64,000 bases of DNA, taken from Halomarina ordinaria (GTDB lineage Archaea; Halobacteriota; Halobacteria; Halobacteriales; Haloarculaceae). Of this stretch, positions 1 to 64,000 are shown one piece after another; position 1 is the first letter of the stretch; each line of letters starts with the position of its first letter. Below the pieces are notes generated by a model that worked only from the letters and a program-made list of their open reading frames with translations, was not told where the DNA came from and did not search any database. The stretch is taken from assembly GCF_030553305.1 (NCBI RefSeq), contig NZ_JARRAH010000001.1, positions 1,178,001 through 1,242,000 of the forward strand, read 5' to 3'. Made by a program: the position numbers and the translations under genes.

Positions 1-1
1 G

Positions 2-1648
2 TACGTCCTGTTGTACAATGGCGAGGTCTACAACCACGAGGCGCTCCGCGAGGAACTCGGGGCGGCGGGCTATCGCTTCCACTCGGGGACGGACACGGAG
101 ACGGTGCTCACGGCCTACGTCGAGTGGGGCGCCGACTGCGTCGAACGCTTCAACGGGATGTTCGCGTTCGTCGTCTACGACACGCGTCGCGAACGGCTGT
201 TCTTCGCCCGCGACCACGTCGGCATCAAGCCCCTGTACTACTACCACGACGGGGACCGCTTCGTCTTCGCGTCGACCATCCCGGCCATCCTGGAACACGA
301 CGTCGAGACGGCCCCCAACCCGGCGGCGATACGGGACTTCCTCCTCTACAACGTCACCGACCACACGCGCGAGACGTTCTTCGAGAACGTCTACCGGTTC
401 CCGAGCGGCCACCACGGGACCTACGACCTGCGGACGAACGAACTCTCGCTGACCGAGTGGTGGGACCTCGAGTTCTCGGGGGACTTCGCGGGGAGCTACG
501 AGGCGGCCACCGACCGGGTCCGGTCGTTGCTCGAGCGGAGCGTCGAGCGTCGCCTCATGAGCGACGTCCCCGTGGGGACCTGCCTCAGCGGCGGTATCGA
601 CTCGTCGGCCATCGCGTGCCTGCTCGACCGCCTCGGCGCGCGGGACGTCGAGACGTTCTCGGCCGTGTTCTCCGGGTTCGAGAAGGACGAGTCGTCGTAC
701 ATCCGGACGGTGTGCGAGGAGACGGGCCTCGCGAACCACGCCGTCGAACCGGACGGGACGGACCTCGCCGCGACCATCGTCGGGTTCGTCGAGAGCCTCG
801 GCGAACCGATACCCACGCCGAGTCCGTTCGCGCAGTCGCGGGTGTTCTCGCTGGCGAACGACGAGGGGGTCACGGTGCTGCTCGACGGCCAGGGCGGGGA
901 CGAACTGTTCGCCGGCTACCACACGTTCTACGGGAACTACCTCTACGGTCTCCTGCGGCGAGGCGCGTTTCGCGAGGCCACGAGCGAACTCGCGGGACTG
1001 GTCCGGGGAGGCGAGAGCCGCCTCGGTCTCCTGTCGTTCGGCCTCCTGCTCGCGCCGGACGCCGTCGTCGACCGGTACTTCCGGACCCGGTCGAACATCG
1101 CGCCGGCGCTGTACGACGCCCCCGACGCCCGGACGGGCTACATGGACGAGTTCACCTCCCTGCACACGCTCCACGACGCCCTCGAGTTCTACCTCGGCCG
1201 ACGGCTCGAACACCTGTTGCTCTACGAGGACCGCAACTCGATGGCCGTCTCACGGGAGGCGCGCGTCCCGTTCCTCGACCCGGAGTTCATGCGGTTCGTC
1301 GCCAGCCTCCCCGAGGGGTACATCATCTCCGACGGGACGACGAAGACCGTCCTCCGAGACGCCATCGAGGGGGTGGTCCCGGCGCGTGTCCTCGCCCGAC
1401 GCGACAAGATCGGGTACGCGACGCCCGAACACCGGTGGCTCCGGGACGTCGCCATCGAGACGCTACTGTACGACTGGTTCTGTTTCGCCGAACCGCGCTG
1501 CGCCCCGTACGTCGACGTCGAGCGTACCAGGCGATTCGTGTCGGAACACTACGCGGGCGACCGCGACCACAGTTCGGCCCTCTGGAAGAGCCTCTTCCTC
1601 GAGGCGTGGATGCGCGCGTTCTGGTCGGACGACGCGGACACCCGGTGA
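2..1648 (+). CDS. asnB: AsnB-type glutamine amidotransferase / asparagine synthase (5' end outside window)
   Basis: This reading frame is open from the first base, so the gene starts upstream and the N-terminal catalytic Cys of the class II glutaminase domain is not visible. The visible part begins in the conserved glutaminase segment YNGEVYN, continues through FNGMFAF and RDHVGIKPLYY, then enters the ATP-pyrophosphatase synthase domain with the PPi loop SGGIDSS (about nt 589-609) and GQGGDELFAGY. These are the hallmarks of asparagine synthase (glutamine-hydrolysing), which forms Asn from Asp, Gln and ATP. The gene lies next to a uronic acid pathway. Close relatives such as WbpS-type proteins act as sugar amidotransferases that turn uronic acids into uronamides, so a glycan role is as plausible as Asn synthesis. 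Family membership is certain; the substrate is not. Confidence 0.9.
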   Translation, partial: YVLLYNGEVYNHEALREELGAAGYRFHSGTDTETVLTAYVEWGADCVERFNGMFAFVVYDTRRERLFFARDHVGIKPLYYYHDGDRFVFASTIPAILEHDVETAPNPAAIRDFLLYNVTDHTRETFFENVYRFPSGHHGTYDLRTNELSLTEWWDLEFSGDFAGSYEAATDRVRSLLERSVERRLMSDVPVGTCLSGGIDSSAIACLLDRLGARDVETFSAVFSGFEKDESSYIRTVCEETGLANHAVEPDGTDLAATIVGFVESLGEPIPTPSPFAQSRVFSLANDEGVTVLLDGQGGDELFAGYHTFYGNYLYGLLRRGAFREATSELAGLVRGGESRLGLLSFGLLLAPDAVVDRYFRTRSNIAPALYDAPDARTGYMDEFTSLHTLHDALEFYLGRRLEHLLLYEDRNSMAVSREARVPFLDPEFMRFVASLPEGYIISDGTTKTVLRDAIEGVVPARVLARRDKIGYATPEHRWLRDVAIETLLYDWFCFAEPRCAPYVDVERTRRFVSEHYAGDRDHSSALWKSLFLEAWMRAFWSDDADTR

Positions 1649-1867
1649 CCGGACGCGACATCGGGACTGCCATCGCGCAGGTCACCGGTCACGTCCCGTC
1701 CGCGGTGTGACTCACGGCCTCACACGCTCGAACGACGGAGTATCGACCGAACGAGTGATTTCCCCACGAGGTAGATACGCGACCTGCTGACAATCCCTGG
1801 TACAGGAACGGATATCGTGTATAAATGATTGAGGATTAATTCGCCGGTACGGTCTGTTAGATATATC

Positions 1868-1877
1868 GTTATATAAC
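1868..1877 (+). promoter_or_regulatory. TATA box of the glycan operon
   Basis: The sequence gttatataac lies in an AT-rich stretch (about 1800-1880) that contrasts with the GC-rich surroundings. It is about 35 nt upstream of the ATG at 1909, which fits an archaeal TATA element giving a short 5' leader. Confidence 0.55.
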
Positions 1878-1908
1878 TAATGCCAGACCTCCGCAACCGG
1901 CGCTGGCA

Positions 1909-2064
1909 ATGCATGACATTGATACGACACGATTTGGTGGTGTGGGAGGAACCCTCGCCCGTGATTGTGCGCTCGTGGCACAGCTCCACGAGCCGTGGTG
2001 GTACTGTTGCAGCGAGTGGTGGGACGGAGCGGTGCGCCGAACGCGAAACGGGTGGGTGTCGTGA
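1909..2064 (+). CDS. small Trp-rich ORF, unknown function, overlapping the next gene by 4 nt
   Basis: This is a 51-codon ORF that I do not recognise. It starts ATG CAT GAC and ends at the TGA of 2062-2064, which overlaps the GTG start of the oxidoreductase gene (2061-2063) as GTGA, the usual translational-coupling arrangement in this genome. A TATA box lies at a suitable distance upstream. The peptide is rich in Trp (five) and has three Cys; its centre reads EPWWYCCSEWWDG. No signal peptide or clear membrane segment is seen. Codons are more AT-rich than those of neighbouring genes and the C-terminus is Arg-rich, so this may be a recently acquired small gene or the tail of a decayed one. Protein status is inferred only from the overlap and promoter spacing. 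Confidence 0.4.
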   Translation: MHDIDTTRFGGVGGTLARDCALVAQLHEPWWYCCSEWWDGAVRRTRNGWVS

Positions 2065-3047
2065 CCCGGTGTCCTCCCACGCCGGTCCGGGCCGGCGTCG
2101 TCGGCGTCGGGAGTATCGGTCAACACCACGCGCGTAACTACGCGAACCTCTCGGGTGCAGAACTGGTCGGCGTCGTCGACACCGACGTCGACCGGGCGGC
2201 CGGGGTCGCAGAGGAGTACGGGACCACCGCGTGCTCCCTCGACGAACTGTTCGCCTCGGTCGACGCCGTCTCCGTGGCGGTCCCGACTACCCATCACCAT
2301 CAGGTCGCCTCGACCGCCATCGACCGCGGCGTACACGTCCTGGTCGAGAAACCCCTCGCGAGTTCCCGAGAGGAGTGTCTCGACCTCATCGCCCGTGCTC
2401 GCGCGAACGGCGTCACGCTCCAGGTCGGGCACGTCGAGCGGTTCAACCCGGCGGTCGAGGCGCTCGGGGACATCGTCGCCGACCTCGACCTCATCGCCGT
2501 CGAGGCGCACCGACTCGGACCGCCGCTCAGTCGAGAGATGGACGACACCGCGGTCCTCGACCTGATGATACACGACATCGACGTCGTGCTCTCCCTGGTC
2601 GACGAACCGGTCGTCTCGGTCGACGCACGGGGCGTCCTCGACAACCAGCACGTCACGGCCACGCTGTCCTTCGAGAACGGAGTCATCGCGACGCTCACCG
2701 CGAGTCGCGTGACCCAGCAGAAGGTCCGACAGCTCTCGGTGACGGCGGCCGACTGCCGCGTCAACACCGATTACACCGACCAGAGCGTGATGATACACCG
2801 CCAGTCCGTCCCGGAGTACGTCGAGAACTGGGACTCCATCAGCTACCGGAGCCAGAGCGTCATCGAACTCCCGACCATCGAGACGGGCGAACCGCTCGAG
2901 CGGGAACTCGTCTCGTTCCTCGACAGCGTCCGCTCCGGCGACCCGCCCGTCGTCACCGGCGAGGACGGCTACCGGGCGTTCGAACTGGCGATGGAGATCG
3001 ACCGTATCGCTCGCGGCGACGAACAGCTCCAGTCGCAGGTCCCATGA
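2061..3047 (+). CDS. Gfo/Idh/MocA-family NAD-dependent sugar oxidoreductase (WbpB-like)
   Basis: The 328-residue protein has a Rossmann nucleotide-binding motif near the N-terminus (GVVGVGSIGQHHA) and the family EKP motif with catalytic Lys97 (VEKPLASS). The start is set at GTG 2061 because it overlaps the preceding TGA and leaves the usual few residues before the Rossmann strand; GTG 2052 is an in-frame alternative. Gfo/Idh enzymes oxidise a sugar carbon with NAD. In the di-N-acetylated uronic acid pathway WbpB oxidises C3 of UDP-GlcNAc uronic acid, giving the keto sugar for transamination. The next three genes encode the other steps, and the stop overlaps the next start (ATGA), so this role is a strong contextual inference. 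Confidence 0.85.
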   Translation: MTRCPPTPVRAGVVGVGSIGQHHARNYANLSGAELVGVVDTDVDRAAGVAEEYGTTACSLDELFASVDAVSVAVPTTHHHQVASTAIDRGVHVLVEKPLASSREECLDLIARARANGVTLQVGHVERFNPAVEALGDIVADLDLIAVEAHRLGPPLSREMDDTAVLDLMIHDIDVVLSLVDEPVVSVDARGVLDNQHVTATLSFENGVIATLTASRVTQQKVRQLSVTAADCRVNTDYTDQSVMIHRQSVPEYVENWDSISYRSQSVIELPTIETGEPLERELVSFLDSVRSGDPPVVTGEDGYRAFELAMEIDRIARGDEQLQSQVP

Positions 3048-4462
3048 CTGGACGACCAGATGGTCCGTCGTCGGTCGCGCGCGAGGAGACGGCACTCGAC
3101 GTGTCGCTGGCGCGCGCGCTGGAGGCGGGCGACGTGACGGTCGCGGTGTACGGCCTCGGCAAGATGGGCCTGCCGCTCGCGACCGTCTTCGCCGAGCGAG
3201 TCGGCGACGTCGTCGGCGTGGACGTCGACGCCGAGCGGGTCCGAGTCATCAACGCCGGCGAGTGCCCGCTCGACCGCGAACCGGGGGTGCCTGCGCTGCT
3301 CGCTGAACAGGTCGAGCGAGGACGGTTCGTGGCGACGACGGACGGCGAGCGCGCGAGCGCCGACGCGTCGGTCCACGTCCTCATCGTCCCGACGCTGCTC
3401 ACGGCCGAGCGGACGCCGGACCTCTCGATACTCCTCGACGTCCTCGAGACCATCGCACCGGGAATCGACCCGGGCGACCTGCTCTGCGTCGAGTGTACCG
3501 TCCCGCCAGGGACGTGCCGGGACGTGGTCGTCCCGACCGTCGCGTTCGCCGGCAGCGTCGACCCCGGGGCGTTCGGCGTCGCGTCCTGTCCCGAGCGGAC
3601 GGCCAGCGGCCGCGCGCTCCGGGACATCCGGGGGGCGTACCCGAAGGTCGTCGGCGGGGTCGACGCGGCGAGCACGCGGGCGGCCGTCGCCCTCTACGGA
3701 CGAATCACTGACAACGAGGTACTTCGCGTCCGCGACGCGACGACGGCGGAGTCGGTCAAACTGTTCGAGGGACTCTACCGCGACGTCAACATCGCGCTCG
3801 CGAACGAACTCGCGCGCCTCACCGACGACCTTGCCATCGACGTCCGGGAGGCCGTCGACGCGGCGAACACCCAACCGCTCTGTGACATCCTCGACCCCGG
3901 CCCGGGCGTCGGAGGCCACTGTATCCCCTGGTATCCGTACTTCGTCATGAACAGCGTCGAGCGGGAGACGCCGTTGCTCCGGACGGCCCGCGCGGTCAAC
4001 GACGCCATGCCCGCCTACACCGTCGAGACGCTCGCCGAGCAGTTGCGTCGCCGGGGCGAGACGCTGGCGGGCGCGACGGTCGCCGTCTTCGGCGTGACGT
4101 ATCGGCCAGGGGTACACGAGACGCGCGCGACGCCCGCACTCCCGGTCGTCTCGCTGCTTCGCGAGGGCGGCGCGTCGGTGCTCGTCGTCGACCCGCTGGT
4201 CGACGACTTCGAGGCGTTCGACGCCCGCCCGGTGGCGCTCGATGCGGTCGCGGACGCCGACGTCGACGCCGCCATACTGCTGACGGCCCACGAGGAGTTC
4301 GACGACCTCGACTGGGGCGCGTTCGGCGAGTGCGTCGTCGTCGACGGTCGCGACGCCATCCGGGGAGAGACGGGCGGCGCCCACGTCTACACGCTCGGTC
4401 GAGGGGTGCGGCGAGACGGGAAAGCGACTCCCGACAGCCGGCACACGGGAGGCGAGCCATGA
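3044..4462 (+). CDS. nucleotide-sugar 6-dehydrogenase (UDP-GlcNAc/ManNAc dehydrogenase type, WbpA/WecC-like)
   Basis: The 472-residue product belongs to the UDP-glucose/GDP-mannose dehydrogenase family, which oxidises a C6 alcohol to a carboxylate using two NAD. An N-terminal NAD fold is shown by GLGKMGLP (residues 37-44). The catalytic Cys is Cys293 in GVGGHCIPWYP, and the central helix segment SVKLFEGLYRDVNIALANEL is the family's dimerisation and active-site region. A third C-terminal domain follows (GVTYRPGVHETR). The GHCIP-WYPYF context resembles enzymes acting on UDP-N-acetylhexosamines rather than UDP-glucose, but substrate cannot be decided from sequence alone. It overlaps both flanking genes by 4 nt. 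Confidence 0.9.
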   Translation: MTGRPDGPSSVAREETALDVSLARALEAGDVTVAVYGLGKMGLPLATVFAERVGDVVGVDVDAERVRVINAGECPLDREPGVPALLAEQVERGRFVATTDGERASADASVHVLIVPTLLTAERTPDLSILLDVLETIAPGIDPGDLLCVECTVPPGTCRDVVVPTVAFAGSVDPGAFGVASCPERTASGRALRDIRGAYPKVVGGVDAASTRAAVALYGRITDNEVLRVRDATTAESVKLFEGLYRDVNIALANELARLTDDLAIDVREAVDAANTQPLCDILDPGPGVGGHCIPWYPYFVMNSVERETPLLRTARAVNDAMPAYTVETLAEQLRRRGETLAGATVAVFGVTYRPGVHETRATPALPVVSLLREGGASVLVVDPLVDDFEAFDARPVALDAVADADVDAAILLTAHEEFDDLDWGAFGECVVVDGRDAIRGETGGAHVYTLGRGVRRDGKATPDSRHTGGEP

Positions 4463-5028
4463 GGGCGACGCTCGGCGCGGACGCGCACGTCGACGAGGGG
4501 GTCCGCCTCGGGACCGGGGACGGCGAGCCGCCGCGCATCGGCGACCGCGCCCGCCTCCGGAGCGGGACGGTCGTCTACGACGACGTCCGGGTCGGCGACG
4601 ACTTCGCGACCGGCCACAACGTCCTCGTACGCGAAGGGACGACGGTCGGCGACGACGTCCTCTTCGGGACGAACACGGTCGTCGACGGCCGGAGCGAGGT
4701 CGGGTCGCGGGTGAGCCTCCAGACGAGGGTGTACGTCCCCTCGGAGACCGTCATCGGCGACGGCGTGTTCGTCGGTCCGGGGGCCGTCCTCACGAACGAC
4801 CCCTACCTACTCAGGCGGGACGTCGAGTTGCGCGGCCCGCGACTCGAGGACGACGTCTCAGTCGGCGCGAACGCCACCGTCCTCCCCGGCGTAACGCTCG
4901 GGACGGGGTCGTTCGTCGCCGCCGGTGCCGTGGTCACCGGGGACGTCCCGCCCGAGTCGCTCGCGGTCGGGGCGCCCGCCGAGTGTTCCGCGCTCCCCGA
5001 GCGACTGCGGGGACGAAACCGGCTCTGA
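4459..5028 (+). CDS. left-handed beta-helix acyltransferase (WbpD-like N-acetyltransferase)
   Basis: This 189-residue protein is built of imperfect hexapeptide repeats (I/V-G-D/x runs such as VGDDVLFGTNTVV, IGDGVFVGPGAVL and LGTGSFVAAGAVV), which fold as a left-handed beta-helix using acetyl-CoA. The segment GPGAVLTNDPYL matches the WbpD/WlbB group of UDP-amino-sugar N-acetyltransferases. The predicted job is acetylation of the 3-amino group made by the downstream aminotransferase. The start at ATG 4459 overlaps the upstream TGA (ATGA), and the following gene begins 2 nt after its stop, so all four sugar genes form one transcript. Confidence 0.85.
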   Translation: MRATLGADAHVDEGVRLGTGDGEPPRIGDRARLRSGTVVYDDVRVGDDFATGHNVLVREGTTVGDDVLFGTNTVVDGRSEVGSRVSLQTRVYVPSETVIGDGVFVGPGAVLTNDPYLLRRDVELRGPRLEDDVSVGANATVLPGVTLGTGSFVAAGAVVTGDVPPESLAVGAPAECSALPERLRGRNRL

Positions 5029-5030
5029 CC

Positions 5031-6119
5031 ATGGGGCGAGTACCCATCGCGGAGCCGCAAATCGGCCGCGAGGAACGCGAGCGCGTCGCCGCCGTCCTCG
5101 AGAGCGGGATGCTCGCCGACGGACCGGCTGTGCGGGCGTTCGAGCGGGAGTTCGCGGCGTTCTGTGACGCCGCCCACGGCGTCGCGACGTCCAACGGGAC
5201 GACGGCGCTCCACGCGGCGCTCAGGGCGCTCGACGTCGGCGAGGGGAGCCGCGTGCTCACGACTCCGTTCAGTTTCGTCGCGACGGCCAACGCGGCGCGG
5301 CTCGTCGGGGCCCGCGTCGGGTTCGTCGACATCGACCCGGAGACGTACACCATCGACCCGGAGGCGCTGGAGGCGTGCCTCCGGGCCGGCGAGGAGGTGA
5401 CGGCGGTCGTCGCGGTCCACCTCTACGGGTTGCCGGCGGAGATGCCCCGACTCCTGGAACTCGCGGAACGGTACGACTTCGCGCTGGTCGAGGACGCCGC
5501 ACAGGCCCACGGCGCGACGGTCGACGGCGACCCGGTCGGCGCGCTCGGCGACGTGGGGTGCTTCTCGTTCTACCCGACGAAGAACATGACCACCGGTGAG
5601 GGCGGGATGATAACGACCGACCGCGACGACGTCGCCGAACGGGCCGCCGCGTTCGTCGACCACGGCCGAACGAGCGGCTACGAGCACGCGACGGTCGGGC
5701 ACAACTTCCGGATGACGAGCATCGCCGCCGCCATCGGCCGCGTCCAGCTCGAACGGCTCCCCGGCTACACCGAGGCCCGACGACGCAACGCCGCCGTCCT
5801 CACGGAGGCGCTGGCGGGCGGACCCCTCGACACCCCCACGGTTCCGGCGGGGCGGGGCCACGTCTTTCACCAGTACACCGTCCGCTGCGACGACCGCGAC
5901 GCCCTCGCCCGGTTCCTCGACGACCGGGACATCGACGCGCGGGTCTACTACCCCATCCCGATCCACCACCAGCGGCCCTATCGGCACGTGGCGGCGTCGG
6001 TCCCCCACGCCGACCGAGCCGCGGAGACGGTCCTCTCGCTCCCCGTCCACCCGGGCGTCTCGACGGACACGGCGACGAGAATCGCGGCGACCGTCCGCGC
6101 GTTCGTCGACGCCGGGTGA
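5031..6119 (+). CDS. DegT/DnrJ/EryC1/StrS sugar aminotransferase (WbpE-like)
   Basis: The 362-residue protein is a PLP-dependent sugar aminotransferase. The PLP Lys is Lys184 in FYPTKNMTTGEGG, the SNGTTALHAAL phosphate-binding segment is near residue 55, and VEDAAQAHGA carries the PLP-interacting Asp. These enzymes transfer an amino group from glutamate to a keto-sugar nucleotide. In this operon it would aminate the C3 ketone made by the Gfo/Idh enzyme. ATG 5031 was chosen because it starts 2 nt after the previous stop; an in-frame extension to 4983 would overlap the acetyltransferase and lacks family similarity. It ends the four-gene sugar operon. Confidence 0.9.
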   Translation: MGRVPIAEPQIGREERERVAAVLESGMLADGPAVRAFEREFAAFCDAAHGVATSNGTTALHAALRALDVGEGSRVLTTPFSFVATANAARLVGARVGFVDIDPETYTIDPEALEACLRAGEEVTAVVAVHLYGLPAEMPRLLELAERYDFALVEDAAQAHGATVDGDPVGALGDVGCFSFYPTKNMTTGEGGMITTDRDDVAERAAAFVDHGRTSGYEHATVGHNFRMTSIAAAIGRVQLERLPGYTEARRRNAAVLTEALAGGPLDTPTVPAGRGHVFHQYTVRCDDRDALARFLDDRDIDARVYYPIPIHHQRPYRHVAASVPHADRAAETVLSLPVHPGVSTDTATRIAATVRAFVDAG

Positions 6120-6175
6120 CGGACTTTCACGGTTCCGAGATGGTGTACTTAATCTGATAATATCGTATAACTCGA

Positions 6176-6183
6176 CAATACTT
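6176..6183 (+). promoter_or_regulatory. TATA-like element before the DUF1616 gene
   Basis: The AT-rich sequence aatactta lies about 30 nt before the ATG at 6211, in a 91-nt gap that is much AT-richer than its surroundings. The spacing suggests a leaderless or near-leaderless transcript separate from the sugar operon. Confidence 0.45.
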
Positions 6184-6210
6184 AGGACGGTTCGTCGGTT
6201 ATCCGCCCTC

Positions 6211-7203
6211 ATGTCCGCGGGGAACAGTCTGGTCGAGTACGTACGACGGGCGACGGTCGGCGTTCCCCTCGACATCGCGGGTGGCGTCGGGTACGCGCTG
6301 GTCTGTTTCGGCGCCGTGAGCGTGTTCGGCGGGGCGGGATCACCGGTCCTCCTCGCGGCGGTCCTGCCGCTGTTGCTGTTCGTCCCGGGGTACATGGTGG
6401 TCGCCGCGCTCTTCCCCTGGCGGGACGGGTTGGCCGACGACGGCCCGTCGTCGGACCTCCCGCTTGGTCACCGGCTGTTCTACTCGTTCACGGCGAGTCT
6501 CGTCGTCGCCCCCCTGTTCGTCAACGTCCTCGTCTACGCGACCGGCGGCCTCGACCGGGACGTCCTCAACGCGGGCCTGCTGGTACTCGTCGTCTGTACG
6601 GCGGGCGTCGCGGCGTGGCGAAACCGGGACCGACGCGCCCCGCGTCGCCTCCCGCTCGTCGGCCGGTGGCGAAACCGGGAGGAGTCGTCGCTCGCGCCCG
6701 GAACCCGCGCCGAGACGGCGGCCACCGTGTTCATGGGCGTCTGTGTCGTCCTCGCGGCCGCCAGCGTCCCCGCCATGCTCCAGTTCGCCCCCGACGGTGG
6801 CGGGCACAGCGAGTACTACCTCGGGACGCGAGGGGCGGGCGGGGAACTCGTCGCCGAGGGCTATCCGAGCGAGATAACGCCCGCGGACGGCGAGCGCCTC
6901 CTCGTCGCCGTCGAGAACCACGGCGAGGAACCGCGGACGTACACCGTCCTCACGCGACTCCAGGAGGTCCGGACGGACGGCGACTCGACGAGGGTCGTCG
7001 ACGAGTGTTCGATGGACGTGACGGGAGTGACGGTGCCCGCCGCCGACCAACGGGTTATCTCACAGGAACTCGACCCGTGTGCCTCGGGCGAGGGGCTCCG
7101 GGTGGCGTTCCTCTTCTACGAGAACGAGCGGTCGGCGGACGCGCCGGCTTCGGAGGCCGACGAGCGACTCCACGTCTGGGTGGACGCGACCCGGGCGCCG
7201 TGA
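6211..7203 (+). CDS. DUF1616-type membrane protein
   Basis: The 330-residue protein has four hydrophobic segments in its first 140 residues (including VLLAAVLPLLLFVPGYMVVAALF), a cytosolic Arg-rich loop, a further membrane helix near residues 170-190, and then an extracytoplasmic beta-rich domain with two Cys (ECSMD, DPCASG). The signature LLFVPGYMVVAALFP is that of DUF1616 proteins, which are common in haloarchaeal glycosylation loci but have no assigned biochemical role. The C-terminal part contains VENHGEEPRTYTV, an immunoglobulin-like sequence. Position between the sugar operon and later glycan genes suggests a role in envelope glycan assembly; that is inference. Confidence 0.75.
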   Translation: MSAGNSLVEYVRRATVGVPLDIAGGVGYALVCFGAVSVFGGAGSPVLLAAVLPLLLFVPGYMVVAALFPWRDGLADDGPSSDLPLGHRLFYSFTASLVVAPLFVNVLVYATGGLDRDVLNAGLLVLVVCTAGVAAWRNRDRRAPRRLPLVGRWRNREESSLAPGTRAETAATVFMGVCVVLAAASVPAMLQFAPDGGGHSEYYLGTRGAGGELVAEGYPSEITPADGERLLVAVENHGEEPRTYTVLTRLQEVRTDGDSTRVVDECSMDVTGVTVPAADQRVISQELDPCASGEGLRVAFLFYENERSADAPASEADERLHVWVDATRAP

Positions 7204-7378
7204 GCGTGAAAGCCGAGATTTCGGCACGTGCCGCCGACCTGTATTTCGTGTCGTGTGGCGGTGAAACGTGGTTTGTCGTCGTTAACGGTCCGAGGGCGAC
7301 GTATTACTTTCTTCGTGTCGCGGATAGCGGCCTGTCGCTGCCGGCGGGGACCCGTCGACGGGAACGAGGCAGGTACGG

Positions 7379-8092
7379 ATGGACGACACCGACAGACTGC
7401 AAACGTTAGTGAGGAAGGGGTATCGAGAGCCGGGGAAGGTGCCGGGGTACCTCCTCGGACGGCTCTTCCCGGGGTCACGGTGGGGCCCGGGGTGGGTGCG
7501 CGAGGACGGCTACATCACGTTCCGGGAGGACTCGCTCACCGGTGGGTCACCCTCCCGTCCCGAGTTCAGCGCTCGCGTCTACCACGAGGCGACGCAGATA
7601 GAGCGACTGCTCGACGGCCGCGAGTACGACCGTGCGCTCGAAATCGGCTGCGGGTACGGCCGCCTCGTCGGTTGGGTCGCCAGTCACGCGGACGAGGCGG
7701 CCGCCATCGAACCGAACGCAGAGGCACTCGCCGCGGCCCGGCGGGCCTACCCGGAGGTCGACTTCGAGGTGGCGCTCGCCGACGACATCCCCTACCCCGA
7801 CGACCACTTCGACCTCGTAGTGGCCTGGGCCGTCCTCGGCCACATCCCGCCGGGGACGATAGAGCGAGCAGCACGCGAGATACGCCGTGTCCTCCGAGAC
7901 GACGGGACGCTGTTGCTCTGCGAGCGGACCTCCGGCGACTCGGCGTCGGGCGTCTGGGTGCGGTCGAGGGGGGACTACGAGGCGCTGTTCGACCCCTTTG
8001 CGGTGGTCGCCGCGGAGGAGCGCGCCGCCGAACCGTCCTTCGAGTACGCCCGGTACATGGAGACGATGCGTCTCGACGCGCCGCGCAGCTAA
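7379..8092 (+). CDS. class I SAM-dependent methyltransferase
   Basis: The 237-residue protein has the SAM-binding motif I LEIGCGYGRL (about residues 87-96), an acidic motif II (AAIEPNAEAL), and LADDIPYPDDHFDLVV as motifs III/IV. The N-terminal 60 residues are not part of the core fold. Substrate is unknown; within a glycan locus it may methylate a sugar or lipid carrier, as seen for other archaeal glycan methyltransferases. A 175-nt gap with a TATA-like tattacttt about 70 nt upstream indicates its own promoter. Confidence 0.8.
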   Translation: MDDTDRLQTLVRKGYREPGKVPGYLLGRLFPGSRWGPGWVREDGYITFREDSLTGGSPSRPEFSARVYHEATQIERLLDGREYDRALEIGCGYGRLVGWVASHADEAAAIEPNAEALAAARRAYPEVDFEVALADDIPYPDDHFDLVVAWAVLGHIPPGTIERAAREIRRVLRDDGTLLLCERTSGDSASGVWVRSRGDYEALFDPFAVVAAEERAAEPSFEYARYMETMRLDAPRS

Positions 8093-8219
8093 CGGACCCG
8101 CCTCTCGGCGCCGTCGCGTCCGACGCCCGGCGGCCGCCCCGCCAGCGGACAGGGTAGCCGCCCCGGCGCGCGATAAAGTGACACATTACTAACCCCACGC
8201 TCGCGCAACCCGGTTGCCG

Positions 8220-9239
8220 ATGCAGTCACGAGCGATTCCTCCCGACAGCGACGTCGTCTACGTCGGAAACACGGAGACGACCGCGACGGTGCTGCGGTCG
8301 CTCCTCGAACGCGACGTACCGATAGCGGAGGTGGTGACGCTCGACCCCGAACGCGCCGAGCGCTTCGACGTCTCCAGTTACGAGGACCCGACGCCGGTCG
8401 CGGCCGCCCACGACATCCCGGTGTACTACCCCGAAGCGTTCGGGATGGACACGGCGGCCGACCGGACGCACTTCGGCGAGCTCGCCCCGGACCTCGTGCT
8501 CGTGCCGGGGTGGCAGCGGCTCCTCCCCGCCGAGGTCCTGGCGTCGGCCGAGCACGGAGCGCTCGGGGCGCACGGGAGCGCCTTCGGCCTCCCGAGAGGG
8601 CGGGGACGCTCGCCGCTGAACTGGTCGCTCGTCGAGGGGCTCGACCGGTTCGTCCTCTCGGTGTTCCGCCTCGACGACGGCCCCGACTCGGGCGCCGTCG
8701 TCGCCAGCCGGACCTTCGACGTCATCGACCACGACACCATCAGGACGCTCTACTACAAGGTCGCCATGTCCCTCCGGGAACTGTACCTCGACGCGCTCGG
8801 TCCCGTCCTCCGCGGCGAGGCCGAGTACGAGGAGCAGACGGGAGAGGCGACGTACTACCCCAAGCGCACCCCCGACGACGGCGCTATCCACTGGGGAGAC
8901 ACCACTCGCGACGTCCACAACCTCGTCCGTGCGGTGGGGCGGCCCTACCCGGGCGCGTTCACCGAACAGGACGGCCGGCGGGTCGACGTCTGGCGCGCCC
9001 AGCCGTTCTCGTCGCTCTTCGCCGTCGACGACCCGCCGGGGCGAATCGTCCAGACGTTCGAGGCGACCGGCGACTTCGTCGTGTCCACCGTCGACGGCAG
9101 CCTCCTCGTCACCGACTGGGAGGCCGACGGGTGGGTCCCCGAGGAGGGGGCGACGTTCGACTCGCCCGGCGACCACCGGCGGGTCGACCGGCCGGAACAC
9201 AGACACAACCTGACGGGGACGGGGGGCGACCGTGAGTGA
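8220..9239 (+). CDS. formyltransferase-like protein (Fmt/ArnA-N family) with altered catalytic Asn
   Basis: The 339-residue protein has the formyltransferase fold: an N-terminal Rossmann-like half, the loop GAHGSAFGLPRGRGRSPLNW, and an Fmt C-terminal-like domain. Family members use 10-formyltetrahydrofolate to formylate an amine through an Asn-His-Asp triad. His118 and Asp156 are present, but the Asn position (two residues before the His) is Gly116. Archaea do not formylate initiator tRNA, so a sugar-amine role was the first guess, in keeping with the locus; the missing Asn means activity is uncertain. ATG 8220 is preferred over the upstream TTG. The gene overlaps the next by 8 nt. Confidence 0.75.
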   Translation: MQSRAIPPDSDVVYVGNTETTATVLRSLLERDVPIAEVVTLDPERAERFDVSSYEDPTPVAAAHDIPVYYPEAFGMDTAADRTHFGELAPDLVLVPGWQRLLPAEVLASAEHGALGAHGSAFGLPRGRGRSPLNWSLVEGLDRFVLSVFRLDDGPDSGAVVASRTFDVIDHDTIRTLYYKVAMSLRELYLDALGPVLRGEAEYEEQTGEATYYPKRTPDDGAIHWGDTTRDVHNLVRAVGRPYPGAFTEQDGRRVDVWRAQPFSSLFAVDDPPGRIVQTFEATGDFVVSTVDGSLLVTDWEADGWVPEEGATFDSPGDHRRVDRPEHRHNLTGTGGDRE

Positions 9240-9933
9240 CGCGACCGACGGCCTGGCGTTCACGATGGAGGCGTACGCGGACCTCGTCACGTCGCTCCTC
9301 GACGACGGCTACCGGTTCACCGACTACGCGAACGCGGCCGAACGCACCGTCGTCATGCGCCACGACGTGGACCTCTCGGTCGAGCGCGCCCTCGCGATGG
9401 CCCGCCTGGAGGCCGACCTCGGCGTCACCTCGACGTACTTCTTCCTCGTGACGGCGCCGGTCTACAACCTCGTGCACCCGGAGACGCGCGCCGCCGTCGA
9501 GGAGATAGCCGCCCTCGGCTGCGACGTCGGATTGCACTTCGACACGCACCACTACTGGGACGACCGACCAGCCGAGGCGGAACTCGTCGAGCGGGTTCGC
9601 GCCGAGACCGAGAGCCTCGAACGCGTCGTCGGGACGTCCGTCGAAACCGTGTCGTTCCACGTCCCTCCCGAGTGGGTGCTGAACCGCGCGTTCGACTCGT
9701 TCGTCAACGCCTACGCCCCCCGGTACTTCGAGGAGCCGACCTACGTCTCCGACTCGAACCAGAAGTGGCGCGCCGGTCCGCCGTTCCCCGACGGCGTCCC
9801 CGAGCGCGTCCAGATACTCGTCCACCCCGGCCTCTGGCACGAGGACGACCGCCCGCTCGCGGAGGTCCTGCGGACCGTCGAGGAGCGGACCCACGACGGG
9901 GTCGCGCGCTTCATGGCGCCGCTCGGCGAGTGA
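9232..9933 (+). CDS. polysaccharide deacetylase-like (NodB homology) protein
   Basis: The 233-residue protein carries MRHDVD (residues 42-47), the motif 1 equivalent of NodB-type metal-dependent deacetylases with the catalytic base and metal Asp, and later GLHFDTHHYWD with candidate metal His residues. It lacks a signal peptide, so it probably acts on a cytosolic nucleotide- or lipid-linked sugar. It starts with a GTG inside the upstream formyltransferase-like gene (8-nt overlap), so the two products are made together, suggesting that one removes and the other adds an acyl group, or that they act in sequence on one amine. Substrate is unknown. Confidence 0.7.
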   Translation: MSDATDGLAFTMEAYADLVTSLLDDGYRFTDYANAAERTVVMRHDVDLSVERALAMARLEADLGVTSTYFFLVTAPVYNLVHPETRAAVEEIAALGCDVGLHFDTHHYWDDRPAEAELVERVRAETESLERVVGTSVETVSFHVPPEWVLNRAFDSFVNAYAPRYFEEPTYVSDSNQKWRAGPPFPDGVPERVQILVHPGLWHEDDRPLAEVLRTVEERTHDGVARFMAPLGE

Positions 9934-10011
9934 GTCCGCGAGTACGACGCACGGACACTCTCGCGAGCGAGAGGACACAACCGCTATGCCGTGACGTGTC
10001 GTTTCAGGGCC

Positions 10012-10794
10012 ATGAAACGGCGGACGCTCCTGTCGACGCTCGGCTCGGTCCCGGCGCTGGCGTGGTTGACGCTCGCGAGCGACGACGTCCCGATGACGGG
10101 CTTCAACCGACTCCGGGTGGGCGCGCCGCTCTCCGGCATCACGCCGAACTACTACGGCGCGTTGAACGTGCGCTCGCCGGACCCGGGCATCGCCATCCAG
10201 ACCGCGGCGGAGTCGACGTACGCGGGCATCTTCTGGTACAACAAATTAGGTGAACGGATGGTGCAACTCGTCACGGACGAACCGGACCAGGAGCTCTCGA
10301 TGTACGTGAAGGCCGACGCGAAGGGCAGCGGCAACACCCAGCCGAAGAAGGCGCTCGACGTCCAGTTCGGGACGGCCGACGCCTTCGTCGCCTGGAAGAA
10401 CTTCGAGTCGTTCCAGTTGACCGGCCAGAGCACCCCCGGCCGCGACGGGAGCATCTCGCTCCAGCTCCACGCGGGCAACGAGGACGCCTACACGCAGCTC
10501 AGTTTCTTCGACTCGACGGACACCCGCCAGTGGTCGCTCGAGGCCGACACGGGCGACGACGGCGTGTTACACCTCTGGGACCACGTCGCCGACGACGTGA
10601 CCGTCGCCTTCGCCCCCGACGGCGGGGGTATCGATGTCTCCGGGACCCCCGTCCTCGGGTTGCGCGAGATAACCGACCCGTCACCGGGCGACCTGCGCTC
10701 CCAGGAGTGGGCGTGGGACGCGACGGACGACCGCTGGCTGTACCGCGACAGCGGCGGGACCGTCCACTACTTCACGCCGGACGGCACGCTGTGA
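10012..10794 (+). CDS. Tat-exported protein of unknown function
   Basis: The protein is 260 residues when started at ATG 10012, giving a Tat-like leader: KRR, then a hydrophobic stretch TLLSTLGSVPALAWLTLAS. An earlier in-frame start at 9991 would bury the leader. The mature part is beta-rich and low in Cys, with many Gly, Asp and Thr; segments such as GALNVRSPDPGIAIQ and the C-terminal DRWLYRDSGGTVHYF resemble repeat strands of tail-spike or surface-binding proteins, but I cannot assign a family. It closes the plus-strand part of the glycan locus, so it may be a glycan-binding or glycosylated surface protein. Confidence 0.6.
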   Translation: MKRRTLLSTLGSVPALAWLTLASDDVPMTGFNRLRVGAPLSGITPNYYGALNVRSPDPGIAIQTAAESTYAGIFWYNKLGERMVQLVTDEPDQELSMYVKADAKGSGNTQPKKALDVQFGTADAFVAWKNFESFQLTGQSTPGRDGSISLQLHAGNEDAYTQLSFFDSTDTRQWSLEADTGDDGVLHLWDHVADDVTVAFAPDGGGIDVSGTPVLGLREITDPSPGDLRSQEWAWDATDDRWLYRDSGGTVHYFTPDGTL

Positions 10795-10829
10795 GGGCGG
10801 GACGAACGGCTCCGTCCTCGCGCTCACGG

Positions 10830-12320
10830 TCAGCGCGAGGAGATGACCTCCCGGACCGGGGGCGGAAGGAGGGACAGGAAGAGGGCGATGTCCTCGCCGT
10901 CGACCGCCCGCGTCTTGACGGCGACGATGGCGTGGACCACCGTCCCGACGAGCCCCGCGGTGAGGACTGTCGGGAGGGTCGGCGGGCCCGCCGTCACCAC
11001 GCCGAAGACGGCGAGCGCCGTCGCGAACACCGTCGTCGCGACGCGCGGGAACCGGAAGTCGGCCGCCGGGTCGACGCCGGACTTTCGACTGCTCCAGACG
11101 TGCAGACCGAGCATCGACCCGTAACTGACGCTCGTCGCCACGGCTGCGCCGTACATCCCGTAGCGGGGGATGAGCGCGAGGTTGAGCGCGAGGTTCAGCA
11201 CCGCCGCCACCGCCGTCGCGCCGACGAGCACGCGCAGGTGGCCGGTTCCCTGGACGACGCCGATGAGCGGCCGGGCGATGGCGAACCCGAGCGCGCCGGG
11301 GAGGAGCAACAGCGCTGGGCCGACCGCCGGCGCGTACGCGGCGCCGAAGTAGAGGGGGACGAGCACGTGCGCGGACGCGCCGACGACGAGTATCATGAGG
11401 CTCGTGAGGAGCGTGACGTACCGCGTCATCCGCGCCGTCAGGCGCTCGATGCGGCGGTGTTCCCCGCGGGAGGACATCCCCGAGGAGGAGTGGACGAGGA
11501 GGTTCTCCATCGCGATGGGAACGATCCAGAGGAATTCGGCGACGAGCAGCGCCGCCTTGTAGTAACCGGTCTCCAGGCTGCCGACGGTCGGGCGCAACAG
11601 GAGGACGTCGACGTGGATGAGCGTGTTGGCGAGCAGTAGATAGACGGCGGTCACCGTGTTGAACGAGAGGACCTCCCGACGGGGGAAGGAGGTCGGCGCG
11701 AGGGTGAGCGCGCTCCGGAGCGGGAGTTCCCGCGAGATGAACCACAGGGCGGCGACCAGCACGAGGGAGTAGGTGATGGTCTGACTCAACAGGACGCCGA
11801 CCACCCCCCACCCCCACTCCAGGAAGACGACCGCGAGGACGCCGAACAGGAACTTCTCGACGCTCGTGAGGGGTTCAGAGAGGTGTTCGTAGCCGAGGCC
11901 CATCAGCGTGCTCCGACCGACGGTGAAGAACTGCTGGACGACGACGATGCCCCCGAGCAGGTAGAGGTAGGGGACGAACCGCGCGGAGAGCACCGAGACG
12001 ACCAGTCCGCTCTCGACGGCGAGGACGACGGCGAGGACGACGGCGACGCTGGCGAGCACGGTGACGCGGACGTAGAAGCCGAAGACCGTCGCCTCCCACT
12101 CGACGGCCTCGCGGTCCTCCGAGACGAACTTCCGGACGCCGTCGAACAGGCTGTCGACGAACACGAGCGTCACCGCCGACAGCGAGAGCAGGAACGCGTA
12201 GTCGCCGTACTCGGCGCCCAGGTACCGGACGAGCAGGGGCGTGATGGCGATGTGGAGGCCGATGGTCGCGACCCGGGCGCCGAGGATGGAGACGAAGCCG
12301 CGAGCCAGCGAGGTGGCCAT
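10830..12320 (-). CDS. lipid-linked oligosaccharide flippase (Wzx/MATE-like polysaccharide exporter)
   Basis: The 496-residue protein has about 12-14 hydrophobic helices across its whole length and the N-terminal pattern of the polysaccharide biosynthesis flippase family (LLVRYLGAEYGDYAFLLS). These proteins move lipid-linked glycans from the cytosolic to the outer face of the membrane; haloarchaeal AglR belongs to this general group. It is the last gene of a minus-strand set (glycosyltransferase, GT-C-like protein, flippase) that meets the plus-strand sugar genes tail to tail. Confidence 0.85.
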   Translation of the reverse strand: MATSLARGFVSILGARVATIGLHIAITPLLVRYLGAEYGDYAFLLSLSAVTLVFVDSLFDGVRKFVSEDREAVEWEATVFGFYVRVTVLASVAVVLAVVLAVESGLVVSVLSARFVPYLYLLGGIVVVQQFFTVGRSTLMGLGYEHLSEPLTSVEKFLFGVLAVVFLEWGWGVVGVLLSQTITYSLVLVAALWFISRELPLRSALTLAPTSFPRREVLSFNTVTAVYLLLANTLIHVDVLLLRPTVGSLETGYYKAALLVAEFLWIVPIAMENLLVHSSSGMSSRGEHRRIERLTARMTRYVTLLTSLMILVVGASAHVLVPLYFGAAYAPAVGPALLLLPGALGFAIARPLIGVVQGTGHLRVLVGATAVAAVLNLALNLALIPRYGMYGAAVATSVSYGSMLGLHVWSSRKSGVDPAADFRFPRVATTVFATALAVFGVVTAGPPTLPTVLTAGLVGTVVHAIVAVKTRAVDGEDIALFLSLLPPPVREVISSR

Positions 12321-12427
12321 CGGTCACGTCTCCCCGCACCCGGTCGGCGGGTACCGGCGCTCGCGACTCGTCTCGTGCCCGCGCGCTCGACCGAGCGCTT
12401 CGTCCGCCGGGAAGGGGACGACAGGGT

Positions 12428-14359
12428 TCACTCCCGGTTCTCGGCGCGTCCGCTCGCCGCGTACGCCTCCACGTCGTCGGTCGCGTACACCTTGTTCCGG
12501 TCGGCGAGGTCCTCCCACACCGGCGACTCCCGGTCGACGTACGTGAGGTAGGCGTCGTAGGAGGGCGTCTCGACGAATTCGGTCGTCGGGAACAACTGGA
12601 TGGCCCCGCGGTCCCGGAGTTCGCCGTCGCGGACGACGACGAGGTTCGACTCGCCGCCGAAGAACACCCGGCCTGCCTCGGGGTCCACCTCCAGGATGTG
12701 GCAGGTCTCCGTGTGTGGCGAGTAGGTGAGGTACCGACAGGAGATGTAGTCGGCCATCACCAGTCCGGGCGTGACGTCGACGAGCGTCTCGAGGCCGTCC
12801 TGTTCCGACTCCGAGAGATAGAAGGTGTAGAACTGGCGTTCGACGACCGGGTTGTCGGAGGCGACGAAGTCGTTCGAGACGGCCGTGAAACTCATCGAGA
12901 GGACGAGCAGCAGGACGAACCCCCGCATCACGTGACGTGACGACGGCCAGCGGAACCGGCTCCGGGTGAGCCAGACGAGGCCCGCGCCGGCCGCGACTGA
13001 TATCAGCGGGTAGGTGTACTGGCCGAACCGGAAGACGTTGAAGTTCTCCGAGACGCTCTGGAGGAACAAGAGCGGCCCGGGGAAGGAGAGGGTGCTCAGT
13101 AGGGCCGCCGCCACGACGGTGACGACGCCGGCGGGTGGGACGTCCCGTTTCGAGACGCAGACGACGAGGGCGTAGCCGACGAACAGGACGAGAAACGAGA
13201 ACTGGACGTAGTTCGCCACCTCGCCGAGGGGGGAGGCGAGTATCCCCGAGTTCGTGACACCGGTCGTCCCGCCGGAGGCGCCCGTGCTCCGGACGTTCTC
13301 GACGACGTGTTCGACGATGTAGGGTGCCCACCCGACCCAGTAGACGACCTGGACGGCGAGGAGTATCCCGACGTCGGAGAGCCTGACGAGGGACGCATCG
13401 GCCGTCCCGGGAACGAGGCGCTGGGCCCCGTAGAACACGCCGACGATGACGAACAGGAACGGCACGGTGACCGGGTGGTAGACGACGATGCCGAGCGCGA
13501 ACAGACCGAACAGCGCGCGGAACGCCCGTCCCCGAGAGAGCATCGCGAGGAACAGCCCGATACCGAGAAACGACGTGACGCTGCGTGGGATGGCCTCCGT
13601 CGCGTACTGGAGGACGAACGTGTTGAGCGGCGTCAGCCACGCGGCGGTCAGCGCGATGCGCCGCGAGTCGAACAGGCGCATCGCGAGCAGGTAGACGCCG
13701 ACGGCGACGGCGCCGAACACGAGACCGGAGGTCAGAAAGAGGTAGTAGCGGGGGGCCCAGCCGACGCCCGAGAGGAGGTCCTCGCTGGCGCCGAGGAGGT
13801 GCCAGAGCGGGAAAGCCCGGTAGTCGTCGAACGTGGTCGTGACCTCCCCGGAGGCCAACAGCACCTCGGTGTACCAGGCGTGGGGGAAGACGTCCGTCCG
13901 GGCGAAGTAGTAGTTGTACTTGAACGCGACTCCCCAGACGAGGCTCAGCGTGAGGAGTACCGTCTGGAGCAGGACCGCGACCGTTCGCTCGGCGCTCTCG
14001 GCCGACGGTATCTGGGCGAAGACCAGCGTCGAGGCGACGGCGACGACCCCGTAGTACGCGAACGGCCTGACCGGGGCGACGCCGAGAAGGAGTATCGAGA
14101 CGCCCAGACAGAGGAAGTACGCGCCGACGAGCAGGCGGAACCGCGTCGTGTCGAGGCGCTCGACCGCGCTGGCGTCGACTCGCGACCAGTAGAGGGCGGC
14201 GACGGCGACGAGCGGGACCGCGATGTAGACGCCGAGCAGTGAGAGCGCGCCCAGGCCCACCACGTAGGGGACGGTGACGCCGACGACGGCGAGGACCACG
14301 AAGAGGAGGCTCAGTACCGTCCCGGCCCGGCGGTGACCCAGCACCCCGACGGCGTTCAT
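12428..14359 (-). CDS. multispanning membrane protein, GT-C glycosyltransferase-like
   Basis: The 643-residue protein has roughly 12-13 hydrophobic helices in residues 10-490 followed by a soluble C-terminal domain of about 140 residues. The layout (an early external loop between helices with acidic residues and aromatic clusters, then an extracytoplasmic C-terminal domain) is that of dolichyl-phosphate-dependent GT-C transferases such as the PMT and AglB-like groups. I see no clear WWD motif typical of AglB oligosaccharyltransferase, so it is more likely a lipid-phosphate-sugar transferase. It starts 34 nt after the stop of the upstream glycosyltransferase. Confidence 0.6.
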   Translation of the reverse strand: MNAVGVLGHRRAGTVLSLLFVVLAVVGVTVPYVVGLGALSLLGVYIAVPLVAVAALYWSRVDASAVERLDTTRFRLLVGAYFLCLGVSILLLGVAPVRPFAYYGVVAVASTLVFAQIPSAESAERTVAVLLQTVLLTLSLVWGVAFKYNYYFARTDVFPHAWYTEVLLASGEVTTTFDDYRAFPLWHLLGASEDLLSGVGWAPRYYLFLTSGLVFGAVAVGVYLLAMRLFDSRRIALTAAWLTPLNTFVLQYATEAIPRSVTSFLGIGLFLAMLSRGRAFRALFGLFALGIVVYHPVTVPFLFVIVGVFYGAQRLVPGTADASLVRLSDVGILLAVQVVYWVGWAPYIVEHVVENVRSTGASGGTTGVTNSGILASPLGEVANYVQFSFLVLFVGYALVVCVSKRDVPPAGVVTVVAAALLSTLSFPGPLLFLQSVSENFNVFRFGQYTYPLISVAAGAGLVWLTRSRFRWPSSRHVMRGFVLLLVLSMSFTAVSNDFVASDNPVVERQFYTFYLSESEQDGLETLVDVTPGLVMADYISCRYLTYSPHTETCHILEVDPEAGRVFFGGESNLVVVRDGELRDRGAIQLFPTTEFVETPSYDAYLTYVDRESPVWEDLADRNKVYATDDVEAYAASGRAENRE

Positions 14360-14393
14360 CGGTCACCGGCCGACCCGGACTGGTGGCGCCCCG

Positions 14394-15425
14394 TCATTCT
14401 CGAATCCGGCGTTCGAGGTGTTCGTTCTCGGCCCTGTCCGACCGCGCCCCCAGGGCCGTCGCCAGGACGCCGACGGCGAGGAGGGCGGTCCCCCGGATGC
14501 TCGCCCGCCCGTCGGACCGGCCGGCGAGCGAGGCCCCCAGCGCGACGACGAACGAGACGACGGCGGCGACCAGCGCGAGCGCTCCCGCCGCGTAGTAGGC
14601 CACGAGCGGGTCGAACGTGCGCCGGACGTACTTCGTCTCCAGTCGCCAGCGGAAGCCCCGGAGGAGCATCCGCGAGACGTTCCAGATGTACGCCGGGTAC
14701 CGGATGTGGCTCACCTCGTCGCCGTAGACGGCCGGGATGGGGACGTCCGCGACGTGCATCTCGGCGACGTTCAGGCGGATCAGCAGGTCGTTGCAGTAGC
14801 CGTAGTACTCGTACATCCCGTCGATGTCGGCGCGTTCGAGCGCGCGACGGGAGATGGCCGTGTAGCCGTTCTGCGGGTCCGTCGTGTGCCAGTAGCCGCT
14901 GGCGAACTTCGTGAGGGCGCTCAGAACGGTGTTCCCGAAGAACCGCCAGCGGGACATCCCGGCCCGGTAGTCGCGCGAGACCAAGCGGTTCCCCTTGGCG
15001 TAGTCGGCGCGTCCCTCGACGATGGGGTCGAGCAGCGACGGCAGTCGGTCGGGGTCCATCTGCCCGTCGGCCCCGAAGACGGCGGCGATATCGAGACCGT
15101 CGGCGAGCGCGTAACGGTAGCCGGTCTTGATGGCGCCACCCACGCCTCGGTTACGGTGGTGGCGGATGGCGACGACGTGCGTCCCGTGCTCGGTCGTCGA
15201 CGAACTGGGCGACCCCATCCCGTCGGACTGGACGGCCTCCCCACGACCGTCGTCGACGACGGCCGTCGCGTACTCCCGTATCTCTTCCCACGTCCCGTCG
15301 GTCGACCCGTCGTCGACGACGTACACCCGGTCGACGAACGTCGGGAGCGTCCGGATGACGTCGCCCACGAATCCCTCCTCGTTGTACGCCGGTATCACCA
15401 CCCCGATACGGTTCTCTCGGTACAT
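14394..15425 (-). CDS. GT2-family glycosyltransferase (dolichyl-phosphate sugar synthase type)
   Basis: The 343-residue protein begins with VVIPAYNEEGFVG and VVDDGSTDGTW, the nucleotide-sugar binding start of GT2 enzymes, and carries the metal-binding DXD-type segment FGADGQMDPD. Two hydrophobic helices close to the C-terminus anchor it in the membrane, as in AglD- and dolichyl-phosphate-glucose synthase-like proteins. The product is probably a sugar attached to a dolichyl phosphate, which the next (GT-C-like) protein could use on the outer face. It is the first gene of the minus-strand set; upstream DNA 15426-15480 is AT-rich. Confidence 0.85.
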   Translation of the reverse strand: MYRENRIGVVIPAYNEEGFVGDVIRTLPTFVDRVYVVDDGSTDGTWEEIREYATAVVDDGRGEAVQSDGMGSPSSSTTEHGTHVVAIRHHRNRGVGGAIKTGYRYALADGLDIAAVFGADGQMDPDRLPSLLDPIVEGRADYAKGNRLVSRDYRAGMSRWRFFGNTVLSALTKFASGYWHTTDPQNGYTAISRRALERADIDGMYEYYGYCNDLLIRLNVAEMHVADVPIPAVYGDEVSHIRYPAYIWNVSRMLLRGFRWRLETKYVRRTFDPLVAYYAAGALALVAAVVSFVVALGASLAGRSDGRASIRGTALLAVGVLATALGARSDRAENEHLERRIRE

Positions 15426-15848
15426 CTCGTGTCACCGCATAACGAGTTCCCCGCTATGGTAAGTGTATCTCAATTGATGTGAAACGGTGAGTGACTCGCC
15501 TCGGGAACGGTCAGGGTTTCGAGTCATCGGTGCCGACGGGAACGGGACCGCCACTCCCGGTCGGGACGCGCGGCACAGGGGCGAGCCTCGTTTGCGGTCC
15601 GTGCGTTCGAGACCCGCGACCGGGTCGAGGAGTCGCCGAGTCGGCGCGAGGGCGAGCGGGACCGGTCCGATGTCGACGGAGCCTCGACCGGCCGTCTCGG
15701 CGGGCGCCAGCACCCGGTCGTCTTCCGACGGGACGTCCAGTGACTGCCTGACGAGTGCGCGGACGTATTCGCACTAGAGACTGTCGTGGTCGTGTGTACG
15801 AGTGGCCGTCAGACCGTGTGAGGAAGGGAAACGTTCAATAGCGATAGC
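15426..15848. other. intergenic region without a convincing gene
   Basis: These 423 nt separate the glycosyltransferase from the ArsR-like regulator. Only Arg/Ser-rich open frames are present, unlike the acidic proteins of this genome. The first 55 nt are AT-rich and probably hold the promoter of the minus-strand glycan genes; the last 20 nt precede the regulator. Confidence 0.6.
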
Positions 15849-16166
15849 ATGTCCTATGATACCGTGTCACTATTCGACGTGCTCGGGAGCAAGCCGCGGT
15901 TGCGCATCATCCAAGAACTCTCCTCGGAGCCGCGGTACGTGACCGAACTGGCCGAACGAGTCGGGATGGACGGCAAGAGCGCCGTCCACCACCTCGACGT
16001 ACTGGAGGAGTCGGGCATCGTCGAGAGCTACCACGTCAGTCGCCGGAAGTACTACCGGCTCCAGCGGACGGTCGAACTGCGGGCGTCACCCCCGCCGGAA
16101 CGGTCGTTCTGCCTCCACACCGACGCCATCGAACACGCCGCGAGCGACGACACCCCCGCGGACTGA
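15849..16166 (+). CDS. ArsR-type winged-helix transcriptional regulator
   Basis: The 105-residue protein has a single winged HTH: the recognition region is about residues 25-60 (YVTELAERVGMDGKSAVHHLDVLEESGIV), followed by the wing ESYHVSRRKYY. A C-terminal tail has one Cys (FCLHTD) and may contact a ligand, although this is not shown. It resembles small haloarchaeal ArsR regulators. The target is unknown; neighbours are an amphi-Trp protein and the end of the glycan locus. Confidence 0.8.
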   Translation: MSYDTVSLFDVLGSKPRLRIIQELSSEPRYVTELAERVGMDGKSAVHHLDVLEESGIVESYHVSRRKYYRLQRTVELRASPPPERSFCLHTDAIEHAASDDTPAD

Positions 16167-16294
16167 CGGACACGCCCACCGACGTCCGCCGCGCGTCGCC
16201 CTCGAGGACGCCCCGTCGACCCGGTCCCGGATGCGAACGACATCCGTGTCATCTACTGACAGTGGTTATTAGTGTCGACGTCGTACGCCGGGCC

Positions 16295-16588
16295 ATGCCG
16301 GAACTGCCCAACGACAGGTCGAACCAGCAGCGCGTCGTGACCGACGGGTACTTCGAGCGGGAGGTCCGCCTCTCGCGGGAGCTGACCGCCACGTTCCTCC
16401 GGGAACTCGCCGCTCAGGTCGAAGACGGAAACGAACTCACCGTCTCCGGCGACGACTGGGAGATACCGTTCCGGTTCGACGAACCCATCGAGGTCGAGGT
16501 GGAGTTCATCGGCGAGCGAAAGCGCGAGCTGGAGATCGAACTGGAGTTCGAGTGGGCCGGGGAGGAGAGCGAACTCAGCGTCGAGTGA
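16295..16588 (+). CDS. amphi-Trp domain-containing protein
   Basis: The 97-residue protein fits the small amphi-Trp domain: an amphipathic beta-helix-beta unit (FEREVRLSRELTATFLRELAAQVEDG) followed by strands (ELTVSGDDWEIPF, IEVEVEF) and a terminal acidic strand ELEIELEFEW. The Trp that names the domain is present near residues 58 and 92. The function of this family is not established. ATG 16295 is chosen over an upstream in-frame start because the domain begins shortly after it. Confidence 0.7.
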   Translation: MPELPNDRSNQQRVVTDGYFEREVRLSRELTATFLRELAAQVEDGNELTVSGDDWEIPFRFDEPIEVEVEFIGERKRELEIELEFEWAGEESELSVE

Positions 16589-16650
16589 GCGCGGCCGCGT
16601 CGGTTTCCATACGCCCCCGACGCGACGGGCTGTCGGTCCCCGGGAGCGTC

Positions 16651-17919
16651 TCAGCCGTCGGCCTCCAGTCGGAGCGCGACCGCGAGTCGTTCCCACTCGT
16701 CGACGGTCTGCCAGCCCCACCCGCGCTCGCCCGTCGCCCGTTCGCGGGCGTGTTCGATACGCCAGCGCTCGTTCGCCACGTCGTCACCGCTCCGGTCGGC
16801 TACCCGACGGGCCGTCCGTTCGGGTCGCTGTTGCGCGAGCGTCGCCCCCTCGACCGTTCCCGTCAGGAACCGGCGTATCGTCCCGGGGGCGTCGCGGAGC
16901 CGCTCGGTGGTCGTCACGAGCGCCGGCCCCGGCACCGGGAAGTGGTCCGCCACCGACAGCGAGGCGACGTCGTGACCGGCGGTCGCCAGTTCGTGGACAT
17001 CGATGGGCATCCCGGTGGCGACGGCCGCGTCACCCGCGCCGAGCGCCGCCTGCTCCTCGCCGGAGACCTCGACCGTCTCGACGTCGTCGGCCACGCGCGA
17101 CTGCGCGAGGAACAGCCGCGCCAGCCGTCCCACCTCCGAGTCCGGGGGGACCGCGAGCCGTCGCCCACGCAACTGTTCGACGCTCGTGAACGGTTCGCCC
17201 AGCCGTTCCGTCGTCGTGTAGAGGACCGCCATCGACCGCTGGTGGAGCAGCGCGAGGGGGACGAGCGACCCGTCGGCACCCCGACAGACGCTCGCCGCCC
17301 CGACGACGGCCACGTCCGCGCGGCCGGCACGGAGTTCCGCCATCGCGGCGCCCGACCCGCGGGCCGCGTCGAGGGTGACCGCGACGTCGTGTGCCTCGTA
17401 GCAGCCGAAGTCGGCGGCCGCGATGAGCGGTGCGTGCAGGCCGTTCGGGACCCAGTTCAGCGCCACTCTGACGGTCGCCGGGTCGGCGTCCCCCGACGCG
17501 GCCGTCTCGGCGTCGTCGAGCCACCCGGGCGGGAGCGTCGCCCCGAAGTGGGTCGCCACCGCCTCGGCGCGTTCGAGGAGTCGGCGGCCGTGGCCGTCGC
17601 GGACCCGGGCCGCGAGCGAGTCGCGGTCGCCCGCCGCCCGCCACCCCTTCGGCGGCCGACCGCGCGTGTCGCTGGCGACGGTCGTGCTCGTCGCGAGCCC
17701 ACCCGACTCCAGCGTCGAGAGCGCCTCGACGGTCGTCCCCCGGCCCAGCCCGGTCCCGACGCGAACCGCGAGTCGGGTCGCCTCGTCCGGGTCGACCTCG
17801 TCGCTCTCACGGCGTTCCACGAGGTACGCGAGCACCCGGGCCGCGTCGCCGTCGAGCCCGGCGCGGAACTCCTCGTACCGGGCGTCGTCCGGCAGGACCG
17901 GATACGCGCGCCAGTGCAT
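16651..17919 (-). CDS. winged-helix protein fused to a THI5/NMT1-like substrate-binding domain
   Basis: The 422-residue protein has no signal peptide. Residues 1-105 resemble a winged HTH (RVLAYLVERRES, then VEALSTLESGGLATS and a basic RGRPPKGW). From about residue 148 it changes into the periplasmic-binding fold of the NMT1/THI5 group: VRVALNWVPNGLHAPLIAAADFG, then RAGRADVAVVGAASV and a hinge. In transporters such domains bind thiamine precursors, taurine or sulfonates outside the cell; here the domain is cytosolic and joined to DNA-binding sequence, so a one-component ligand sensor is inferred. It is divergent from an MFS transporter gene, its likely target. A TATA-like cattta at 17942-17948 lies about 25 nt upstream. 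Confidence 0.7.
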   Translation of the reverse strand: MHWRAYPVLPDDARYEEFRAGLDGDAARVLAYLVERRESDEVDPDEATRLAVRVGTGLGRGTTVEALSTLESGGLATSTTVASDTRGRPPKGWRAAGDRDSLAARVRDGHGRRLLERAEAVATHFGATLPPGWLDDAETAASGDADPATVRVALNWVPNGLHAPLIAAADFGCYEAHDVAVTLDAARGSGAAMAELRAGRADVAVVGAASVCRGADGSLVPLALLHQRSMAVLYTTTERLGEPFTSVEQLRGRRLAVPPDSEVGRLARLFLAQSRVADDVETVEVSGEEQAALGAGDAAVATGMPIDVHELATAGHDVASLSVADHFPVPGPALVTTTERLRDAPGTIRRFLTGTVEGATLAQQRPERTARRVADRSGDDVANERWRIEHARERATGERGWGWQTVDEWERLAVALRLEADG

Positions 17920-18166
17920 ACCCGAGGGTTCGCCGGTGTGCTAATAAATGACACGGCGGCGAAGGGTGCGCTCACCGCTCGACCGTGTGCGGACGGGCTG
18001 GAGGACACGTGGGAGGTGTCGATGGCACCCGGCCCGCGGAGAGCGGGTCGCCGAGAGCGGGTCGTCGCCGGCCCGAGGCGCCGTCAAAAAACGCCCGAAC
18101 AGATAGACGTTCAACACCGCCCTGACACAGACGAACAGAGATGGTATCGACAGGTGGCCGCTGCGC

Positions 18167-19381
18167 ATGGTGAATCCGTATCGCCCCTGGTCGCTGCTCG
18201 CGGACGCGACGGCCGAACTCAGGCGCGACGGGTCGGCGGGGGTACTGCTCGTCGTCTCGCTCGGGTGGTTCCTCTCGCTCGGCGTCCGCATCGTCTACCC
18301 GGCGCTGTTGCCGCAGGTCACCGCGGAGTTCGGCGTCGACAACGCCACGACGGGACTGTTCGTCGGCGTCCTCTGGACGACCTACGCCCTGTTACAGTTC
18401 CCCGGTGGCGCCCTGGCAGACGTCGTCGGGGAACGGCTCGTCCTCGCCGGCAGTATCGTCCTCACGACGGGCGCCGTCGGCGCCCTCGTCCTCGCCACGA
18501 CGCTGGAACTGTTCGTCGTCGCTACGGTCCTCCTCGGCCTCGGAACCGGCCTCTACGGGACGACCCGGCTCACGGTCATCTCGGCGGTGTACGACCGGAT
18601 GGCGACGACCGCAATCAGCGTGAGCCAGGCGTCGGGCAACGTCGGGAACGTCGTCCTCTCGGCGGGTGCCGGCGTCGTCAGCGCCTACCTCGGCTGGCGG
18701 TGGGGGTTCGGCTACCTCCTCCCGCTGCTCGTCGTCTGTGCGGTCGGCCTCTGGCTGTTCGTCCCTCGGCGAGCCTCCGCCGCGACGGGCGACGAACCGT
18801 TCTCGCGGACGATGCGGAAGGTCGCCGCGACGGTCCGCCGTCCCCGCGTCCTCGCCGTGACCGCGCTCCTCTCGCTGAACATGTTCCTCTACCAGAGCGT
18901 GACGGGGTTCCTCCCGACGTACCTCGTCGCGGAGAAGGGGCTCGCGCCCGGCGTGGCGGCGACGGTGTACAGCGTCTTCTTCGCGACCGCCATCGGCGTC
19001 CAGTTCCTGTCCGGTCTCGTCGCCGACCGCCGCGGGAACCCCGTCGCCATCTTCGTGTTCGTGGGGCTCAGCGTCCCGGCGTTCGTCCTGCTGACGGTCG
19101 TGGACGTGCTGCCCGCGCTGGTCGCGACCGTCCTCCTGTTGAGCAGCCTGCTCGGCGGGATGCCGGCGGTGAACGCCGCCGGCGTCGGGAGCCTCCCGGA
19201 GGAGATTCAAGGGAGCGGGTTCGGCCTCCTCCGGACGTGCTACATCGCGTTCGGTGCCGTCGGGCCGCCGACGGTCGGGGTGCTCGCCGACGTCGGCCGG
19301 TTCGACCTCGCGTTCCTGTTCCTCGGCGGCGTCGCGCTGGTGACGAGCGTCTGGGGGCTCCTCTTCGAGCGGGTCGGGTAG
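18167..19381 (+). CDS. MFS family transporter
   Basis: The 404-residue protein has about 12 membrane helices and the MFS loop 2-3 pattern (FPGGALADVVGERLVL) and its repeat (LSGLVADRRGNPVAIF). It carries out secondary transport of an unknown small molecule. It faces the HTH-SBP fusion gene across a 247-nt shared intergenic region, which suggests that the fusion protein controls it and that they share a ligand. The ligand could be a thiamine precursor or another small organic compound; sequence does not decide. Confidence 0.85.
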   Translation: MVNPYRPWSLLADATAELRRDGSAGVLLVVSLGWFLSLGVRIVYPALLPQVTAEFGVDNATTGLFVGVLWTTYALLQFPGGALADVVGERLVLAGSIVLTTGAVGALVLATTLELFVVATVLLGLGTGLYGTTRLTVISAVYDRMATTAISVSQASGNVGNVVLSAGAGVVSAYLGWRWGFGYLLPLLVVCAVGLWLFVPRRASAATGDEPFSRTMRKVAATVRRPRVLAVTALLSLNMFLYQSVTGFLPTYLVAEKGLAPGVAATVYSVFFATAIGVQFLSGLVADRRGNPVAIFVFVGLSVPAFVLLTVVDVLPALVATVLLLSSLLGGMPAVNAAGVGSLPEEIQGSGFGLLRTCYIAFGAVGPPTVGVLADVGRFDLAFLFLGGVALVTSVWGLLFERVG

Positions 19382-19423
19382 GCGGCGTCGCGACCACCGG
19401 GCGGCCGTTCCCGGACGACCCGG

Positions 19424-20302
19424 TCACTCCTCGCGCCTGACGTCGGCGCGCTGGCCCCGTTCGATGGGTGCCCCCACGGTGTTGCCCCACTCCACCCACG
19501 ACCCGTAGTAGTTGCGCACGTCGTCGTAGCCGAGCAGTTCGTGCAGGATGAACCACGTCAGCGCGGAGCGCTCGCCGATGCGACAGTACGTGATGACCTC
19601 CTCGGTCGCGTCGACGCCCGCCTCGGCGTAGACGGCCCGGAGCGCGTCCCCGGACTTGAACCGCCCGTCGGCGTCGACGGCCCGGTTCCACGGGACGTTG
19701 ACCGCCCCCGGGATGTGTCCCCCGCGCTGGACCCCCTCGTTCCACCCCGGTGGAGCGAGTATCTCGCCGCGGTACTCCTCGGGGGTCCGGACGTCGACGA
19801 GCGAGACGTCCCGGTCCATCGCCGCCTCGACGTCGGGGCGGTCGACGCGAACCGCGGGGTTCCGCGGTCCGGCGTCGTACGAGCGGGGCGTGAACGACGG
19901 GACGTCGGTCGTGAGCGGTGCGTCGCGCGCGCGCCAGTAGTCGCGGCCGCCGTCGAGCAGTCGAACGTCGGCGTGGCCGTAGTACGTCAGGAGCCAGTAG
20001 GCGTGGGCGGCGAACCAGTTGCGCATGTCGCCGTAGACCACGACGGTCGAGTCCGCGGTGACGCCGAGGCCGCCGAGGAGGTCCTCGAAGGCGGCCGTCG
20101 TCGGGACGTCGAACGTCGTCGAATCCTGCAGGTCGGCCTTCCAGTCGACCGGCGTCGCCCCCGGGATGTGGCCGCGGTCGTAGGTCGCGGGGTCGATGTC
20201 GACTTCGAGCAGGCGAAGCGACGGGTCGTCCCGCTGGAACTCGTCGAGGCGGTCGAGTACCCAGCCGACGGAGACCAGCGCGTCGGCGGTGTCGTCGGTC
20301 AT
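19424..20302 (-). CDS. thiosulfate sulfurtransferase (tandem rhodanese)
   Basis: The 292-residue protein has two rhodanese domains. The second carries the active site loop with the persulfide Cys240 (YCRIGERS); the first has YGDMRN at the equivalent position and is therefore inactive, as is normal in two-domain rhodaneses. It transfers sulfane sulfur from thiosulfate or another donor to a thiophilic acceptor. ATG 20302 leaves a standard N-terminus. Its neighbours are a bat-type regulator and a YeiH-type exporter, suggesting a sulfur-related set. Confidence 0.9.
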   Translation of the reverse strand: MTDDTADALVSVGWVLDRLDEFQRDDPSLRLLEVDIDPATYDRGHIPGATPVDWKADLQDSTTFDVPTTAAFEDLLGGLGVTADSTVVVYGDMRNWFAAHAYWLLTYYGHADVRLLDGGRDYWRARDAPLTTDVPSFTPRSYDAGPRNPAVRVDRPDVEAAMDRDVSLVDVRTPEEYRGEILAPPGWNEGVQRGGHIPGAVNVPWNRAVDADGRFKSGDALRAVYAEAGVDATEEVITYCRIGERSALTWFILHELLGYDDVRNYYGSWVEWGNTVGAPIERGQRADVRREE

Positions 20303-20358
20303 CGAGGGGGGTTCACGCGGAGAGCGCTTTAAACCCGTGCTGTCGGGCACGCACGGCG

Positions 20359-21096
20359 CTACTCCAGCCACCGGTCCGGGGTCGTGTCGTCGACGTAGCC
20401 GTGGAGGAGCGCCGATTCGGCCCGTCGGAGCCGATAGGAGAGCGTCGACCGGGGGATGCCGAGGTCGGCGGCGATGTCGTCGAGGGTCGTCTCGCGGGGC
20501 GGGTCGTAGTATCCCGCCGCGACGGCCGCCCGAAGCGCCCGCTCCTGCGGTTCCGAGAGCGCGGTCCCCGCGAGCGACTCCTGTCGCCAGCCGTCGGCGT
20601 CGCGGAGGTGTCCCATCCGGAACGAGAGCCCCTCGCGCAGCCGGGCGCTGAGGTCGTCGTAGAAGACGCCGATGCGGTCGTCGGAGCGCATCAGCAGTCG
20701 CCACCAGTGCGCCGACCCCCGGCGTCGGGTCTGGAAGATGACGCCCGACGGGAGGTGGGTGCCGGCGAGCGTGTGGACCGACTCGCAGCCCCGAATCGCG
20801 TCGAGGTGGGTGTAGAGGACGAGGCCGTTGGTCGAGCGTTCGAGCGTGTCGTGGAATCGGGCCGCACCGCACCGGGTCTCGGTGATGGCCTCCCCGCACG
20901 TGTCGTCGTCGAAGCGGACTTCCTCGATACGGCTGAGCGCCGCGGCCGGGCCGGAGAAGCGCTCGATGCGCCAGAACTGGTCGGCGGCGATGACGCCGTC
21001 GAGCGAGTGCGCGGTCAGCGACGGGTACGCCGCGAAGACGTCCATGATGGGGTCGGCTCCGGGGTCGTACTCGATGGCGAACGTCAACTCCCGCAT
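20359..21096 (-). CDS. bat-type (HTH-10) transcriptional regulator
   Basis: The 245-residue protein ends in the HTH-10 domain common in haloarchaeal bacterio-opsin activator relatives: ALRAAVAAGYYDPPRETTLDDIAADLGIPRSTLSYRLRRAE (split here: AAGYYDPPR, IAADLGIPRSTLSYRLR). The N-terminal 180 residues form a bat-associated sensor-like domain with several Cys and aromatic residues. It lies between the sulfurtransferase and the YeiH-type transporter, and probably regulates one or both. Confidence 0.8.
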   Translation of the reverse strand: MRELTFAIEYDPGADPIMDVFAAYPSLTAHSLDGVIAADQFWRIERFSGPAAALSRIEEVRFDDDTCGEAITETRCGAARFHDTLERSTNGLVLYTHLDAIRGCESVHTLAGTHLPSGVIFQTRRRGSAHWWRLLMRSDDRIGVFYDDLSARLREGLSFRMGHLRDADGWRQESLAGTALSEPQERALRAAVAAGYYDPPRETTLDDIAADLGIPRSTLSYRLRRAESALLHGYVDDTTPDRWLE

Positions 21097-21149
21097 CTAC
21101 CCCTACCGCCCCGTCGCACGACGAAAAGGCTTGCTGGTCGCGAGAGGGG

Positions 21150-22160
21150 TCAGAACAGCGCCTGGACGACGAGGAGCATCGTCGTCGCGACGAGGAGGAG
21201 GCCGGTGAGGACGGTCGCGACGGGTCGGTAGCCCGCCGTACGGAGGTCGTCGACGTGGATGTCGAGGCCGAGGCCGGCGAACGCGAACAGGAACGCCCAG
21301 TCGGAGGCGTTCGCCAGCCACGCCGTCTGCTGGTCGGAGAACAGGCCGACGTTGGCGAGGACCATCACGCCGACGAACCCGACGATGAACTTCGGGAACG
21401 TCTCCCAGAGGGCGCGCCACCCGGCGCGCGGTTCGTCGGTGGACGGCGCTCCGTCCGTGGCCCGCCCCCGGCGACGGGCGTAGTAGACCACGTAGACGAC
21501 CACCGCGAGGCCGATGAGCGAGTTCCGGGCGAGTTTCACCAGCACCGCCCACTGGCCGGCGGTCTCCGAGAACGCGAACCCCGCGGCCGACACGGGACCG
21601 GTGCTGAACATCGTCAGTCCCGCCCAGACACCGAAGACGACGTCTGAGAGGCCGAGCGCGTGCCCCACGAGGGGGTAGACGAACAGCGTCGTCGCGTCGA
21701 ACAGGAGGACGGTCGCCGCCGCGTACGCGATGTGCGTCTCGTCGGCCGAGATGCTCTCGGCGAGGGCGACGACGGCGGAGACGCCGCAGATGCCCGACCC
21801 CGCCGCGAGCAGCGACCCGATGTCCTCGTGAATCGAGAAGACGAACCGCGCGAGGAGTTCGACGACGAGCATCGTCGTCGCCACCGTCGCGACGACGAGC
21901 ACGAGGAGTCGCGGGCCGGCGGCGAACACCTGGTCGAGCGCGACGCTCGCGCCCATGACGACGATACCGACTTCGAGCCACAGGGTGTGCGTGGCGACGC
22001 CGCGCCGCGCCCACGCGGGAACGCCCCACGCGTTCCCGACGACGAGGCCGATGACGATGGCGACGATGAGGTAGTTCGCCCCCGCAACCGCCGCGACGAG
22101 TCGCGCCGCGAGGCCGATGGCGACCAGCACGAGCAGTCCGGGGACGAGTCGGCCGGCCAT
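21150..22160 (-). CDS. YeiH/UPF0324-type putative sulfate exporter
   Basis: The 336-residue membrane protein has about 10 helices and the UPF0324 (YeiH) hallmarks: LGYVIGN-like IVIGLVVGNAWG, the central AAGSGICGVSAVVAL, and the C-terminal LFAFAGLGLDIHVDDL. Members are thought to export sulfate or related anions, but direct proof is limited. Only 1 nt separates its ATG from the stop of a 43-residue membrane protein gene, so both form one transcript whose upstream region has a palindromic operator. Confidence 0.85.
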   Translation of the reverse strand: MAGRLVPGLLVLVAIGLAARLVAAVAGANYLIVAIVIGLVVGNAWGVPAWARRGVATHTLWLEVGIVVMGASVALDQVFAAGPRLLVLVVATVATTMLVVELLARFVFSIHEDIGSLLAAGSGICGVSAVVALAESISADETHIAYAAATVLLFDATTLFVYPLVGHALGLSDVVFGVWAGLTMFSTGPVSAAGFAFSETAGQWAVLVKLARNSLIGLAVVVYVVYYARRRGRATDGAPSTDEPRAGWRALWETFPKFIVGFVGVMVLANVGLFSDQQTAWLANASDWAFLFAFAGLGLDIHVDDLRTAGYRPVATVLTGLLLVATTMLLVVQALF

Positions 22161-22161
22161 C

Positions 22162-22293
22162 TCACCAGGGGACCGGGAGGCCGAGGAGGACGGCGAGCAC
22201 GACGAGGAACCCGAGCGAGACGGCGCGCCACCCGCTCTCGAGGGAGGTCCACCGGTTCGATGCGACTTCGAGGAGCTCGTTCAGGTCGGTCAC
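22162..22293 (-). CDS. small single-helix membrane protein, coupled to the YeiH-type gene
   Basis: This 43-residue ORF starts at GTG 22293 and has a polar helix (TDLNELLEVASNRW) followed by one membrane helix (SLGFLVVLAVLLGL). It ends 1 nt before the exporter start. An in-frame extension to 22443 is Arg-rich and lacks coding character. Such small partners often accompany transporters, but the role is unknown. Confidence 0.5.
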   Translation of the reverse strand: MTDLNELLEVASNRWTSLESGWRAVSLGFLVVLAVLLGLPVPW

Positions 22294-22329
22294 TACCGAG
22301 AACTGACGCAGGCGCGGGAATACGTGCTT

Positions 22330-22347
22330 CTTTGTCGTACGACAAAG
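22330..22347. promoter_or_regulatory. 18-bp perfect palindrome, putative operator
   Basis: The sequence ctttgtcgtacgacaaag is a perfect inverted repeat without spacer, centred about 45 nt upstream of the GTG of the small membrane gene, just upstream of the expected TATA region. A further half site (cacgacaagg) follows at 22354-22363. It looks like a dimeric regulator site for the YeiH-type operon. The binding protein is unknown. Confidence 0.6.
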
Positions 22348-22585
22348 TTGCCGCACGACAAGGGTCGAGTTATCCGGCCGTCGACGCCCGATGGAGGTGA
22401 AGATGTGGAGACGGGGGAATCGACGCGGACTCGCCGTATGCACTCCGTTTCGGGGGTGCTCACCGGAGGAAGACGGTCGCCTCGCTCCGCTCGACGCTGT
22501 GACCCCCTGAGCTTCGAATCCACCGCGCTCGCTTCACTCACGCACGACTCGCGATTTCATCACTACGTTCGGGGATGGACTCGCC

Positions 22586-22657
22586 GGGACTCGCCGGGAT
22601 TTGAACCCGGGGCCTCTCCCATGCCAAGGGAGTGATCTACCGCTGATCTACGAGCCC
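22586..22657 (-). tRNA. tRNA-Ala (anticodon GGC)
   Basis: The minus strand folds as a complete cloverleaf: acceptor GGGCTCG with CGAGTCC, D stem GATC/GATC, anticodon stem CTCCC/GGGAG with loop TTGGCAT (anticodon GGC), variable loop of 5 nt, and T arm CCGGG-TTCAAAT-CCCGG. The G3-U70 pair that identifies tRNA-Ala is present. The 3' end is odd: the 10-nt unit CCCGGCGAGT is repeated in tandem before CCA, so the encoded discriminator next to the acceptor stem would be C rather than A. Confidence 0.9.
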
Positions 22658-22944
22658 GTGTTGCATCTCACCCTTTTCCAGCACCTCACTTAACCCCATC
22701 GAAGCGCCGTCCGGCGTGCGAGGGGGACGCACCGAGATGCGCGATTCGGGGGGTGCGAGTAGAAACCGTTTTGAAGCCCACGCGCCAGTTCGGGATGGGA
22801 ACGGCACGGCCGCATATCCGACATCGCCGCGGGCTTCCGCGGCTTGGGAGTGCGGTAGTGCACGCGCGGGAGTCGTCGGTCCGCCGGCGACCCCGTTCGG
22901 CGCTGCAAGCGCCACACGCGGTTCGTGCAGTTCCAATTCAGACA

Positions 22945-23409
22945 ATGGCACGAATGCACACCCGCCGCCGCGGGTCGTCCGGTTCGGACCGCCCGGCGGC
23001 AGACGAACCACCGGAGTGGAGTGACGTAGACGAGGAGAAGATCGAGGCGCGCGTCGTCGAGCTCGCCGAGCAGGGCCACGACCCGAGCGTCATCGGCGTC
23101 AAACTGCGCGACGAGGGCGTCCAGGGCGTCCCCGTCCCGGACGTGAAGCTCGCGACCGGCAAGAAGGTCACCGAGATCCTCGACGAGAACGACGCGGGCG
23201 AGGACCTCCCCGAGGACCTCCGTCACCTGCTCGAGCGGGCCATCCGCCTGCGCGAGCACATGGACGAGCACCCCGGCGACGCGCAGAACAAGCGCTCGCT
23301 GCAGAACACCGAGGCGAAGGTCCGCCGTCTGGTGAACTACTACCGCGGCGACGTCCTCGACGAGGAGTTCACCTACTCCTACGACACCGCGAAGCGACTC
23401 TTCGAGTAA
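22945..23409 (+). CDS. rps15: 30S ribosomal protein S15 (uS15)
   Basis: The 154-residue protein starts MARMHTRRRG, continues with PEWSDVDEEKIEARVVELAEQGH and contains LRDEGVQGVPVPDVK and the C-terminal RRLVNYYRGDVLDEEF, all typical of archaeal uS15, which binds the central domain of 16S rRNA. The length matches the archaeal family (longer than bacterial S15). ATG 22945 begins the conserved N-terminus; upstream in-frame sequence is non-coding. It leads a cluster of translation genes. Confidence 0.95.
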   Translation: MARMHTRRRGSSGSDRPAADEPPEWSDVDEEKIEARVVELAEQGHDPSVIGVKLRDEGVQGVPVPDVKLATGKKVTEILDENDAGEDLPEDLRHLLERAIRLREHMDEHPGDAQNKRSLQNTEAKVRRLVNYYRGDVLDEEFTYSYDTAKRLFE

Positions 23410-23421
23410 GTCCACACCACC

Positions 23422-24510
23422 ATGTCCGCCGCAGGTCACGCCGGGTCCGCCCCCGACGCCAGTGCCATCGCCGCCCGCCTCCGCGACGCCGACTTCGTTC
23501 GGCTGTTCGCCACGCCGGACGGCGACGCACTGGCCGCGACGGGGTTGCTGGCCCGCGCGCTGGCCGCGTGCGACGTCGCCTACCAGGCGAGCGTCACCCA
23601 CGACCCCGGCGCGACCGACGCCGACCTGACGGTCGCGGTCGGTCACCGGACGGGCGACCTCGAACTGGTCGACGCGCCCCTCGCCGTCGCCGCCCACGCG
23701 GTGGCGCGCGAACTCGGCGCGCCGCCCGACGCGACGCTCGCGCTGGCCGGCGTGGTCGCCGCCGGGGCCGTCCCCGGCGCGCACGCCGACCTGCTCTCGG
23801 CGTCGGGGCTCGAACGCCGTCCCGGCCTCGCCGTCCCGACCGACGACGTGGCCGAGGGACTCGCGCACACCACGCTCGCGCACGCCTCGTTCTCCGGTGA
23901 CCCGGAGGCGACCGCACGGGCGCTGGCCGGCGTCGACCGCGAGGGTCGCACCCTCGCCTCGCTGCTCGCGCTCTCGACCGTCGAGGACGCGACCGGCGCG
24001 CCGCGGGCCGCCGGCGCGGTCGAACGCGCCCTCCGTCCGTACGTCACGGACGGGCCGTTCGAGACGCTCGGCGGGTTCGCCGACGTCCTCGACGCCGTCG
24101 CCCGCTCCAGTCCCGGCGTGGGCGTCGCGCTGGCGCTCGGCCACGACTGCCGCGACGCGGCGCTCTCGGCGTGGCGCGACCACGCCCAAGCGGCCCACGA
24201 GGCCGTCCGCGCGACCGACCGCGAGCGGTACGACGGCCTCGTCGTCGTCCGCCCGCGCCTCGACGACGTCGGCGCGCTCGACACCGTCGCCCGACTCGTC
24301 CGGGACTTCCGCTCGCCGGAACCCGTCGTCCTCGCGCTGTGCGAGCGACGGGCCGCCGTCGCGGGCGTCGAGGACGTCACGACGCTCGTCTCCGAGACGG
24401 CGGCCGCCACGGGCGGTCGCGCGACCGGTCGCGGCTCGCGGGTCCACGTCGACCTCGACGACGACCCGGAGCCGTTCGTGGAGACGCTCAAGCGGGGGGT
24501 GTCGCGATGA
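23422..24510 (+). CDS. DHH/RecJ-like protein lacking the DHH motif
   Basis: The 362-residue protein has the start of a DHH-superfamily phosphoesterase fold (FATPDGDALAATGLLARAL, with Asp33 and Asp35 of motif I), but at the DHH position it reads AVGHRTG, and metal-binding residues are missing. It is therefore likely non-catalytic, comparable to RecJ/Cdc45 relatives that bind partners rather than cut DNA or RNA. It sits between rps15 and pcc1 with a 4-nt overlap to the latter, in a conserved-looking translation cluster. Product role is unknown. Confidence 0.75.
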   Translation: MSAAGHAGSAPDASAIAARLRDADFVRLFATPDGDALAATGLLARALAACDVAYQASVTHDPGATDADLTVAVGHRTGDLELVDAPLAVAAHAVARELGAPPDATLALAGVVAAGAVPGAHADLLSASGLERRPGLAVPTDDVAEGLAHTTLAHASFSGDPEATARALAGVDREGRTLASLLALSTVEDATGAPRAAGAVERALRPYVTDGPFETLGGFADVLDAVARSSPGVGVALALGHDCRDAALSAWRDHAQAAHEAVRATDRERYDGLVVVRPRLDDVGALDTVARLVRDFRSPEPVVLALCERRAAVAGVEDVTTLVSETAAATGGRATGRGSRVHVDLDDDPEPFVETLKRGVSR

Positions 24511-24731
24511 AGCGCGCGACCGTCCGGACCCGGGTCGAGGACGCGGCGCTCGTCGCCGCGGCGCTCGACCCCGACAACACCCCCGAGATGCACACGACCG
24601 TCGACGGCGACGCCGTCGTGACCGTCGTGGAGCGCGAGACGACCGGCGGCCTCCGCTCGACCGTGGACGACTACGTCACCAACCTCACCGTAGCATCGCA
24701 GTTGACCGACACAGACACCAACCATGAGTGA
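24507..24731 (+). CDS. pcc1: KEOPS complex subunit Pcc1
   Basis: The 74-residue protein has the compact Pcc1 fold pattern (VAAALDPDNTPEM, then TTVDGDAVVTVVERETTGGLRSTVDDYVTNL). Pcc1 dimerises KEOPS, which makes N6-threonylcarbamoyladenosine at position 37 of ANN-decoding tRNAs. ATG 24507 overlaps the upstream TGA, and its stop overlaps the start of the eS1 gene, so it is translated with ribosomal protein genes. It is below many gene-length cut-offs. Confidence 0.85.
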   Translation: MKRATVRTRVEDAALVAAALDPDNTPEMHTTVDGDAVVTVVERETTGGLRSTVDDYVTNLTVASQLTDTDTNHE

Positions 24732-25365
24732 ACGATCCGTCTCTCGACGTAAACAGGAGAAGCGCTGGTACACCGTCCTCGCCCCGGAGCAGTTCGACCG
24801 GGCCGAACTCGGTGAGACCACGGCCGACGAGCCCGAGAAGGCCTACGGCCGCACCATCGAAACGACGCTCGGCGCCATCAAGAGCGACTCGAGCGAGAAC
24901 AACATCAAACTGACCTTCCAGATCAACGACGTCGGCTCCGACGCCGCCTACACGGAGTTCGTCCGCCACGAACTCACGCGCGACTACCTCCGGAGCCTCG
25001 TGCGCCGCGGGTCGTCGAAGATCGCCTCGTACGTGACCGTCCTCACGTCCGATGACTACCGCGTGCAGGTCCAGCCCGTCGCGTTCACGACGAAGAAGGC
25101 GGACCACAGCCAGGAGAAGGCCATCCGCAAACTGATGACCGACATCGTCCGCGAGGCCGCGCACGAGCGCACCTTCGCGGACCTCGTCGACAGCGTCGTG
25201 GAGGGTCGCCTCTCCTCGGCCATCTACGCGGACGCGAAGACCATCTACCCGCTTCGCCGCGTCGAAATCCAGAAGCTGACCCTCGAGGCCAGCCCCGAGG
25301 AGGTCGCCGAGGAGGAGGAGACCGCCGTCGACGTCGACGCGGAGGACGTCGAGGTCGAGTCCTAA
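24724..25365 (+). CDS. rps3ae: 30S ribosomal protein S3Ae (eS1)
   Basis: The 213-residue protein begins SERSVSRRKQEKRWYTVLAP and contains RSLVRRGSSKIASYV and YPLRRVEIQKL, matching archaeal eS1, which lies near the mRNA exit site of the small subunit. The C-terminal 25 residues are nearly all Glu, Asp and Val, a halophilic addition. It overlaps pcc1 by 8 nt and is followed by a T-rich stretch (25381-25395) that may end the transcript. Confidence 0.95.
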   Translation: MSERSVSRRKQEKRWYTVLAPEQFDRAELGETTADEPEKAYGRTIETTLGAIKSDSSENNIKLTFQINDVGSDAAYTEFVRHELTRDYLRSLVRRGSSKIASYVTVLTSDDYRVQVQPVAFTTKKADHSQEKAIRKLMTDIVREAAHERTFADLVDSVVEGRLSSAIYADAKTIYPLRRVEIQKLTLEASPEEVAEEEETAVDVDAEDVEVES

Positions 25366-25390
25366 CCGCTTCGCGCGACACGATTTTCGC

Positions 25391-25801
25391 TTATTCCCTG
25401 ACGACGATAGTGCCGACCATCCCGCCGCCCTCGTGGGGGACGCAGAAGTACTCGTAGTCGCCGGGGACCTCGAACGTGTGCTCGTACTGCTCGCCGGCGT
25501 CGATGACGCCCTCGCCGTCCCAGTAGCCGTCGCGGGCGGCCGACTCCGAGTCGAAATCGCCGGAGGCGAAGTACTCGGCGTCGGCGGGGATGCCGCTCTC
25601 GTAGGCGGTGACCGAGTGCGAGCGCGACCCGTTGTTCGCCCAGACGACGGTGCCGCCGACGCTCACCTCGAACTCCCGCGGTTCGAAGGCGTTCGCCGAC
25701 ATGCCGACGTCGAAGTCGCTCGGTGAACTCCCGCCGAGACAGCCCGCGAGAAGCCCGACCGAGACGCCCGTCGCGCCCGCGAGGAACGTTCGCCGTCTCA
25801 T
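25391..25801 (-). CDS. halocyanin-like type I copper lipoprotein
   Basis: The 136-residue protein has a Tat leader (RRRTFLAGATG) with a lipobox ending in Cys21 (LLAGC), so it should be a membrane-anchored lipoprotein outside the cell. The mature part has plastocyanin-type copper ligands: His62 (SRSHSV), Cys120 (YFCVPH), His123 and Met128. It carries electrons in respiration. ATG 25801 gives the standard Tat leader; the longer frame to 25855 does not. Confidence 0.85.
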   Translation of the reverse strand: MRRRTFLAGATGVSVGLLAGCLGGSSPSDFDVGMSANAFEPREFEVSVGGTVVWANNGSRSHSVTAYESGIPADAEYFASGDFDSESAARDGYWDGEGVIDAGEQYEHTFEVPGDYEYFCVPHEGGGMVGTIVVRE

Positions 25802-25901
25802 GGACGAACCTAGCCGGCACGGACGTATATCCTCCCCGATTGGCCCCCGAGACACTGCCCCGAACCGAACGCCCTAAACCGCCGTCCTCCGAGCATCGGG
25901 T

Positions 25902-26591
25902 ATGCGCCCCCGATTCGTCGGCCGCCTCGGGGTGGCCGACTGCGTGACGGTGACGAACGCGGCGCTGGGGTTCGCCGCCGCCGCCGCCGTCCTCGTCGAC
26001 CCGGGGCTCGCCGCTCGCCTCATCCTGCTGGCCGCCGTCGCCGACGGGCTCGACGGCGTCCTCGCGCGCGTCACCGGGGGGACGCCCGTCGGGGAGTACC
26101 TCGACTCGCTGGCCGACGTCGCCTCCTTCGGGGTGGCGCCCGCGCTGTTCGTCTTCGGCGTCACCGTCGACGCGTGGGGAGCCGCCCCGACACCGCGGAC
26201 GGCGCTCGCCGTCGCCGTCCCCGCGCTGTTCGTCGGGATGGCCGTCGTCAGACTCGGCCTCTACACCGCCTACGACGTGGACAGCGACGCGACCCGGGGC
26301 GTCCAGACGACGCTCGCCGGTACCGTCCTCGCCGTCCTCTACCTCGCGGGCCTGCGCGACCCGTGGGCGCTGCTCGTCGTAACGGGTGCGCTCGCCGGGC
26401 TGATGGTCACGCGCATCCCCTACCCGGACCTCTACGCGCGCGACGCGCTGGCGATGGGCGTCGTACAGGTGCTCGCCATCGTCGCCCCCGAGGCGCTCTC
26501 GCGGGCGTTCCCGAAACTCCTGCTCGGGGCCGCCCTCGGCTACCTCCTGCTCGCGCCGCGGTTCTACTGGCGGACCCCTCGATTCGAGTGA
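25902..26591 (+). CDS. pssA: archaetidylserine synthase (CDP-alcohol phosphatidyltransferase)
   Basis: The 229-residue membrane protein carries the CDP-OH-P active site: DGLDGVLARVTG, then EYLDSLADVASFG, with the two Asp pairs and the A-R. It has about six hydrophobic helices. The family transfers a lipid phosphate from CDP-archaeol to an alcohol; the LDSLADVASFG segment is most like phosphatidylserine synthase, giving archaetidylserine. The spacing after AR is one residue shorter than in many relatives. Confidence 0.8.
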   Translation: MRPRFVGRLGVADCVTVTNAALGFAAAAAVLVDPGLAARLILLAAVADGLDGVLARVTGGTPVGEYLDSLADVASFGVAPALFVFGVTVDAWGAAPTPRTALAVAVPALFVGMAVVRLGLYTAYDVDSDATRGVQTTLAGTVLAVLYLAGLRDPWALLVVTGALAGLMVTRIPYPDLYARDALAMGVVQVLAIVAPEALSRAFPKLLLGAALGYLLLAPRFYWRTPRFE

Positions 26592-26640
26592 CGGGCGGAG
26601 AAAGGAAACGCTCTTGCCGGACACTACCGGACTCCTCCGT

Positions 26641-28254
26641 ATGAGCAACGGGGATGACGACGCCGACGCGCCCGCCGAGGACTCGGCGGAGGAGCCGGCC
26701 GAGGAGCGCGAGGAGTCCGCGGCCGAATCGGAGACCGAAACCGAGACCGAGTCGGACGCCGAGGAGGCCGAGGCGGACACCGAGGACGTCGAAGCCGAGG
26801 CGGCCGACGGTGACGCGGACGCCGAGGAGGCCGAAGCCCCCGAAAGCGCGGACCCGGACGACGAGAGCGAGAGCGACGACGATGGAGGCGACACGGACGA
26901 GGACGAGAGCGAAGAGGGCGAGGACGCGGACGCAGAGGGAGGCGACGAAGAAGACGAGGGAGACGAAAGCGAAGGTGAGGGCGAGGGCGAGGAGAGTGAC
27001 GCAGACGGGGAGGCGCCCGCCGCGACCCCCGAGTCGCTGAACGAACGGCTCGACGCCGTCGAGGAGGACCTCGAAGCCGCCGAGACGGAGGCCGACCTGG
27101 ACCGCGTCGAGGCCGACCTCGACGCGACCGCCAAGCGCGTCGAGACCCTCCCGGAGGCCGGCGAGGACGACGAGGAGGACCCGAAGGGCGACCTCGAATC
27201 GCGCGTCGAGGACCTCCGGAGCGACCTGGAGGACCAGCGCGGCCCCTACGTCGAGGACGTCGCGGAACGGGTCAGCGAGTCCGCCGACCGGGTCCGGGAC
27301 ACGCGCTGGACCGACCAGGGCGAGGAGGAGGTCGTCGCGGCCGTCGAGACGTTCCTCGACGACGCGAGCGACACGCTGTCCGAGGACCTCGGCGACGCGA
27401 AGGCGACCGAGTCGAGTGCCGACGCGCTCGAGGAGGCCGCCGAGACCATCGAGGCGACCGGCCTCGACCCCGACGACGACGCCGAGACCATCGCGGCGCT
27501 CGTCGAGGACGTCGACGCGCTGGAGGCGGACCTCGACGACGCTCAGGAGTGGGACGACCTCACGGTCGTCGAACAGCTCGACTACCAGGGATTCTACGAC
27601 CGTCTCGACCCGAAGAACCGCAAGGACTACCCCCCCGAGCTGACGGTCGTCCGGATGGCCGAGGCCGACCGCGACCCCGAACCCATCCTGCTCGCGCTGG
27701 AGACGTTCGACTCGGAGTTCATGCAGGAGAACTGCATCGACGCCCTGCACCGCCTCGGTGCCCCGGAGGCCTACGACGCGATGATGCAGCGCGCGGGCCG
27801 ACGCGACCAGGACGCCATCCGCGTCCTCGGGAAGATCGGCAACGCCGACGCGCTCGACACGCTCCTGCCGTACATCGAGGGGGACGCCAACCCGCCGCTC
27901 CAGCGCGTCGTCCTGACGACGGTCGGTGAGATCGGTGACGAGCGCGCCACCCAGACCGTCGCGGACCGCCTCGTCGCCGAGGAACCGGAGATACGGAGCC
28001 GGGCCGCCCGCTCGCTCGGCATGATCGGCGACACGCGCGCCATCGACCCGCTCTCCGACCTCCTCTCGGACGACGACAGCGACACGGTCCGCGCCAGCGC
28101 CGCCTGGGCGCTCAACCAGATCGGCACCGAGCGCGCGCTCGAGGCGGCACGCGAGCACGAGGACGACCGCTCGTACCTCGTCCAGAACGAGGCCCAGCGG
28201 GCCGCCGCCGCGCTCGACGACGGCGCCGACTCCGAGCGCGAAGCGACCGCCTGA
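26641..28254 (+). CDS. acidic HEAT-repeat (PBS-lyase-like) protein
   Basis: The 537-residue protein has three parts: an N-terminal low-complexity region of about 125 residues made almost wholly of Glu, Asp, Ala and Ser; a predicted coiled coil (residues 135-310) rich in VEADLDA-type repeats; and a C-terminal HEAT array with repeats such as DAIRVLGKIGNADALDTLLPYI and IRSRAARSLGMIGDTRAIDPLSDLL. HEAT proteins are scaffolds; there is no catalytic motif. ATG 26641 is used because upstream in-frame sequence is non-coding. Partner and role are unknown. Confidence 0.75.
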   Translation: MSNGDDDADAPAEDSAEEPAEEREESAAESETETETESDAEEAEADTEDVEAEAADGDADAEEAEAPESADPDDESESDDDGGDTDEDESEEGEDADAEGGDEEDEGDESEGEGEGEESDADGEAPAATPESLNERLDAVEEDLEAAETEADLDRVEADLDATAKRVETLPEAGEDDEEDPKGDLESRVEDLRSDLEDQRGPYVEDVAERVSESADRVRDTRWTDQGEEEVVAAVETFLDDASDTLSEDLGDAKATESSADALEEAAETIEATGLDPDDDAETIAALVEDVDALEADLDDAQEWDDLTVVEQLDYQGFYDRLDPKNRKDYPPELTVVRMAEADRDPEPILLALETFDSEFMQENCIDALHRLGAPEAYDAMMQRAGRRDQDAIRVLGKIGNADALDTLLPYIEGDANPPLQRVVLTTVGEIGDERATQTVADRLVAEEPEIRSRAARSLGMIGDTRAIDPLSDLLSDDDSDTVRASAAWALNQIGTERALEAAREHEDDRSYLVQNEAQRAAAALDDGADSEREATA

Positions 28255-28289
28255 GCGGCACCGACGCCGAACCCCTCGCCCCGACGAAC

Positions 28290-28299
28290 CTTTTTATCC
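28290..28299 (+). promoter_or_regulatory. TATA box of the PLD-like gene
   Basis: The sequence ctttttatcc lies about 26 nt before GTG 28321, as expected for a leaderless transcript. Confidence 0.55.
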
Positions 28300-28320
28300 G
28301 AGAGGGCGGCCAGAGTCGCC

Positions 28321-30009
28321 GTGCGAACACGAACCGTCGCCCTGCTGTGGCTGGCCGTCACCGCCGGCCTCGCCGCGCCCGGAGCGCTCGCCGCGAGTCA
28401 GCCGGCGACAGCGACGGCGGCGGGAACGGCGACCGACGACCAGTCGCGTCCAGACGTGCGCCCGAATCGGTCCGTCGACTCACCCCGACTCGTCGGCGCC
28501 TACCCGAACCCGGTCGCCCGCGACGACGCCGGCGAGTTCGTCGTCCTCGAGGTCCCCCCGGGGACGAACCTCTCGAGCCACAGACTCGCCGACGACGGAC
28601 GGAACGTCGCCCTCCCGAACGTCACGACGAGCGGACGCGTCGTCCTCTCGAACGACGCCAACCGGAGCAGGCGTCTCCTCGGCGACGAGACGCGCGTCGT
28701 CGCCGCCGACCCCCCACCGCTGGCGAACGGCGGCGAACGGGTCCGACTCCTGCGCAACGGGACGGTCGTCGACAGCTTCACGTACCGAGACGCACCGGAG
28801 GGCGAGCGGTACGTCCGCGAGGAGGGGTCGACGTGGCGGCCGCTCGGCGCCACCGACCGACGGGTCACGACGAGCGGACCGACGACGGCGACGGCGTTCG
28901 TCCTCCCGGATTCACCCGAAGTCGCCGTCGACGCGCTCTCGGACGCAGAGGAGCGCGTCCTCCTCGCGGGGTACACGTTCACCTCGCCGCGAATCACGGA
29001 GGAACTGCTCGCCGCCCACCGGCGAGGGGTCCGGGTCGAGGTGCTCGTCGAGGGCGGCCCCGTCGGCGGGCTGACGACGCCGCAGGCGCGGGCGCTCGAC
29101 CGTCTCGTCCGTGCCGGCGTCCCTGTCCGGGCGATGGGTGGGCCGCGGGCGCGCTACGCCTACCACCACGCGAAGTACGCCGTCGTCGACGACCGGGCGC
29201 TCGTCCTCACGGAGAACTGGAAGCCCTCGGGGGTCGGCGGCCGTGCGAGTCGCGGGTGGGGGACGCTCGTCGACGACGCCACGACCGCGAACGCGCTCGC
29301 CGAGACGTTCCGTGCCGACGCGGGGTGGCTCGACGCCCGGCCGTGGCGCACCTGGCGGGCGAACGCGAGCGTCCACGAGGAGACGCCCGCCGCGGGCGAC
29401 TACCCCCGGCACGTCGCCCCCGAACGCGTCCCCGTCGAGCGCGTCCGAACGCTCGTCGCGCCCGACAACGCCGAGCCGGCCCTCCGCGGCGTCGTCGGGA
29501 ACGCGAGCGAGTCACTCGACGTCGTGCAGGTGTCGCTCGGCGGACCCGACGGCCCGTTCACGAGCGCGGCGGTCGACGCCGCCCGGCGCGGCGTCCGCGT
29601 CCGGATACTGTTGAGCGGCGCGTGGTACGTCCGCGACGAGAACGCGGCCCTCGCGCGGCAGTTGAACGCCGTCGCCGAGGCGGAGGACCTCCCGCTGTCG
29701 GTCCGCCTCGCCGACCCGGGCGGGCGCTTCGAGAAGGTCCACGCGAAGGGGGTCGTCGTCGACGACTCGGTGGCGGTCGTCGGGAGCCTCAACTGGAACG
29801 CTCACGCCGCCCGCGAGAACCGCGAGGTAGCGCTCGTCCTCGAAGGGGAGTCGGTCGGCGGCTACTACGCGGACGCCTTCGAGGCCGACTGGACGACGAG
29901 CGGTGACGGGGCGAGTCGAGAGTTCCCGGTCGGCGTCGCCCTCGGCGGCCTCGTCGCCGTGGTCGGGGCGCTGGTGCTCGCTCGGCGCGTGGAGTTCGAC
30001 CCCGAGTGA
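28321..30009 (+). CDS. exported, membrane-anchored phospholipase-D-like protein with lamin-tail-like domain
   Basis: The 562-residue protein starts with a signal peptide (VALLWLAVTAGLAAPGALA), followed by a beta-rich lamin-tail-like domain (residues about 55-165, VGAYPNPVARDDAGEFVVLE), then two PLD domains with HKD motifs: HHAKYAVVDD near residue 283 and HAKGVVVDDS near residue 480, each followed by an N-W motif. A C-terminal helix (GVALGGLVAVVGALVLAR) anchors it outside the cell. PLD-like enzymes cut phosphodiesters of lipids or nucleic acids. The combination with a lamin-tail-like domain is typical of extracellular nucleases, so an envelope nuclease is one guess; not proven. Start GTG 28321. 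Confidence 0.85.
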   Translation: MRTRTVALLWLAVTAGLAAPGALAASQPATATAAGTATDDQSRPDVRPNRSVDSPRLVGAYPNPVARDDAGEFVVLEVPPGTNLSSHRLADDGRNVALPNVTTSGRVVLSNDANRSRRLLGDETRVVAADPPPLANGGERVRLLRNGTVVDSFTYRDAPEGERYVREEGSTWRPLGATDRRVTTSGPTTATAFVLPDSPEVAVDALSDAEERVLLAGYTFTSPRITEELLAAHRRGVRVEVLVEGGPVGGLTTPQARALDRLVRAGVPVRAMGGPRARYAYHHAKYAVVDDRALVLTENWKPSGVGGRASRGWGTLVDDATTANALAETFRADAGWLDARPWRTWRANASVHEETPAAGDYPRHVAPERVPVERVRTLVAPDNAEPALRGVVGNASESLDVVQVSLGGPDGPFTSAAVDAARRGVRVRILLSGAWYVRDENAALARQLNAVAEAEDLPLSVRLADPGGRFEKVHAKGVVVDDSVAVVGSLNWNAHAARENREVALVLEGESVGGYYADAFEADWTTSGDGASREFPVGVALGGLVAVVGALVLARRVEFDPE

Positions 30010-30032
30010 GTGCCCTCCGATGAAGACGAGCG

Positions 30033-31922
30033 TTACTCGCGCAGGAGCGTGCTGCGCAGGTCCTCGTCGATGGCGGCGTCCTCCATCTTCGAGATGAGAC
30101 CGTCGAGGACCTCCTCGCGCTTGCCGGAGACGAACTTGATGGAGCCGACGACGAGGTGGCCGCCGCCGGAGACGCCGGCGCCGGGGTGCTCCTCGACGAG
30201 TTCCGACACCATCTCGGGGATGTCGAGGCGCACGCCGTCGCTCCGGAGGACGGCGAAGTCGGGTCCGTAGCCGATGGTGATGACGGGGTCGCCGGCGTGC
30301 TCGCGGACCTGGTGGTCGTGGATGGCACCCGTGGTCTTGCCCGGCGCGGGGTAGGTGAAGCGGTGGGCGTAGTTCTCCACGTCGATGCGGTAGAGATGCG
30401 CGCCGTTGTCGAGTCGCTCGTGGTCGGTGTGCGGGAGCGTGACCGCCAGCTGTCGGTCGCGGTCGCGCTCGGCGCGCGTCGCGAGGAACTCGACGAGTTC
30501 CTCGTGGCGCTCGCGGTCGTCGCCGATGCCGAGCACGTCGTCGACGAGTTCGCTCCCGTCGTTGTATCGGAGCCAGAAGGCGGCGTAATCGAGCGCCTCG
30601 CCGACGTCGTCGAGGGCGTCCTCGTCGTAGCCCGCCTCGGCAGCGAGGGCGACGTAGTCGTCCATCGCCTCGGCGCGCGACCGGTCACACAGGCCGGCCA
30701 CCGCGGGGACGTGCCGGACCGACTGGGTCAGGTCGGGGTCGATCATGCGCGCCAGCTCGACGCACATCATCCCCGTCGTGATGCGGTAGTCCTCGCCGTA
30801 GAGGTAGGGGTTGACGTGCTGTTCGACGAGCGGTTCGACCGCCTCGGGGTCCGGGTGGTGGTGGTCGAGGACGACGATGGGGATGTCGTACTCGGCGAGC
30901 GTCCGGTAGGCGGGCGTGTCCTCCTCCGTCGACCCGTTGTCGAGCATGAGCAGGAGCGGGAGCTTCTGGCCGTGGCGCTCCTGGTCCTCCAGCGAGAAGT
31001 TGAGGTCGCGCGTGACGTCCTCCATCTCGTAGAACGGCGCCTTGCTCGGCAGGCGACGCAGGAGGTGGCGCGGCGCGTCGGGGTCCTCGTTCACCTCCCC
31101 GATGTAGTTCTCGAGCGCGCGCTGGAGCGGGACGGAGGCGCACATCCCGTCGCCGTCGGCGTGGTGACGCATGCGGATGGGCCGGCCGTCGAGGATGGCG
31201 CGTCGGAGCGTCTTCGCCACCGCAGCGAGGTCCTCGCGCATCTGGTCGAGCGCCGGCCAGTCGACGAGCGGGTCGGGGTCGTACGGCTCGGCGGCCGCGT
31301 CGAGGGCGGCGTCGAGTTCCTCGCGGGCCGCCTCGTCGTCGAGGGGGTCCATCGAGTCGACTTCGACCTGCAGGCTCCCGTTGCGGCGTTCGACCTCGCC
31401 GACGACGCGGACGAGGTCGCCGACGTCGAACTCGGGGTAGGCGCGGACGCCCGCCTCCTCGAAGCCGGCGCAGGGGACGACGCCGGTGGCGTCGCGCACC
31501 TGGAAGATGGTCGGACCGCCGGTCTGGCGGATCTGCAGGATCTCGCCCTCGAGCTGGACGCGCGAGCCGACCTCTTCGTCGAGCGAGACGACGGTCGCGC
31601 TGCGGTCCTGTTCGAGGACTTCGGTGCGGTAGTCGTCGGGGGTCGCCTCGGTGAACCCGAGGTCGCCGTTGTCGCGGACCTCGACGAGGCGGACGACGAG
31701 CGAGTCGCCGACGCCGTACCGACCCTCGAGTTCCGATTCGTGAACGAGCCCGGAGACGTCGTCGGCGAGGTCGACGAAGACGCCGTAGTCGACGACCCCG
31801 TTGACCGTCGCGTGGTAGTGCGCCCCGACCTCGACGACCTCGGCCGTGCAGTCCGGCGCGAGGTCGTAGACCGTGGTAGTAGAGACCGTGCCGGAGTTCT
31901 CACCGGCGTGGGACGGAGACAT
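30033..31922 (-). CDS. DHH-family nuclease with S1 and OB domains (archaeal RecJ-like)
   Basis: The 629-residue protein has an S1 domain near residues 45-100 (ATVNGVVDYGVFVDLADDVSG), an OB-fold domain near 120-200 (VQLEGEILQIRQTGGPTIFQVRDATG), then a DHH core with RHHADGDGMCAS and the canonical VVLDHHHPD, and a DHHA1 domain with VSGGGHLVVGS. All key metal residues are present, unlike the protein at 23422. It should be a 5'-3' exonuclease acting on single-stranded nucleic acids, related to archaeal RecJ/GAN proteins; S1 and OB units suggest RNA or ssDNA binding. A TATA-like gttaaaaac lies 27 nt upstream at 31946-31954. Confidence 0.85.
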   Translation of the reverse strand: MSPSHAGENSGTVSTTTVYDLAPDCTAEVVEVGAHYHATVNGVVDYGVFVDLADDVSGLVHESELEGRYGVGDSLVVRLVEVRDNGDLGFTEATPDDYRTEVLEQDRSATVVSLDEEVGSRVQLEGEILQIRQTGGPTIFQVRDATGVVPCAGFEEAGVRAYPEFDVGDLVRVVGEVERRNGSLQVEVDSMDPLDDEAAREELDAALDAAAEPYDPDPLVDWPALDQMREDLAAVAKTLRRAILDGRPIRMRHHADGDGMCASVPLQRALENYIGEVNEDPDAPRHLLRRLPSKAPFYEMEDVTRDLNFSLEDQERHGQKLPLLLMLDNGSTEEDTPAYRTLAEYDIPIVVLDHHHPDPEAVEPLVEQHVNPYLYGEDYRITTGMMCVELARMIDPDLTQSVRHVPAVAGLCDRSRAEAMDDYVALAAEAGYDEDALDDVGEALDYAAFWLRYNDGSELVDDVLGIGDDRERHEELVEFLATRAERDRDRQLAVTLPHTDHERLDNGAHLYRIDVENYAHRFTYPAPGKTTGAIHDHQVREHAGDPVITIGYGPDFAVLRSDGVRLDIPEMVSELVEEHPGAGVSGGGHLVVGSIKFVSGKREEVLDGLISKMEDAAIDEDLRSTLLRE

Positions 31923-32052
31923 TTACGTGTGCTCTGTGCCGCCCGTTTTTAACTGTTGGCAACTGGCGTCACCGGCGCGTTCGACGCGGAACTCCGGTTC
32001 GGGGGCCGCCCGTTCCGGAACGCTTAGATGGAAACCGCCACACCTCTCGTAC

Positions 32053-32574
32053 ATGCGGCTGTTCCGCTCGGGTGGGATTCTCGGCATCGCGCGGGCGACG
32101 CTGGAGTTCGCCCTCGAGGCGTCCGCCGAGACGCACCCCAACGAGTACATGGGCCTCCTGCGCGGCGAGGACGCCCGCCGTCTCGGCCTCGACGAGTCGG
32201 GGACGGTCATCACCGACGTGCTCGTCATCCCCGGCACCGAGTCGAACCCCGTCAGCGCGACGGTCAAGACCGACATGATACCCAACGACCTGCGCGCCGC
32301 CGGTTCCGTCCACTCCCACCCGAACGGCGTGCTCTACCCGAGCGACGCCGACCTCGCCACCTTCGGCAAGGGCGACGTCCACATCATCATCGGCGCCCCC
32401 TACGGCGACGACGACTGGCGGGCGTTCGACCGCGACGGCGAGGAGACCGACCTCGCGGTCCTCGACGTCGACCTGCCCGACCCCGAGGAGCGCTTCTTCG
32501 ACTTCACGCAGGCGGACATCGACGCCGAACTCGACTACGACGACGAGTGGCCGGACCGCGAGGGGTCGCCGTGA
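32053..32574 (+). CDS. Mov34/MPN/PAD-1 (JAMM) metalloprotease
   Basis: The 173-residue protein has the JAMM zinc motif [14 protein letters not shown] (His87, His89, Asp100) and the upstream Glu31 (NEYMGLL). Such enzymes remove ubiquitin-like SAMP proteins or process related proteins in haloarchaea. The protein lacks other domains. ATG 32053 follows a non-coding leader. Its stop overlaps the GTG of the following RibL gene (GTGA), so both are translated together. Confidence 0.85.
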
Positions 32575-33002
32575 CCCGACGCCGGGTCATCGCCCAGGGC
32601 ACCTTCGACCTCCTCCACCCGGGACACCTCCACTACCTCGAACAGGCGGCCGACCTCGGCGAGGTGTTCGTCATCGTCGCCCGCCGAGAGAACGTCACCC
32701 ACAAGCCCAAACCCGTCGTGCCCGACCGCCAGCGCCGGGACATGGTCGCCGCCCTCTCGCTCGTCGACCACGCCGTCCTCGGCCACCGCGAGGACATCTT
32801 CGTCCCCGTCGAGGAGATAGACCCCGACGTCATCCTGCTGGGCCACGACCAGCACCACGACCCGGCGGCCATCGCCGCCGCCCTCGACGAACGCGGCATC
32901 GACTGCGAGGTGCGCCGGGCCACCGGGCGGGCGCCGCGCTACGAGGGCGAACTGTTCTCGACGCGCGACATCGTCGACCGCATCCGCGAGGAGCGCTGCT
33001 AG
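32571..33002 (+). CDS. ribL: FAD synthase (archaeal RibL type)
   Basis: The 143-residue protein is a nucleotidyltransferase with [14 protein letters not shown], whose HPGH motif is His16-His19, and the C-terminal segment [10 protein letters not shown]. The archaeal RibL group transfers AMP from ATP to FMN to give FAD. It starts by GTG in a GTGA overlap with the JAMM gene. The lumazine synthase (ribH) gene lies about 1.2 kb downstream, on the opposite strand. Confidence 0.85.
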
Positions 33003-33090
33003 ACCGTCGTGCTGCCGCCCGCTATCGTTCGTCGAGCCCTCGGCTCGCGGGGCGGAACGAGACGAGACGAGAATCGAGGCTGTCGGTCGC

Positions 33091-34236
33091 TCAGTCGAGG
33101 AAGCCGCCCTCGGCGAGACGCTCGACGCCCTCGCGGAGTCGCTCCTCGCTCGCGGCGTAGGAGAGACGCGCGTAGCCGGGCGTGCCGAACGCGCTGCCGG
33201 GGACGGTGGCGACGTGTGCCTCGCTCAGGGCGTCCTCGCACCAGCCCGCGTCGTCGTCGTCGACGGGGAGCATCACGTAGAACGCGCCCTCGCCGACGGG
33301 GACGTCGACGCCGTGGTCGGCGAAGAGGTCGACGAGCAGGTCGCGGCGCTCGCGGAACGCCTCGCGCATCGACGCCACCTCGTCGTCACACTCCTCCAGG
33401 GCGGTGACGCCCGCGCGCTGGACGAAGTTCGTCGCCGAGGAGACGGAGTGCGACTGCACCTTGCCAGCCTGCGAGATGAGGGCCTCCGGCGCGGCGAAGT
33501 AGCCGAGGCGCCACCCGGTCATCGAGAAGGACTTCGAGAAGCCGTTGACCGTGACGGTGCGCTCGCGCATCCCCTCCAGGGTGGCGAGGCTGGTCGTCTC
33601 GGCGTCGTAGGTGATGCGGTCGTAGATCTCGTCGGAGATGACCGTCACGTCGTGTTCGACCGCGAGGTCGCGGACGCCCTCCAGCGCGGCGTCGGTGAAC
33701 ACCGCGCCCGAGGGGTTGCCCGGCGAGTTGACGACGAGCAGTTGCGTGTCGTCGGAGACGACGTCGCGGAGGTCGTCGAGGGCGGGTTCGAGCTGGAAGT
33801 CGGACTCAGAGAGGTCGACGCGGGAGAGCGACCCGCCGGCGAGTTTCACCATCGCCTCGTAGGAGACCCACGCCGGGTCGAGGAGGACGACCTCGTCGCC
33901 GTCGTCGACGAGCGTCTGGACGGTCTCGTAGAGCGCCTGCTTCGCCCCCGGCGTGACCATCACCTCGTCGGCGGTGTAGTCCAGCCCTCGGCTCTCGAGG
34001 TCGGTCGCGATGGCCTCGCGGAGTTCGGGGACGCCCTGCGAGGGCGGGTAGCCCGTGTGGCCGGCGTCCATCGCCTCCTTGGCCGCCTCGACGACGGGTT
34101 CGGGGGTGGGAAAGTCGGGTTCGCCGACGCTCAGGTCCACCACGTCGACCCCCTCCGATTCGAGTTCGGATGCGAGGCTGCTGATGGCGAGCGTCGCGCT
34201 CGGTTCGACACGTTCGACTCGGTCTGTGAATTGCAT
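33091..34236 (-). CDS. class I/II PLP-dependent aminotransferase (AspC-type)
   Basis: The 381-residue protein has the PLP Lys in VNGFSKSFSMTGWRLGY, the YPPSQGVPELREAI substrate loop and the NSPGNPSGAVF motif. It belongs to the aspartate/aromatic aminotransferase group (family I-gamma). Exact substrate is unclear. It starts at ATG 34236 and shares one base with the stop codon of ribH, so it is coupled to lumazine synthase. Confidence 0.9.
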   Translation of the reverse strand: MQFTDRVERVEPSATLAISSLASELESEGVDVVDLSVGEPDFPTPEPVVEAAKEAMDAGHTGYPPSQGVPELREAIATDLESRGLDYTADEVMVTPGAKQALYETVQTLVDDGDEVVLLDPAWVSYEAMVKLAGGSLSRVDLSESDFQLEPALDDLRDVVSDDTQLLVVNSPGNPSGAVFTDAALEGVRDLAVEHDVTVISDEIYDRITYDAETTSLATLEGMRERTVTVNGFSKSFSMTGWRLGYFAAPEALISQAGKVQSHSVSSATNFVQRAGVTALEECDDEVASMREAFRERRDLLVDLFADHGVDVPVGEGAFYVMLPVDDDDAGWCEDALSEAHVATVPGSAFGTPGYARLSYAASEERLREGVERLAEGGFLD

Positions 34237-34649
34237 TACTCGTAGTCCTCCAGTTCGTCGACGAGCGCCAGGGCGCTCTCGACGGCGTGCGTCCCGACCT
34301 CGACCCGGGCGCGCGCCTCGTCCATGCTCATGCCGGGGCCCGAGACCCCGAGGGTAACCGGTGTGTCGCGGTCGAGGCTCACGTCCGTCAGGCCCTGCGC
34401 GGCCGCGTGGCCGATGACCTGGTCGTGGTCGGTGTCGCCACCGTGGATGGCCCCGACGACGGCGACGGCGTCGACGTCGTCGCGGCGCGCGAGGCGGTCG
34501 GCCGCCAGCGGCGCGTCGTACGCTCCCGGGACGTGGAGCGTCTCGACGACGTCGCACCCCGCCTCGGCGGCCGCCTCGCGGGCGGCCGCCTCCATCCGCT
34601 CGGTGACCTCGCGGTTGAACCGCGCGACCACGAGCCCTAGCGCTACCAT
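34236..34649 (-). CDS. ribH: 6,7-dimethyl-8-ribityllumazine synthase
   Basis: The 137-residue protein has the lumazine synthase motifs VARFNREVTERM, PGAYDAPLAADRL and GAIHGGDTDHDQV, with catalytic His in the last. It joins the ribityl pyrimidine with dihydroxybutanone phosphate in riboflavin synthesis. It is first of a two-gene operon with the aminotransferase. An AT-rich cttttagc lies just upstream. Confidence 0.9.
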   Translation of the reverse strand: MVALGLVVARFNREVTERMEAAAREAAAEAGCDVVETLHVPGAYDAPLAADRLARRDDVDAVAVVGAIHGGDTDHDQVIGHAAAQGLTDVSLDRDTPVTLGVSGPGMSMDEARARVEVGTHAVESALALVDELEDYE

Positions 34650-34758
34650 ACCTCGGCCGTAGCGAGGACCGCTAAAAGAAGTACCGCTGTCCGCCCGGTT
34701 CTGCCGGGAGCCACGGCGACCGGAACGGTTGTTGCCGCCCGCCGACAGGGTCGGGACG

Positions 34759-34923
34759 ATGCACGACGGCGACCGGGTGGCCCACTAGGACGAGGCGCGC
34801 GTCGCCTCCTGGGTGTACGAGGTTCGGACGGGACGGCTCCGGACGACCGGCTCGCGGGTCGTCGTCCCGGTCGACCCGGCGGCGCTCGACGCCGACGGAC
34901 GCGGCGCGGATGTCAACGGTTAA
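34759..34923 (+). pseudogene. short ORF with an in-frame TAG (probable broken small gene)
   Basis: The frame from ATG 34759 to TAA 34921-34923 is open for 54 codons except for a TAG at 34786-34788. Without it the translation reads sensibly: MHDGDRVAH, then DEARVASWVYEVRTG, then VVVPVDPAALDADG. A TAC (Tyr) to TAG change would explain the stop. It overlaps a purK in-frame upstream ATG. I do not recognise the family. It may be a decayed gene, a sequencing error, or non-coding. Confidence 0.4.
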
Positions 34924-34948
34924 CCCGACGGACGGGCGAGACGCCTAC

Positions 34949-36154
34949 ATGGAACTGTCAACGCCCGGCCCGACCGTCGGCGTGGTCGGCGGGGGACAGC
35001 TCGGTCGGATGCTCGGGGAGGCCGCGGGACCGCTCGGCGTCGAACTCGTCGTCCTCGACCCGACGCCCGCCTGCCCCGCGAGTTCGCTCGTCCGCGACCA
35101 GTTCGTCGGCGACTTCGACGACGAGGCCGGCGTCAGAGAACTCGCCGAGCGCGCGGACGTCCTCACCTACGAGATAGAACTGGCGGACCCGGACCTCCTC
35201 GAACGCGTGAGCGAGGAGACGGGGACGCCCGTCCACCCCTCGCCGGCCACGCTCCGGACGATACAGGACAAACTCGTCCAGAACGAGTGGCTCGCGGACG
35301 CGGGCGTCCCGCTCCCCGAGTTCGTCGGCGTCGAGAGCGCCGAGGACCTCCGGGCGGCGGGCGACGCTCTCGGGTGGCCGGTGATGCTGAAGGCCCGTCG
35401 CGGCGGCTACGACGGCCGGGGGAACCTCCCCGTCGAGGGACCCGACGACGCCGAACGCGCGCTCGCGGAGGTGGGCGCGGGCGACGGCGGGGCGCTCGCG
35501 GAGGCGCTGGTCCCCTTCGAGCGCGAACTCTCCGTCGTCGGCGCGAAGGGCGCCTCGGGGCAGGCGGCGTTCGACGTCACCGAGACGGTCCACCGCGAGG
35601 AGATACTCCGCGAGTCGGTGACGCCGGCGCGGACCGACGAGGCAGTCATCGAACGCGCGCGCGAGGTCGCGGGACAGGTGCTCGACGCGACCGACGGCCG
35701 GGGCGTCTTCGGCATCGAACTGTTCGAGACCGAGGCGGGCGAGATACTCGTCAACGAGGTGGCCCCGCGACCGCACAACTCCGGGCACTGGACCATCGAG
35801 GGGGCGCACACCTCCCAGTTCGAACAGCACCTCCGGGCGGTGCTGGGCTGGCCGCTCGGCGACCCCGGGCTACGCGCGCCGACGGTGACGGCGAACCTCC
35901 TCGGTGACGCGGAAGAGACGACGTCGCCGGCGACGCTCGCGGGCGCCGAAGCGGTCCTCTCGGAACCGCGCGCGCACCTCCACTGGTACGGCAAGCGCGA
36001 GACGCGCCCGCTGCGGAAGATGGGTCACGTGACGTACGTCGGGGACGAACGCGAACGCGAGGGCGAGGACGACGGCGTTCGCGAGTCGCTGGAGACGGTG
36101 GAAGCGCTTCTCTCACGTGCGCGCGAGCGCCGCGCGGAGGTGACCGTCGAGTGA
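34949..36154 (+). CDS. purK: N5-carboxyaminoimidazole ribonucleotide synthase
   Basis: The protein is 401 residues if started at ATG 34949, which leaves MELSTPGPT before the conserved GVVGGGQLGRML; an in-frame ATG at 34910 would add 13 residues that cross the stop of the preceding pseudogene. It is an ATP-grasp enzyme with GWPVMLKARRGGYDGRGN and EVAPRPHNSGHWT. It makes N5-CAIR from AIR, ATP and bicarbonate. It overlaps purE by 4 nt. Confidence 0.9.
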   Translation: MELSTPGPTVGVVGGGQLGRMLGEAAGPLGVELVVLDPTPACPASSLVRDQFVGDFDDEAGVRELAERADVLTYEIELADPDLLERVSEETGTPVHPSPATLRTIQDKLVQNEWLADAGVPLPEFVGVESAEDLRAAGDALGWPVMLKARRGGYDGRGNLPVEGPDDAERALAEVGAGDGGALAEALVPFERELSVVGAKGASGQAAFDVTETVHREEILRESVTPARTDEAVIERAREVAGQVLDATDGRGVFGIELFETEAGEILVNEVAPRPHNSGHWTIEGAHTSQFEQHLRAVLGWPLGDPGLRAPTVTANLLGDAEETTSPATLAGAEAVLSEPRAHLHWYGKRETRPLRKMGHVTYVGDEREREGEDDGVRESLETVEALLSRARERRAEVTVE

Positions 36155-36771
36155 CCGTTCCCGAAATCCAGTCGCTCGTCGACGACCTGGCGGCGGAGGC
36201 CGCGCGGGACCGCCCGACCGAGGAGACGCCCGAGGTGGGTATCGTCATGGGGTCGGACTCGGACCTCGACACGATGTACGGCGCCCACGAGGCGCTCGCG
36301 GAACTCGGCTTCGCGGAGGTGACCGACTACGACGACCCGCCCGAGGCGCGCTTCACCTTCGAGACGTACGTCGTCTCTGCCCACCGGACGCCCGACCTGA
36401 TGTACGCCTACGCGACGACGGCGCGCGAGCGGGGGCTCGACGTGGTCATCGCCGGCGCGGGCGGGAAGTCCGCAGACCTCCCGAACATGACCGCCTCGCT
36501 CGCCTACCCGCTGCCGGTCATCGGCGTGCCCGTCCAGGAGAAGTCGGTCGACTCGGTCATCGGGATGCCGACGGGCGCGCCGCTCACGGCCGTCGACGCC
36601 GGCAAGTCGTTCAACGCGGCGCTCTCGGCGGTCCAGATACTCGCGCGCGAACACGACGACCTGGAGGAGCGCCTCGTCGCGTACCACGAGGACCTCCAGT
36701 CGGAGGTGGGCCGCGTCTCGCGGGCGCTCCACGAGTCGGGCACCGACGGGTTCCGCGCTCGCGAGGAGTGA
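36151..36771 (+). CDS. purE: N5-CAIR mutase
   Basis: The 206-residue class I PurE has the substrate motif GSDSDL (residues 34-39) and SAHRTPD (76-82) with the catalytic His. The GTG start overlaps the purK stop, and the two proteins act in sequence. The N-terminal 28 residues precede the conserved core. Confidence 0.9.
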   Translation: MTVPEIQSLVDDLAAEAARDRPTEETPEVGIVMGSDSDLDTMYGAHEALAELGFAEVTDYDDPPEARFTFETYVVSAHRTPDLMYAYATTARERGLDVVIAGAGGKSADLPNMTASLAYPLPVIGVPVQEKSVDSVIGMPTGAPLTAVDAGKSFNAALSAVQILAREHDDLEERLVAYHEDLQSEVGRVSRALHESGTDGFRAREE

Positions 36772-36844
36772 GTACCGGCCGTGGCGAGGGCCCGGGACCG
36801 CGGGAACCCACCGGAGACGGTGGCCTGACGAGCAACAATCAACT

Positions 36845-36852
36845 CTTATATG
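36845..36852 (+). promoter_or_regulatory. TATA box of the nuo operon
   Basis: The sequence cttatatg lies about 38 nt before the nuoA start and stands out in a GC-rich region; it would give a 5' leader of roughly 12 nt. Confidence 0.6.
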
Positions 36853-36886
36853 CGGTCACCGCTAATCCGCAATACGATAACGCATT

Positions 36887-37297
36887 ATGAGCAACCCGTG
36901 GATAGCGATCGGCGCGCTGGGGCTCGTGGGGGTCGGCATCCCGCTAGGGATGATGGCGGTTTCGGCCCTCCTGCGGCCCACCGTGCCGGAGCAAGGGAAA
37001 ACCACCGTCTACGAGAGCGGTGAGGTCCCGACGGGCACCACGCGAATCCGGTTCAACATCCAGTACTACATGGTCGCGCTGTTGTTCGTCGTCTTCGACA
37101 TCGAGACGGTCCTCATCTTCCCGTGGACGGTCATCTACCGCGACGCCGTCTCGCAGGTGGGTCTCGCACGCGCGCTGGTTCCGATGCTCGTCTTCATCGG
37201 AGTCCTCGTCGTCGGCCTCGTCTGGGCGTGGCGTAACGGTGCGGTCCGCTGGGTGCGGCCCGAGCGGCCCGAGACACAACAGGTGGACAACACATGA
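36887..37297 (+). CDS. nuoA: NADH-quinone oxidoreductase-like complex I subunit A
   Basis: The 136-residue protein has three membrane helices and the NuoA signature YESGEVPTGTTRIRFNIQYYMVALLFVVFDIE, split as YESGEVPTG, RFNIQYYMVAL and FVVFDIE with its acidic residues. It is part of the membrane arm near the quinone site. It overlaps nuoB by 4 nt. Confidence 0.95.
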   Translation: MSNPWIAIGALGLVGVGIPLGMMAVSALLRPTVPEQGKTTVYESGEVPTGTTRIRFNIQYYMVALLFVVFDIETVLIFPWTVIYRDAVSQVGLARALVPMLVFIGVLVVGLVWAWRNGAVRWVRPERPETQQVDNT

Positions 37298-37980
37298 GTA
37301 GCGACAACCGTACGACCGGCGCACCGACGACGCAGGAGGCCCGGATGGGCGAGGGAGTCGACAACCGCTTCAACTCGAAGCTCCGCGAAGCGTTCGGCTC
37401 CTCGCCGTTCATCCTCACCAAGTTCGACAAGTTCATGAACTGGGTGCGGGGCTCCTCGATGTTCATGCTGCAGTTCGGCATCGCCTGCTGCAGCATCGAA
37501 ATGATGCACACCTACGCGGTGAAACACGACCTCGACCGCTTCGGCGCCGGGGTCCCCCGCGCCTCCCCGCGACAGGCGGACGTCATCATCGTCCCCGGGA
37601 CGATCGTCTCGAAGTTCGCCCCGCGGATGAAGCGCGTCTACGACCAGATGCCCGAGCCGAAGTTCGTCGTCGGGATGGGTTCCTGCACCATCTCGGGCGG
37701 CCCCTTCCAGGAGGGGTACAACGTCATCAAGGGCGCAGAGGAGGTCATCCCGGTGGACATCCACGTCCCCGGCTGTCCCCCCCGTCCCGAGGCGCTCATC
37801 TACGGCGTCGCCAAACTGCAGGAGCGCGTCGCCAACGGCGAGACCTCCCCGGTGACGGTCAAGCCGTACGAACTCGAACAGTTCGGCGACCTCGACCGCG
37901 ACGAACTCGTACAGCACCTCGCCGACCAGATCGACGAGGAGGACCTCGTCATGCGGTACAACTGGGCCGAGTCGCCATGA
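37294..37980 (+). CDS. nuoB: complex I subunit B (N2 iron-sulfur cluster)
   Basis: The 228-residue protein carries all four Cys ligands of cluster N2: Cys65 and Cys66 (GIACCS), Cys131 (GMGSC) and Cys161 (PGCPP). It passes electrons to quinone in the peripheral arm. A 30-residue halophilic N-terminal tail precedes the conserved part. It overlaps nuoC/D by 4 nt. Confidence 0.95.
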
Positions 37981-39656
37981 GTCTCGAAAAGCCAACCCCG
38001 AGCACGACCGCCGACGTCGGCGTCACCGAACAGGGCCTCGACTACGACGCACTCGAATCCCTGCTCGGCGACCTCGTCATCGGCCGGGAATCGCACGTCA
38101 ACGCCGAGGCGTTCGTCGTCCGTCCCGACCGGGTGGCGACGGCCCTCGACCGACTGAAGTCCCGCGCCGGGTTCGACCACCTGTCGTGCGTGACGGCCCA
38201 GGAGTACGAGGACCGCTTCGAGTCCATCTACCACCTGAAGAAGTACGCCGACCCGACCCAGGAGGTCGGTATCGTCGTCCCGACGGGCCGCGAGAACCCC
38301 CACAGCCAGTCCGGCAACGCCGCGTTCCGCACCGCCGACTGGCACGAACGGGAGGCGTACGACCTCGTCGGCATCACGTACGACGAGCACCCCGACCTGC
38401 GGCGCATCCTCCTGCCCGAGACCTGGCAGGGCCACCCGATGCGGCTGGACTACGACCAGGAGCAGCCCCAGGTCGTCGCGTTCCGCGAGCACGCGAACCC
38501 CCTCCAGGACGACCAGCGCGACGACGGGGCGGACACGATGTTCCTCAACATCGGCCCGCACCACCCGGCGACGCACGGCGTCCTGCACCTGAAGGCGGTC
38601 CTCGACGGCGAGGTGGTCGCCGACGTCGACCCCGACATCGGCTACCTCCACCGCTGCGAGGAGCAGATGTGCCAGCAGAGCACCTACCGCCACCAGATCA
38701 TGCCGTACCCCGACCGCTGGGACTACATCTCGGCGGGTATCCTCAACGAGTGGGCGTACGCGCGCGCGGCCGAGGACCTCGCCGACATCGAGGTCCCCGA
38801 GTACGCACAGATCATCCGGACGATGAGCGCCGAACTGTGCCGCATCGCGAGTCACATGCTCGCGGTCTCGACGTTCGCGCTCGACGTCTACGGCGACTTC
38901 ACCGCCATCTTCCAGTACGGCGTCCGGGACCGCGAGGTCGTCCAGAACATCCTGGAGGACCTCACGGGCCAGCGGCTCATGTTCAACTACCTGCGCCTCG
39001 GCGGCGTCGCGTGGGACCTGCCCGAACCCCGCGAGGAGTTCTTCGAGAAGACCCACGACTTCCTCGACGGCCTCCCCGGCAAGCTAGAGGAGTACCACGA
39101 CCTCCTGACGGGCAACGAGATCTTCCAGCTTCGCTGCGTGGATACGGGCGTCATCGAACCCGAGGTGGCCAAGAGCTACGGCGTCACCGGCCCGGTCGTC
39201 CGCGGCTCCGGCGTCGACTACGACCTGCGCCGGGACGACCCCTACGGCTACTACCCCGAACTCGACTGGGACGTCGTCACCGAGGACGGCTGTGACAACT
39301 ACGCCCGGGTGCTCGTGCGGCTGAAGGAGGTCGAGGAGTCGGCGAAGATCATCGAACAGTGCGTCGACCTGCTCGAGGACTGGCCCGAGGACGAACGCAC
39401 CATCCAGAGCAACGTCCCCCGGACGCTCAAGCCCGACACCGACCGCGAGATCTACCGCGCGGTCGAGGCGGCGAAGGGCGAACTCGGCATCTACATCCGC
39501 TCGGACGGCACCGACACGCCCGCCCGGTTCAAGATCCGCAGCCCGTGCTTCTCGAACCTGCAGGCGCTCCCGGAGATGTCCGAGGGCGAGTACGTCCCCG
39601 ACCTCGTCGCGTCGCTCGGCAGCCTCGACATCGTGCTCGGTGAGGTCGACCGATGA
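37977..39656 (+). CDS. nuoCD: complex I subunit C/D fusion
   Basis: The 559-residue protein is a NuoC-NuoD fusion: residues about 30-165 are NuoC ([26 protein letters not shown]), and from about 185 NuoD ([25 protein letters not shown]). The NuoD part helps form the quinone cavity. The fusion is normal in haloarchaea and in some bacteria such as E. coli. It overlaps both neighbours. Confidence 0.95.
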
Positions 39657-40831
39657 GCGCGGGCGACCTCGCACTCCTCCTCCAGCAGAACGCCTCGAAC
39701 GCGACCAACGCGACGGGGAACGCGACGAACGCGACGAACGCGACCGGCAACGCCACGAACGCCACCGCCGGCCCGGCCGGCGGCCCGATGCTCCCCGAGA
39801 CCATCGGCGGGTTGCTCGGCTTCGGGAGCAACATGGGGCCGCTCGAGTCGTTCGTCGCGGCGCTGCTCGCGGCGTTCCTCATCGGCAACATCATGCTCAT
39901 CACCACGGCCGTCGCCGGCCCGTGGGCCAAGCGCAAGATTACGGCGGCGTTCACCGACCGCATCGCGGTCAACCGCATCGGTCCGTTCGGCCTGCTCATC
40001 ATCGTGGCCGACGCCGTCCGCCTGCTCTCGAAGGAGCTCATCATCCCGGACGGGGCCGACCGCCCGGCGTTCGACCTCGCGCCCATCGTGATGGTCTCCT
40101 CGGCGCTGCTCGGCTTCGCCGTCATCCCGATGGGGAGCGGTATCCAGCTGGCCGACCCCGAGGTCGGCCTCGCGTTCGTCTTCGCCGTCGCCTCCATCGC
40201 CAGCGTCGGGCTGGTGACGGCGGGCTACGCGTCGAACAACAAGTACTCGTTCCTGGGCGGGCTTCGCGCCGTCGCGCAGAACCTCGCCTACGAGATACCG
40301 CTCATCCTCACCGCGGCGTCGGTGGTCATCTTCGCCGGGACGCTCCAGATGAGCGAGATCGTCAACGCGCAGGCCGAACCGCTGTTCACCATCGCGGGTC
40401 TCACCATCCCTGCGTGGTACGCGTTCGTCAACCCGTTCGCGTTCGTGCTGTTCCTCGCGGCGAACCTCGCGGAGGTCGGGCGCAACCCGTTCGACGTGCC
40501 CGAGGCGCCGACGGAGATCGTCGCCGGCTACCAGACCGAGTACTCCTCGGTCTACTTCGTGCTGATGTACCTCGCCGAGTTCCTGCACATCTTCCTCGGC
40601 GGGGCCATCATCGCGACCATCTTCCTCGGCGGCCCGGCGGGACCGGTCCTCCCCGGGTTCATCTGGTTCACCATCAAGATCTGGGCGGTGTTCCTGCTCA
40701 CACAGTGGGCGCGCTCTGCGGTCCCGCGCGTGCGCATCGACCAGCTCATCGAGATCGGCTGGAAGGGGATGCTCGTGCTGAGCTTCGCCAACCTCGTGCT
40801 GACGGCCATCATCGTCGGGGTGATCGCCTGA
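39653..40831 (+). CDS. nuoH: complex I subunit H with a sequon-rich N-terminal tail
   Basis: The 392-residue protein has about eight helices and the NuoH motifs [33 protein letters not shown] and [25 protein letters not shown]. Residues 13-38 are unusual: repeated Asn-Ala-Ser/Thr units give eight N-glycosylation sequons (Asn13, 16, 19, 23, 26, 29, 33, 36) before the first helix. The tail is absent from bacterial NuoH, and if the N-terminus faces outside, it could be glycosylated. Confidence 0.95.
39689..39766 (+). repeat. tandem aacgcgac-type repeats encoding Asn-Ala-Thr units
   Basis: Nine- to twelve-nt units (aacgcgacg, aacgcgacc, aacgccacg) are repeated and keep reading frame, encoding the NAT/GNAT run at the start of NuoH. 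The unit suggests growth by slippage, but third-base variation between units shows it is not newly made. Confidence 0.8.
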
Positions 40832-40886
40832 CGTCGGCTCGCTCGGGGAGCCGTCCCCGAGTCGAAACCACCACACCACACAACCA

Positions 40887-41348
40887 ATGATTGGAATCCT
40901 CAAGGGCATGGCGACCACGATGAAGCACGCCCTGGACGGGACGACGTTCACCGTCGAGTACCCGGACCAGGCACCGGAGGTCAGCCCCCGGTTCCGCGGC
41001 GTCCACAAGTTCAGCCAGGAGCGCTGTATCTGGTGTCGCCAGTGCGAGAACGTCTGCCCGAACGACACGATACAGATCGTCACGGACGACCAGCGTAACG
41101 GCGAGCAGTACAACCTCCACATCGGCCAGTGTATCTACTGCCGACTGTGTGAGGAGGTCTGCCCCGTCGACGCCATCCTGCTCACGCAGAACTTCGAGTT
41201 CACGGCGGACACGAAGGACGAGTTCGCCTACAACAAAGAACAGCTGAAGAACGTCCCCTGGTACAAGGACATCGACCCGCTCGCCTCGCGCGAACCCGAC
41301 CGCGGCGCGTGGATCGGCGAGGGCGAGGGGAACGTGGACTACCAGTAG
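40887..41348 (+). CDS. nuoI: complex I subunit I (two 4Fe-4S clusters)
   Basis: The 153-residue ferredoxin-like protein has two full cluster sets: Cys47, 50, 53, 57 and Cys82, 85, 88, 92 (CIWCRQCENVCP and CIYCRLCEEVCP), which carry N6a and N6b. The start ATG 40887 lies 56 nt after the nuoH stop. Its stop is directly followed by a hairpin-rich spacer. Confidence 0.95.
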   Translation: MIGILKGMATTMKHALDGTTFTVEYPDQAPEVSPRFRGVHKFSQERCIWCRQCENVCPNDTIQIVTDDQRNGEQYNLHIGQCIYCRLCEEVCPVDAILLTQNFEFTADTKDEFAYNKEQLKNVPWYKDIDPLASREPDRGAWIGEGEGNVDYQ

Positions 41349-41859
41349 TACCTTTTTAGTGTGGGGGTCGCTCCGCGACCCCACTTGCAAAAAGCTACGC
41401 TAAAAAGGGCCGCGAGTCGCGTACCGCGCGACTCGCGGTGAACCCCTCGCTTCGCTCGGGGGCGCTGGGGTCGGCGACGGCCATCTATCTTTTCGAGGAG
41501 TTTCGTGGAGCACGTCGGCGATGGGCTCTGACCGCGGCGAGTGGACTGATTCCGATAGGTGCTGGGTGTCCCGGTCCCAGTGGCCGCTCGGGGAAGTCGT
41601 GGGAACCGCTCAGCACGGCAGCGACCGTGCCGGCTTCGTCCCGGTCGCAACTGTTGATGGCGTCAGTATCGTCGGAGGCGTCGCATACTCCGATATCAGA
41701 CCGTCAGACGCAGACCGAGGGTCGAATGCACGCCGGAGATGGGCGGAAACACGGCCCCGTTCGAAACGGGCCGGCGGTCCTCGAAATCAGTGTCCCGCGC
41801 CTGCGCGCCCGTGGACGATTCTCGAAACGTTGAAACCCCGAGCGCAACGACAGACATCA
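41349..41859. other. spacer with nested hairpins between nuoI and nuoJ
   Basis: These 511 nt break an otherwise tight operon. No acidic ORF is present. The first 100 nt carry inverted repeats: cctttttag (41351-41359) pairs with ctaaaaagg (41400-41408), enclosing gtgggggtcg/cgaccccac; and ccgcgagtcgcg (41410-41421) pairs with cgcgactcgcgg (41427-41438). Transcription termination, RNA processing or an inserted palindromic element are possible. The rest is less GC-rich than neighbouring genes and shows nothing recognisable. Confidence 0.6.
41351..41438. repeat. nested inverted repeats (possible terminator or RNA-processing element)
   Basis: Two perfect or near-perfect stems lie in tandem: a 9-bp outer stem with an inner GC-rich hairpin, then a 12-bp stem with a 5-nt loop. 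A T5 run starts the element, 12 nt after... the nuoI stop region, as in archaeal T-rich terminators. Confidence 0.5.
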
Positions 41860-42129
41860 ATGGCAGTAGCAGAGACACTAGCATTCGCGCTGTTCGCTTT
41901 AGTTACGGTGGCGAGCAGCCTCGGCGTCGTGCTCGTGCGTGACGTCTGGCACGCAGCGCTACTCCTCGGGGTGGCGCTGGTGTCGGTGGCGGTGCACTAC
42001 GTCATGCTCCAGGCCGAGTTCTTGGCGGCGATGCAGATCCTCGTCTACGTGGGCGGGGTTCTCATTCTCATCACCTTCGCCGTCATGCTCACTCGTACTA
42101 CCCCGGTCGACGAGGAGGTGGCGACGTGA
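41860..42129 (+). CDS. nuoJ1: complex I subunit J, N-terminal half
   Basis: The 89-residue protein has three helices and the first half of NuoJ (LVRDVWHAALLLGVALVSVAVHYVML, QILVYVGGVLILITFAVML). NuoJ is split in haloarchaea; the second half is the next gene. ATG 41860 is used; the in-frame extension to 41521 runs through the spacer and is not NuoJ-like. It overlaps nuoJ2 by 4 nt. Confidence 0.85.
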   Translation: MAVAETLAFALFALVTVASSLGVVLVRDVWHAALLLGVALVSVAVHYVMLQAEFLAAMQILVYVGGVLILITFAVMLTRTTPVDEEVAT

Positions 42130-42485
42130 CGTCCCGTCCCCGGTTGAAGACGGACGTGAACTACCTCCCGGGGCTCGCGGCGGTGGCGCTGTTCGCCGTC
42201 CTCGCGTTCGTCTTCCTGACGGCCCAGTTCGGCCAGCCCGTCGGGTTCGGCGAGGGCTCCATCACGCGGGGCATCGGCTTCGCCATGTTCGACATGGTCG
42301 AACTGAGCGAGTTCGACTCCGAGCCGTTCCTCGTCTCGTTCATCATCATCGCGGTGGTGCTCGACGCGGCGCTCGACGGGACCATCATGCTCGCCAAGCG
42401 CGAGGGCAGTGACGGCCCGCTCGGTGGCGCCCGCGACGCGCTCCTGACCGACGGCGGCCACGCCGGCACGGAGGACGACGACTGA
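42126..42485 (+). CDS. nuoJ2: complex I subunit J, C-terminal half
   Basis: The 119-residue protein has two helices (GLAAVALFAVLAFVFLT and FLVSFIIIAVVLDAALDGTIML) and corresponds to the C-terminal NuoJ region. The acidic tail is a halophilic addition. GTG 42126 overlaps the nuoJ1 stop; its stop shares one base with the nuoK ATG. Confidence 0.8.
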   Translation: MTSRPRLKTDVNYLPGLAAVALFAVLAFVFLTAQFGQPVGFGEGSITRGIGFAMFDMVELSEFDSEPFLVSFIIIAVVLDAALDGTIMLAKREGSDGPLGGARDALLTDGGHAGTEDDD

Positions 42486-42787
42486 TGGTCGCCGTCCAGT
42501 ACTACCTCGTGCTGTCGGCGGCGGTGTTCTGCATCGGGCTGTTCGGCATCCTGACCCGGCGCAACGCCCTGTTCTTCCTGATGAGCGTCGAGTTGATGCT
42601 GAACGCGGCGAACATCAACCTCGTCGCGTTCTCCTACCAGTTCGGCAACCTCACCGGACAGGTGTTCAGCCTCTTCACGATGGCGCTGGCCGCGGCCGAG
42701 GTGGCCGTCGGTATCGGCATCATCCTCGTACTGTACCGGAACTTCAGCGACGTGGACGTCACCAAGGCGACCACGATGAGGTGGTAA
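42485..42787 (+). CDS. nuoK: complex I subunit K
   Basis: The 100-residue protein has three helices and the NuoK signature FFLMSVELMLNAANINLVAF with its membrane Glu, and a second Glu in ALAAAEVAVGIGI. Both acidic residues belong to the proton path. It matches the usual family length. Confidence 0.95.
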   Translation: MVAVQYYLVLSAAVFCIGLFGILTRRNALFFLMSVELMLNAANINLVAFSYQFGNLTGQVFSLFTMALAAAEVAVGIGIILVLYRNFSDVDVTKATTMRW

Positions 42788-42791
42788 CTCT

Positions 42792-44822
42792 ATGGCAGGC
42801 GTCTTCGACTTCGCACCCGCGATCGCACTGTTGCCGTTCGTCTCGTTCCTCGTCGCCCTGTTCGGCGGGAAGTACATGCCCAAGCGCGGCGCGCTGGCGG
42901 GCATCGTCGCGACCGCCGGGTCGCTCGCGCTCTCCATCTGGGTCGCGCTGACGGTCGCCGGCGGCGAGACGTACAACGAGGTCATCTACACGTTCGTGGC
43001 GGCCGAGGAGCCGTTCGCGCTGGAGTTCGGCCTCCTGCTCGACCAGCTCTCGGCGCTGATGCTGGTCATCGTCTCGCTCATCGCGTTCCTCGTCCACGTG
43101 TTCAGTCTGGGCTACATGAACGACGAGGGCGAGACGGGACTGCCCCGCTACTACGCCGAACTCGGTCTGTTCACCGCCAGCATGCTCGGGTTCGTCATGT
43201 CCTCGAACCTGCTGATGGCGTTCATGTTCTTCGAGCTGGTCGGTCTCTGCTCGTACCTGCTCATCGGCTTCTGGTTCCGCGACGACGGGCCGCCGTCGGC
43301 GGCGAAGAAGGCGTTCCTCGTCACCCGCTTCGGGGACTACTTCTTCCTCGTCGGCGTCGTCGCCGTCTTCGCCACCTTCGGCACGGCGGCGTTCGCCGGG
43401 AGCGAGTCGTTCCCGGCGCTCGCGGAACAGGCGCTCGCCGGCGGCGCGAGCGACGTGAACACGTTCGGCTTCGAGGCCCAGGCGTGGTTCACGATCATCG
43501 GCCTGCTCGTCCTCGGGGGCGTGATGGGCAAGTCCGCGCAGTTCCCGTTCCACACGTGGCTCCCCGACGCGATGGAGGGCCCGACGCCCGTCTCCGCGCT
43601 CATCCACGCCGCGACGATGGTCGCCGCCGGCGTCTACCTCGTCGCCCGGATGTACGGCTTCTACGCGCTGAGTCCGACCGCGCTCGCGGTCATCGCCTTC
43701 GTCGGCGGCTTCACGGCGCTGTTCGCCGCGACGATGGGCGTCGTCAAGCGTGAGATCAAGCAGGTGCTCGCGTACTCGACCATCTCGCAGTACGGCTACA
43801 TCATGCTCGCGCTGGGCGGGGGCGGCTACGTCGCCGGGGTCTTCCACCTCACCACCCACGCCATCTTCAAGGCGCTGCTGTTCCTCGGCGCGGGGTCGGT
43901 CATCATCGCGATGCACCACAACGAGGACATGTGGGACATGGGCGGGCTGAAAGACCGGATGCCCGTCACCTACTACGCGTTCCTCTCGGGCAGTCTCGCG
44001 CTCGCGGGCATCGTCCCGTTCTCCGGCTTCTGGTCGAAGGACGAGGTGCTCTTCGAGACGCTCGTCCACGGCCTCGGGGGGAGCCCCCTCCTGCTCGCGG
44101 CGTGGGCGATGGGCCTGCTCGCGGTGTTCTTCACCGGGTTCTACACCTTCCGGATGGTCCTGCTGACCTTCCACGGCGAACCCCGGACGGAGACGGCGCG
44201 CAACCCCCACGGCGTGCGCTGGAACGTGAAGGCGCCGCTCGCGGTGCTCGGCGTGCTGGCCGCGGTGGCCGGCGTCATCAACCTCGTGCCCGTGCACACT
44301 CTCACGGGCGGGTTCCCACCGGAGTACCTCCACGACTGGCTGTACTACGGTCCCGAGGGTCTCAACGGGACCTACTACGGCGAACTGCTCGAGCAGTTCG
44401 CCGGCTACGAGTCCGGCTACCCGCTCGGTGAGGTCGGGACGATGCTCGCCTCGGCGGGCGTCTCGCTCGGTCTCGCGCTCGCCGGCGCGGGCCTCGCGGT
44501 GGCGCTCTACCGCGGCCCCTCGCCGGTCGAACACACGGACAGACTCGGCTCTCTCAAGACCGTGCTCTTCAACAACTACTACCAGGACGAGTATCAGGTG
44601 TGGCTCGCAGAGGGGCTGACGACGAACGTCGCCCGGGCCGCCGACAAGTTCGACCAGGGCGTCATCGACGGCGTGGTCAACGGCGTCTCCAGCGTCTCGC
44701 TGTTCTCCGGGAGCCGCGTCCGTCGTCTCCAGACCGGTATCGTCAGCAACTACGCGACGCTGCTCACGCTGGGGCTGGTCGCGCTCATCGTCGGCCTCGG
44801 CCTGCTCGGGGGGTGGTTCTGA
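42792..44822 (+). CDS. nuoL: complex I antiporter-like subunit L
   Basis: The 676-residue protein has about 16 helices, the antiporter motif MGKSAQFPFHTWLPDAMEGPTPVSALIHAATMVAAG and FFELVGLCSYLLIGFW with conserved Glu; the lateral helix region is at the C-terminus. It pumps protons at the tip of the membrane arm. It starts 4 nt after nuoK. Confidence 0.95.
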   Translation: MAGVFDFAPAIALLPFVSFLVALFGGKYMPKRGALAGIVATAGSLALSIWVALTVAGGETYNEVIYTFVAAEEPFALEFGLLLDQLSALMLVIVSLIAFLVHVFSLGYMNDEGETGLPRYYAELGLFTASMLGFVMSSNLLMAFMFFELVGLCSYLLIGFWFRDDGPPSAAKKAFLVTRFGDYFFLVGVVAVFATFGTAAFAGSESFPALAEQALAGGASDVNTFGFEAQAWFTIIGLLVLGGVMGKSAQFPFHTWLPDAMEGPTPVSALIHAATMVAAGVYLVARMYGFYALSPTALAVIAFVGGFTALFAATMGVVKREIKQVLAYSTISQYGYIMLALGGGGYVAGVFHLTTHAIFKALLFLGAGSVIIAMHHNEDMWDMGGLKDRMPVTYYAFLSGSLALAGIVPFSGFWSKDEVLFETLVHGLGGSPLLLAAWAMGLLAVFFTGFYTFRMVLLTFHGEPRTETARNPHGVRWNVKAPLAVLGVLAAVAGVINLVPVHTLTGGFPPEYLHDWLYYGPEGLNGTYYGELLEQFAGYESGYPLGEVGTMLASAGVSLGLALAGAGLAVALYRGPSPVEHTDRLGSLKTVLFNNYYQDEYQVWLAEGLTTNVARAADKFDQGVIDGVVNGVSSVSLFSGSRVRRLQTGIVSNYATLLTLGLVALIVGLGLLGGWF

Positions 44823-46400
44823 GTGCTGATCGAGGTACTCATCGCCGCCTGTCTGGTCGGTGCCGTCGCGTCGTTCCTCGTCCCCGACCGCTTCGCGGGC
44901 CGGGTCGCGCTCGCCATCAGCCTCGTCCCCGTCGCCGTCAGCACCTACATGTACTCGGTGTTCGACGGCTCGGGCAACGCGCTGCTCGGTGGCGACCTCG
45001 CCTTCGAGACGTCGGTCGCGTGGCTCCAGCTCGGGCAGTACGAGCTGAGCTACTACACCGGCCTCGACGGCATCTCGATGCCGCTGGTCGTCCTCTCGAC
45101 CATCCTGACGACGCTCGCCATCCTGAGCGCGTGGACGCCCATCCAGGAGCGCCAGTCCCAGTTCTACGGGCTGATGTTCGTGATGGAGGCGAGTCTCGTC
45201 GGCGTCTTCTCCGCGCTCGACTTCTTCGTCTGGTTCGTCTTCTGGGAGGCCGTCCTCATCCCGATGTACCTGCTCATCGGTGTCTGGGGCGGCCCGCGCC
45301 GGAAGTACGCCGCGATCAAGTTCTTCGTCTACACGAACGTCGCCTCGCTGGTGATGTTCGTCGGCTACTTCACCCTCGTGTTCGCGCTGGGTGACTCCAT
45401 CTCGACGCTCGCGCTGCCCGACGTCGCACAGGCCGTCGACGCGGGGAACCTCGGCTCGGTGTACGGCCTCCCGGCCGAGACGGTCGGGCTAGTGGCGTTC
45501 GTGCTGCTGTTCCTCGGGTTCGCGGTGAAGGTGCCCGTCGTCCCGCTGCACACGTGGCTGCCGGACGCCCACGTCGAGGCGCCCACGCCGGTGTCGGTGA
45601 TGCTGGCGGGCGTCCTCCTGAAGATGGGGACCTACGCCCTGCTGCGGTTCAACTTCACGATGCTGCCGGAGGCGGCGACGACGCTCGCCCCGTACCTCGC
45701 GGCCGTCGCGGTCATCAGCGTCATCTACGGCGCGATGCTCGCGCTCGCCCAGCAGGACCTGAAGCGTATCGTCGCGTACTCGTCGGTGTCCTCGATGGGC
45801 TACGTCATCCTCGGCCTCGTCGCCTACACGGTGTACGGCCTCGGCGGCGCGACGTTCCAGATGATCGCCCACGGCCTCATCTCGGGGCTGCTGTTCCTCT
45901 GCGTCGGCGTCATCTACAACACGACGCACACGCGCATGGTGGGCGACATGAGCGGACTGGCCGACCGGATGCCCGTCACGGTGGGCGCGATGGTCGCCGG
46001 GTCGTTCGCCTACATGGGCCTGCCGCTGATGGCGGGCTTCGCGGCGGAGTTCTTCATCTTCGTCGGGACGTTCAACGCCGGCTTCCCCGGCGCGCCCGTC
46101 TTCACGTCGCTCGCGATGTTCGGCATCGTCGTCGTCGCGGGCTACCTGCTGTTCGCGATGCAGCGCACCCTCTTCGGGGGGTTCTTCTCCGCGACCGACT
46201 ACCCCGTCACCCGCGCGAGTCCCCACGACGTCGTGCCGCTGCTCGTGCTGGTCGTCCTCATCATCGTGCTGGGGACGTACCCCGACCTCGCGTTCGCGAT
46301 GATTCGCGACGCGGTCGGGCCGATGCTCGAACTGGAGGGCGCGACGTACGCTGACGTGGAGACACGTGGCGTGCTCTCCGCGCTCGGAGGTGTCAAATGA
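44823..46400 (+). CDS. nuoM: complex I antiporter-like subunit M
   Basis: The 525-residue protein has about 14 helices with LHTWLPDAHVEAPTPVSVMLAGVLLKMGTY and WEAVLIPMYLLIGVWGG. The start is GTG directly after the nuoL stop. It is the second antiporter-like subunit. It overlaps nuoN by 4 nt. Confidence 0.95.
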   Translation: MLIEVLIAACLVGAVASFLVPDRFAGRVALAISLVPVAVSTYMYSVFDGSGNALLGGDLAFETSVAWLQLGQYELSYYTGLDGISMPLVVLSTILTTLAILSAWTPIQERQSQFYGLMFVMEASLVGVFSALDFFVWFVFWEAVLIPMYLLIGVWGGPRRKYAAIKFFVYTNVASLVMFVGYFTLVFALGDSISTLALPDVAQAVDAGNLGSVYGLPAETVGLVAFVLLFLGFAVKVPVVPLHTWLPDAHVEAPTPVSVMLAGVLLKMGTYALLRFNFTMLPEAATTLAPYLAAVAVISVIYGAMLALAQQDLKRIVAYSSVSSMGYVILGLVAYTVYGLGGATFQMIAHGLISGLLFLCVGVIYNTTHTRMVGDMSGLADRMPVTVGAMVAGSFAYMGLPLMAGFAAEFFIFVGTFNAGFPGAPVFTSLAMFGIVVVAGYLLFAMQRTLFGGFFSATDYPVTRASPHDVVPLLVLVVLIIVLGTYPDLAFAMIRDAVGPMLELEGATYADVETRGVLSALGGVK

Positions 46401-47899
46401 TTCCGTTGCAAACCACCGGTACCGAACTCGCGGGCCTGACCATGCTCGCACCGTCGCTCGTGCTCGGCGTGGCCGCGCTCGTGCTGTTCCTCGTCGACAG
46501 TATCGACCCCGGGCAGGCGAGCCGCGGCGTGCTCTCGGGTATCGCCACCGTCGGCTCGCTCGGCGCGCTGCTGGCGGCCGGCGTCGTCCTGCTGCTGACC
46601 GGCGGCGAGTCGACCGTCCTCTACGGCGGCCAGCTCGTCGTCGACGGGATGAGCCTGTTCTTCACGTTCATCTTCGCGAGCGTGACGGCGCTCGTCAGCC
46701 TCGCCAGCTACGACTACCTGCGCGACGACCCCCACCAGGCGGAGTACTACTCGCTGATGCTACTCGCGGCGACGGGGATGACGCTGATGGCGGCGTCGAA
46801 CTCCTTCGCCACGGTGTTCGTCAGCCTCGAACTCGCCTCGCTGCCCTCCTACGTGCTCGTCGCGTACCTGAAGAGCAACCGGGGGAGCGTCGAGGCGGGC
46901 ATGAAGTACTTCCTCATCGGCGCGCTCTCCTCGGCCGTCTTCGCCTACGGTATCAGCCTCGTCTACGGCGTCACCGGGAGCCTGCTGCTGCCCGAGGTGG
47001 CGGACGCGCTCTCCGGCGGCGTCGACGACGGCCTCGTCGGCGTCCTCGGCGTCGGCGTGGTGATGGTCATCGGCGGGTTCGCGTTCAAGACCGCCTCGGT
47101 GCCCTTCCACTTCTGGGCGCCGGAGGCGTACGAGGGCGCCCCCTCGCCCATCTCGGCGTTCCTCTCGTCGGCCTCGAAGGCCGCCGGGTTCGTCGTCGCC
47201 TTCCGCGTGTTCCTCACCGCGTTCCCCGTCGGCGCCGACATCGGTGTCGACTGGGTGCTCGCGTTCCAGGTGCTCGCGTTCGTGACGATGTTCGTCGGGA
47301 ACTTCGCGGCCGCCACCCAGGAGAACGTCAAGCGCATGATGGCGTACTCCTCCATCGGCCACGCGGGGTACGTCCTCATCGCGCTGGGCGCGCTCACCGG
47401 CGTCGGCGACAACCAGCTCATCCTCGGCGCGGGGATGATTCACCTCGCCGTCTACGGCTTCATGAACACGGGCGCGTTCCTGTTCATCGCGCTCGCCGAG
47501 TACTGGAGCGTCGGTCGCACTTTCGAGGACTACAACGGCCTCGGGAAGCAGGCACCGGTCGCCTGCGCGGCGATGACCGTCTTCCTGTTCAGCCTCGCGG
47601 GCCTCCCCATCGGCGGGGGCTTCCTCTCGAAGTTCTTCCTGCTGTACGCCGCCATCGACGGCGGGGTGCTCCTGCTCGCGGCCGCGCTCATCATCAACAG
47701 CGCGCTGTCGCTCTACTACTACACCCGGGTCGTCCGGGCGATGTGGCTCGAGGAGCGGAGCACGCCGGTCGCCATCGACGGCTACCCGACTGGCCTCTAC
47801 ACGGCCATCGTCGTCGCCGCCGTGGTGACCTTCGCGCTCCTGCCCGGTCTGTTCTTCTTCTCGGACCTCGCGTTCGAGGCGGCCGGCACGTTCGTCTGA
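46397..47899 (+). CDS. nuoN: complex I antiporter-like subunit N
   Basis: The 500-residue protein has about 14 helices with the NuoN segments VFVSLELASLPSYVLVAYLK and VPFHFWAPEAYEGAPSPISAFLSSASKAAGF. It closes the operon: nuoE, nuoF and nuoG (the NADH module) do not follow, and the next gene is separated by 121 nt. Confidence 0.95.
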   Translation: MIPLQTTGTELAGLTMLAPSLVLGVAALVLFLVDSIDPGQASRGVLSGIATVGSLGALLAAGVVLLLTGGESTVLYGGQLVVDGMSLFFTFIFASVTALVSLASYDYLRDDPHQAEYYSLMLLAATGMTLMAASNSFATVFVSLELASLPSYVLVAYLKSNRGSVEAGMKYFLIGALSSAVFAYGISLVYGVTGSLLLPEVADALSGGVDDGLVGVLGVGVVMVIGGFAFKTASVPFHFWAPEAYEGAPSPISAFLSSASKAAGFVVAFRVFLTAFPVGADIGVDWVLAFQVLAFVTMFVGNFAAATQENVKRMMAYSSIGHAGYVLIALGALTGVGDNQLILGAGMIHLAVYGFMNTGAFLFIALAEYWSVGRTFEDYNGLGKQAPVACAAMTVFLFSLAGLPIGGGFLSKFFLLYAAIDGGVLLLAAALIINSALSLYYYTRVVRAMWLEERSTPVAIDGYPTGLYTAIVVAAVVTFALLPGLFFFSDLAFEAAGTFV

Positions 47900-48020
47900 A
47901 CGCCCTCGACACGCCGTCGGTCCGTCCTCGTCGCTCCTCGTTCCCTCGGTCGTCTCGCAGCCGACACGTCGAGCGCCCGCTCGCCGCAGTGCTTTAGCCC
48001 CTCGCACCTGTACCCAACCT

Positions 48021-49523
48021 ATGACTACTCGGCTCGTGCTCGGCTGCAGTTCCTTCGGGCACGTCCTGCTCGACGACCTCGACCGGTACGCGGGCGAGGT
48101 CCTCGTGGTGACCCGCGACGAGCAACGCGTCGAGGCACTGCGCGAGGAGGGCATCCCGGCCGTCGAGGGCGACTGTACGGACCCGACCGTCGTCGCCGAG
48201 GCCGTCGACGAGGAGGACCGCCCGGTCGAGAGCGTCCTCGTCGCCGGCGACGACGCCGAGCGAAACCGGGAGACGGTGGCGGCCGCCCGCGAGGCCTACC
48301 CGGAGGCCGTCGTGCTCGCCTACGTCCCCCCCGAGACGTCGGCGGACCTGGTCGCGGCGCTGGAGGCGGCCGCCGACCGCGTCGTGAACCCCGAGCGCAC
48401 CCTCACCCGGCGCATCCTCGCGCCGACGCGCCGCGACGGCCTCCGGGTGCGCCAGTTGCGTCGCGTCCTGCGGGACGTCGACGGGACGCTCGCCGTCGTG
48501 ATGCACGACAACCCGGACCCGGACGCCATCGCGAGCGCCGTCGCGCTCGCCGACATCGCCGAGACCGCCGGCTGTCCGGCCGAGCCCATCTACTACGGCG
48601 ACATCACCCACCAGGAGAACCTCGCGCTGGTGAACCTCCTCGAGTTCGACCTCGTGAACCTCGACCCGGGCGACGACCTCTCCGAGTACGGCGGGTTCGC
48701 GCTCGTCGACCACTCCCGTCCGGGCGTGAACGACCAGCTCCCCGAGGACACGCCCGTCGACATCGTCATCGACCACCACCCGCCGCGCGAACCGGTCGAG
48801 GCGCGCTTCGTCGACCTCCGCAGCGACGTCGGCGCGACGAGCACGCTCCTCGTCGACTACCTGCGTCGCCTCGGGATGCGACCGTCCGAGGCTGTCGCCA
48901 CCGGCCTGCTCTACGGTATTCGCGTCGACACGAAGGACTTCAGCCGGGAGGTGGTCGCCGACGACTTCGAGGCGGCGGCCTACCTGTTGCCCTACGCCGA
49001 CGAGGCGACCCTCGAACGCGTCGAGTCCCCGAGCGTGAGCGTCGACATCCTCGACACCATCGGACGTGCCATCCGCGAGCGCGAGGTGGAGGGAACGGTT
49101 CTCACGTCCTGCGTCGGTCGCCTCCGGTCGCGCGACGCGCTCGCGCAGGCGGCCGACCGCCTCCTCGACATGGAGGGTGTCTCGACGACGCTCGTCTACG
49201 GGACCAGCGAGGGGACCATCTACGCCTCCGCCCGGACGCGCGGGGCCGACCTCGACGTCGGCGAGACGCTCCGCGAGGCGTTCGGCCAGATCGGCGAGGC
49301 GGGCGGCCACGCGGACATGGCGGGCGCCCAGATACCCCTCGGCCTGCTCGGGAGCGTCGAGGAGGAGGCCGGCGACGAACTCCAGGCGATAATCAAGGAC
49401 GTGGTCAACGACCGGTTCTTCGAGACGCTCCGCTCGCGGCCCGACTGGTCGCTCACCGAGCGCTTCGACGACGGCGTCGAGGGCGTCGAGGGCGTCGCCG
49501 TCGGGCAGGCCGACGACGAGTAG
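48021..49523 (+). CDS. RCK-N (TrkA-N) / DHH-DHHA1 phosphodiesterase
   Basis: The 500-residue protein begins with an RCK/TrkA-N-like Rossmann domain (residues 1-135), then a DHH domain with MHDNPDPDAIASA, VDHSRP and IDHHPP, and DHHA1 with GGHADMAGAQIPL. All metal-binding residues are visible. This build resembles c-di-AMP or nanoRNA phosphodiesterases (NrnA/GdpP-like) more than RecJ. c-di-AMP signalling exists in haloarchaea, so it is a good candidate for a degrading enzyme, perhaps tuned by a nucleotide at the RCK domain. This substrate is inferred. Confidence 0.85.
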   Translation: MTTRLVLGCSSFGHVLLDDLDRYAGEVLVVTRDEQRVEALREEGIPAVEGDCTDPTVVAEAVDEEDRPVESVLVAGDDAERNRETVAAAREAYPEAVVLAYVPPETSADLVAALEAAADRVVNPERTLTRRILAPTRRDGLRVRQLRRVLRDVDGTLAVVMHDNPDPDAIASAVALADIAETAGCPAEPIYYGDITHQENLALVNLLEFDLVNLDPGDDLSEYGGFALVDHSRPGVNDQLPEDTPVDIVIDHHPPREPVEARFVDLRSDVGATSTLLVDYLRRLGMRPSEAVATGLLYGIRVDTKDFSREVVADDFEAAAYLLPYADEATLERVESPSVSVDILDTIGRAIREREVEGTVLTSCVGRLRSRDALAQAADRLLDMEGVSTTLVYGTSEGTIYASARTRGADLDVGETLREAFGQIGEAGGHADMAGAQIPLGLLGSVEEEAGDELQAIIKDVVNDRFFETLRSRPDWSLTERFDDGVEGVEGVAVGQADDE

Positions 49524-49574
49524 GGACCGCACCGACCGGGAGGCTTTTGCTCGGCACTCCCCTCCTCCGTGGTA

Positions 49575-50381
49575 ATGGTCGACGGCGAGGAGCGCAAACT
49601 CCGCGTGAAGGACTACATGACGCGGGACGTGGCGACTGTCGATATCGACGAGACGGTCGCCGACGTGAAGCGACGCATCGCCGAGAACGAAGACCACAGC
49701 GGCTTTCCCGTCTGTGACGGCCGCCGGGTCCACGGGTTCATCAGCGCGCGCGACCTGCTGCTGGCCGACGACGACGAGCCGATGTTCAAGGCGATGAACG
49801 ACGACCTCATCGTCGCTCACCCGGAGATGGGCATCAACGACGCCGCGCGCGTCATCCTCCGGTCGGGCATCCAGAAGCTCCCGGTCGTCGACGACGCGGG
49901 GAACCTCGTCGGCATCATTTCGAACGCGGACGTCGTCCGCAGTCAGATAGAGCGCGCCACCCCCGGGAAGGTGGACAAACTGATGGCGACCCTCCGGAAC
50001 ATCCACGGGGTCGGTATGCGCCAGGAGCGCCGGAAGGTCCCGTTGAGTCGGCTCGTCCCCACGCAGTCGAAGGTGTACACGGACGAACTGGAGGGGCGAC
50101 GCTACGAACTGCAGAACGGCCTCGCCGAACCGCTCGTCGTCATCGACAACGGCGACGACGGCCTGTTGCTCGCCGACGGTCACCACCGCGTGAAGGCGGC
50201 CAGTCGCATCGGCGTCGAGGAGATGGACGCCTACGTCATCATCCTCGACGAGCAGGTCCCCCTCGGGATGGCCGAGACCGCCCGCAAGGGGAACCTCGGG
50301 AGCATCGACGACATCCAGGAGGTCGACTACGCCCACCACCCGCTGGTCGAGACGACGGAGCGGTTCCAGAACTCGGGCTGA
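49575..50381 (+). CDS. CBS-pair protein with a ParB-like C-terminal domain
   Basis: The 268-residue protein has two CBS motifs (residues about 10-130: VKDYMTRDVATVDIDETVADVKRRI and GINDAARVILRSGIQKLPVVDDAGNLVGIIS) that bind adenine nucleotides, then a ParB/sulfiredoxin-like domain (from about residue 160) with LLLADGHHRVKAASRIG, which in other families binds NTPs. The start is ATG 49575. It follows the RCK-DHH gene by 51 nt, so the pair may both respond to adenine nucleotides. Confidence 0.8.
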   Translation: MVDGEERKLRVKDYMTRDVATVDIDETVADVKRRIAENEDHSGFPVCDGRRVHGFISARDLLLADDDEPMFKAMNDDLIVAHPEMGINDAARVILRSGIQKLPVVDDAGNLVGIISNADVVRSQIERATPGKVDKLMATLRNIHGVGMRQERRKVPLSRLVPTQSKVYTDELEGRRYELQNGLAEPLVVIDNGDDGLLLADGHHRVKAASRIGVEEMDAYVIILDEQVPLGMAETARKGNLGSIDDIQEVDYAHHPLVETTERFQNSG

Positions 50382-50462
50382 CGGTCACTCTTCGCACCGG
50401 GGTATTCACCCTCGAGAGGGCGTCAGACGGCCGCGACCGGCGGTTTTTTGCGCGTTCGAGTG

Positions 50463-50476
50463 GTACCACGTGGTAC
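50463..50476. promoter_or_regulatory. 14-bp perfect palindrome before the ABC transporter genes
   Basis: The sequence gtaccacgtggtac is a perfect inverted repeat, ending 16 nt before the ATG at 50493. It also sits within a direct gtggtac repeat. It may be an operator for the ABC transporter operon. Confidence 0.5.
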
Positions 50477-50492
50477 TCGGTATCTCCCCCCA

Positions 50493-51473
50493 ATGAGCGT
50501 CGAGACAGCGCGACGAAACCGGCGGGCGGCCTCCGCAGCGGTCGCCATCGAGGGACTGACCAAGACCTACGGCGAGGTTCGGGCGGTCGACGGCGTCTCG
50601 CTGACGGTCGAGCGCGGCGAGGTGGTCGGCCTGCTCGGCCCGAACGGGGCGGGCAAGACCACGCTCATCAAGTGTGCGCTCGGCCTCCTCGTCCCGACGG
50701 CCGGGGCGATTCGCGTCGGCGAGGTGGACGTCAGGAGCGACACCGCGCGCGCCTACCGCGAGGTGAGCGCGATGCTGGAGGGCGCGCGCAACGTCTACTG
50801 GCGGCTCACCGTCCGCGAGAACGTCCGGTTCTTCGCCGGCCTCCAGGGCATCGACCCCCGGACCCGCCGGGAGACCCACGCCGACCTCATCGCGTCGCTC
50901 GGGCTCGCCGAGCAGGCGGACACGCCCGTCGTCGACCTCTCCCGGGGGATGAAACAGAAGACGGCGCTCGCGTGCACGCTGGCGCGCGAGACGCCGGTGG
51001 TGTTCCTCGACGAACCGACCCTCGGCCTCGACGTGGAGGCCTCGCTCGGCCTGCGCCAGCGCATCCGACGACTGGCCGACGAGGAGGGCCGGACCATCGT
51101 CCTCAGCAGCCACGACATGGACGTCGTCCAGGAGGTCTGTGACCGCGTGGTCGTCCTGAACGACGGCCGCGTCGTCGCCAACGGGAGCGTCGACGACCTG
51201 GTGGGCGCGTTCCGCGCGCGTGCCTACCGCGTCACCGTCTCGGCGGACCTCCCGCTCGCGGCCCGCGAGCGTCTCGAGCGCGCCCACCGCGTCGAGCGCT
51301 GGAGTCGGACCGCGAGCGGCCTCCGCTTCGAGGTGACGCTCGACGACGCGGCGGCGTTCTACGCCCTCGTCGACGACCTGCGCGAGACGGACGTCGACCT
51401 CGTCTCCGTGACGGCCGTCGAACCCGACCTCGAGGACGCCTTCCTACAGTTGACCGACAGGGTGGACCGGTGA
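50493..51473 (+). CDS. ABC transporter ATP-binding protein (ABC-2 exporter type)
   Basis: The 326-residue protein has Walker A GPNGAGKTTL, the signature LSRGMKQKTALA, Walker B VVFLDEPTLGLD and the switch His in LSSHDMD. A C-terminal segment of about 90 residues follows, as in multidrug-type ABC-2 exporters. ATG 50493 is preferred over upstream in-frame 50448, which would run through the palindrome. It overlaps the permease by 4 nt. Confidence 0.9.
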   Translation: MSVETARRNRRAASAAVAIEGLTKTYGEVRAVDGVSLTVERGEVVGLLGPNGAGKTTLIKCALGLLVPTAGAIRVGEVDVRSDTARAYREVSAMLEGARNVYWRLTVRENVRFFAGLQGIDPRTRRETHADLIASLGLAEQADTPVVDLSRGMKQKTALACTLARETPVVFLDEPTLGLDVEASLGLRQRIRRLADEEGRTIVLSSHDMDVVQEVCDRVVVLNDGRVVANGSVDDLVGAFRARAYRVTVSADLPLAARERLERAHRVERWSRTASGLRFEVTLDDAAAFYALVDDLRETDVDLVSVTAVEPDLEDAFLQLTDRVDR

Positions 51474-52255
51474 GCGCGACGGTCGGCGAGACGGCGGTGC
51501 TCGCGCGGACCGTCGCCCGAAAGTCGCTCGTCCTCCGGCGACGCTACGCGTTCAACACGGTGACGAACCTGCTCACCGTCTACGTCTTCTTCGCGCTGGT
51601 GGTGTTCGGGGGGCGGACGCTCGCCCCCGGGGCCGTCGAGGACTCCCTGTCGGGCATCGTCGTCGGGTTCTTCCTCCTGCTGATGGCGAGCGTCGCCTAC
51701 GCCGACCTCTCGTGGGAACTCATCCGCGAGGCCCAGTGGGGGACGCTCGAACAGCTCTACATGTCGCCGCTCGGCTTCGGGCGGGTGGTAGCGGTGAAGA
51801 CGGCGGTGAACCTGCTGGTGAGTTTCGCCTACGGCGTCGTCTTGTTGGCGGCGATGCTCGTGACGACGGACGCGCGGGTGACCGTCGCCCCGATAGCCGT
51901 CCTCGTCCTCGGTGCGCTGACGCTCTGTTCGGCCGTCGGCGTCGGCTTCGCCCTCGGCGGCCTCGCGCTCGTGTTCAAACGCATCGAGAGCGTCTTCCAG
52001 CTCGTCCAGTTCGGCTTCGTCGCGCTCATCGCCCTGCCCGTCGAGTCCGTCCCGCTCGCGAAGCTCCTCCCGCTCGCGGTCGGGAGCCACCTCCTGCGCC
52101 AGACCATGAGCGAGGGGACGGCGCTGTGGGCGCTGCCGGCGGTCGACCTCGCACTCCTCGGACTGACGGCGGTCGGCTACGCGGGCGCCGGCTACTACGT
52201 CTTCCGCCTCGGCGCGCGCCGCGCCCGCCGGAGCGGCCGACTGGGGCAGTACTAG
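51470..52255 (+). CDS. ABC-2 type permease
   Basis: The 261-residue protein has six helices typical of ABC-2 permeases, including LSGIVVGFFLLLMASVAYADLSW and the central LEQLYMSPLGFGRVVAVK loop. GTG 51470 overlaps the ATPase stop. The exported substrate is unknown. Confidence 0.85.
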   Translation: MSATVGETAVLARTVARKSLVLRRRYAFNTVTNLLTVYVFFALVVFGGRTLAPGAVEDSLSGIVVGFFLLLMASVAYADLSWELIREAQWGTLEQLYMSPLGFGRVVAVKTAVNLLVSFAYGVVLLAAMLVTTDARVTVAPIAVLVLGALTLCSAVGVGFALGGLALVFKRIESVFQLVQFGFVALIALPVESVPLAKLLPLAVGSHLLRQTMSEGTALWALPAVDLALLGLTAVGYAGAGYYVFRLGARRARRSGRLGQY

Positions 52256-52330
52256 TACCGTCGTCATCGGGCGACGACACCGCCCCCGATTCACTGGCGA
52301 TTGACACGTCTCTCCCCGGACTCGGACGAA

Positions 52331-52338
52331 CATATATG
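52331..52338 (+). promoter_or_regulatory. TATA box of the MaoC-like gene
   Basis: The sequence catatatg lies about 27 nt before ATG 52362, fitting a leaderless transcript. Confidence 0.6.
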
Positions 52339-52361
52339 GGGGCGGTCGGAGACGACCCGGT

Positions 52362-52841
52362 ATGGTATACAGTTACGAACCGCATCACTTCGAGGCGTTC
52401 GAGGAAGGCCAGACGTTCCGGAGCCCCGGTCGAACCATCACCGAGACGGACGTCGTGATGCACGCCGCGACGACCAGCGACTGGAACGAACTCCACACGA
52501 ACGTCGAGTTCGCCCGCGAGCGAGACTTCGACGGGCGCATCGCCCACGGTCCGATGACGTTCGTGCAGGCCATCGGGATGGTCATGCGGATCGGCATCCT
52601 CGAGCGGACCGCGTACGCGTTCCTCGGGATGGACCAGATGGTCCTGCCGAACCCGGTCCGCATCGGCGACACGGTCTCGGTCGACATCGAGGTCACCGAG
52701 ACGAGGGAACTGGAGTCCCGCGACGACGTGGGCCTGGTGGTTTTCGAGACCGAGATGACCACACAGGAGGGGACGACCGTCTTCCGAGGCGACCTGAAGT
52801 TCTTCGTCCTCAAGACCGACCAGACCGAGTTCGGGGGTTGA
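52362..52841 (+). CDS. MaoC-like hot-dog hydratase
   Basis: The 159-residue protein has the hydratase motif with Asp40 and His45 (TTSDWNELHTN) and the second half FDGRIAHGPMT with His62. MaoC-like enzymes hydrate enoyl-CoA or related thioesters. Its substrate is not decided. It is a monocistronic gene between the ABC operon and the HAD gene. Confidence 0.8.
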   Translation: MVYSYEPHHFEAFEEGQTFRSPGRTITETDVVMHAATTSDWNELHTNVEFARERDFDGRIAHGPMTFVQAIGMVMRIGILERTAYAFLGMDQMVLPNPVRIGDTVSVDIEVTETRELESRDDVGLVVFETEMTTQEGTTVFRGDLKFFVLKTDQTEFGG

Positions 52842-52911
52842 ACACCGGGGCGTCCGACCGTGCGACAGCGGTCGACCGAACCGCACCCGTCCGTCGACGG
52901 TCCACGACAAG

Positions 52912-52918
52912 CTATATG
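52912..52918 (+). promoter_or_regulatory. TATA box of the HAD gene
   Basis: The sequence ctatatg lies about 28 nt before ATG 52943. Confidence 0.5.
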
Positions 52919-52942
52919 TGACGGGGTGATACTCGATACCGT

Positions 52943-53626
52943 ATGTCGTTCGATTCGAGTGCTATCGAGACAGTGACCGTCGATTCGTACGGGACGCTCG
53001 TCGACCCGTCCGCCGTCGAGACGGCGCTGGCCGAACACGTCGACCAGGTGGAATCGGTGTCCGACCTGTGGCGAAGCCGGTCGCTCATGTACACGATGGT
53101 GAGCAACTTCACCGACGCGTACCGGCCGTTTTACGATATGAACCGGGACGCGCTCCGCTTCGCTCTCGAGAGCCACGGGGTCACGCTCCCCGCCGAGACG
53201 GTCGAGGACGTCCTGTCGACGTATCACGACCTCGACCCCTTCGACGACGTCCGGGGAGGGCTCGAGGCGCTCACCGACGCCGGATACGACGTGTACGTCC
53301 TCTCGAACGGGAACCCGGAGATGCTGGAATCGATGGTCGAGGCGGCGGCCATCGAGGACGTCGTCGCTGACCTGATCAGTGCCCACGAGATACGGACGTT
53401 CAAACCCGACGTCGACATCTACCGGCACGCGGCCGCGCGGACCGGCACGCCCATCGACGCGATCGCACACGTCGCCGGCCCGACGTTCGACGTCCAGGGA
53501 GCGATGCACGCGGGGATGCAGGGTGTCTGGATCGACCGCGACAGGGGACCGTGGGACCCGTCGGTCGAACGGCCGGACCTCGTCGTCGAGACGTTCTTCG
53601 AGTTCGCGGACGAGATCACGTCGTAG
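52943..53626 (+). CDS. haloacid dehalogenase-type II HAD hydrolase
   Basis: The 227-residue protein has the nucleophile Asp14 in TVDSYGTLVD, motif II YVLSNGNPEML, and Lys in FKPDVDIYRHA. This set matches L-2-haloacid dehalogenases more than phosphatases, since the second Asp of DxDxT is replaced by Tyr (DSYGTL). It could act on short halogenated acids, but many HADs are mis-assigned. Confidence 0.8.
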   Translation: MSFDSSAIETVTVDSYGTLVDPSAVETALAEHVDQVESVSDLWRSRSLMYTMVSNFTDAYRPFYDMNRDALRFALESHGVTLPAETVEDVLSTYHDLDPFDDVRGGLEALTDAGYDVYVLSNGNPEMLESMVEAAAIEDVVADLISAHEIRTFKPDVDIYRHAAARTGTPIDAIAHVAGPTFDVQGAMHAGMQGVWIDRDRGPWDPSVERPDLVVETFFEFADEITS

Positions 53627-53798
53627 CGCGACCCGTCGCTCGACACTCACTCGTCGTTCGAATCGACCCGACGACCCGGACGAACGCGGAGGATGATCGA
53701 CGAACGCTAGAACTCACGGCGGATACCGGTTGTACGAACGGATATCGCTCCGTATCAACATAAGAACTTAATAGTTGTATTGACACGGGGGGTAGTGT

Positions 53799-54098
53799 AT
53801 GCAGACACATACCAAAGAAGCGCTCGCATCGGTGGGCGCGGCACTGGCACTCGTCGCTGTGATTCACTCGGGAATCTGGTTCACGATGTTCGGGACCCCC
53901 GACGTCACCGTGCTGGGGTTCCCGTTTCACTACTTCTGGATGGTGGCCGGCGGGCCGGCGGTGATGTTCGTCCTGTACTGGGTGTACTACCAGTACGTCA
54001 CCACCTCGATAATGGCGGAGAAAGAGCAACTGAAGGCGGCCGCGAACGACGCCAGAACGCGCGGCGAGGTCGGTGCGACGGGTGGGGGCGATGATTGA
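53799..54098 (+). CDS. small DUF3311-like membrane partner of the symporter
   Basis: The 99-residue protein has two helices (VGAALALVAVIHSGIWFTMFG, then YFWMVAGGPAVMFVLYWVYYQYV) and a cytosolic tail. It overlaps the SSS gene by 8 nt, resembling the small membrane proteins paired with acetate and related symporters (DUF485 or DUF3311 partners). Confidence 0.7.
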   Translation: MQTHTKEALASVGAALALVAVIHSGIWFTMFGTPDVTVLGFPFHYFWMVAGGPAVMFVLYWVYYQYVTTSIMAEKEQLKAAANDARTRGEVGATGGGDD

Positions 54099-55755
54099 GC
54101 CGCTCCAGCAGGCCGGTGAGTACCCGTTTCAGGAGACGTTCACGGACCTGCTGTTCCCGCTGTTGATCATCGGTGTGACGTTCGTCGTCTACTACGGCAT
54201 CAGCTACTACATGAAGGGTCGGATCCACGGGACCGACGACTACATGGTGGCGGGTCGGACCATCGGTTCGTTCGTCAACGGGTCGGCGATCTCCGCGACG
54301 TGGGAGAGCCTGGCGACGTTCATGGGGGTCGTCGCGTTGATGATAACCGTCCAGATCCCGTTTCTGGCGGTGTGGACGAACTTCCTGCTCTCGATTCCGC
54401 TGATCGTCATCCTGTACGGCCAGACGCTCCGCCGACTGGGTTCGTACACCCCCGCGACGTTCTGTAAGGACCGCTACGGAAACGCGACGTCCGTGGTGAT
54501 GGCGCTGCTCATCGTGTTCGTGATGCTCATGTACGCGCTCGGGCAGTTCATCGGGCTCGCACAGATCGCGGAGATCCTCTTCGGCTGGGACTACACGCTC
54601 TCGCTGTTCGTCATCGCCGCGCTGGTCACCGGTTACGTCGTCATCGCCGGGATGTGGGGCGTCTCGTACAACTCGGCCCTGCAGTTCTGGATCATGTTCA
54701 CGGCGGCCTTCGTCCCGATGATGTTCGTCCTCAACCAGCTGGGGTCGAGCGGCTGGTTCTTCCCGCCGCTCGGCTACGGGGACCTCGTGCCGGAGATGCA
54801 GGCGGCCAACCCCGGCTTCTTCGACATGGTGTACGACACCCGCTGGTACTTCGCGATGTTCCTCGCGATGGCGCTCGGGCCGGTCGGGATGCCCCACCTC
54901 GCCCAGCGTATCTTCACCAGCCGCAACGTCGAGGCCGGCCGCAAGACCGTCTTCTGGTTCATCGTCGTCACCGCCCTGATGTTCGCGACCATCTACGCCG
55001 TCGCGTTCGCCGGCGTCTTCTGGCTGGGAAACGAGGGGTACGAGATCGCGGACGCCGACCTGGACAAGATGATCTTCTACCTCAACTTCGCGTTCAACGG
55101 CAACACCATCACCGGCTACGTCGTCGCCGGCGCGATCGCGGGCGGTCTCTCGACGGTGAGCGGCCACATGCTCGCGATCAGCGCCGCCGTCGCGAACGAC
55201 GTCATCGAGGCGTTCGAACTCGACATGACCAGCGACCGCAAGACGCAGTTCGGCTACGCCTCGGTCGTCGCGGCCGGTCTCGTCATCGCCCTGATCGCGC
55301 TCGACCCGCCCGCGTTCCTCGTCGTGAGCATCCTGTGGGCGTTCGCTATCAGTGCCGCCGCGATCACGCCGACGATCGTCCTCGGCGTCTGGTCCGCCCG
55401 GGTGAACCGCTACGGGGCGATCGCCTCGAGCGTCGTCGGGTTCGCGACCGTCGTCGTCCTCTCGCCACACGCGTTCGACGGAATCGGTGCGGGAGCCGAG
55501 GGGCTGACGGCGAGCCTCGGCATCGACGCGATCATGATCGCGTTCCCGCTCTCGATCATCACGTTCGTCGTCGTCTCGCTCGTCGCCGAGCGAATCGACG
55601 CCCTCGGCGTCGATCCGGCGGGCACCCGGTCGCTCATCAACGAGATGCACGGCTACCCCGACGACGGTACCGAGCGCTTCACCAGCGCGACGCCGCTGAT
55701 CGTCCTCGCACTGCTCATGCTGCCGATCCTCTGGTGGGGGGTCCAGCCCTGGTAA
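54091..55755 (+). CDS. SSS-family sodium:solute symporter
   Basis: The 554-residue protein has about 13 helices and the SSS pattern DDYMVAGRTIGSFVNGSAISATWESLATFMG. It contains PVGMPHLAQRIFTSRNVEAGRKTVFW, similar to acetate (ActP) and pantothenate-type symporters. With the mutase and acetyl-CoA synthetase that follow, a carboxylate substrate (acetate, propionate or lactate) is likely. ATG 54091 lies inside the DUF3311-like gene and is preferred to the in-frame 54073. Confidence 0.85.
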   Translation: MIEPLQQAGEYPFQETFTDLLFPLLIIGVTFVVYYGISYYMKGRIHGTDDYMVAGRTIGSFVNGSAISATWESLATFMGVVALMITVQIPFLAVWTNFLLSIPLIVILYGQTLRRLGSYTPATFCKDRYGNATSVVMALLIVFVMLMYALGQFIGLAQIAEILFGWDYTLSLFVIAALVTGYVVIAGMWGVSYNSALQFWIMFTAAFVPMMFVLNQLGSSGWFFPPLGYGDLVPEMQAANPGFFDMVYDTRWYFAMFLAMALGPVGMPHLAQRIFTSRNVEAGRKTVFWFIVVTALMFATIYAVAFAGVFWLGNEGYEIADADLDKMIFYLNFAFNGNTITGYVVAGAIAGGLSTVSGHMLAISAAVANDVIEAFELDMTSDRKTQFGYASVVAAGLVIALIALDPPAFLVVSILWAFAISAAAITPTIVLGVWSARVNRYGAIASSVVGFATVVVLSPHAFDGIGAGAEGLTASLGIDAIMIAFPLSIITFVVVSLVAERIDALGVDPAGTRSLINEMHGYPDDGTERFTSATPLIVLALLMLPILWWGVQPW

Positions 55756-55784
55756 GCTAACTGGCTGCCAGTCCGAACCCGACC

Positions 55785-55952
55785 ATGCAGTTCTTCGGTA
55801 CGCCACTCGGAACCGCACTCTGGGCACTCATCGGTGTCGGGACCGCCGCCCTCGCGGTCACCAACGGGAACCGGGTGACCGCCGTGATCGCGACCGGCTG
55901 GCTCGCGCTCGCCGTGTTCAGTTTCTACGAATACCGGAAGGGCGACGGGTAG
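55785..55952 (+). CDS. 55-residue membrane protein after the symporter
   Basis: This short ORF starts ATG CAG TTC TTC 29 nt after the symporter stop and encodes two hydrophobic stretches (GTALWALIGVGTAALAV and VIATGWLALAVFSFY) with a basic/acidic tail YEYRKGDG. It is probably a third subunit or accessory peptide of the transporter. No family is recognised. Confidence 0.6.
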   Translation: MQFFGTPLGTALWALIGVGTAALAVTNGNRVTAVIATGWLALAVFSFYEYRKGDG

Positions 55953-56140
55953 CGCCGGAGTCCGCCCTCGTCGCTCCAAGCCGGAACCGTGGGCGCGTTC
56001 GGCCGGTCCGACGTCGCGCGAGTACGCGATGGGGTAGCACGAACGGCGGGTCGACGATGGTGGTCGGTCGAAACCCACGGGCTCGACCGGCCCGTTAACT
56101 GATAACAAGACTTTAGAATCTCGCCACTGACGTCATACCA

Positions 56141-57841
56141 ATGTTCGACGAGGACGACCTGCGCGAGATACGTGCCGAGCGCGAGCGGTGGGAGGACGAG
56201 ACGCTCGACCCGGCACTCGACGCTCACGGCGAGCGCAAGGAGCGCTTCGCCACGGTGTCGAACCACGAGGTCGACCGCCTCTACACGCCCGAGGACGTCG
56301 CGGACCTCGACTACGACGACGACGTCGGCTTCCCCGGCGAACCCCCCTACACGCGGGGGCCGTACCCGACGATGTACCGCGGGCGGACGTGGACGATGCG
56401 CCAGTTCGCCGGCTTCGGCACCGCAGAGGAGACCAACGAGCGCTTTCACTACCTCATCGAGGAGGGCCAGACGGGACTGTCGACGGCCTTCGACATGCCG
56501 AGTCTGATGGGCCTCGATTCGGACGACCCGATGAGCATCGGCGAGATAGGGAAAGAGGGCGTCGCCGTCGACACCCTGCGCGACATGGAGATCCTCTTCG
56601 ACGGTATCGACGTCGGCGAGGTCTCGACCTCCTTCACCATCAATCCGAGCGCGCCCGTCGTCTACGCGATGTACATCGCGCTGGCCGACCAGCAGGGCGT
56701 CCCCCGCGAGCGGATTCGCGGCACCCTCCAGAACGACATGCTCAAGGAGTTCATCGCCCAGAAGGAGTGGGTCATCCCCCCCGAACCGAGTCTCGACCTC
56801 GTCACCGACACCGTCGAGTACGCCGTCGAGAACACCCCGAAGTTCTACCCCGTCTCCGTCTCGGGCTACCACATCCGCGAGGCCGGCTCGACCGCCGCCC
56901 AGGAGGCCGCCTTCACGCTCGCCGACGGCTTCGCCTACGTCGAGGCGGCCCTCGACCGTGGCCTCGACGTCGACGAGGTCGGCCCCATCCTCTCGTTCTT
57001 CTTCAACTCCCACAACTCCGTGCTGGAGGAGGTGGCGAAGTTCCGCGCCGCCCGGCGCATCTACGCCCGCGTGATGGCCGAGCGCTACGACGCGACGACG
57101 GACGAGGCCAAGCGCCTGAAGTTCCACACCCAGACCGCCGGCCAGTCGCTCACCGCACAGCAACCGCTCAACAACATCATCCGCGTCACGCTGCAGGCGG
57201 CGGCCGCCGCCATGGGCGGCACCCAGTCGCTGCACACCAACAGCTACGACGAGGCGCTCGCGCTCCCCTCCGAGGAGGCGGTGCGCATCGCGCTTCGCAC
57301 CCAGCAGATCATCGCCGAGGAGTCGGGGCTCGCCGACATCGTCGACCCACTGGGTGGGAGCTACGCCGTCGAAGCACTGACCAACGAGATGGAGGCGGAG
57401 GTGATGACCTACATCGACGAGATAGCGGAGATGGGCGAGGGCTCCATCCGCGACGGTATCCTCCGGGGCATCGAGGAGGGGTACTTCCACCGCGAGATTC
57501 AGGACGCCGCCTACGAGTACCAGGAACGCGTCGACAGCGGCGAGGAGACGGTCGTCGGCGTCAACAAGTACACCACCGACGGGGAGGCGGACACCGACAT
57601 CCTCCACGTCAGCGACGAGGTGGCCGACCGCCAGCTCGCCCGCCTGGAGGAAGTGAAGGACGAGCGTGACGACGAGCGCGTCGAGGAGACGCTCGCGGCC
57701 CTCGACGACGCCATCCAGTCCGGCGAGAACACGATGCCCTACGTCATCGACGCCGTGAAAGCCTACGCGACGATGGGCGAGATAATGGACGTCTTCGAGG
57801 CCGAGCACGGCAGCTACACCGAGACCGTCTCGCTCGCGTGA
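56141..57841 (+). CDS. methylmalonyl-CoA mutase large (catalytic) subunit
   Basis: The 566-residue protein has the mutase TIM barrel (YRGRTWTMRQFAGFGTAEETNERF, STAFDMPSLMGLDSDDP, HTQTAGQSLTAQQPLNNI). The B12-binding domain is absent, so it must pair with a separate small subunit, as in archaea. It interconverts methylmalonyl-CoA and succinyl-CoA for propionyl-CoA use. It is next to acetyl-CoA synthetase. Confidence 0.9.
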   Translation: MFDEDDLREIRAERERWEDETLDPALDAHGERKERFATVSNHEVDRLYTPEDVADLDYDDDVGFPGEPPYTRGPYPTMYRGRTWTMRQFAGFGTAEETNERFHYLIEEGQTGLSTAFDMPSLMGLDSDDPMSIGEIGKEGVAVDTLRDMEILFDGIDVGEVSTSFTINPSAPVVYAMYIALADQQGVPRERIRGTLQNDMLKEFIAQKEWVIPPEPSLDLVTDTVEYAVENTPKFYPVSVSGYHIREAGSTAAQEAAFTLADGFAYVEAALDRGLDVDEVGPILSFFFNSHNSVLEEVAKFRAARRIYARVMAERYDATTDEAKRLKFHTQTAGQSLTAQQPLNNIIRVTLQAAAAAMGGTQSLHTNSYDEALALPSEEAVRIALRTQQIIAEESGLADIVDPLGGSYAVEALTNEMEAEVMTYIDEIAEMGEGSIRDGILRGIEEGYFHREIQDAAYEYQERVDSGEETVVGVNKYTTDGEADTDILHVSDEVADRQLARLEEVKDERDDERVEETLAALDDAIQSGENTMPYVIDAVKAYATMGEIMDVFEAEHGSYTETVSLA

Positions 57842-57960
57842 GCCTCCGGGGGGACCACCGTTCCTCCGGCCGAGTCGACACGACCCGGACCGACGCGATG
57901 TCGGTCCGGTGCGGACCCGCCGAACCGCCCTCCGTGCTACTGTTATGCGTGGTTCGTTAA

Positions 57961-57970
57961 CCCTATTATC
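57961..57970 (+). promoter_or_regulatory. TATA-like element of the acetyl-CoA synthetase gene
   Basis: The sequence ccctattatc lies about 40 nt before ATG 58006 in an AT-richer stretch. Confidence 0.45.
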
Positions 57971-58005
57971 ACGGCAGTAAACGACTAGCGTGGTGACAGT
58001 AGTTC

Positions 58006-59991
58006 ATGGTCGAACCGGAGGAAAGTAAGCTCGAATCGCGGCTGCGAGAACAGGAGTACTTCCGGCCGTCGTCGAAGTTCGTCGGACAGGCAAACGTCAG
58101 CGACCCGGCCGTCTACGACCGGTTCGACGAGTTCCCGGGGGGGTTCGAGGAGTACGCGGAACTCCTCGACTGGGACGAGCACTGGGACCAGGTGCTCGAC
58201 GCGTCGAACCCGCCGTTCTACGGCTGGTTCACCGGGGGGAAACTGAACGCGTCGTACAACTGCATCGACCGCCACCTGGAGGAGCGCAAGGACCAGACGG
58301 CGCTGCTCTGGGAGGGTGAACACGGCGAGGTGCGCCGCATCGCCTACCAGGACCTCTACCGGGAGGTGAACGAACTGGCCGCGGCGCTCCGGGCGGCGGG
58401 CGTCGAGGAGGACGACGTGGTGACGCTGCACCTGCCGATGGTGCCGGCACTGCCCATCACGATGCTCGCCTGCGCGCGCATCGGCGCACCCCACAGCGAG
58501 GTGTTCGCGGGCTTCTCCGCGAGCGCGCTCGCCGACCGGGTGGACAACGCCGACTCCGAGTACGTCGTCACCATCGACGGCTACTACCGCCGCGGCGAGT
58601 TCCTCGACCACGTCGAGAAGGCCGACGCCGCGATGGAGGAGGTCGACGGCGACCCCGAGGTGCTCGTCTGGTCACGGCACGACGAGGTCCACGAGGACGT
58701 CGAGGTGAGCGACGACTACACGCTCGTCTCCGACCTGCTCGAGGAACACGACCGCGAGACGGTCGAACCCGTCCCCCGCGACGCCGAGGACCCGCTGTTC
58801 CTCATGTACACGTCCGGGACGACCGGCAAGCCGAAGGGCTGCCAGCACCGGACCGGGGGGTACCTCTCGTACGTCACCGGCACCTCGAAGTACGTCCTCG
58901 ACCTCAAGCCCGAGGACACCTACTGGTGTGCCGCCGACATCGGCTGGATTACGGGCCACAGCTACATCGTCTACGGGCCGCTCGCGCTCGGGACGACCAG
59001 CGTGATGTACGAGGGTGCGCCCGACTTCCCGCACAAGAGTCGCATCTGGGAGATCGCCGAGAAGTACGACGTCGACGTCTTCCACACCTCGCCGACCGCC
59101 GTCCGGCAGTTCATGAAGTGGGGTCCCGAGTACATCGAGGGCTACGACTTCGACTTCCGGCACATGACGACGGTCGGCGAACCCATCCAGCCCGAGGCGT
59201 GGCTCTGGTACTACAAGCACATCGGGGACGAGGAGGCCGTCATCGTCGACACCTGGTGGCAGACCGAGACGGGCGGCCACCTCATCACGAACCTGCCCGC
59301 GCTGGAGGACATGAAGCCGGGCAGTGCGGGACTGCCCGCCCCGGGTATCGACCCCGCGCTCCTCGACGACGAGGGCGAGGAGATAGAGCCCGCCACCGGA
59401 CAGGCGGGCAACCTCGTGATCAAGCGCCCGTGGCCCGGGATGCTCCAGACGGTGTACGGCGACGACGAGCGCTTCATCGACGAGTACTGGGTCGACTTCT
59501 CGGACACCGACAGCGACGACTGGCGCGACTGGAACTACAAGGCCGGTGACGGCGCCGTCCACGAGCGCGACGGCTACTTCCGCATCCTCGGACGCCTCGA
59601 CGACGTGATGAACGTCGCCGGGCACCGTCTCGGGACGATGGAACTCGAATCCGCCGTCTCCGAGGTTGAGGACGTCGCCGAGGCGGCCGTCGTCTCCCGG
59701 GAACACGCCGAGAAGGGCGAGGTGCCCGACGTGTACGTCATCCTCCGCGAAGGCGTCGAGGAGAGCGAGGAGGTCCGCGGACGCATCGTCGGTGCCGTCG
59801 AGGACGAGATCGGCAAGTTCGCCCGCCCGGCGAACATCGTCTTCGTCGACGACCTGCCGAAGACCCGGTCGGGGAAGATCATGCGTCGCCTGCTCGAGAA
59901 CATCTCGAACGACGACGAACTCGGGGACACGACCACCCTGCGTGACCCGAGCGTCCCCGAGACCATCCGCGAGCGCGTCCAGGGCGACTGA
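58006..59991 (+). CDS. acs: acetyl-CoA synthetase (AMP-forming)
   Basis: The 661-residue protein has the adenylate-forming motifs YTSGTTGKPKG, DTWWQTETGG and the C-terminal TRSGKIMRR with its acetylatable Lys. It activates acetate to acetyl-CoA, possibly also propionate. Start ATG 58006 precedes the ACS N-terminal domain (EYFRPSSKFVGQANVSD). A T6 run follows the gene. Confidence 0.95.
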   Translation: MVEPEESKLESRLREQEYFRPSSKFVGQANVSDPAVYDRFDEFPGGFEEYAELLDWDEHWDQVLDASNPPFYGWFTGGKLNASYNCIDRHLEERKDQTALLWEGEHGEVRRIAYQDLYREVNELAAALRAAGVEEDDVVTLHLPMVPALPITMLACARIGAPHSEVFAGFSASALADRVDNADSEYVVTIDGYYRRGEFLDHVEKADAAMEEVDGDPEVLVWSRHDEVHEDVEVSDDYTLVSDLLEEHDRETVEPVPRDAEDPLFLMYTSGTTGKPKGCQHRTGGYLSYVTGTSKYVLDLKPEDTYWCAADIGWITGHSYIVYGPLALGTTSVMYEGAPDFPHKSRIWEIAEKYDVDVFHTSPTAVRQFMKWGPEYIEGYDFDFRHMTTVGEPIQPEAWLWYYKHIGDEEAVIVDTWWQTETGGHLITNLPALEDMKPGSAGLPAPGIDPALLDDEGEEIEPATGQAGNLVIKRPWPGMLQTVYGDDERFIDEYWVDFSDTDSDDWRDWNYKAGDGAVHERDGYFRILGRLDDVMNVAGHRLGTMELESAVSEVEDVAEAAVVSREHAEKGEVPDVYVILREGVEESEEVRGRIVGAVEDEIGKFARPANIVFVDDLPKTRSGKIMRRLLENISNDDELGDTTTLRDPSVPETIRERVQGD

Positions 59992-60020
59992 CCGCGTCGC
60001 TCGACGCCTCGACGACTCGA

Positions 60021-60026
60021 TTTTTT
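60021..60026 (+). terminator. oligo-T run after the acetyl-CoA synthetase gene
   Basis: A run of six T on the plus strand follows the acs stop within 35 nt, as expected for archaeal T-rich termination between convergent genes. Confidence 0.45.
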
Positions 60027-60032
60027 CAGGGG

Positions 60033-60296
60033 TCAGTACTCGTCGGCGTATCGGTCGGAGACGTACACGATGGCGAACAGCACCACGCCGAGGACCACCG
60101 CCAGCGTGATGGCCCCGTAGAGGGCGACGCCGAGGGAGGTCCCGGGTAACTGGAGGAAGCCGAACAGTCGCGGGTCCCAGTCGCCGGGACGGACGATAGG
60201 CAGGATGTACCCGAGGCCGCCGGCGAAGGCGACCACGATGAGATAGAGGATGACCACCGTCGTGCGGCCGCCGAGCTGCGTGACGTCGTCGCTCAC
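60033..60296 (-). CDS. small two-helix membrane protein near the oxidase
   Basis: The 87-residue protein starts at GTG 60296, with two helices (VVILYLIVVAFAGGLGYILPIV and YGAITLAVVLGVVLFAIVYV). It resembles the small haloarchaeal proteins found beside cytochrome oxidase genes; no function is known. The longer frame to 60677 has no coding character. Confidence 0.6.
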   Translation of the reverse strand: MSDDVTQLGGRTTVVILYLIVVAFAGGLGYILPIVRPGDWDPRLFGFLQLPGTSLGVALYGAITLAVVLGVVLFAIVYVSDRYADEY

Positions 60297-60356
60297 GAAT
60301 CGACGTACGGAACGGCAGGGGATTACCCTTTTGAACCGCGCGCCCGAACCGTCCAC

Positions 60357-60449
60357 ATGGGACAGAAGGAACTCATCCTCCTCATTCTCGTCGGCATCGC
60401 GCTGTTCATGTTCGCGAGCGGCATCATCCTCGTCATCAACAGCCTCTGA
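60357..60449 (+). CDS. 30-residue single-helix membrane peptide
   Basis: This 30-codon ORF encodes MGQKELILLILVGIALFMF and ASGIILVINSL: one membrane helix. It has a clean stop and starts 60 nt from the opposite small gene. Single-helix peptides of about 34 residues are known subunits of ba3-type oxidases (subunit IIa), so an oxidase role is possible but unproven. It is below usual gene cut-offs. Confidence 0.5.
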   Translation: MGQKELILLILVGIALFMFASGIILVINSL

Positions 60450-60651
60450 CCCTCGAATCGAGCGCCGAACGCGCCACACGCCGCGATTCGTCCGGCCGCC
60501 GGATGCCCTCGCGCTCGTCGTCCGTCCTTTGCTATCCGAGGCGAAGCGCCGTCCGTGCGCAGTCGAAGCGCTCCAGAGCGGGATCGAAGGCTGCGCCTCG
60601 ACGCCGTGAGAAACCGCGCGACAAAATCGAGAGAATCCGCGGCCGTGCGTC

Positions 60652-62478
60652 TCAGTCGTCTTCGTCGACCTGGCCACCGTCGGTCGCCAGTTCCTCGTCC
60701 TCCTCGCCGCCGTCCGTGACGGCGGTCCGGATGCGGCGGTCGTTCCAGACGAACTCGCGGCCGCGCATGCCGAGGTCCTTGAGGTCCCAGGGGTCCTCGC
60801 CGGCGACGGGGCCCTCGTACCACGACTGGACGAAGTTGTAGAGCCAGACGATACCTCCGAAGAGCATCAGGAACGCCCCGAGGCTGGCGGCGACGTGCAG
60901 CGCCTGGACCATGTCGAGGGCGACGAGTTCGCCGTCGAAGACGTAGGTGGCGTACCGGCGGGGCATCCCCTCGTAGCCCAGCAGCAGCATCGCCAGGAAC
61001 GTGATGTTCGTTCCGATCATCCACGTCCAGAAGTGGACCTTCGCGAGCGTCCGCTGGTACATCCGACCCGTGAACATCGGGTACCAGTAGTAGAGCCCGG
61101 CGAAGCCGGCGAACGCGATGGCGCCCATCACGATGTAGTGGAAGTGACCCACGACGTAGTAGGTGTCGTGGAGCACGAGGTCGACGGGGACCGCCGCCAG
61201 GAACACGCCCGTGACGCCCCCGAGGATGAAGTTCTGGACGAAACCGATGCAGAACAGCATGGGCGCCGTGAGGCGAATCTTCCCGTTCCACATCGTCGTA
61301 ATCCAGTTGAACACCTTCACTGCGCTCGGTATCGCGATGGCGAGCGAGACGGCCATGAACGAGGCGCGGATACGCGGGTCGATGCCCGTCGAGAACATGT
61401 GGTGGGCCCACACGCCGAAGGAGAGCACACCGATGGCGAGCGTCGAGTAGACGACGAACTTGAACCCGAAGAGCTTCCGTCCCGAGAACTTCGGCAGCAC
61501 GTAGCTCACGATGCCCATGGGGGGCAACACGAGGATGTACACCTCGGGGTGGCCGAAGAACCAGAACAGGTGTTGATAGAGGATGGAGCCACCGCCGTCG
61601 ACGGTGAAGAAGGTGGTCCCGAAGTTCCGGTCGAGCAGCAGCATGATGAGCACGCTGCCGAGCAGCGGGAACGAGAACAGGATGAGTCCCGACTGGGTGA
61701 GCATCGTCCAGCTGAAGATGTCGAGGTTCGCCCAGTTGACGTCGTCACCGGCCTCGGTGAAGATGGTCGCGATGAAGTTGATGGCGCCCATCGTCGCCGA
61801 GACGCCGGTGAGGTGCAACCCCAGCAGCATCATGTCGGCGCCCGTCCCGGCGACCGTCCCGGCCTCCTGTTCGATGGACAGCGGTGTGTACATCGTCCAG
61901 GAGGTCTGGGAGGGGTCGACGCCGAGCGGCAGGAGGAGGAACCCAGCCCAGACGAGGAGGGCACCCGGCGGCAGGAGCCAGAACGCGATGGCGTTGATGC
62001 GCGGGAACGCCATGTCGTCGGCCCCGATGAGCAGCGGAATGAGGTAGTTCGCGAAGGCGGCGATGATGGGTGTCCCGAAGAGGAACAGCATCGTGATGCC
62101 GTGGGTGGTGAGCAGCCCGTTGTAGAGGTTCTCACCCTGGCCCGCGCCGATGGCCTCCGCGATCGGCGTCAGCACGTCCATCGCCGGCGTCAGCAGTTCG
62201 GTTCGCATGAGGATGACGGCGAGACCCCCCCAGACGAACGCGATGACGGCGTACGCGCCGTAGAGCATCCCGATGTCCTTGTGGTCGACCGTCGTCAACC
62301 AGCGGATGAGCCCCGCCGGTTTCTCCTCCGAGACGTACCCCGACTCCTCGCCGTACCCGCCGCCACCGGCCAGCGGCGTGTACGAGCGCCAGTCCTCCAC
62401 GCGAGTGAGCGTCACCGCGACCGCGGCGAGGAACACCCCCATGAGAACTGTCAGCGCAAGCTGTGCTGAAACGTCCAT
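60652..62478 (-). CDS. coxA: cytochrome c oxidase subunit I (type A heme-copper oxidase)
   Basis: The 608-residue protein has about 14 helices, the heme/Cu motifs FGHPEVYILVLP, HDTYYVVGHFHYIV and VWAHHMFSTGIDP. The PEVY Glu and Tyr identify a type A oxidase with D- and K-channel features. ATG 62478 begins MDVSAQLALTVLMGVF; the longer frame to 62583 is polar and not oxidase-like. Subunit II is not in this window. Confidence 0.95.
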   Translation of the reverse strand: MDVSAQLALTVLMGVFLAAVAVTLTRVEDWRSYTPLAGGGGYGEESGYVSEEKPAGLIRWLTTVDHKDIGMLYGAYAVIAFVWGGLAVILMRTELLTPAMDVLTPIAEAIGAGQGENLYNGLLTTHGITMLFLFGTPIIAAFANYLIPLLIGADDMAFPRINAIAFWLLPPGALLVWAGFLLLPLGVDPSQTSWTMYTPLSIEQEAGTVAGTGADMMLLGLHLTGVSATMGAINFIATIFTEAGDDVNWANLDIFSWTMLTQSGLILFSFPLLGSVLIMLLLDRNFGTTFFTVDGGGSILYQHLFWFFGHPEVYILVLPPMGIVSYVLPKFSGRKLFGFKFVVYSTLAIGVLSFGVWAHHMFSTGIDPRIRASFMAVSLAIAIPSAVKVFNWITTMWNGKIRLTAPMLFCIGFVQNFILGGVTGVFLAAVPVDLVLHDTYYVVGHFHYIVMGAIAFAGFAGLYYWYPMFTGRMYQRTLAKVHFWTWMIGTNITFLAMLLLGYEGMPRRYATYVFDGELVALDMVQALHVAASLGAFLMLFGGIVWLYNFVQSWYEGPVAGEDPWDLKDLGMRGREFVWNDRRIRTAVTDGGEEDEELATDGGQVDEDD

Positions 62479-62622
62479 ACATTTCCTGAGTACCGGGGGA
62501 TTAGAAAGGTTGTGTTCGCGTTCCGAGTCGGGGGACGGCGGCGGCGTCGACGCGCGTCTAGGCGAGGGTGAGTCGTATCCCATGGACCCCCCGATCGGAG
62601 GGTCCAGCGCGGAGGCGAAGGG

Positions 62623-62970
62623 TTACTCGGCGTGCTCCGAGTCGGTCGTCGCGGTGTCGGTGTCCGTGCTCGTGTCTGTGGTGTCGGGGTTACTCTCGCC
62701 CTCGTCGGCGACGCGTTCGACGACGCCGGAGTCGCGAGCCTCCAGTTCAGCCTCCGACTCGGCGATGGCCTTCCCCGCGTAGTAGGTGAGGATGGCCAGC
62801 GCGACGAACGGGAGGACCAGCAGCGCCATCTGGATGGTCGTGTCGACCGCGTTGTACCCGAAGGGGCTGACCGCGGCGAACACGACCACGAAGAACACGA
62901 TGATGAATAACGGAATCACGTTCACCGAGAGGTCGAGCAGGGTCTCCCGGTCGAAGACGTCCGGTGCCAT
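62623..62970 (-). CDS. DUF6684-like small membrane protein upstream of coxA
   Basis: The 115-residue protein has two helices (NVIPLFIIVFFVVVFAAVSPF and QMALLVLPFVALAILTYYAG) and an acidic, Thr-rich tail. It is located just upstream of the oxidase gene on the same strand and matches small haloarchaeal proteins that go with cox genes. No biochemical role is known. Confidence 0.65.
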   Translation of the reverse strand: MAPDVFDRETLLDLSVNVIPLFIIVFFVVVFAAVSPFGYNAVDTTIQMALLVLPFVALAILTYYAGKAIAESEAELEARDSGVVERVADEGESNPDTTDTSTDTDTATTDSEHAE

Positions 62971-63021
62971 GGTCGAACGTCGGTCGGGCGTCCTAAATAG
63001 TGTACTGATTCCCCGCCCGGG

Positions 63022-63444
63022 TCAGAGCGCGTCGACGTCCCGCTCCATGAACTGCGCCGCCTGGCTCCCGACCAGCGCGATGAGGCCCGCGAAGGCGACG
63101 GAGACGCCCCGCTGGATGACCCCGTTCTGGAGCAGTTCGGCGGTCAGCGTGTCGAGCGCCGCGCCGACACCCTCGAACGGGAGGAGCTGGGTGCCGACCA
63201 GCAGGAGGCCGAGCGCGACCAGCAGGCCGCCGATGAGCGCGAGCGTCCCCCACGGTCGCTCGGCGTAGCCCGACTCCTGGATGATGCCGGCGACGCTCCC
63301 CGAAAAGAGCAGGAGGCCGCCGACGGACAGCGGAATGATGTTGAGCAGAACGCCCAGTTCGGAGATGACGAACCCGAGCGCCACGAACAGTGGCCACGGA
63401 CTCGACATCCGGTACTGGTCGCTCAGTCCCGGTTGGTCGTCCAT
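63022..63444 (-). CDS. DUF7541-like four-helix membrane protein
   Basis: The 140-residue protein starts at ATG 63444 (MDDQPGLSDQYRMSSPWPLFVALG) with four helices. It lies 51 nt upstream of the DUF6684-like gene on the same strand; all belong to a cox-related group. Function unknown. The frame to 63471 adds a short non-conserved lead. Confidence 0.65.
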   Translation of the reverse strand: MDDQPGLSDQYRMSSPWPLFVALGFVISELGVLLNIIPLSVGGLLLFSGSVAGIIQESGYAERPWGTLALIGGLLVALGLLLVGTQLLPFEGVGAALDTLTAELLQNGVIQRGVSVAFAGLIALVGSQAAQFMERDVDAL

Positions 63445-63540
63445 GGTGGAACGGACGGGACACGCGAACAAAGGAGCGTCGGAACGCGGGTCGAAGACGA
63501 AAGCCGAGAGAGGGAGAGCGAAGAGCGAACGTCTCGGGTC

Positions 63541-64000
63541 TCAGGCGAACGTCCGCGAGACCTCGTCGTTCTCGTCGCCGTCCTCCTGCTGGATCTTCTC
63601 CCAGGCGGCGGTGAAGTCCTCCATCTTCACCTCGGTGCGGTCGTCGCGGATGGCGAACATCCCCGCCTCCGTACAGACCGCCTTCACGTCGGCGCCGCTG
63701 GCGCCCTCGGTGGCCTCGGCGAGGGTGGCGAAGTCGACGTCGTCGGCGATGTTCATGCTCCGGGTGTGGATCTGGAAGATGATTTCGCGGCCCTCGGCGG
63801 CCGGCTTGGGCACCTCGATGAGGCGGTCGAAGCGGCCGGGGCGGAGGATGGCGCGGTCGAGCATGTCGAAGCGGTTCGTCGCCGCGATGATGGATATCTG
63901 CCCCCGGTCGTCGAAGCCGTCCATCTCGGCGAGCAGTTGCATCATGGTGCGCTGGACCTCGGCGTCGCCCGACGTCTTCGAGTCCGTCCGTTTCGAGGCG
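63541..64000 (-). CDS. pan: proteasome-activating nucleotidase (PAN), 3' part only
   Basis: The visible C-terminal 153 codons encode the AAA core from [18 protein letters not shown] and LLAEMDGFD through the sensor/second-region-of-homology [20 protein letters not shown] with its arginine fingers, and the C-domain [28 protein letters not shown] unfolds proteins for the 20S proteasome. The gene begins outside the window. The C-terminus is SRTFA, so the usual HbYX docking tail is replaced by T-F-A. Confidence 0.95.

Follow-up and report, generated by a model that had tools for sequence, protein, structure and literature searches.

The window, the 64,000-nucleotide stretch of Halomarina ordinaria DNA analysed here, encodes a 422-amino-acid protein (FUS, P0001; 16651-17919, minus strand) in which a winged helix (wHTH) is fused to an NMT1-type substrate-binding domain; the best reading of this cytosolic protein is that of a one-component ligand sensor. 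In its relatives, the gene usually stands first in an importer operon and occurs together with a PQQ-type alcohol dehydrogenase; FUS is therefore probably a nutrient-sensing gene switch that has gone unrecognised. We consider it reasonably likely that FUS is a one-component regulator acting in the cytosol, and that it controls an NMT1-type importer with ties to a quinoprotein system.

A winged helix is joined to an importer-type binding domain

The FUS reading frame is supported by the ORF list, Pfam matches, AF2 models and orthologues, across which the start codon is kept in the context M..R.FPVL. NMT1 (PF09084) matched residues 162-368 (4.4e-19; 69.7 bits against a cut-off of 20.5) and was detected in 38 of 38 orthologues. 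The N-terminus of FUS gave no HTH match in the Pfam scan at E<=1; 8 of the 38 orthologues matched MarR_2 (PF12802; best 7.7e-6), and a single family member matched MreA at 3e-5, under the cut-off. Structure prediction recovered a winged helix in this part. Full-length AF2 models built on eight orthologues reached a pLDDT of 86 and a pTM of 0.86, and residues 1-128 modelled alone reached a pLDDT of 94. The modelled elements are helices at residues 12-19, 24-38, 49-56 and 60-72, a wing at 76-80/91-95, whose GRP..W motif is invariant among the 38 orthologues, and a long C-terminal helix (99-124) that may serve dimerisation. This wHTH topology with a wing and a flanking helix was also found by Foldseek, in which the nearest solved folds were AbfR2/Lrs14, TFE-alpha and MarR proteins.

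The binding domain folds like 4nmy (a thiamin-bound substrate-binding protein, SBP), 3ix1 (ThiY), Thi5, TauA, SsuA and PqqT, with Foldseek E-values of 1e-13 to 1e-9 against ThiY, SsuA, TauA and PqqT, whereas profile comparison placed ThiY and THI5, not PqqT, as the closest solved relatives by sequence. None of 62 fusion orthologues showed a Tat or lipobox signal, compared with a lipobox in 34 of 39 partner SBPs; annotation of the family as exported ABC substrate-binding proteins does not fit this result. The initial annotation had described a winged helix joined to a substrate-binding domain without a signal peptide, and both points hold, since both domains fold confidently and no orthologue carries an export signal. 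Its idea of a one-component ligand sensor is reasonable for a cytosolic protein with these two domains, the first of which would bind DNA.

Table 1 Features at and around the fusion gene in the window.
Feature	Position	Strand	Evidence or remark
ArsR-type wHTH gene, recurrent neighbour	15849..16166	+	NF033788/HTH_20
amphi-Trp domain gene (convergent; 62 nt beyond fusion stop)	16295..16588	+	TIGR04354 1.5e-15
Type-2 periplasmic-binding-protein domain (NMT1/THI5), residues 145-420	16660..17487	-	PF09084, Foldseek
Winged-helix part, residues 12-124	17548..17886	-	AF2 pLDDT 94, Foldseek
Imperfect inverted repeat TTCGCCGGTGTG-N11-CACGGCGGCGAA straddling fusion TATA box	17929..17963		weak operator candidate
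TATA-like box TTTATTA, ~23-30 nt before fusion ATG	17942..17948	-	read from sequence
Divergent MFS transporter gene, 404 aa	18167..19381	+	PF07690 2.2e-41

The fusion arose once, in haloarchaea

A single-protein query with FUS against genome contigs returned no relatives; the family was found by profile searches, which identified the fusion in 57 of 394 genomes of the order, with four candidates per genome taken into the genome-wide scoring. No further carriers were detected outside the order in a sample of 394 genomes of the phylum. In the phylogenetic tree, the fusions form one clade (support 94/95) that includes neither the SBPs nor TRI1-3, three cytosolic proteins of the NMT1 type. The sister of FUS is the protein of genome G056 (100/100), and two genomes placed in the window genome's own genus, G053 and G055, also bear the fusion. 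The fusion thus has a single origin within haloarchaea, where an importer-type binding domain was joined to a predicted DNA-binding domain. Its members are publicly named 'ABC transporter substrate-binding protein' or 'hypothetical protein', and a search of the accessible literature found no paper on the wHTH-NMT1 architecture. Because sequence models miss the winged helix, what is likely a regulator family has been hidden under a transporter name.

The fusion gene usually heads an importer operon

Gene neighbourhoods were compared at 63 fusion loci. A same-strand ABC ATPase gene directly follows the fusion gene in 39 of them, the two overlapping by 4 nt in 36 of the 37 loci measured. In the commonest layout, fusion, ATPase and permease genes run in one direction and face a second unit of permease and lipobox SBP; amphi-Trp and ArsR genes, Na/Ca exchangers and a PQQ-type dehydrogenase are often near. 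The same fusion-ATPase-permease operon is present in two independently annotated records. The partner SBP belongs to the same fold class as the binding domain of the fusion and has the same nearest solved relatives. About 20 loci carry the fusion with neither ATPase nor SBP nearby, and about a third of the tested fusion genomes (21 of 58) yielded no full SBP orthologue.

In the window, the fusion and amphi-Trp genes lie only 62 nt apart and the ABC block is missing between them; in ABC-bearing relatives, the amphi-Trp gene lies beyond the block. Searches of the window genome gave no match for the ABC permease and no SBP orthologue, the best SBP match being TRI1 with a score well below those of orthologues, and the genome appears to be without an NMT1-type ABC importer. 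Since the sister genome G056 has the ABC block, its loss is the simpler reading. The ArsR-type and amphi-Trp genes (15849-16588) are frequent companions of the fusion, lying within 12 kb of it in 36 and 35 of the 63 loci, respectively, more than half in each case.

The initial annotation saw the divergent MFS gene as the target of the fusion and suggested that both may share a ligand, for example a precursor of thiamine. The MFS gene is real (Table 1), it diverges from the fusion gene across 247 nt, and a replacement transporter would make sense in a genome that has apparently lost its ABC importer; the MFS protein may have taken over from it. A thiamine-like ligand is in keeping with the nearest solved binding domains named above (ThiY, the thiamin-bound SBP and Thi5). 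However, of the 63 loci only that of the window has an MFS gene as neighbour of the fusion, and in fusion-bearing sister genomes homologues of this MFS gene are elsewhere or missing; across the family they are abundant, though not near the fusion. Since it adjoins the fusion nowhere else, the proposed MFS link fails the check that the initial annotation itself had set, namely that relatives should show the link too, and the gene was rejected as a conserved partner. No thiamine-synthesis gene was noticed among the annotated neighbours of the fusion either, and genome context gives a thiamine precursor no support. We therefore regard it as unlikely that the fusion represses or activates the MFS gene in response to such a shared ligand. 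Beyond the MFS gene (20359-21096 and 21150-22160), an HVO_2928/HTH_10 regulator adjoins a PF03601 (Cons_hypoth698) membrane protein.

The close overlap with the ATPase gene, together with the fact that the fusion gene takes the place of the SBP gene in SBP-ATPase-permease operons, would also suit a cytosolic accessory of the ABC importer, such as a subunit for trans-inhibition or ligand relay, with the winged helix providing dimerisation or ATPase contact and not acting in transcription. This seems rather improbable, as the fusion is present in the loci described above that have no ATPase or SBP nearby and in the window genome with its lack of permease and SBP matches, and as the wing and recognition helix are intact, including the invariant GRP..W. 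That the fusion works as an enzyme of the THI5 type, extended by an N-terminal domain, is very improbable despite the fold match to Thi5, whose cysteine motif is CCCFC, since P0001 has isolated cysteines only, with no CCCFC-like cluster, and the 38 orthologues share no invariant cysteine. One-component regulators with a binding-protein-fold sensor are the best reading of the family.

The fusion co-occurs with a PQQ-type alcohol dehydrogenase

A PQQ-type alcohol dehydrogenase (PQQ-ADH) was detected in 72 of 394 genomes, namely 54 of the 57 with the fusion and 18 of the 337 without it (Fisher p 7e-47 by genome, uncorrected for phylogeny). Counted by genus, it occurs in 21 of 22 genera with the fusion and 0 of 73 without it (p 4e-20, uncorrected for deeper phylogeny). 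The dehydrogenase gene lies within 12 kb of the fusion in 32 of 63 loci, and the window genome retains a dehydrogenase cluster at 2.70 Mb. The TIGR03075 match of the dehydrogenase, 7e-110, is below the cut-off of that model; most of the proteins contain a CC..NNRG motif, and some of the PQQ-ADH matches are distant (35-45%). The accessible literature, when searched, held nothing on haloarchaeal PQQ enzymes of this kind.

In a simple motif test, none of 33 PQQ-type dehydrogenases had a signal peptide, and the preceding gene had a Tat-like start in 10 of 30 cases. Such an arrangement, seen at L118 (2961-4679) and in relatives, with the Tat-like preceding gene in some genomes only, would fit either hitchhiker export or cytosolic use of the signal-less enzyme. 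No PqqE scored over the cut-off in 25 genomes; related radical-SAM proteins were present, and no control passed the cut-off either. The search for PqqC was empty, as was its control, and it was left out of account.

Elsewhere in the window genome (L040, G000:C1:2695000-2714500; 8891-11690 and 11836-12210), the three consecutive signal-less NMT1-fold proteins TRI1-3 are encoded divergently from a cupin gene. The cluster adjoins aldehyde ferredoxin oxidoreductases and a PQQ-type dehydrogenase, and this layout recurs in many haloarchaea. TRI1-3 perhaps function in cofactor handling.

Promoter and operator candidates

A TATA box is similarly placed in most fusion orthologues as in the window (Table 1), which fits a short-leader or leaderless promoter. 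The inverted repeat around the window TATA box was equalled in 10 of 2000 TATA-keeping shuffles, and an equally good repeat occurred somewhere in about 25% of shuffled regions; conservation of this repeat was not seen. When a conserved operator was sought in orthologous fusion promoters, the TATA box alone stood out clearly, palindromic models being modestly above shuffles and at best marginal.

A 25-nt element, ATAAACnTTnnnCCGAATnATTTAT, trained on nine SBP promoters, also picked the cupin and TRI3 promoters among 1297 genes. In the window genome's own cupin/TRI3 cluster it scored 19.3 and 18.4 bits, against a shuffled 99.9th percentile of 11. A conserved palindromic element (such as TAAAACGTTTCTAGGAAACGTTTAT) lies beside the TATA boxes at SBP and divergent TRI3/cupin promoters, with occurrences at the SBP promoters of L117, L118, L120 and others, in the TRI3/cupin spacer of L040, and at L168, L177-L200 and L202. 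The SBP/cupin/TRI element, the one strong shared operator found, is kept in seven genomes (L168, L177-L182) confirmed to be without the fusion. In another group, SBP promoters lack it whether or not the genome has the fusion, and the fusion-MFS spacer does not contain it either. The element was dropped as a candidate site of the fusion on account of the seven fusion-less genomes and the fusion-MFS spacer. As it is kept without the fusion and absent in other genomes of both kinds, it is probably the site of another factor.

A model for ligand-dependent control and its relation to known systems

We propose a model in which a MarR/Lrs14-like winged-helix dimer carries the type-2 binding-protein (NMT1) domain, and in which a small molecule imported by the NMT1-type ABC importer would close this cytosolic domain. 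Closure would alter DNA binding by the winged helix and so adjust transcription of the fusion's own fusion-ATPase-permease operon, and probably also of the facing permease-SBP unit. The ligand would come from the quinoprotein system and could be PQQ, a PQQ fragment or the substrate of the PQQ-type alcohol dehydrogenase. In the window genome, where the ABC block is gone and the fusion and the dehydrogenase cluster are kept, the ligand may enter by another route, for which the divergent MFS transporter is only a candidate.

LysR-type regulators combine a winged helix with a cytosolic type-2 periplasmic-binding-protein-like effector domain and are one-component, often autoregulated factors. The fusion has the same combination of a winged helix and a type-2 binding-protein-like domain in the cytosol, but neither HTH_1 nor LysR_substrate matches it at E<=1. 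Instead, it combines a MarR/Lrs14-like wHTH with a clear NMT1 domain of the importer type, an architecture found only in haloarchaea. It shares the NMT1-fold binding domain with ThiY, SsuA, TauA and PqqT, which are exported, whereas the fusion is cytosolic and has a putative DNA-binding domain. The fusion also follows the logic of archaeal HTH-ThiN (ThiR) and HTH-riboflavin-kinase regulators, in which a wHTH is coupled to a domain from a cofactor pathway, either ligand-binding or enzymatic (such regulators are cited in PMC8305020). It differs from ThiR in having NMT1 with no ThiN match in Pfam scans, and in its gene context.

The structures 9b1u, 9b1v and 9ooz of PqqT are among the fold matches of the fusion's binding domain, a type of likeness that Foldseek finds for other ligand classes too, and PqqT was not found by sequence from either the SBP or the fusion profiles. 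We know of no PQQ-sensing transcription factor. PqqT of Methylobacterium extorquens is a binding protein that takes PQQ with a Kd of 50 nM (PMC12124388); it is bacterial and periplasmic, whereas the fusion is haloarchaeal and cytosolic and matches it in fold only. PQQ is a reasonable guess at the ligand because of the PQQ-ADH link, the lack of PqqE over the cut-off and the binding of PQQ by the PqqT fold; as the ligand of the fusion it is plausible but unproven. A bolder and rather doubtful proposal is that the family senses PQQ: haloarchaea that do not use the known route of PQQ synthesis would import it by the NMT1-type ABC transporter, load it onto quinoproteins that are cytosolic, or folded and Tat-exported, and gauge internal PQQ with a cytosolic binding-protein relative fused to a winged helix.

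Likely regulators, an entire family of them, sit under the name 'ABC transporter substrate-binding protein'. If the regulatory reading of the fusion is right, it draws attention to a haloarchaeal quinoprotein system that has been little studied and for which no PqqE over the cut-off turned up in 25 genomes, and archaea have their own counterpart of the LysR logic, in which an importer's sensor domain now serves as a switch.
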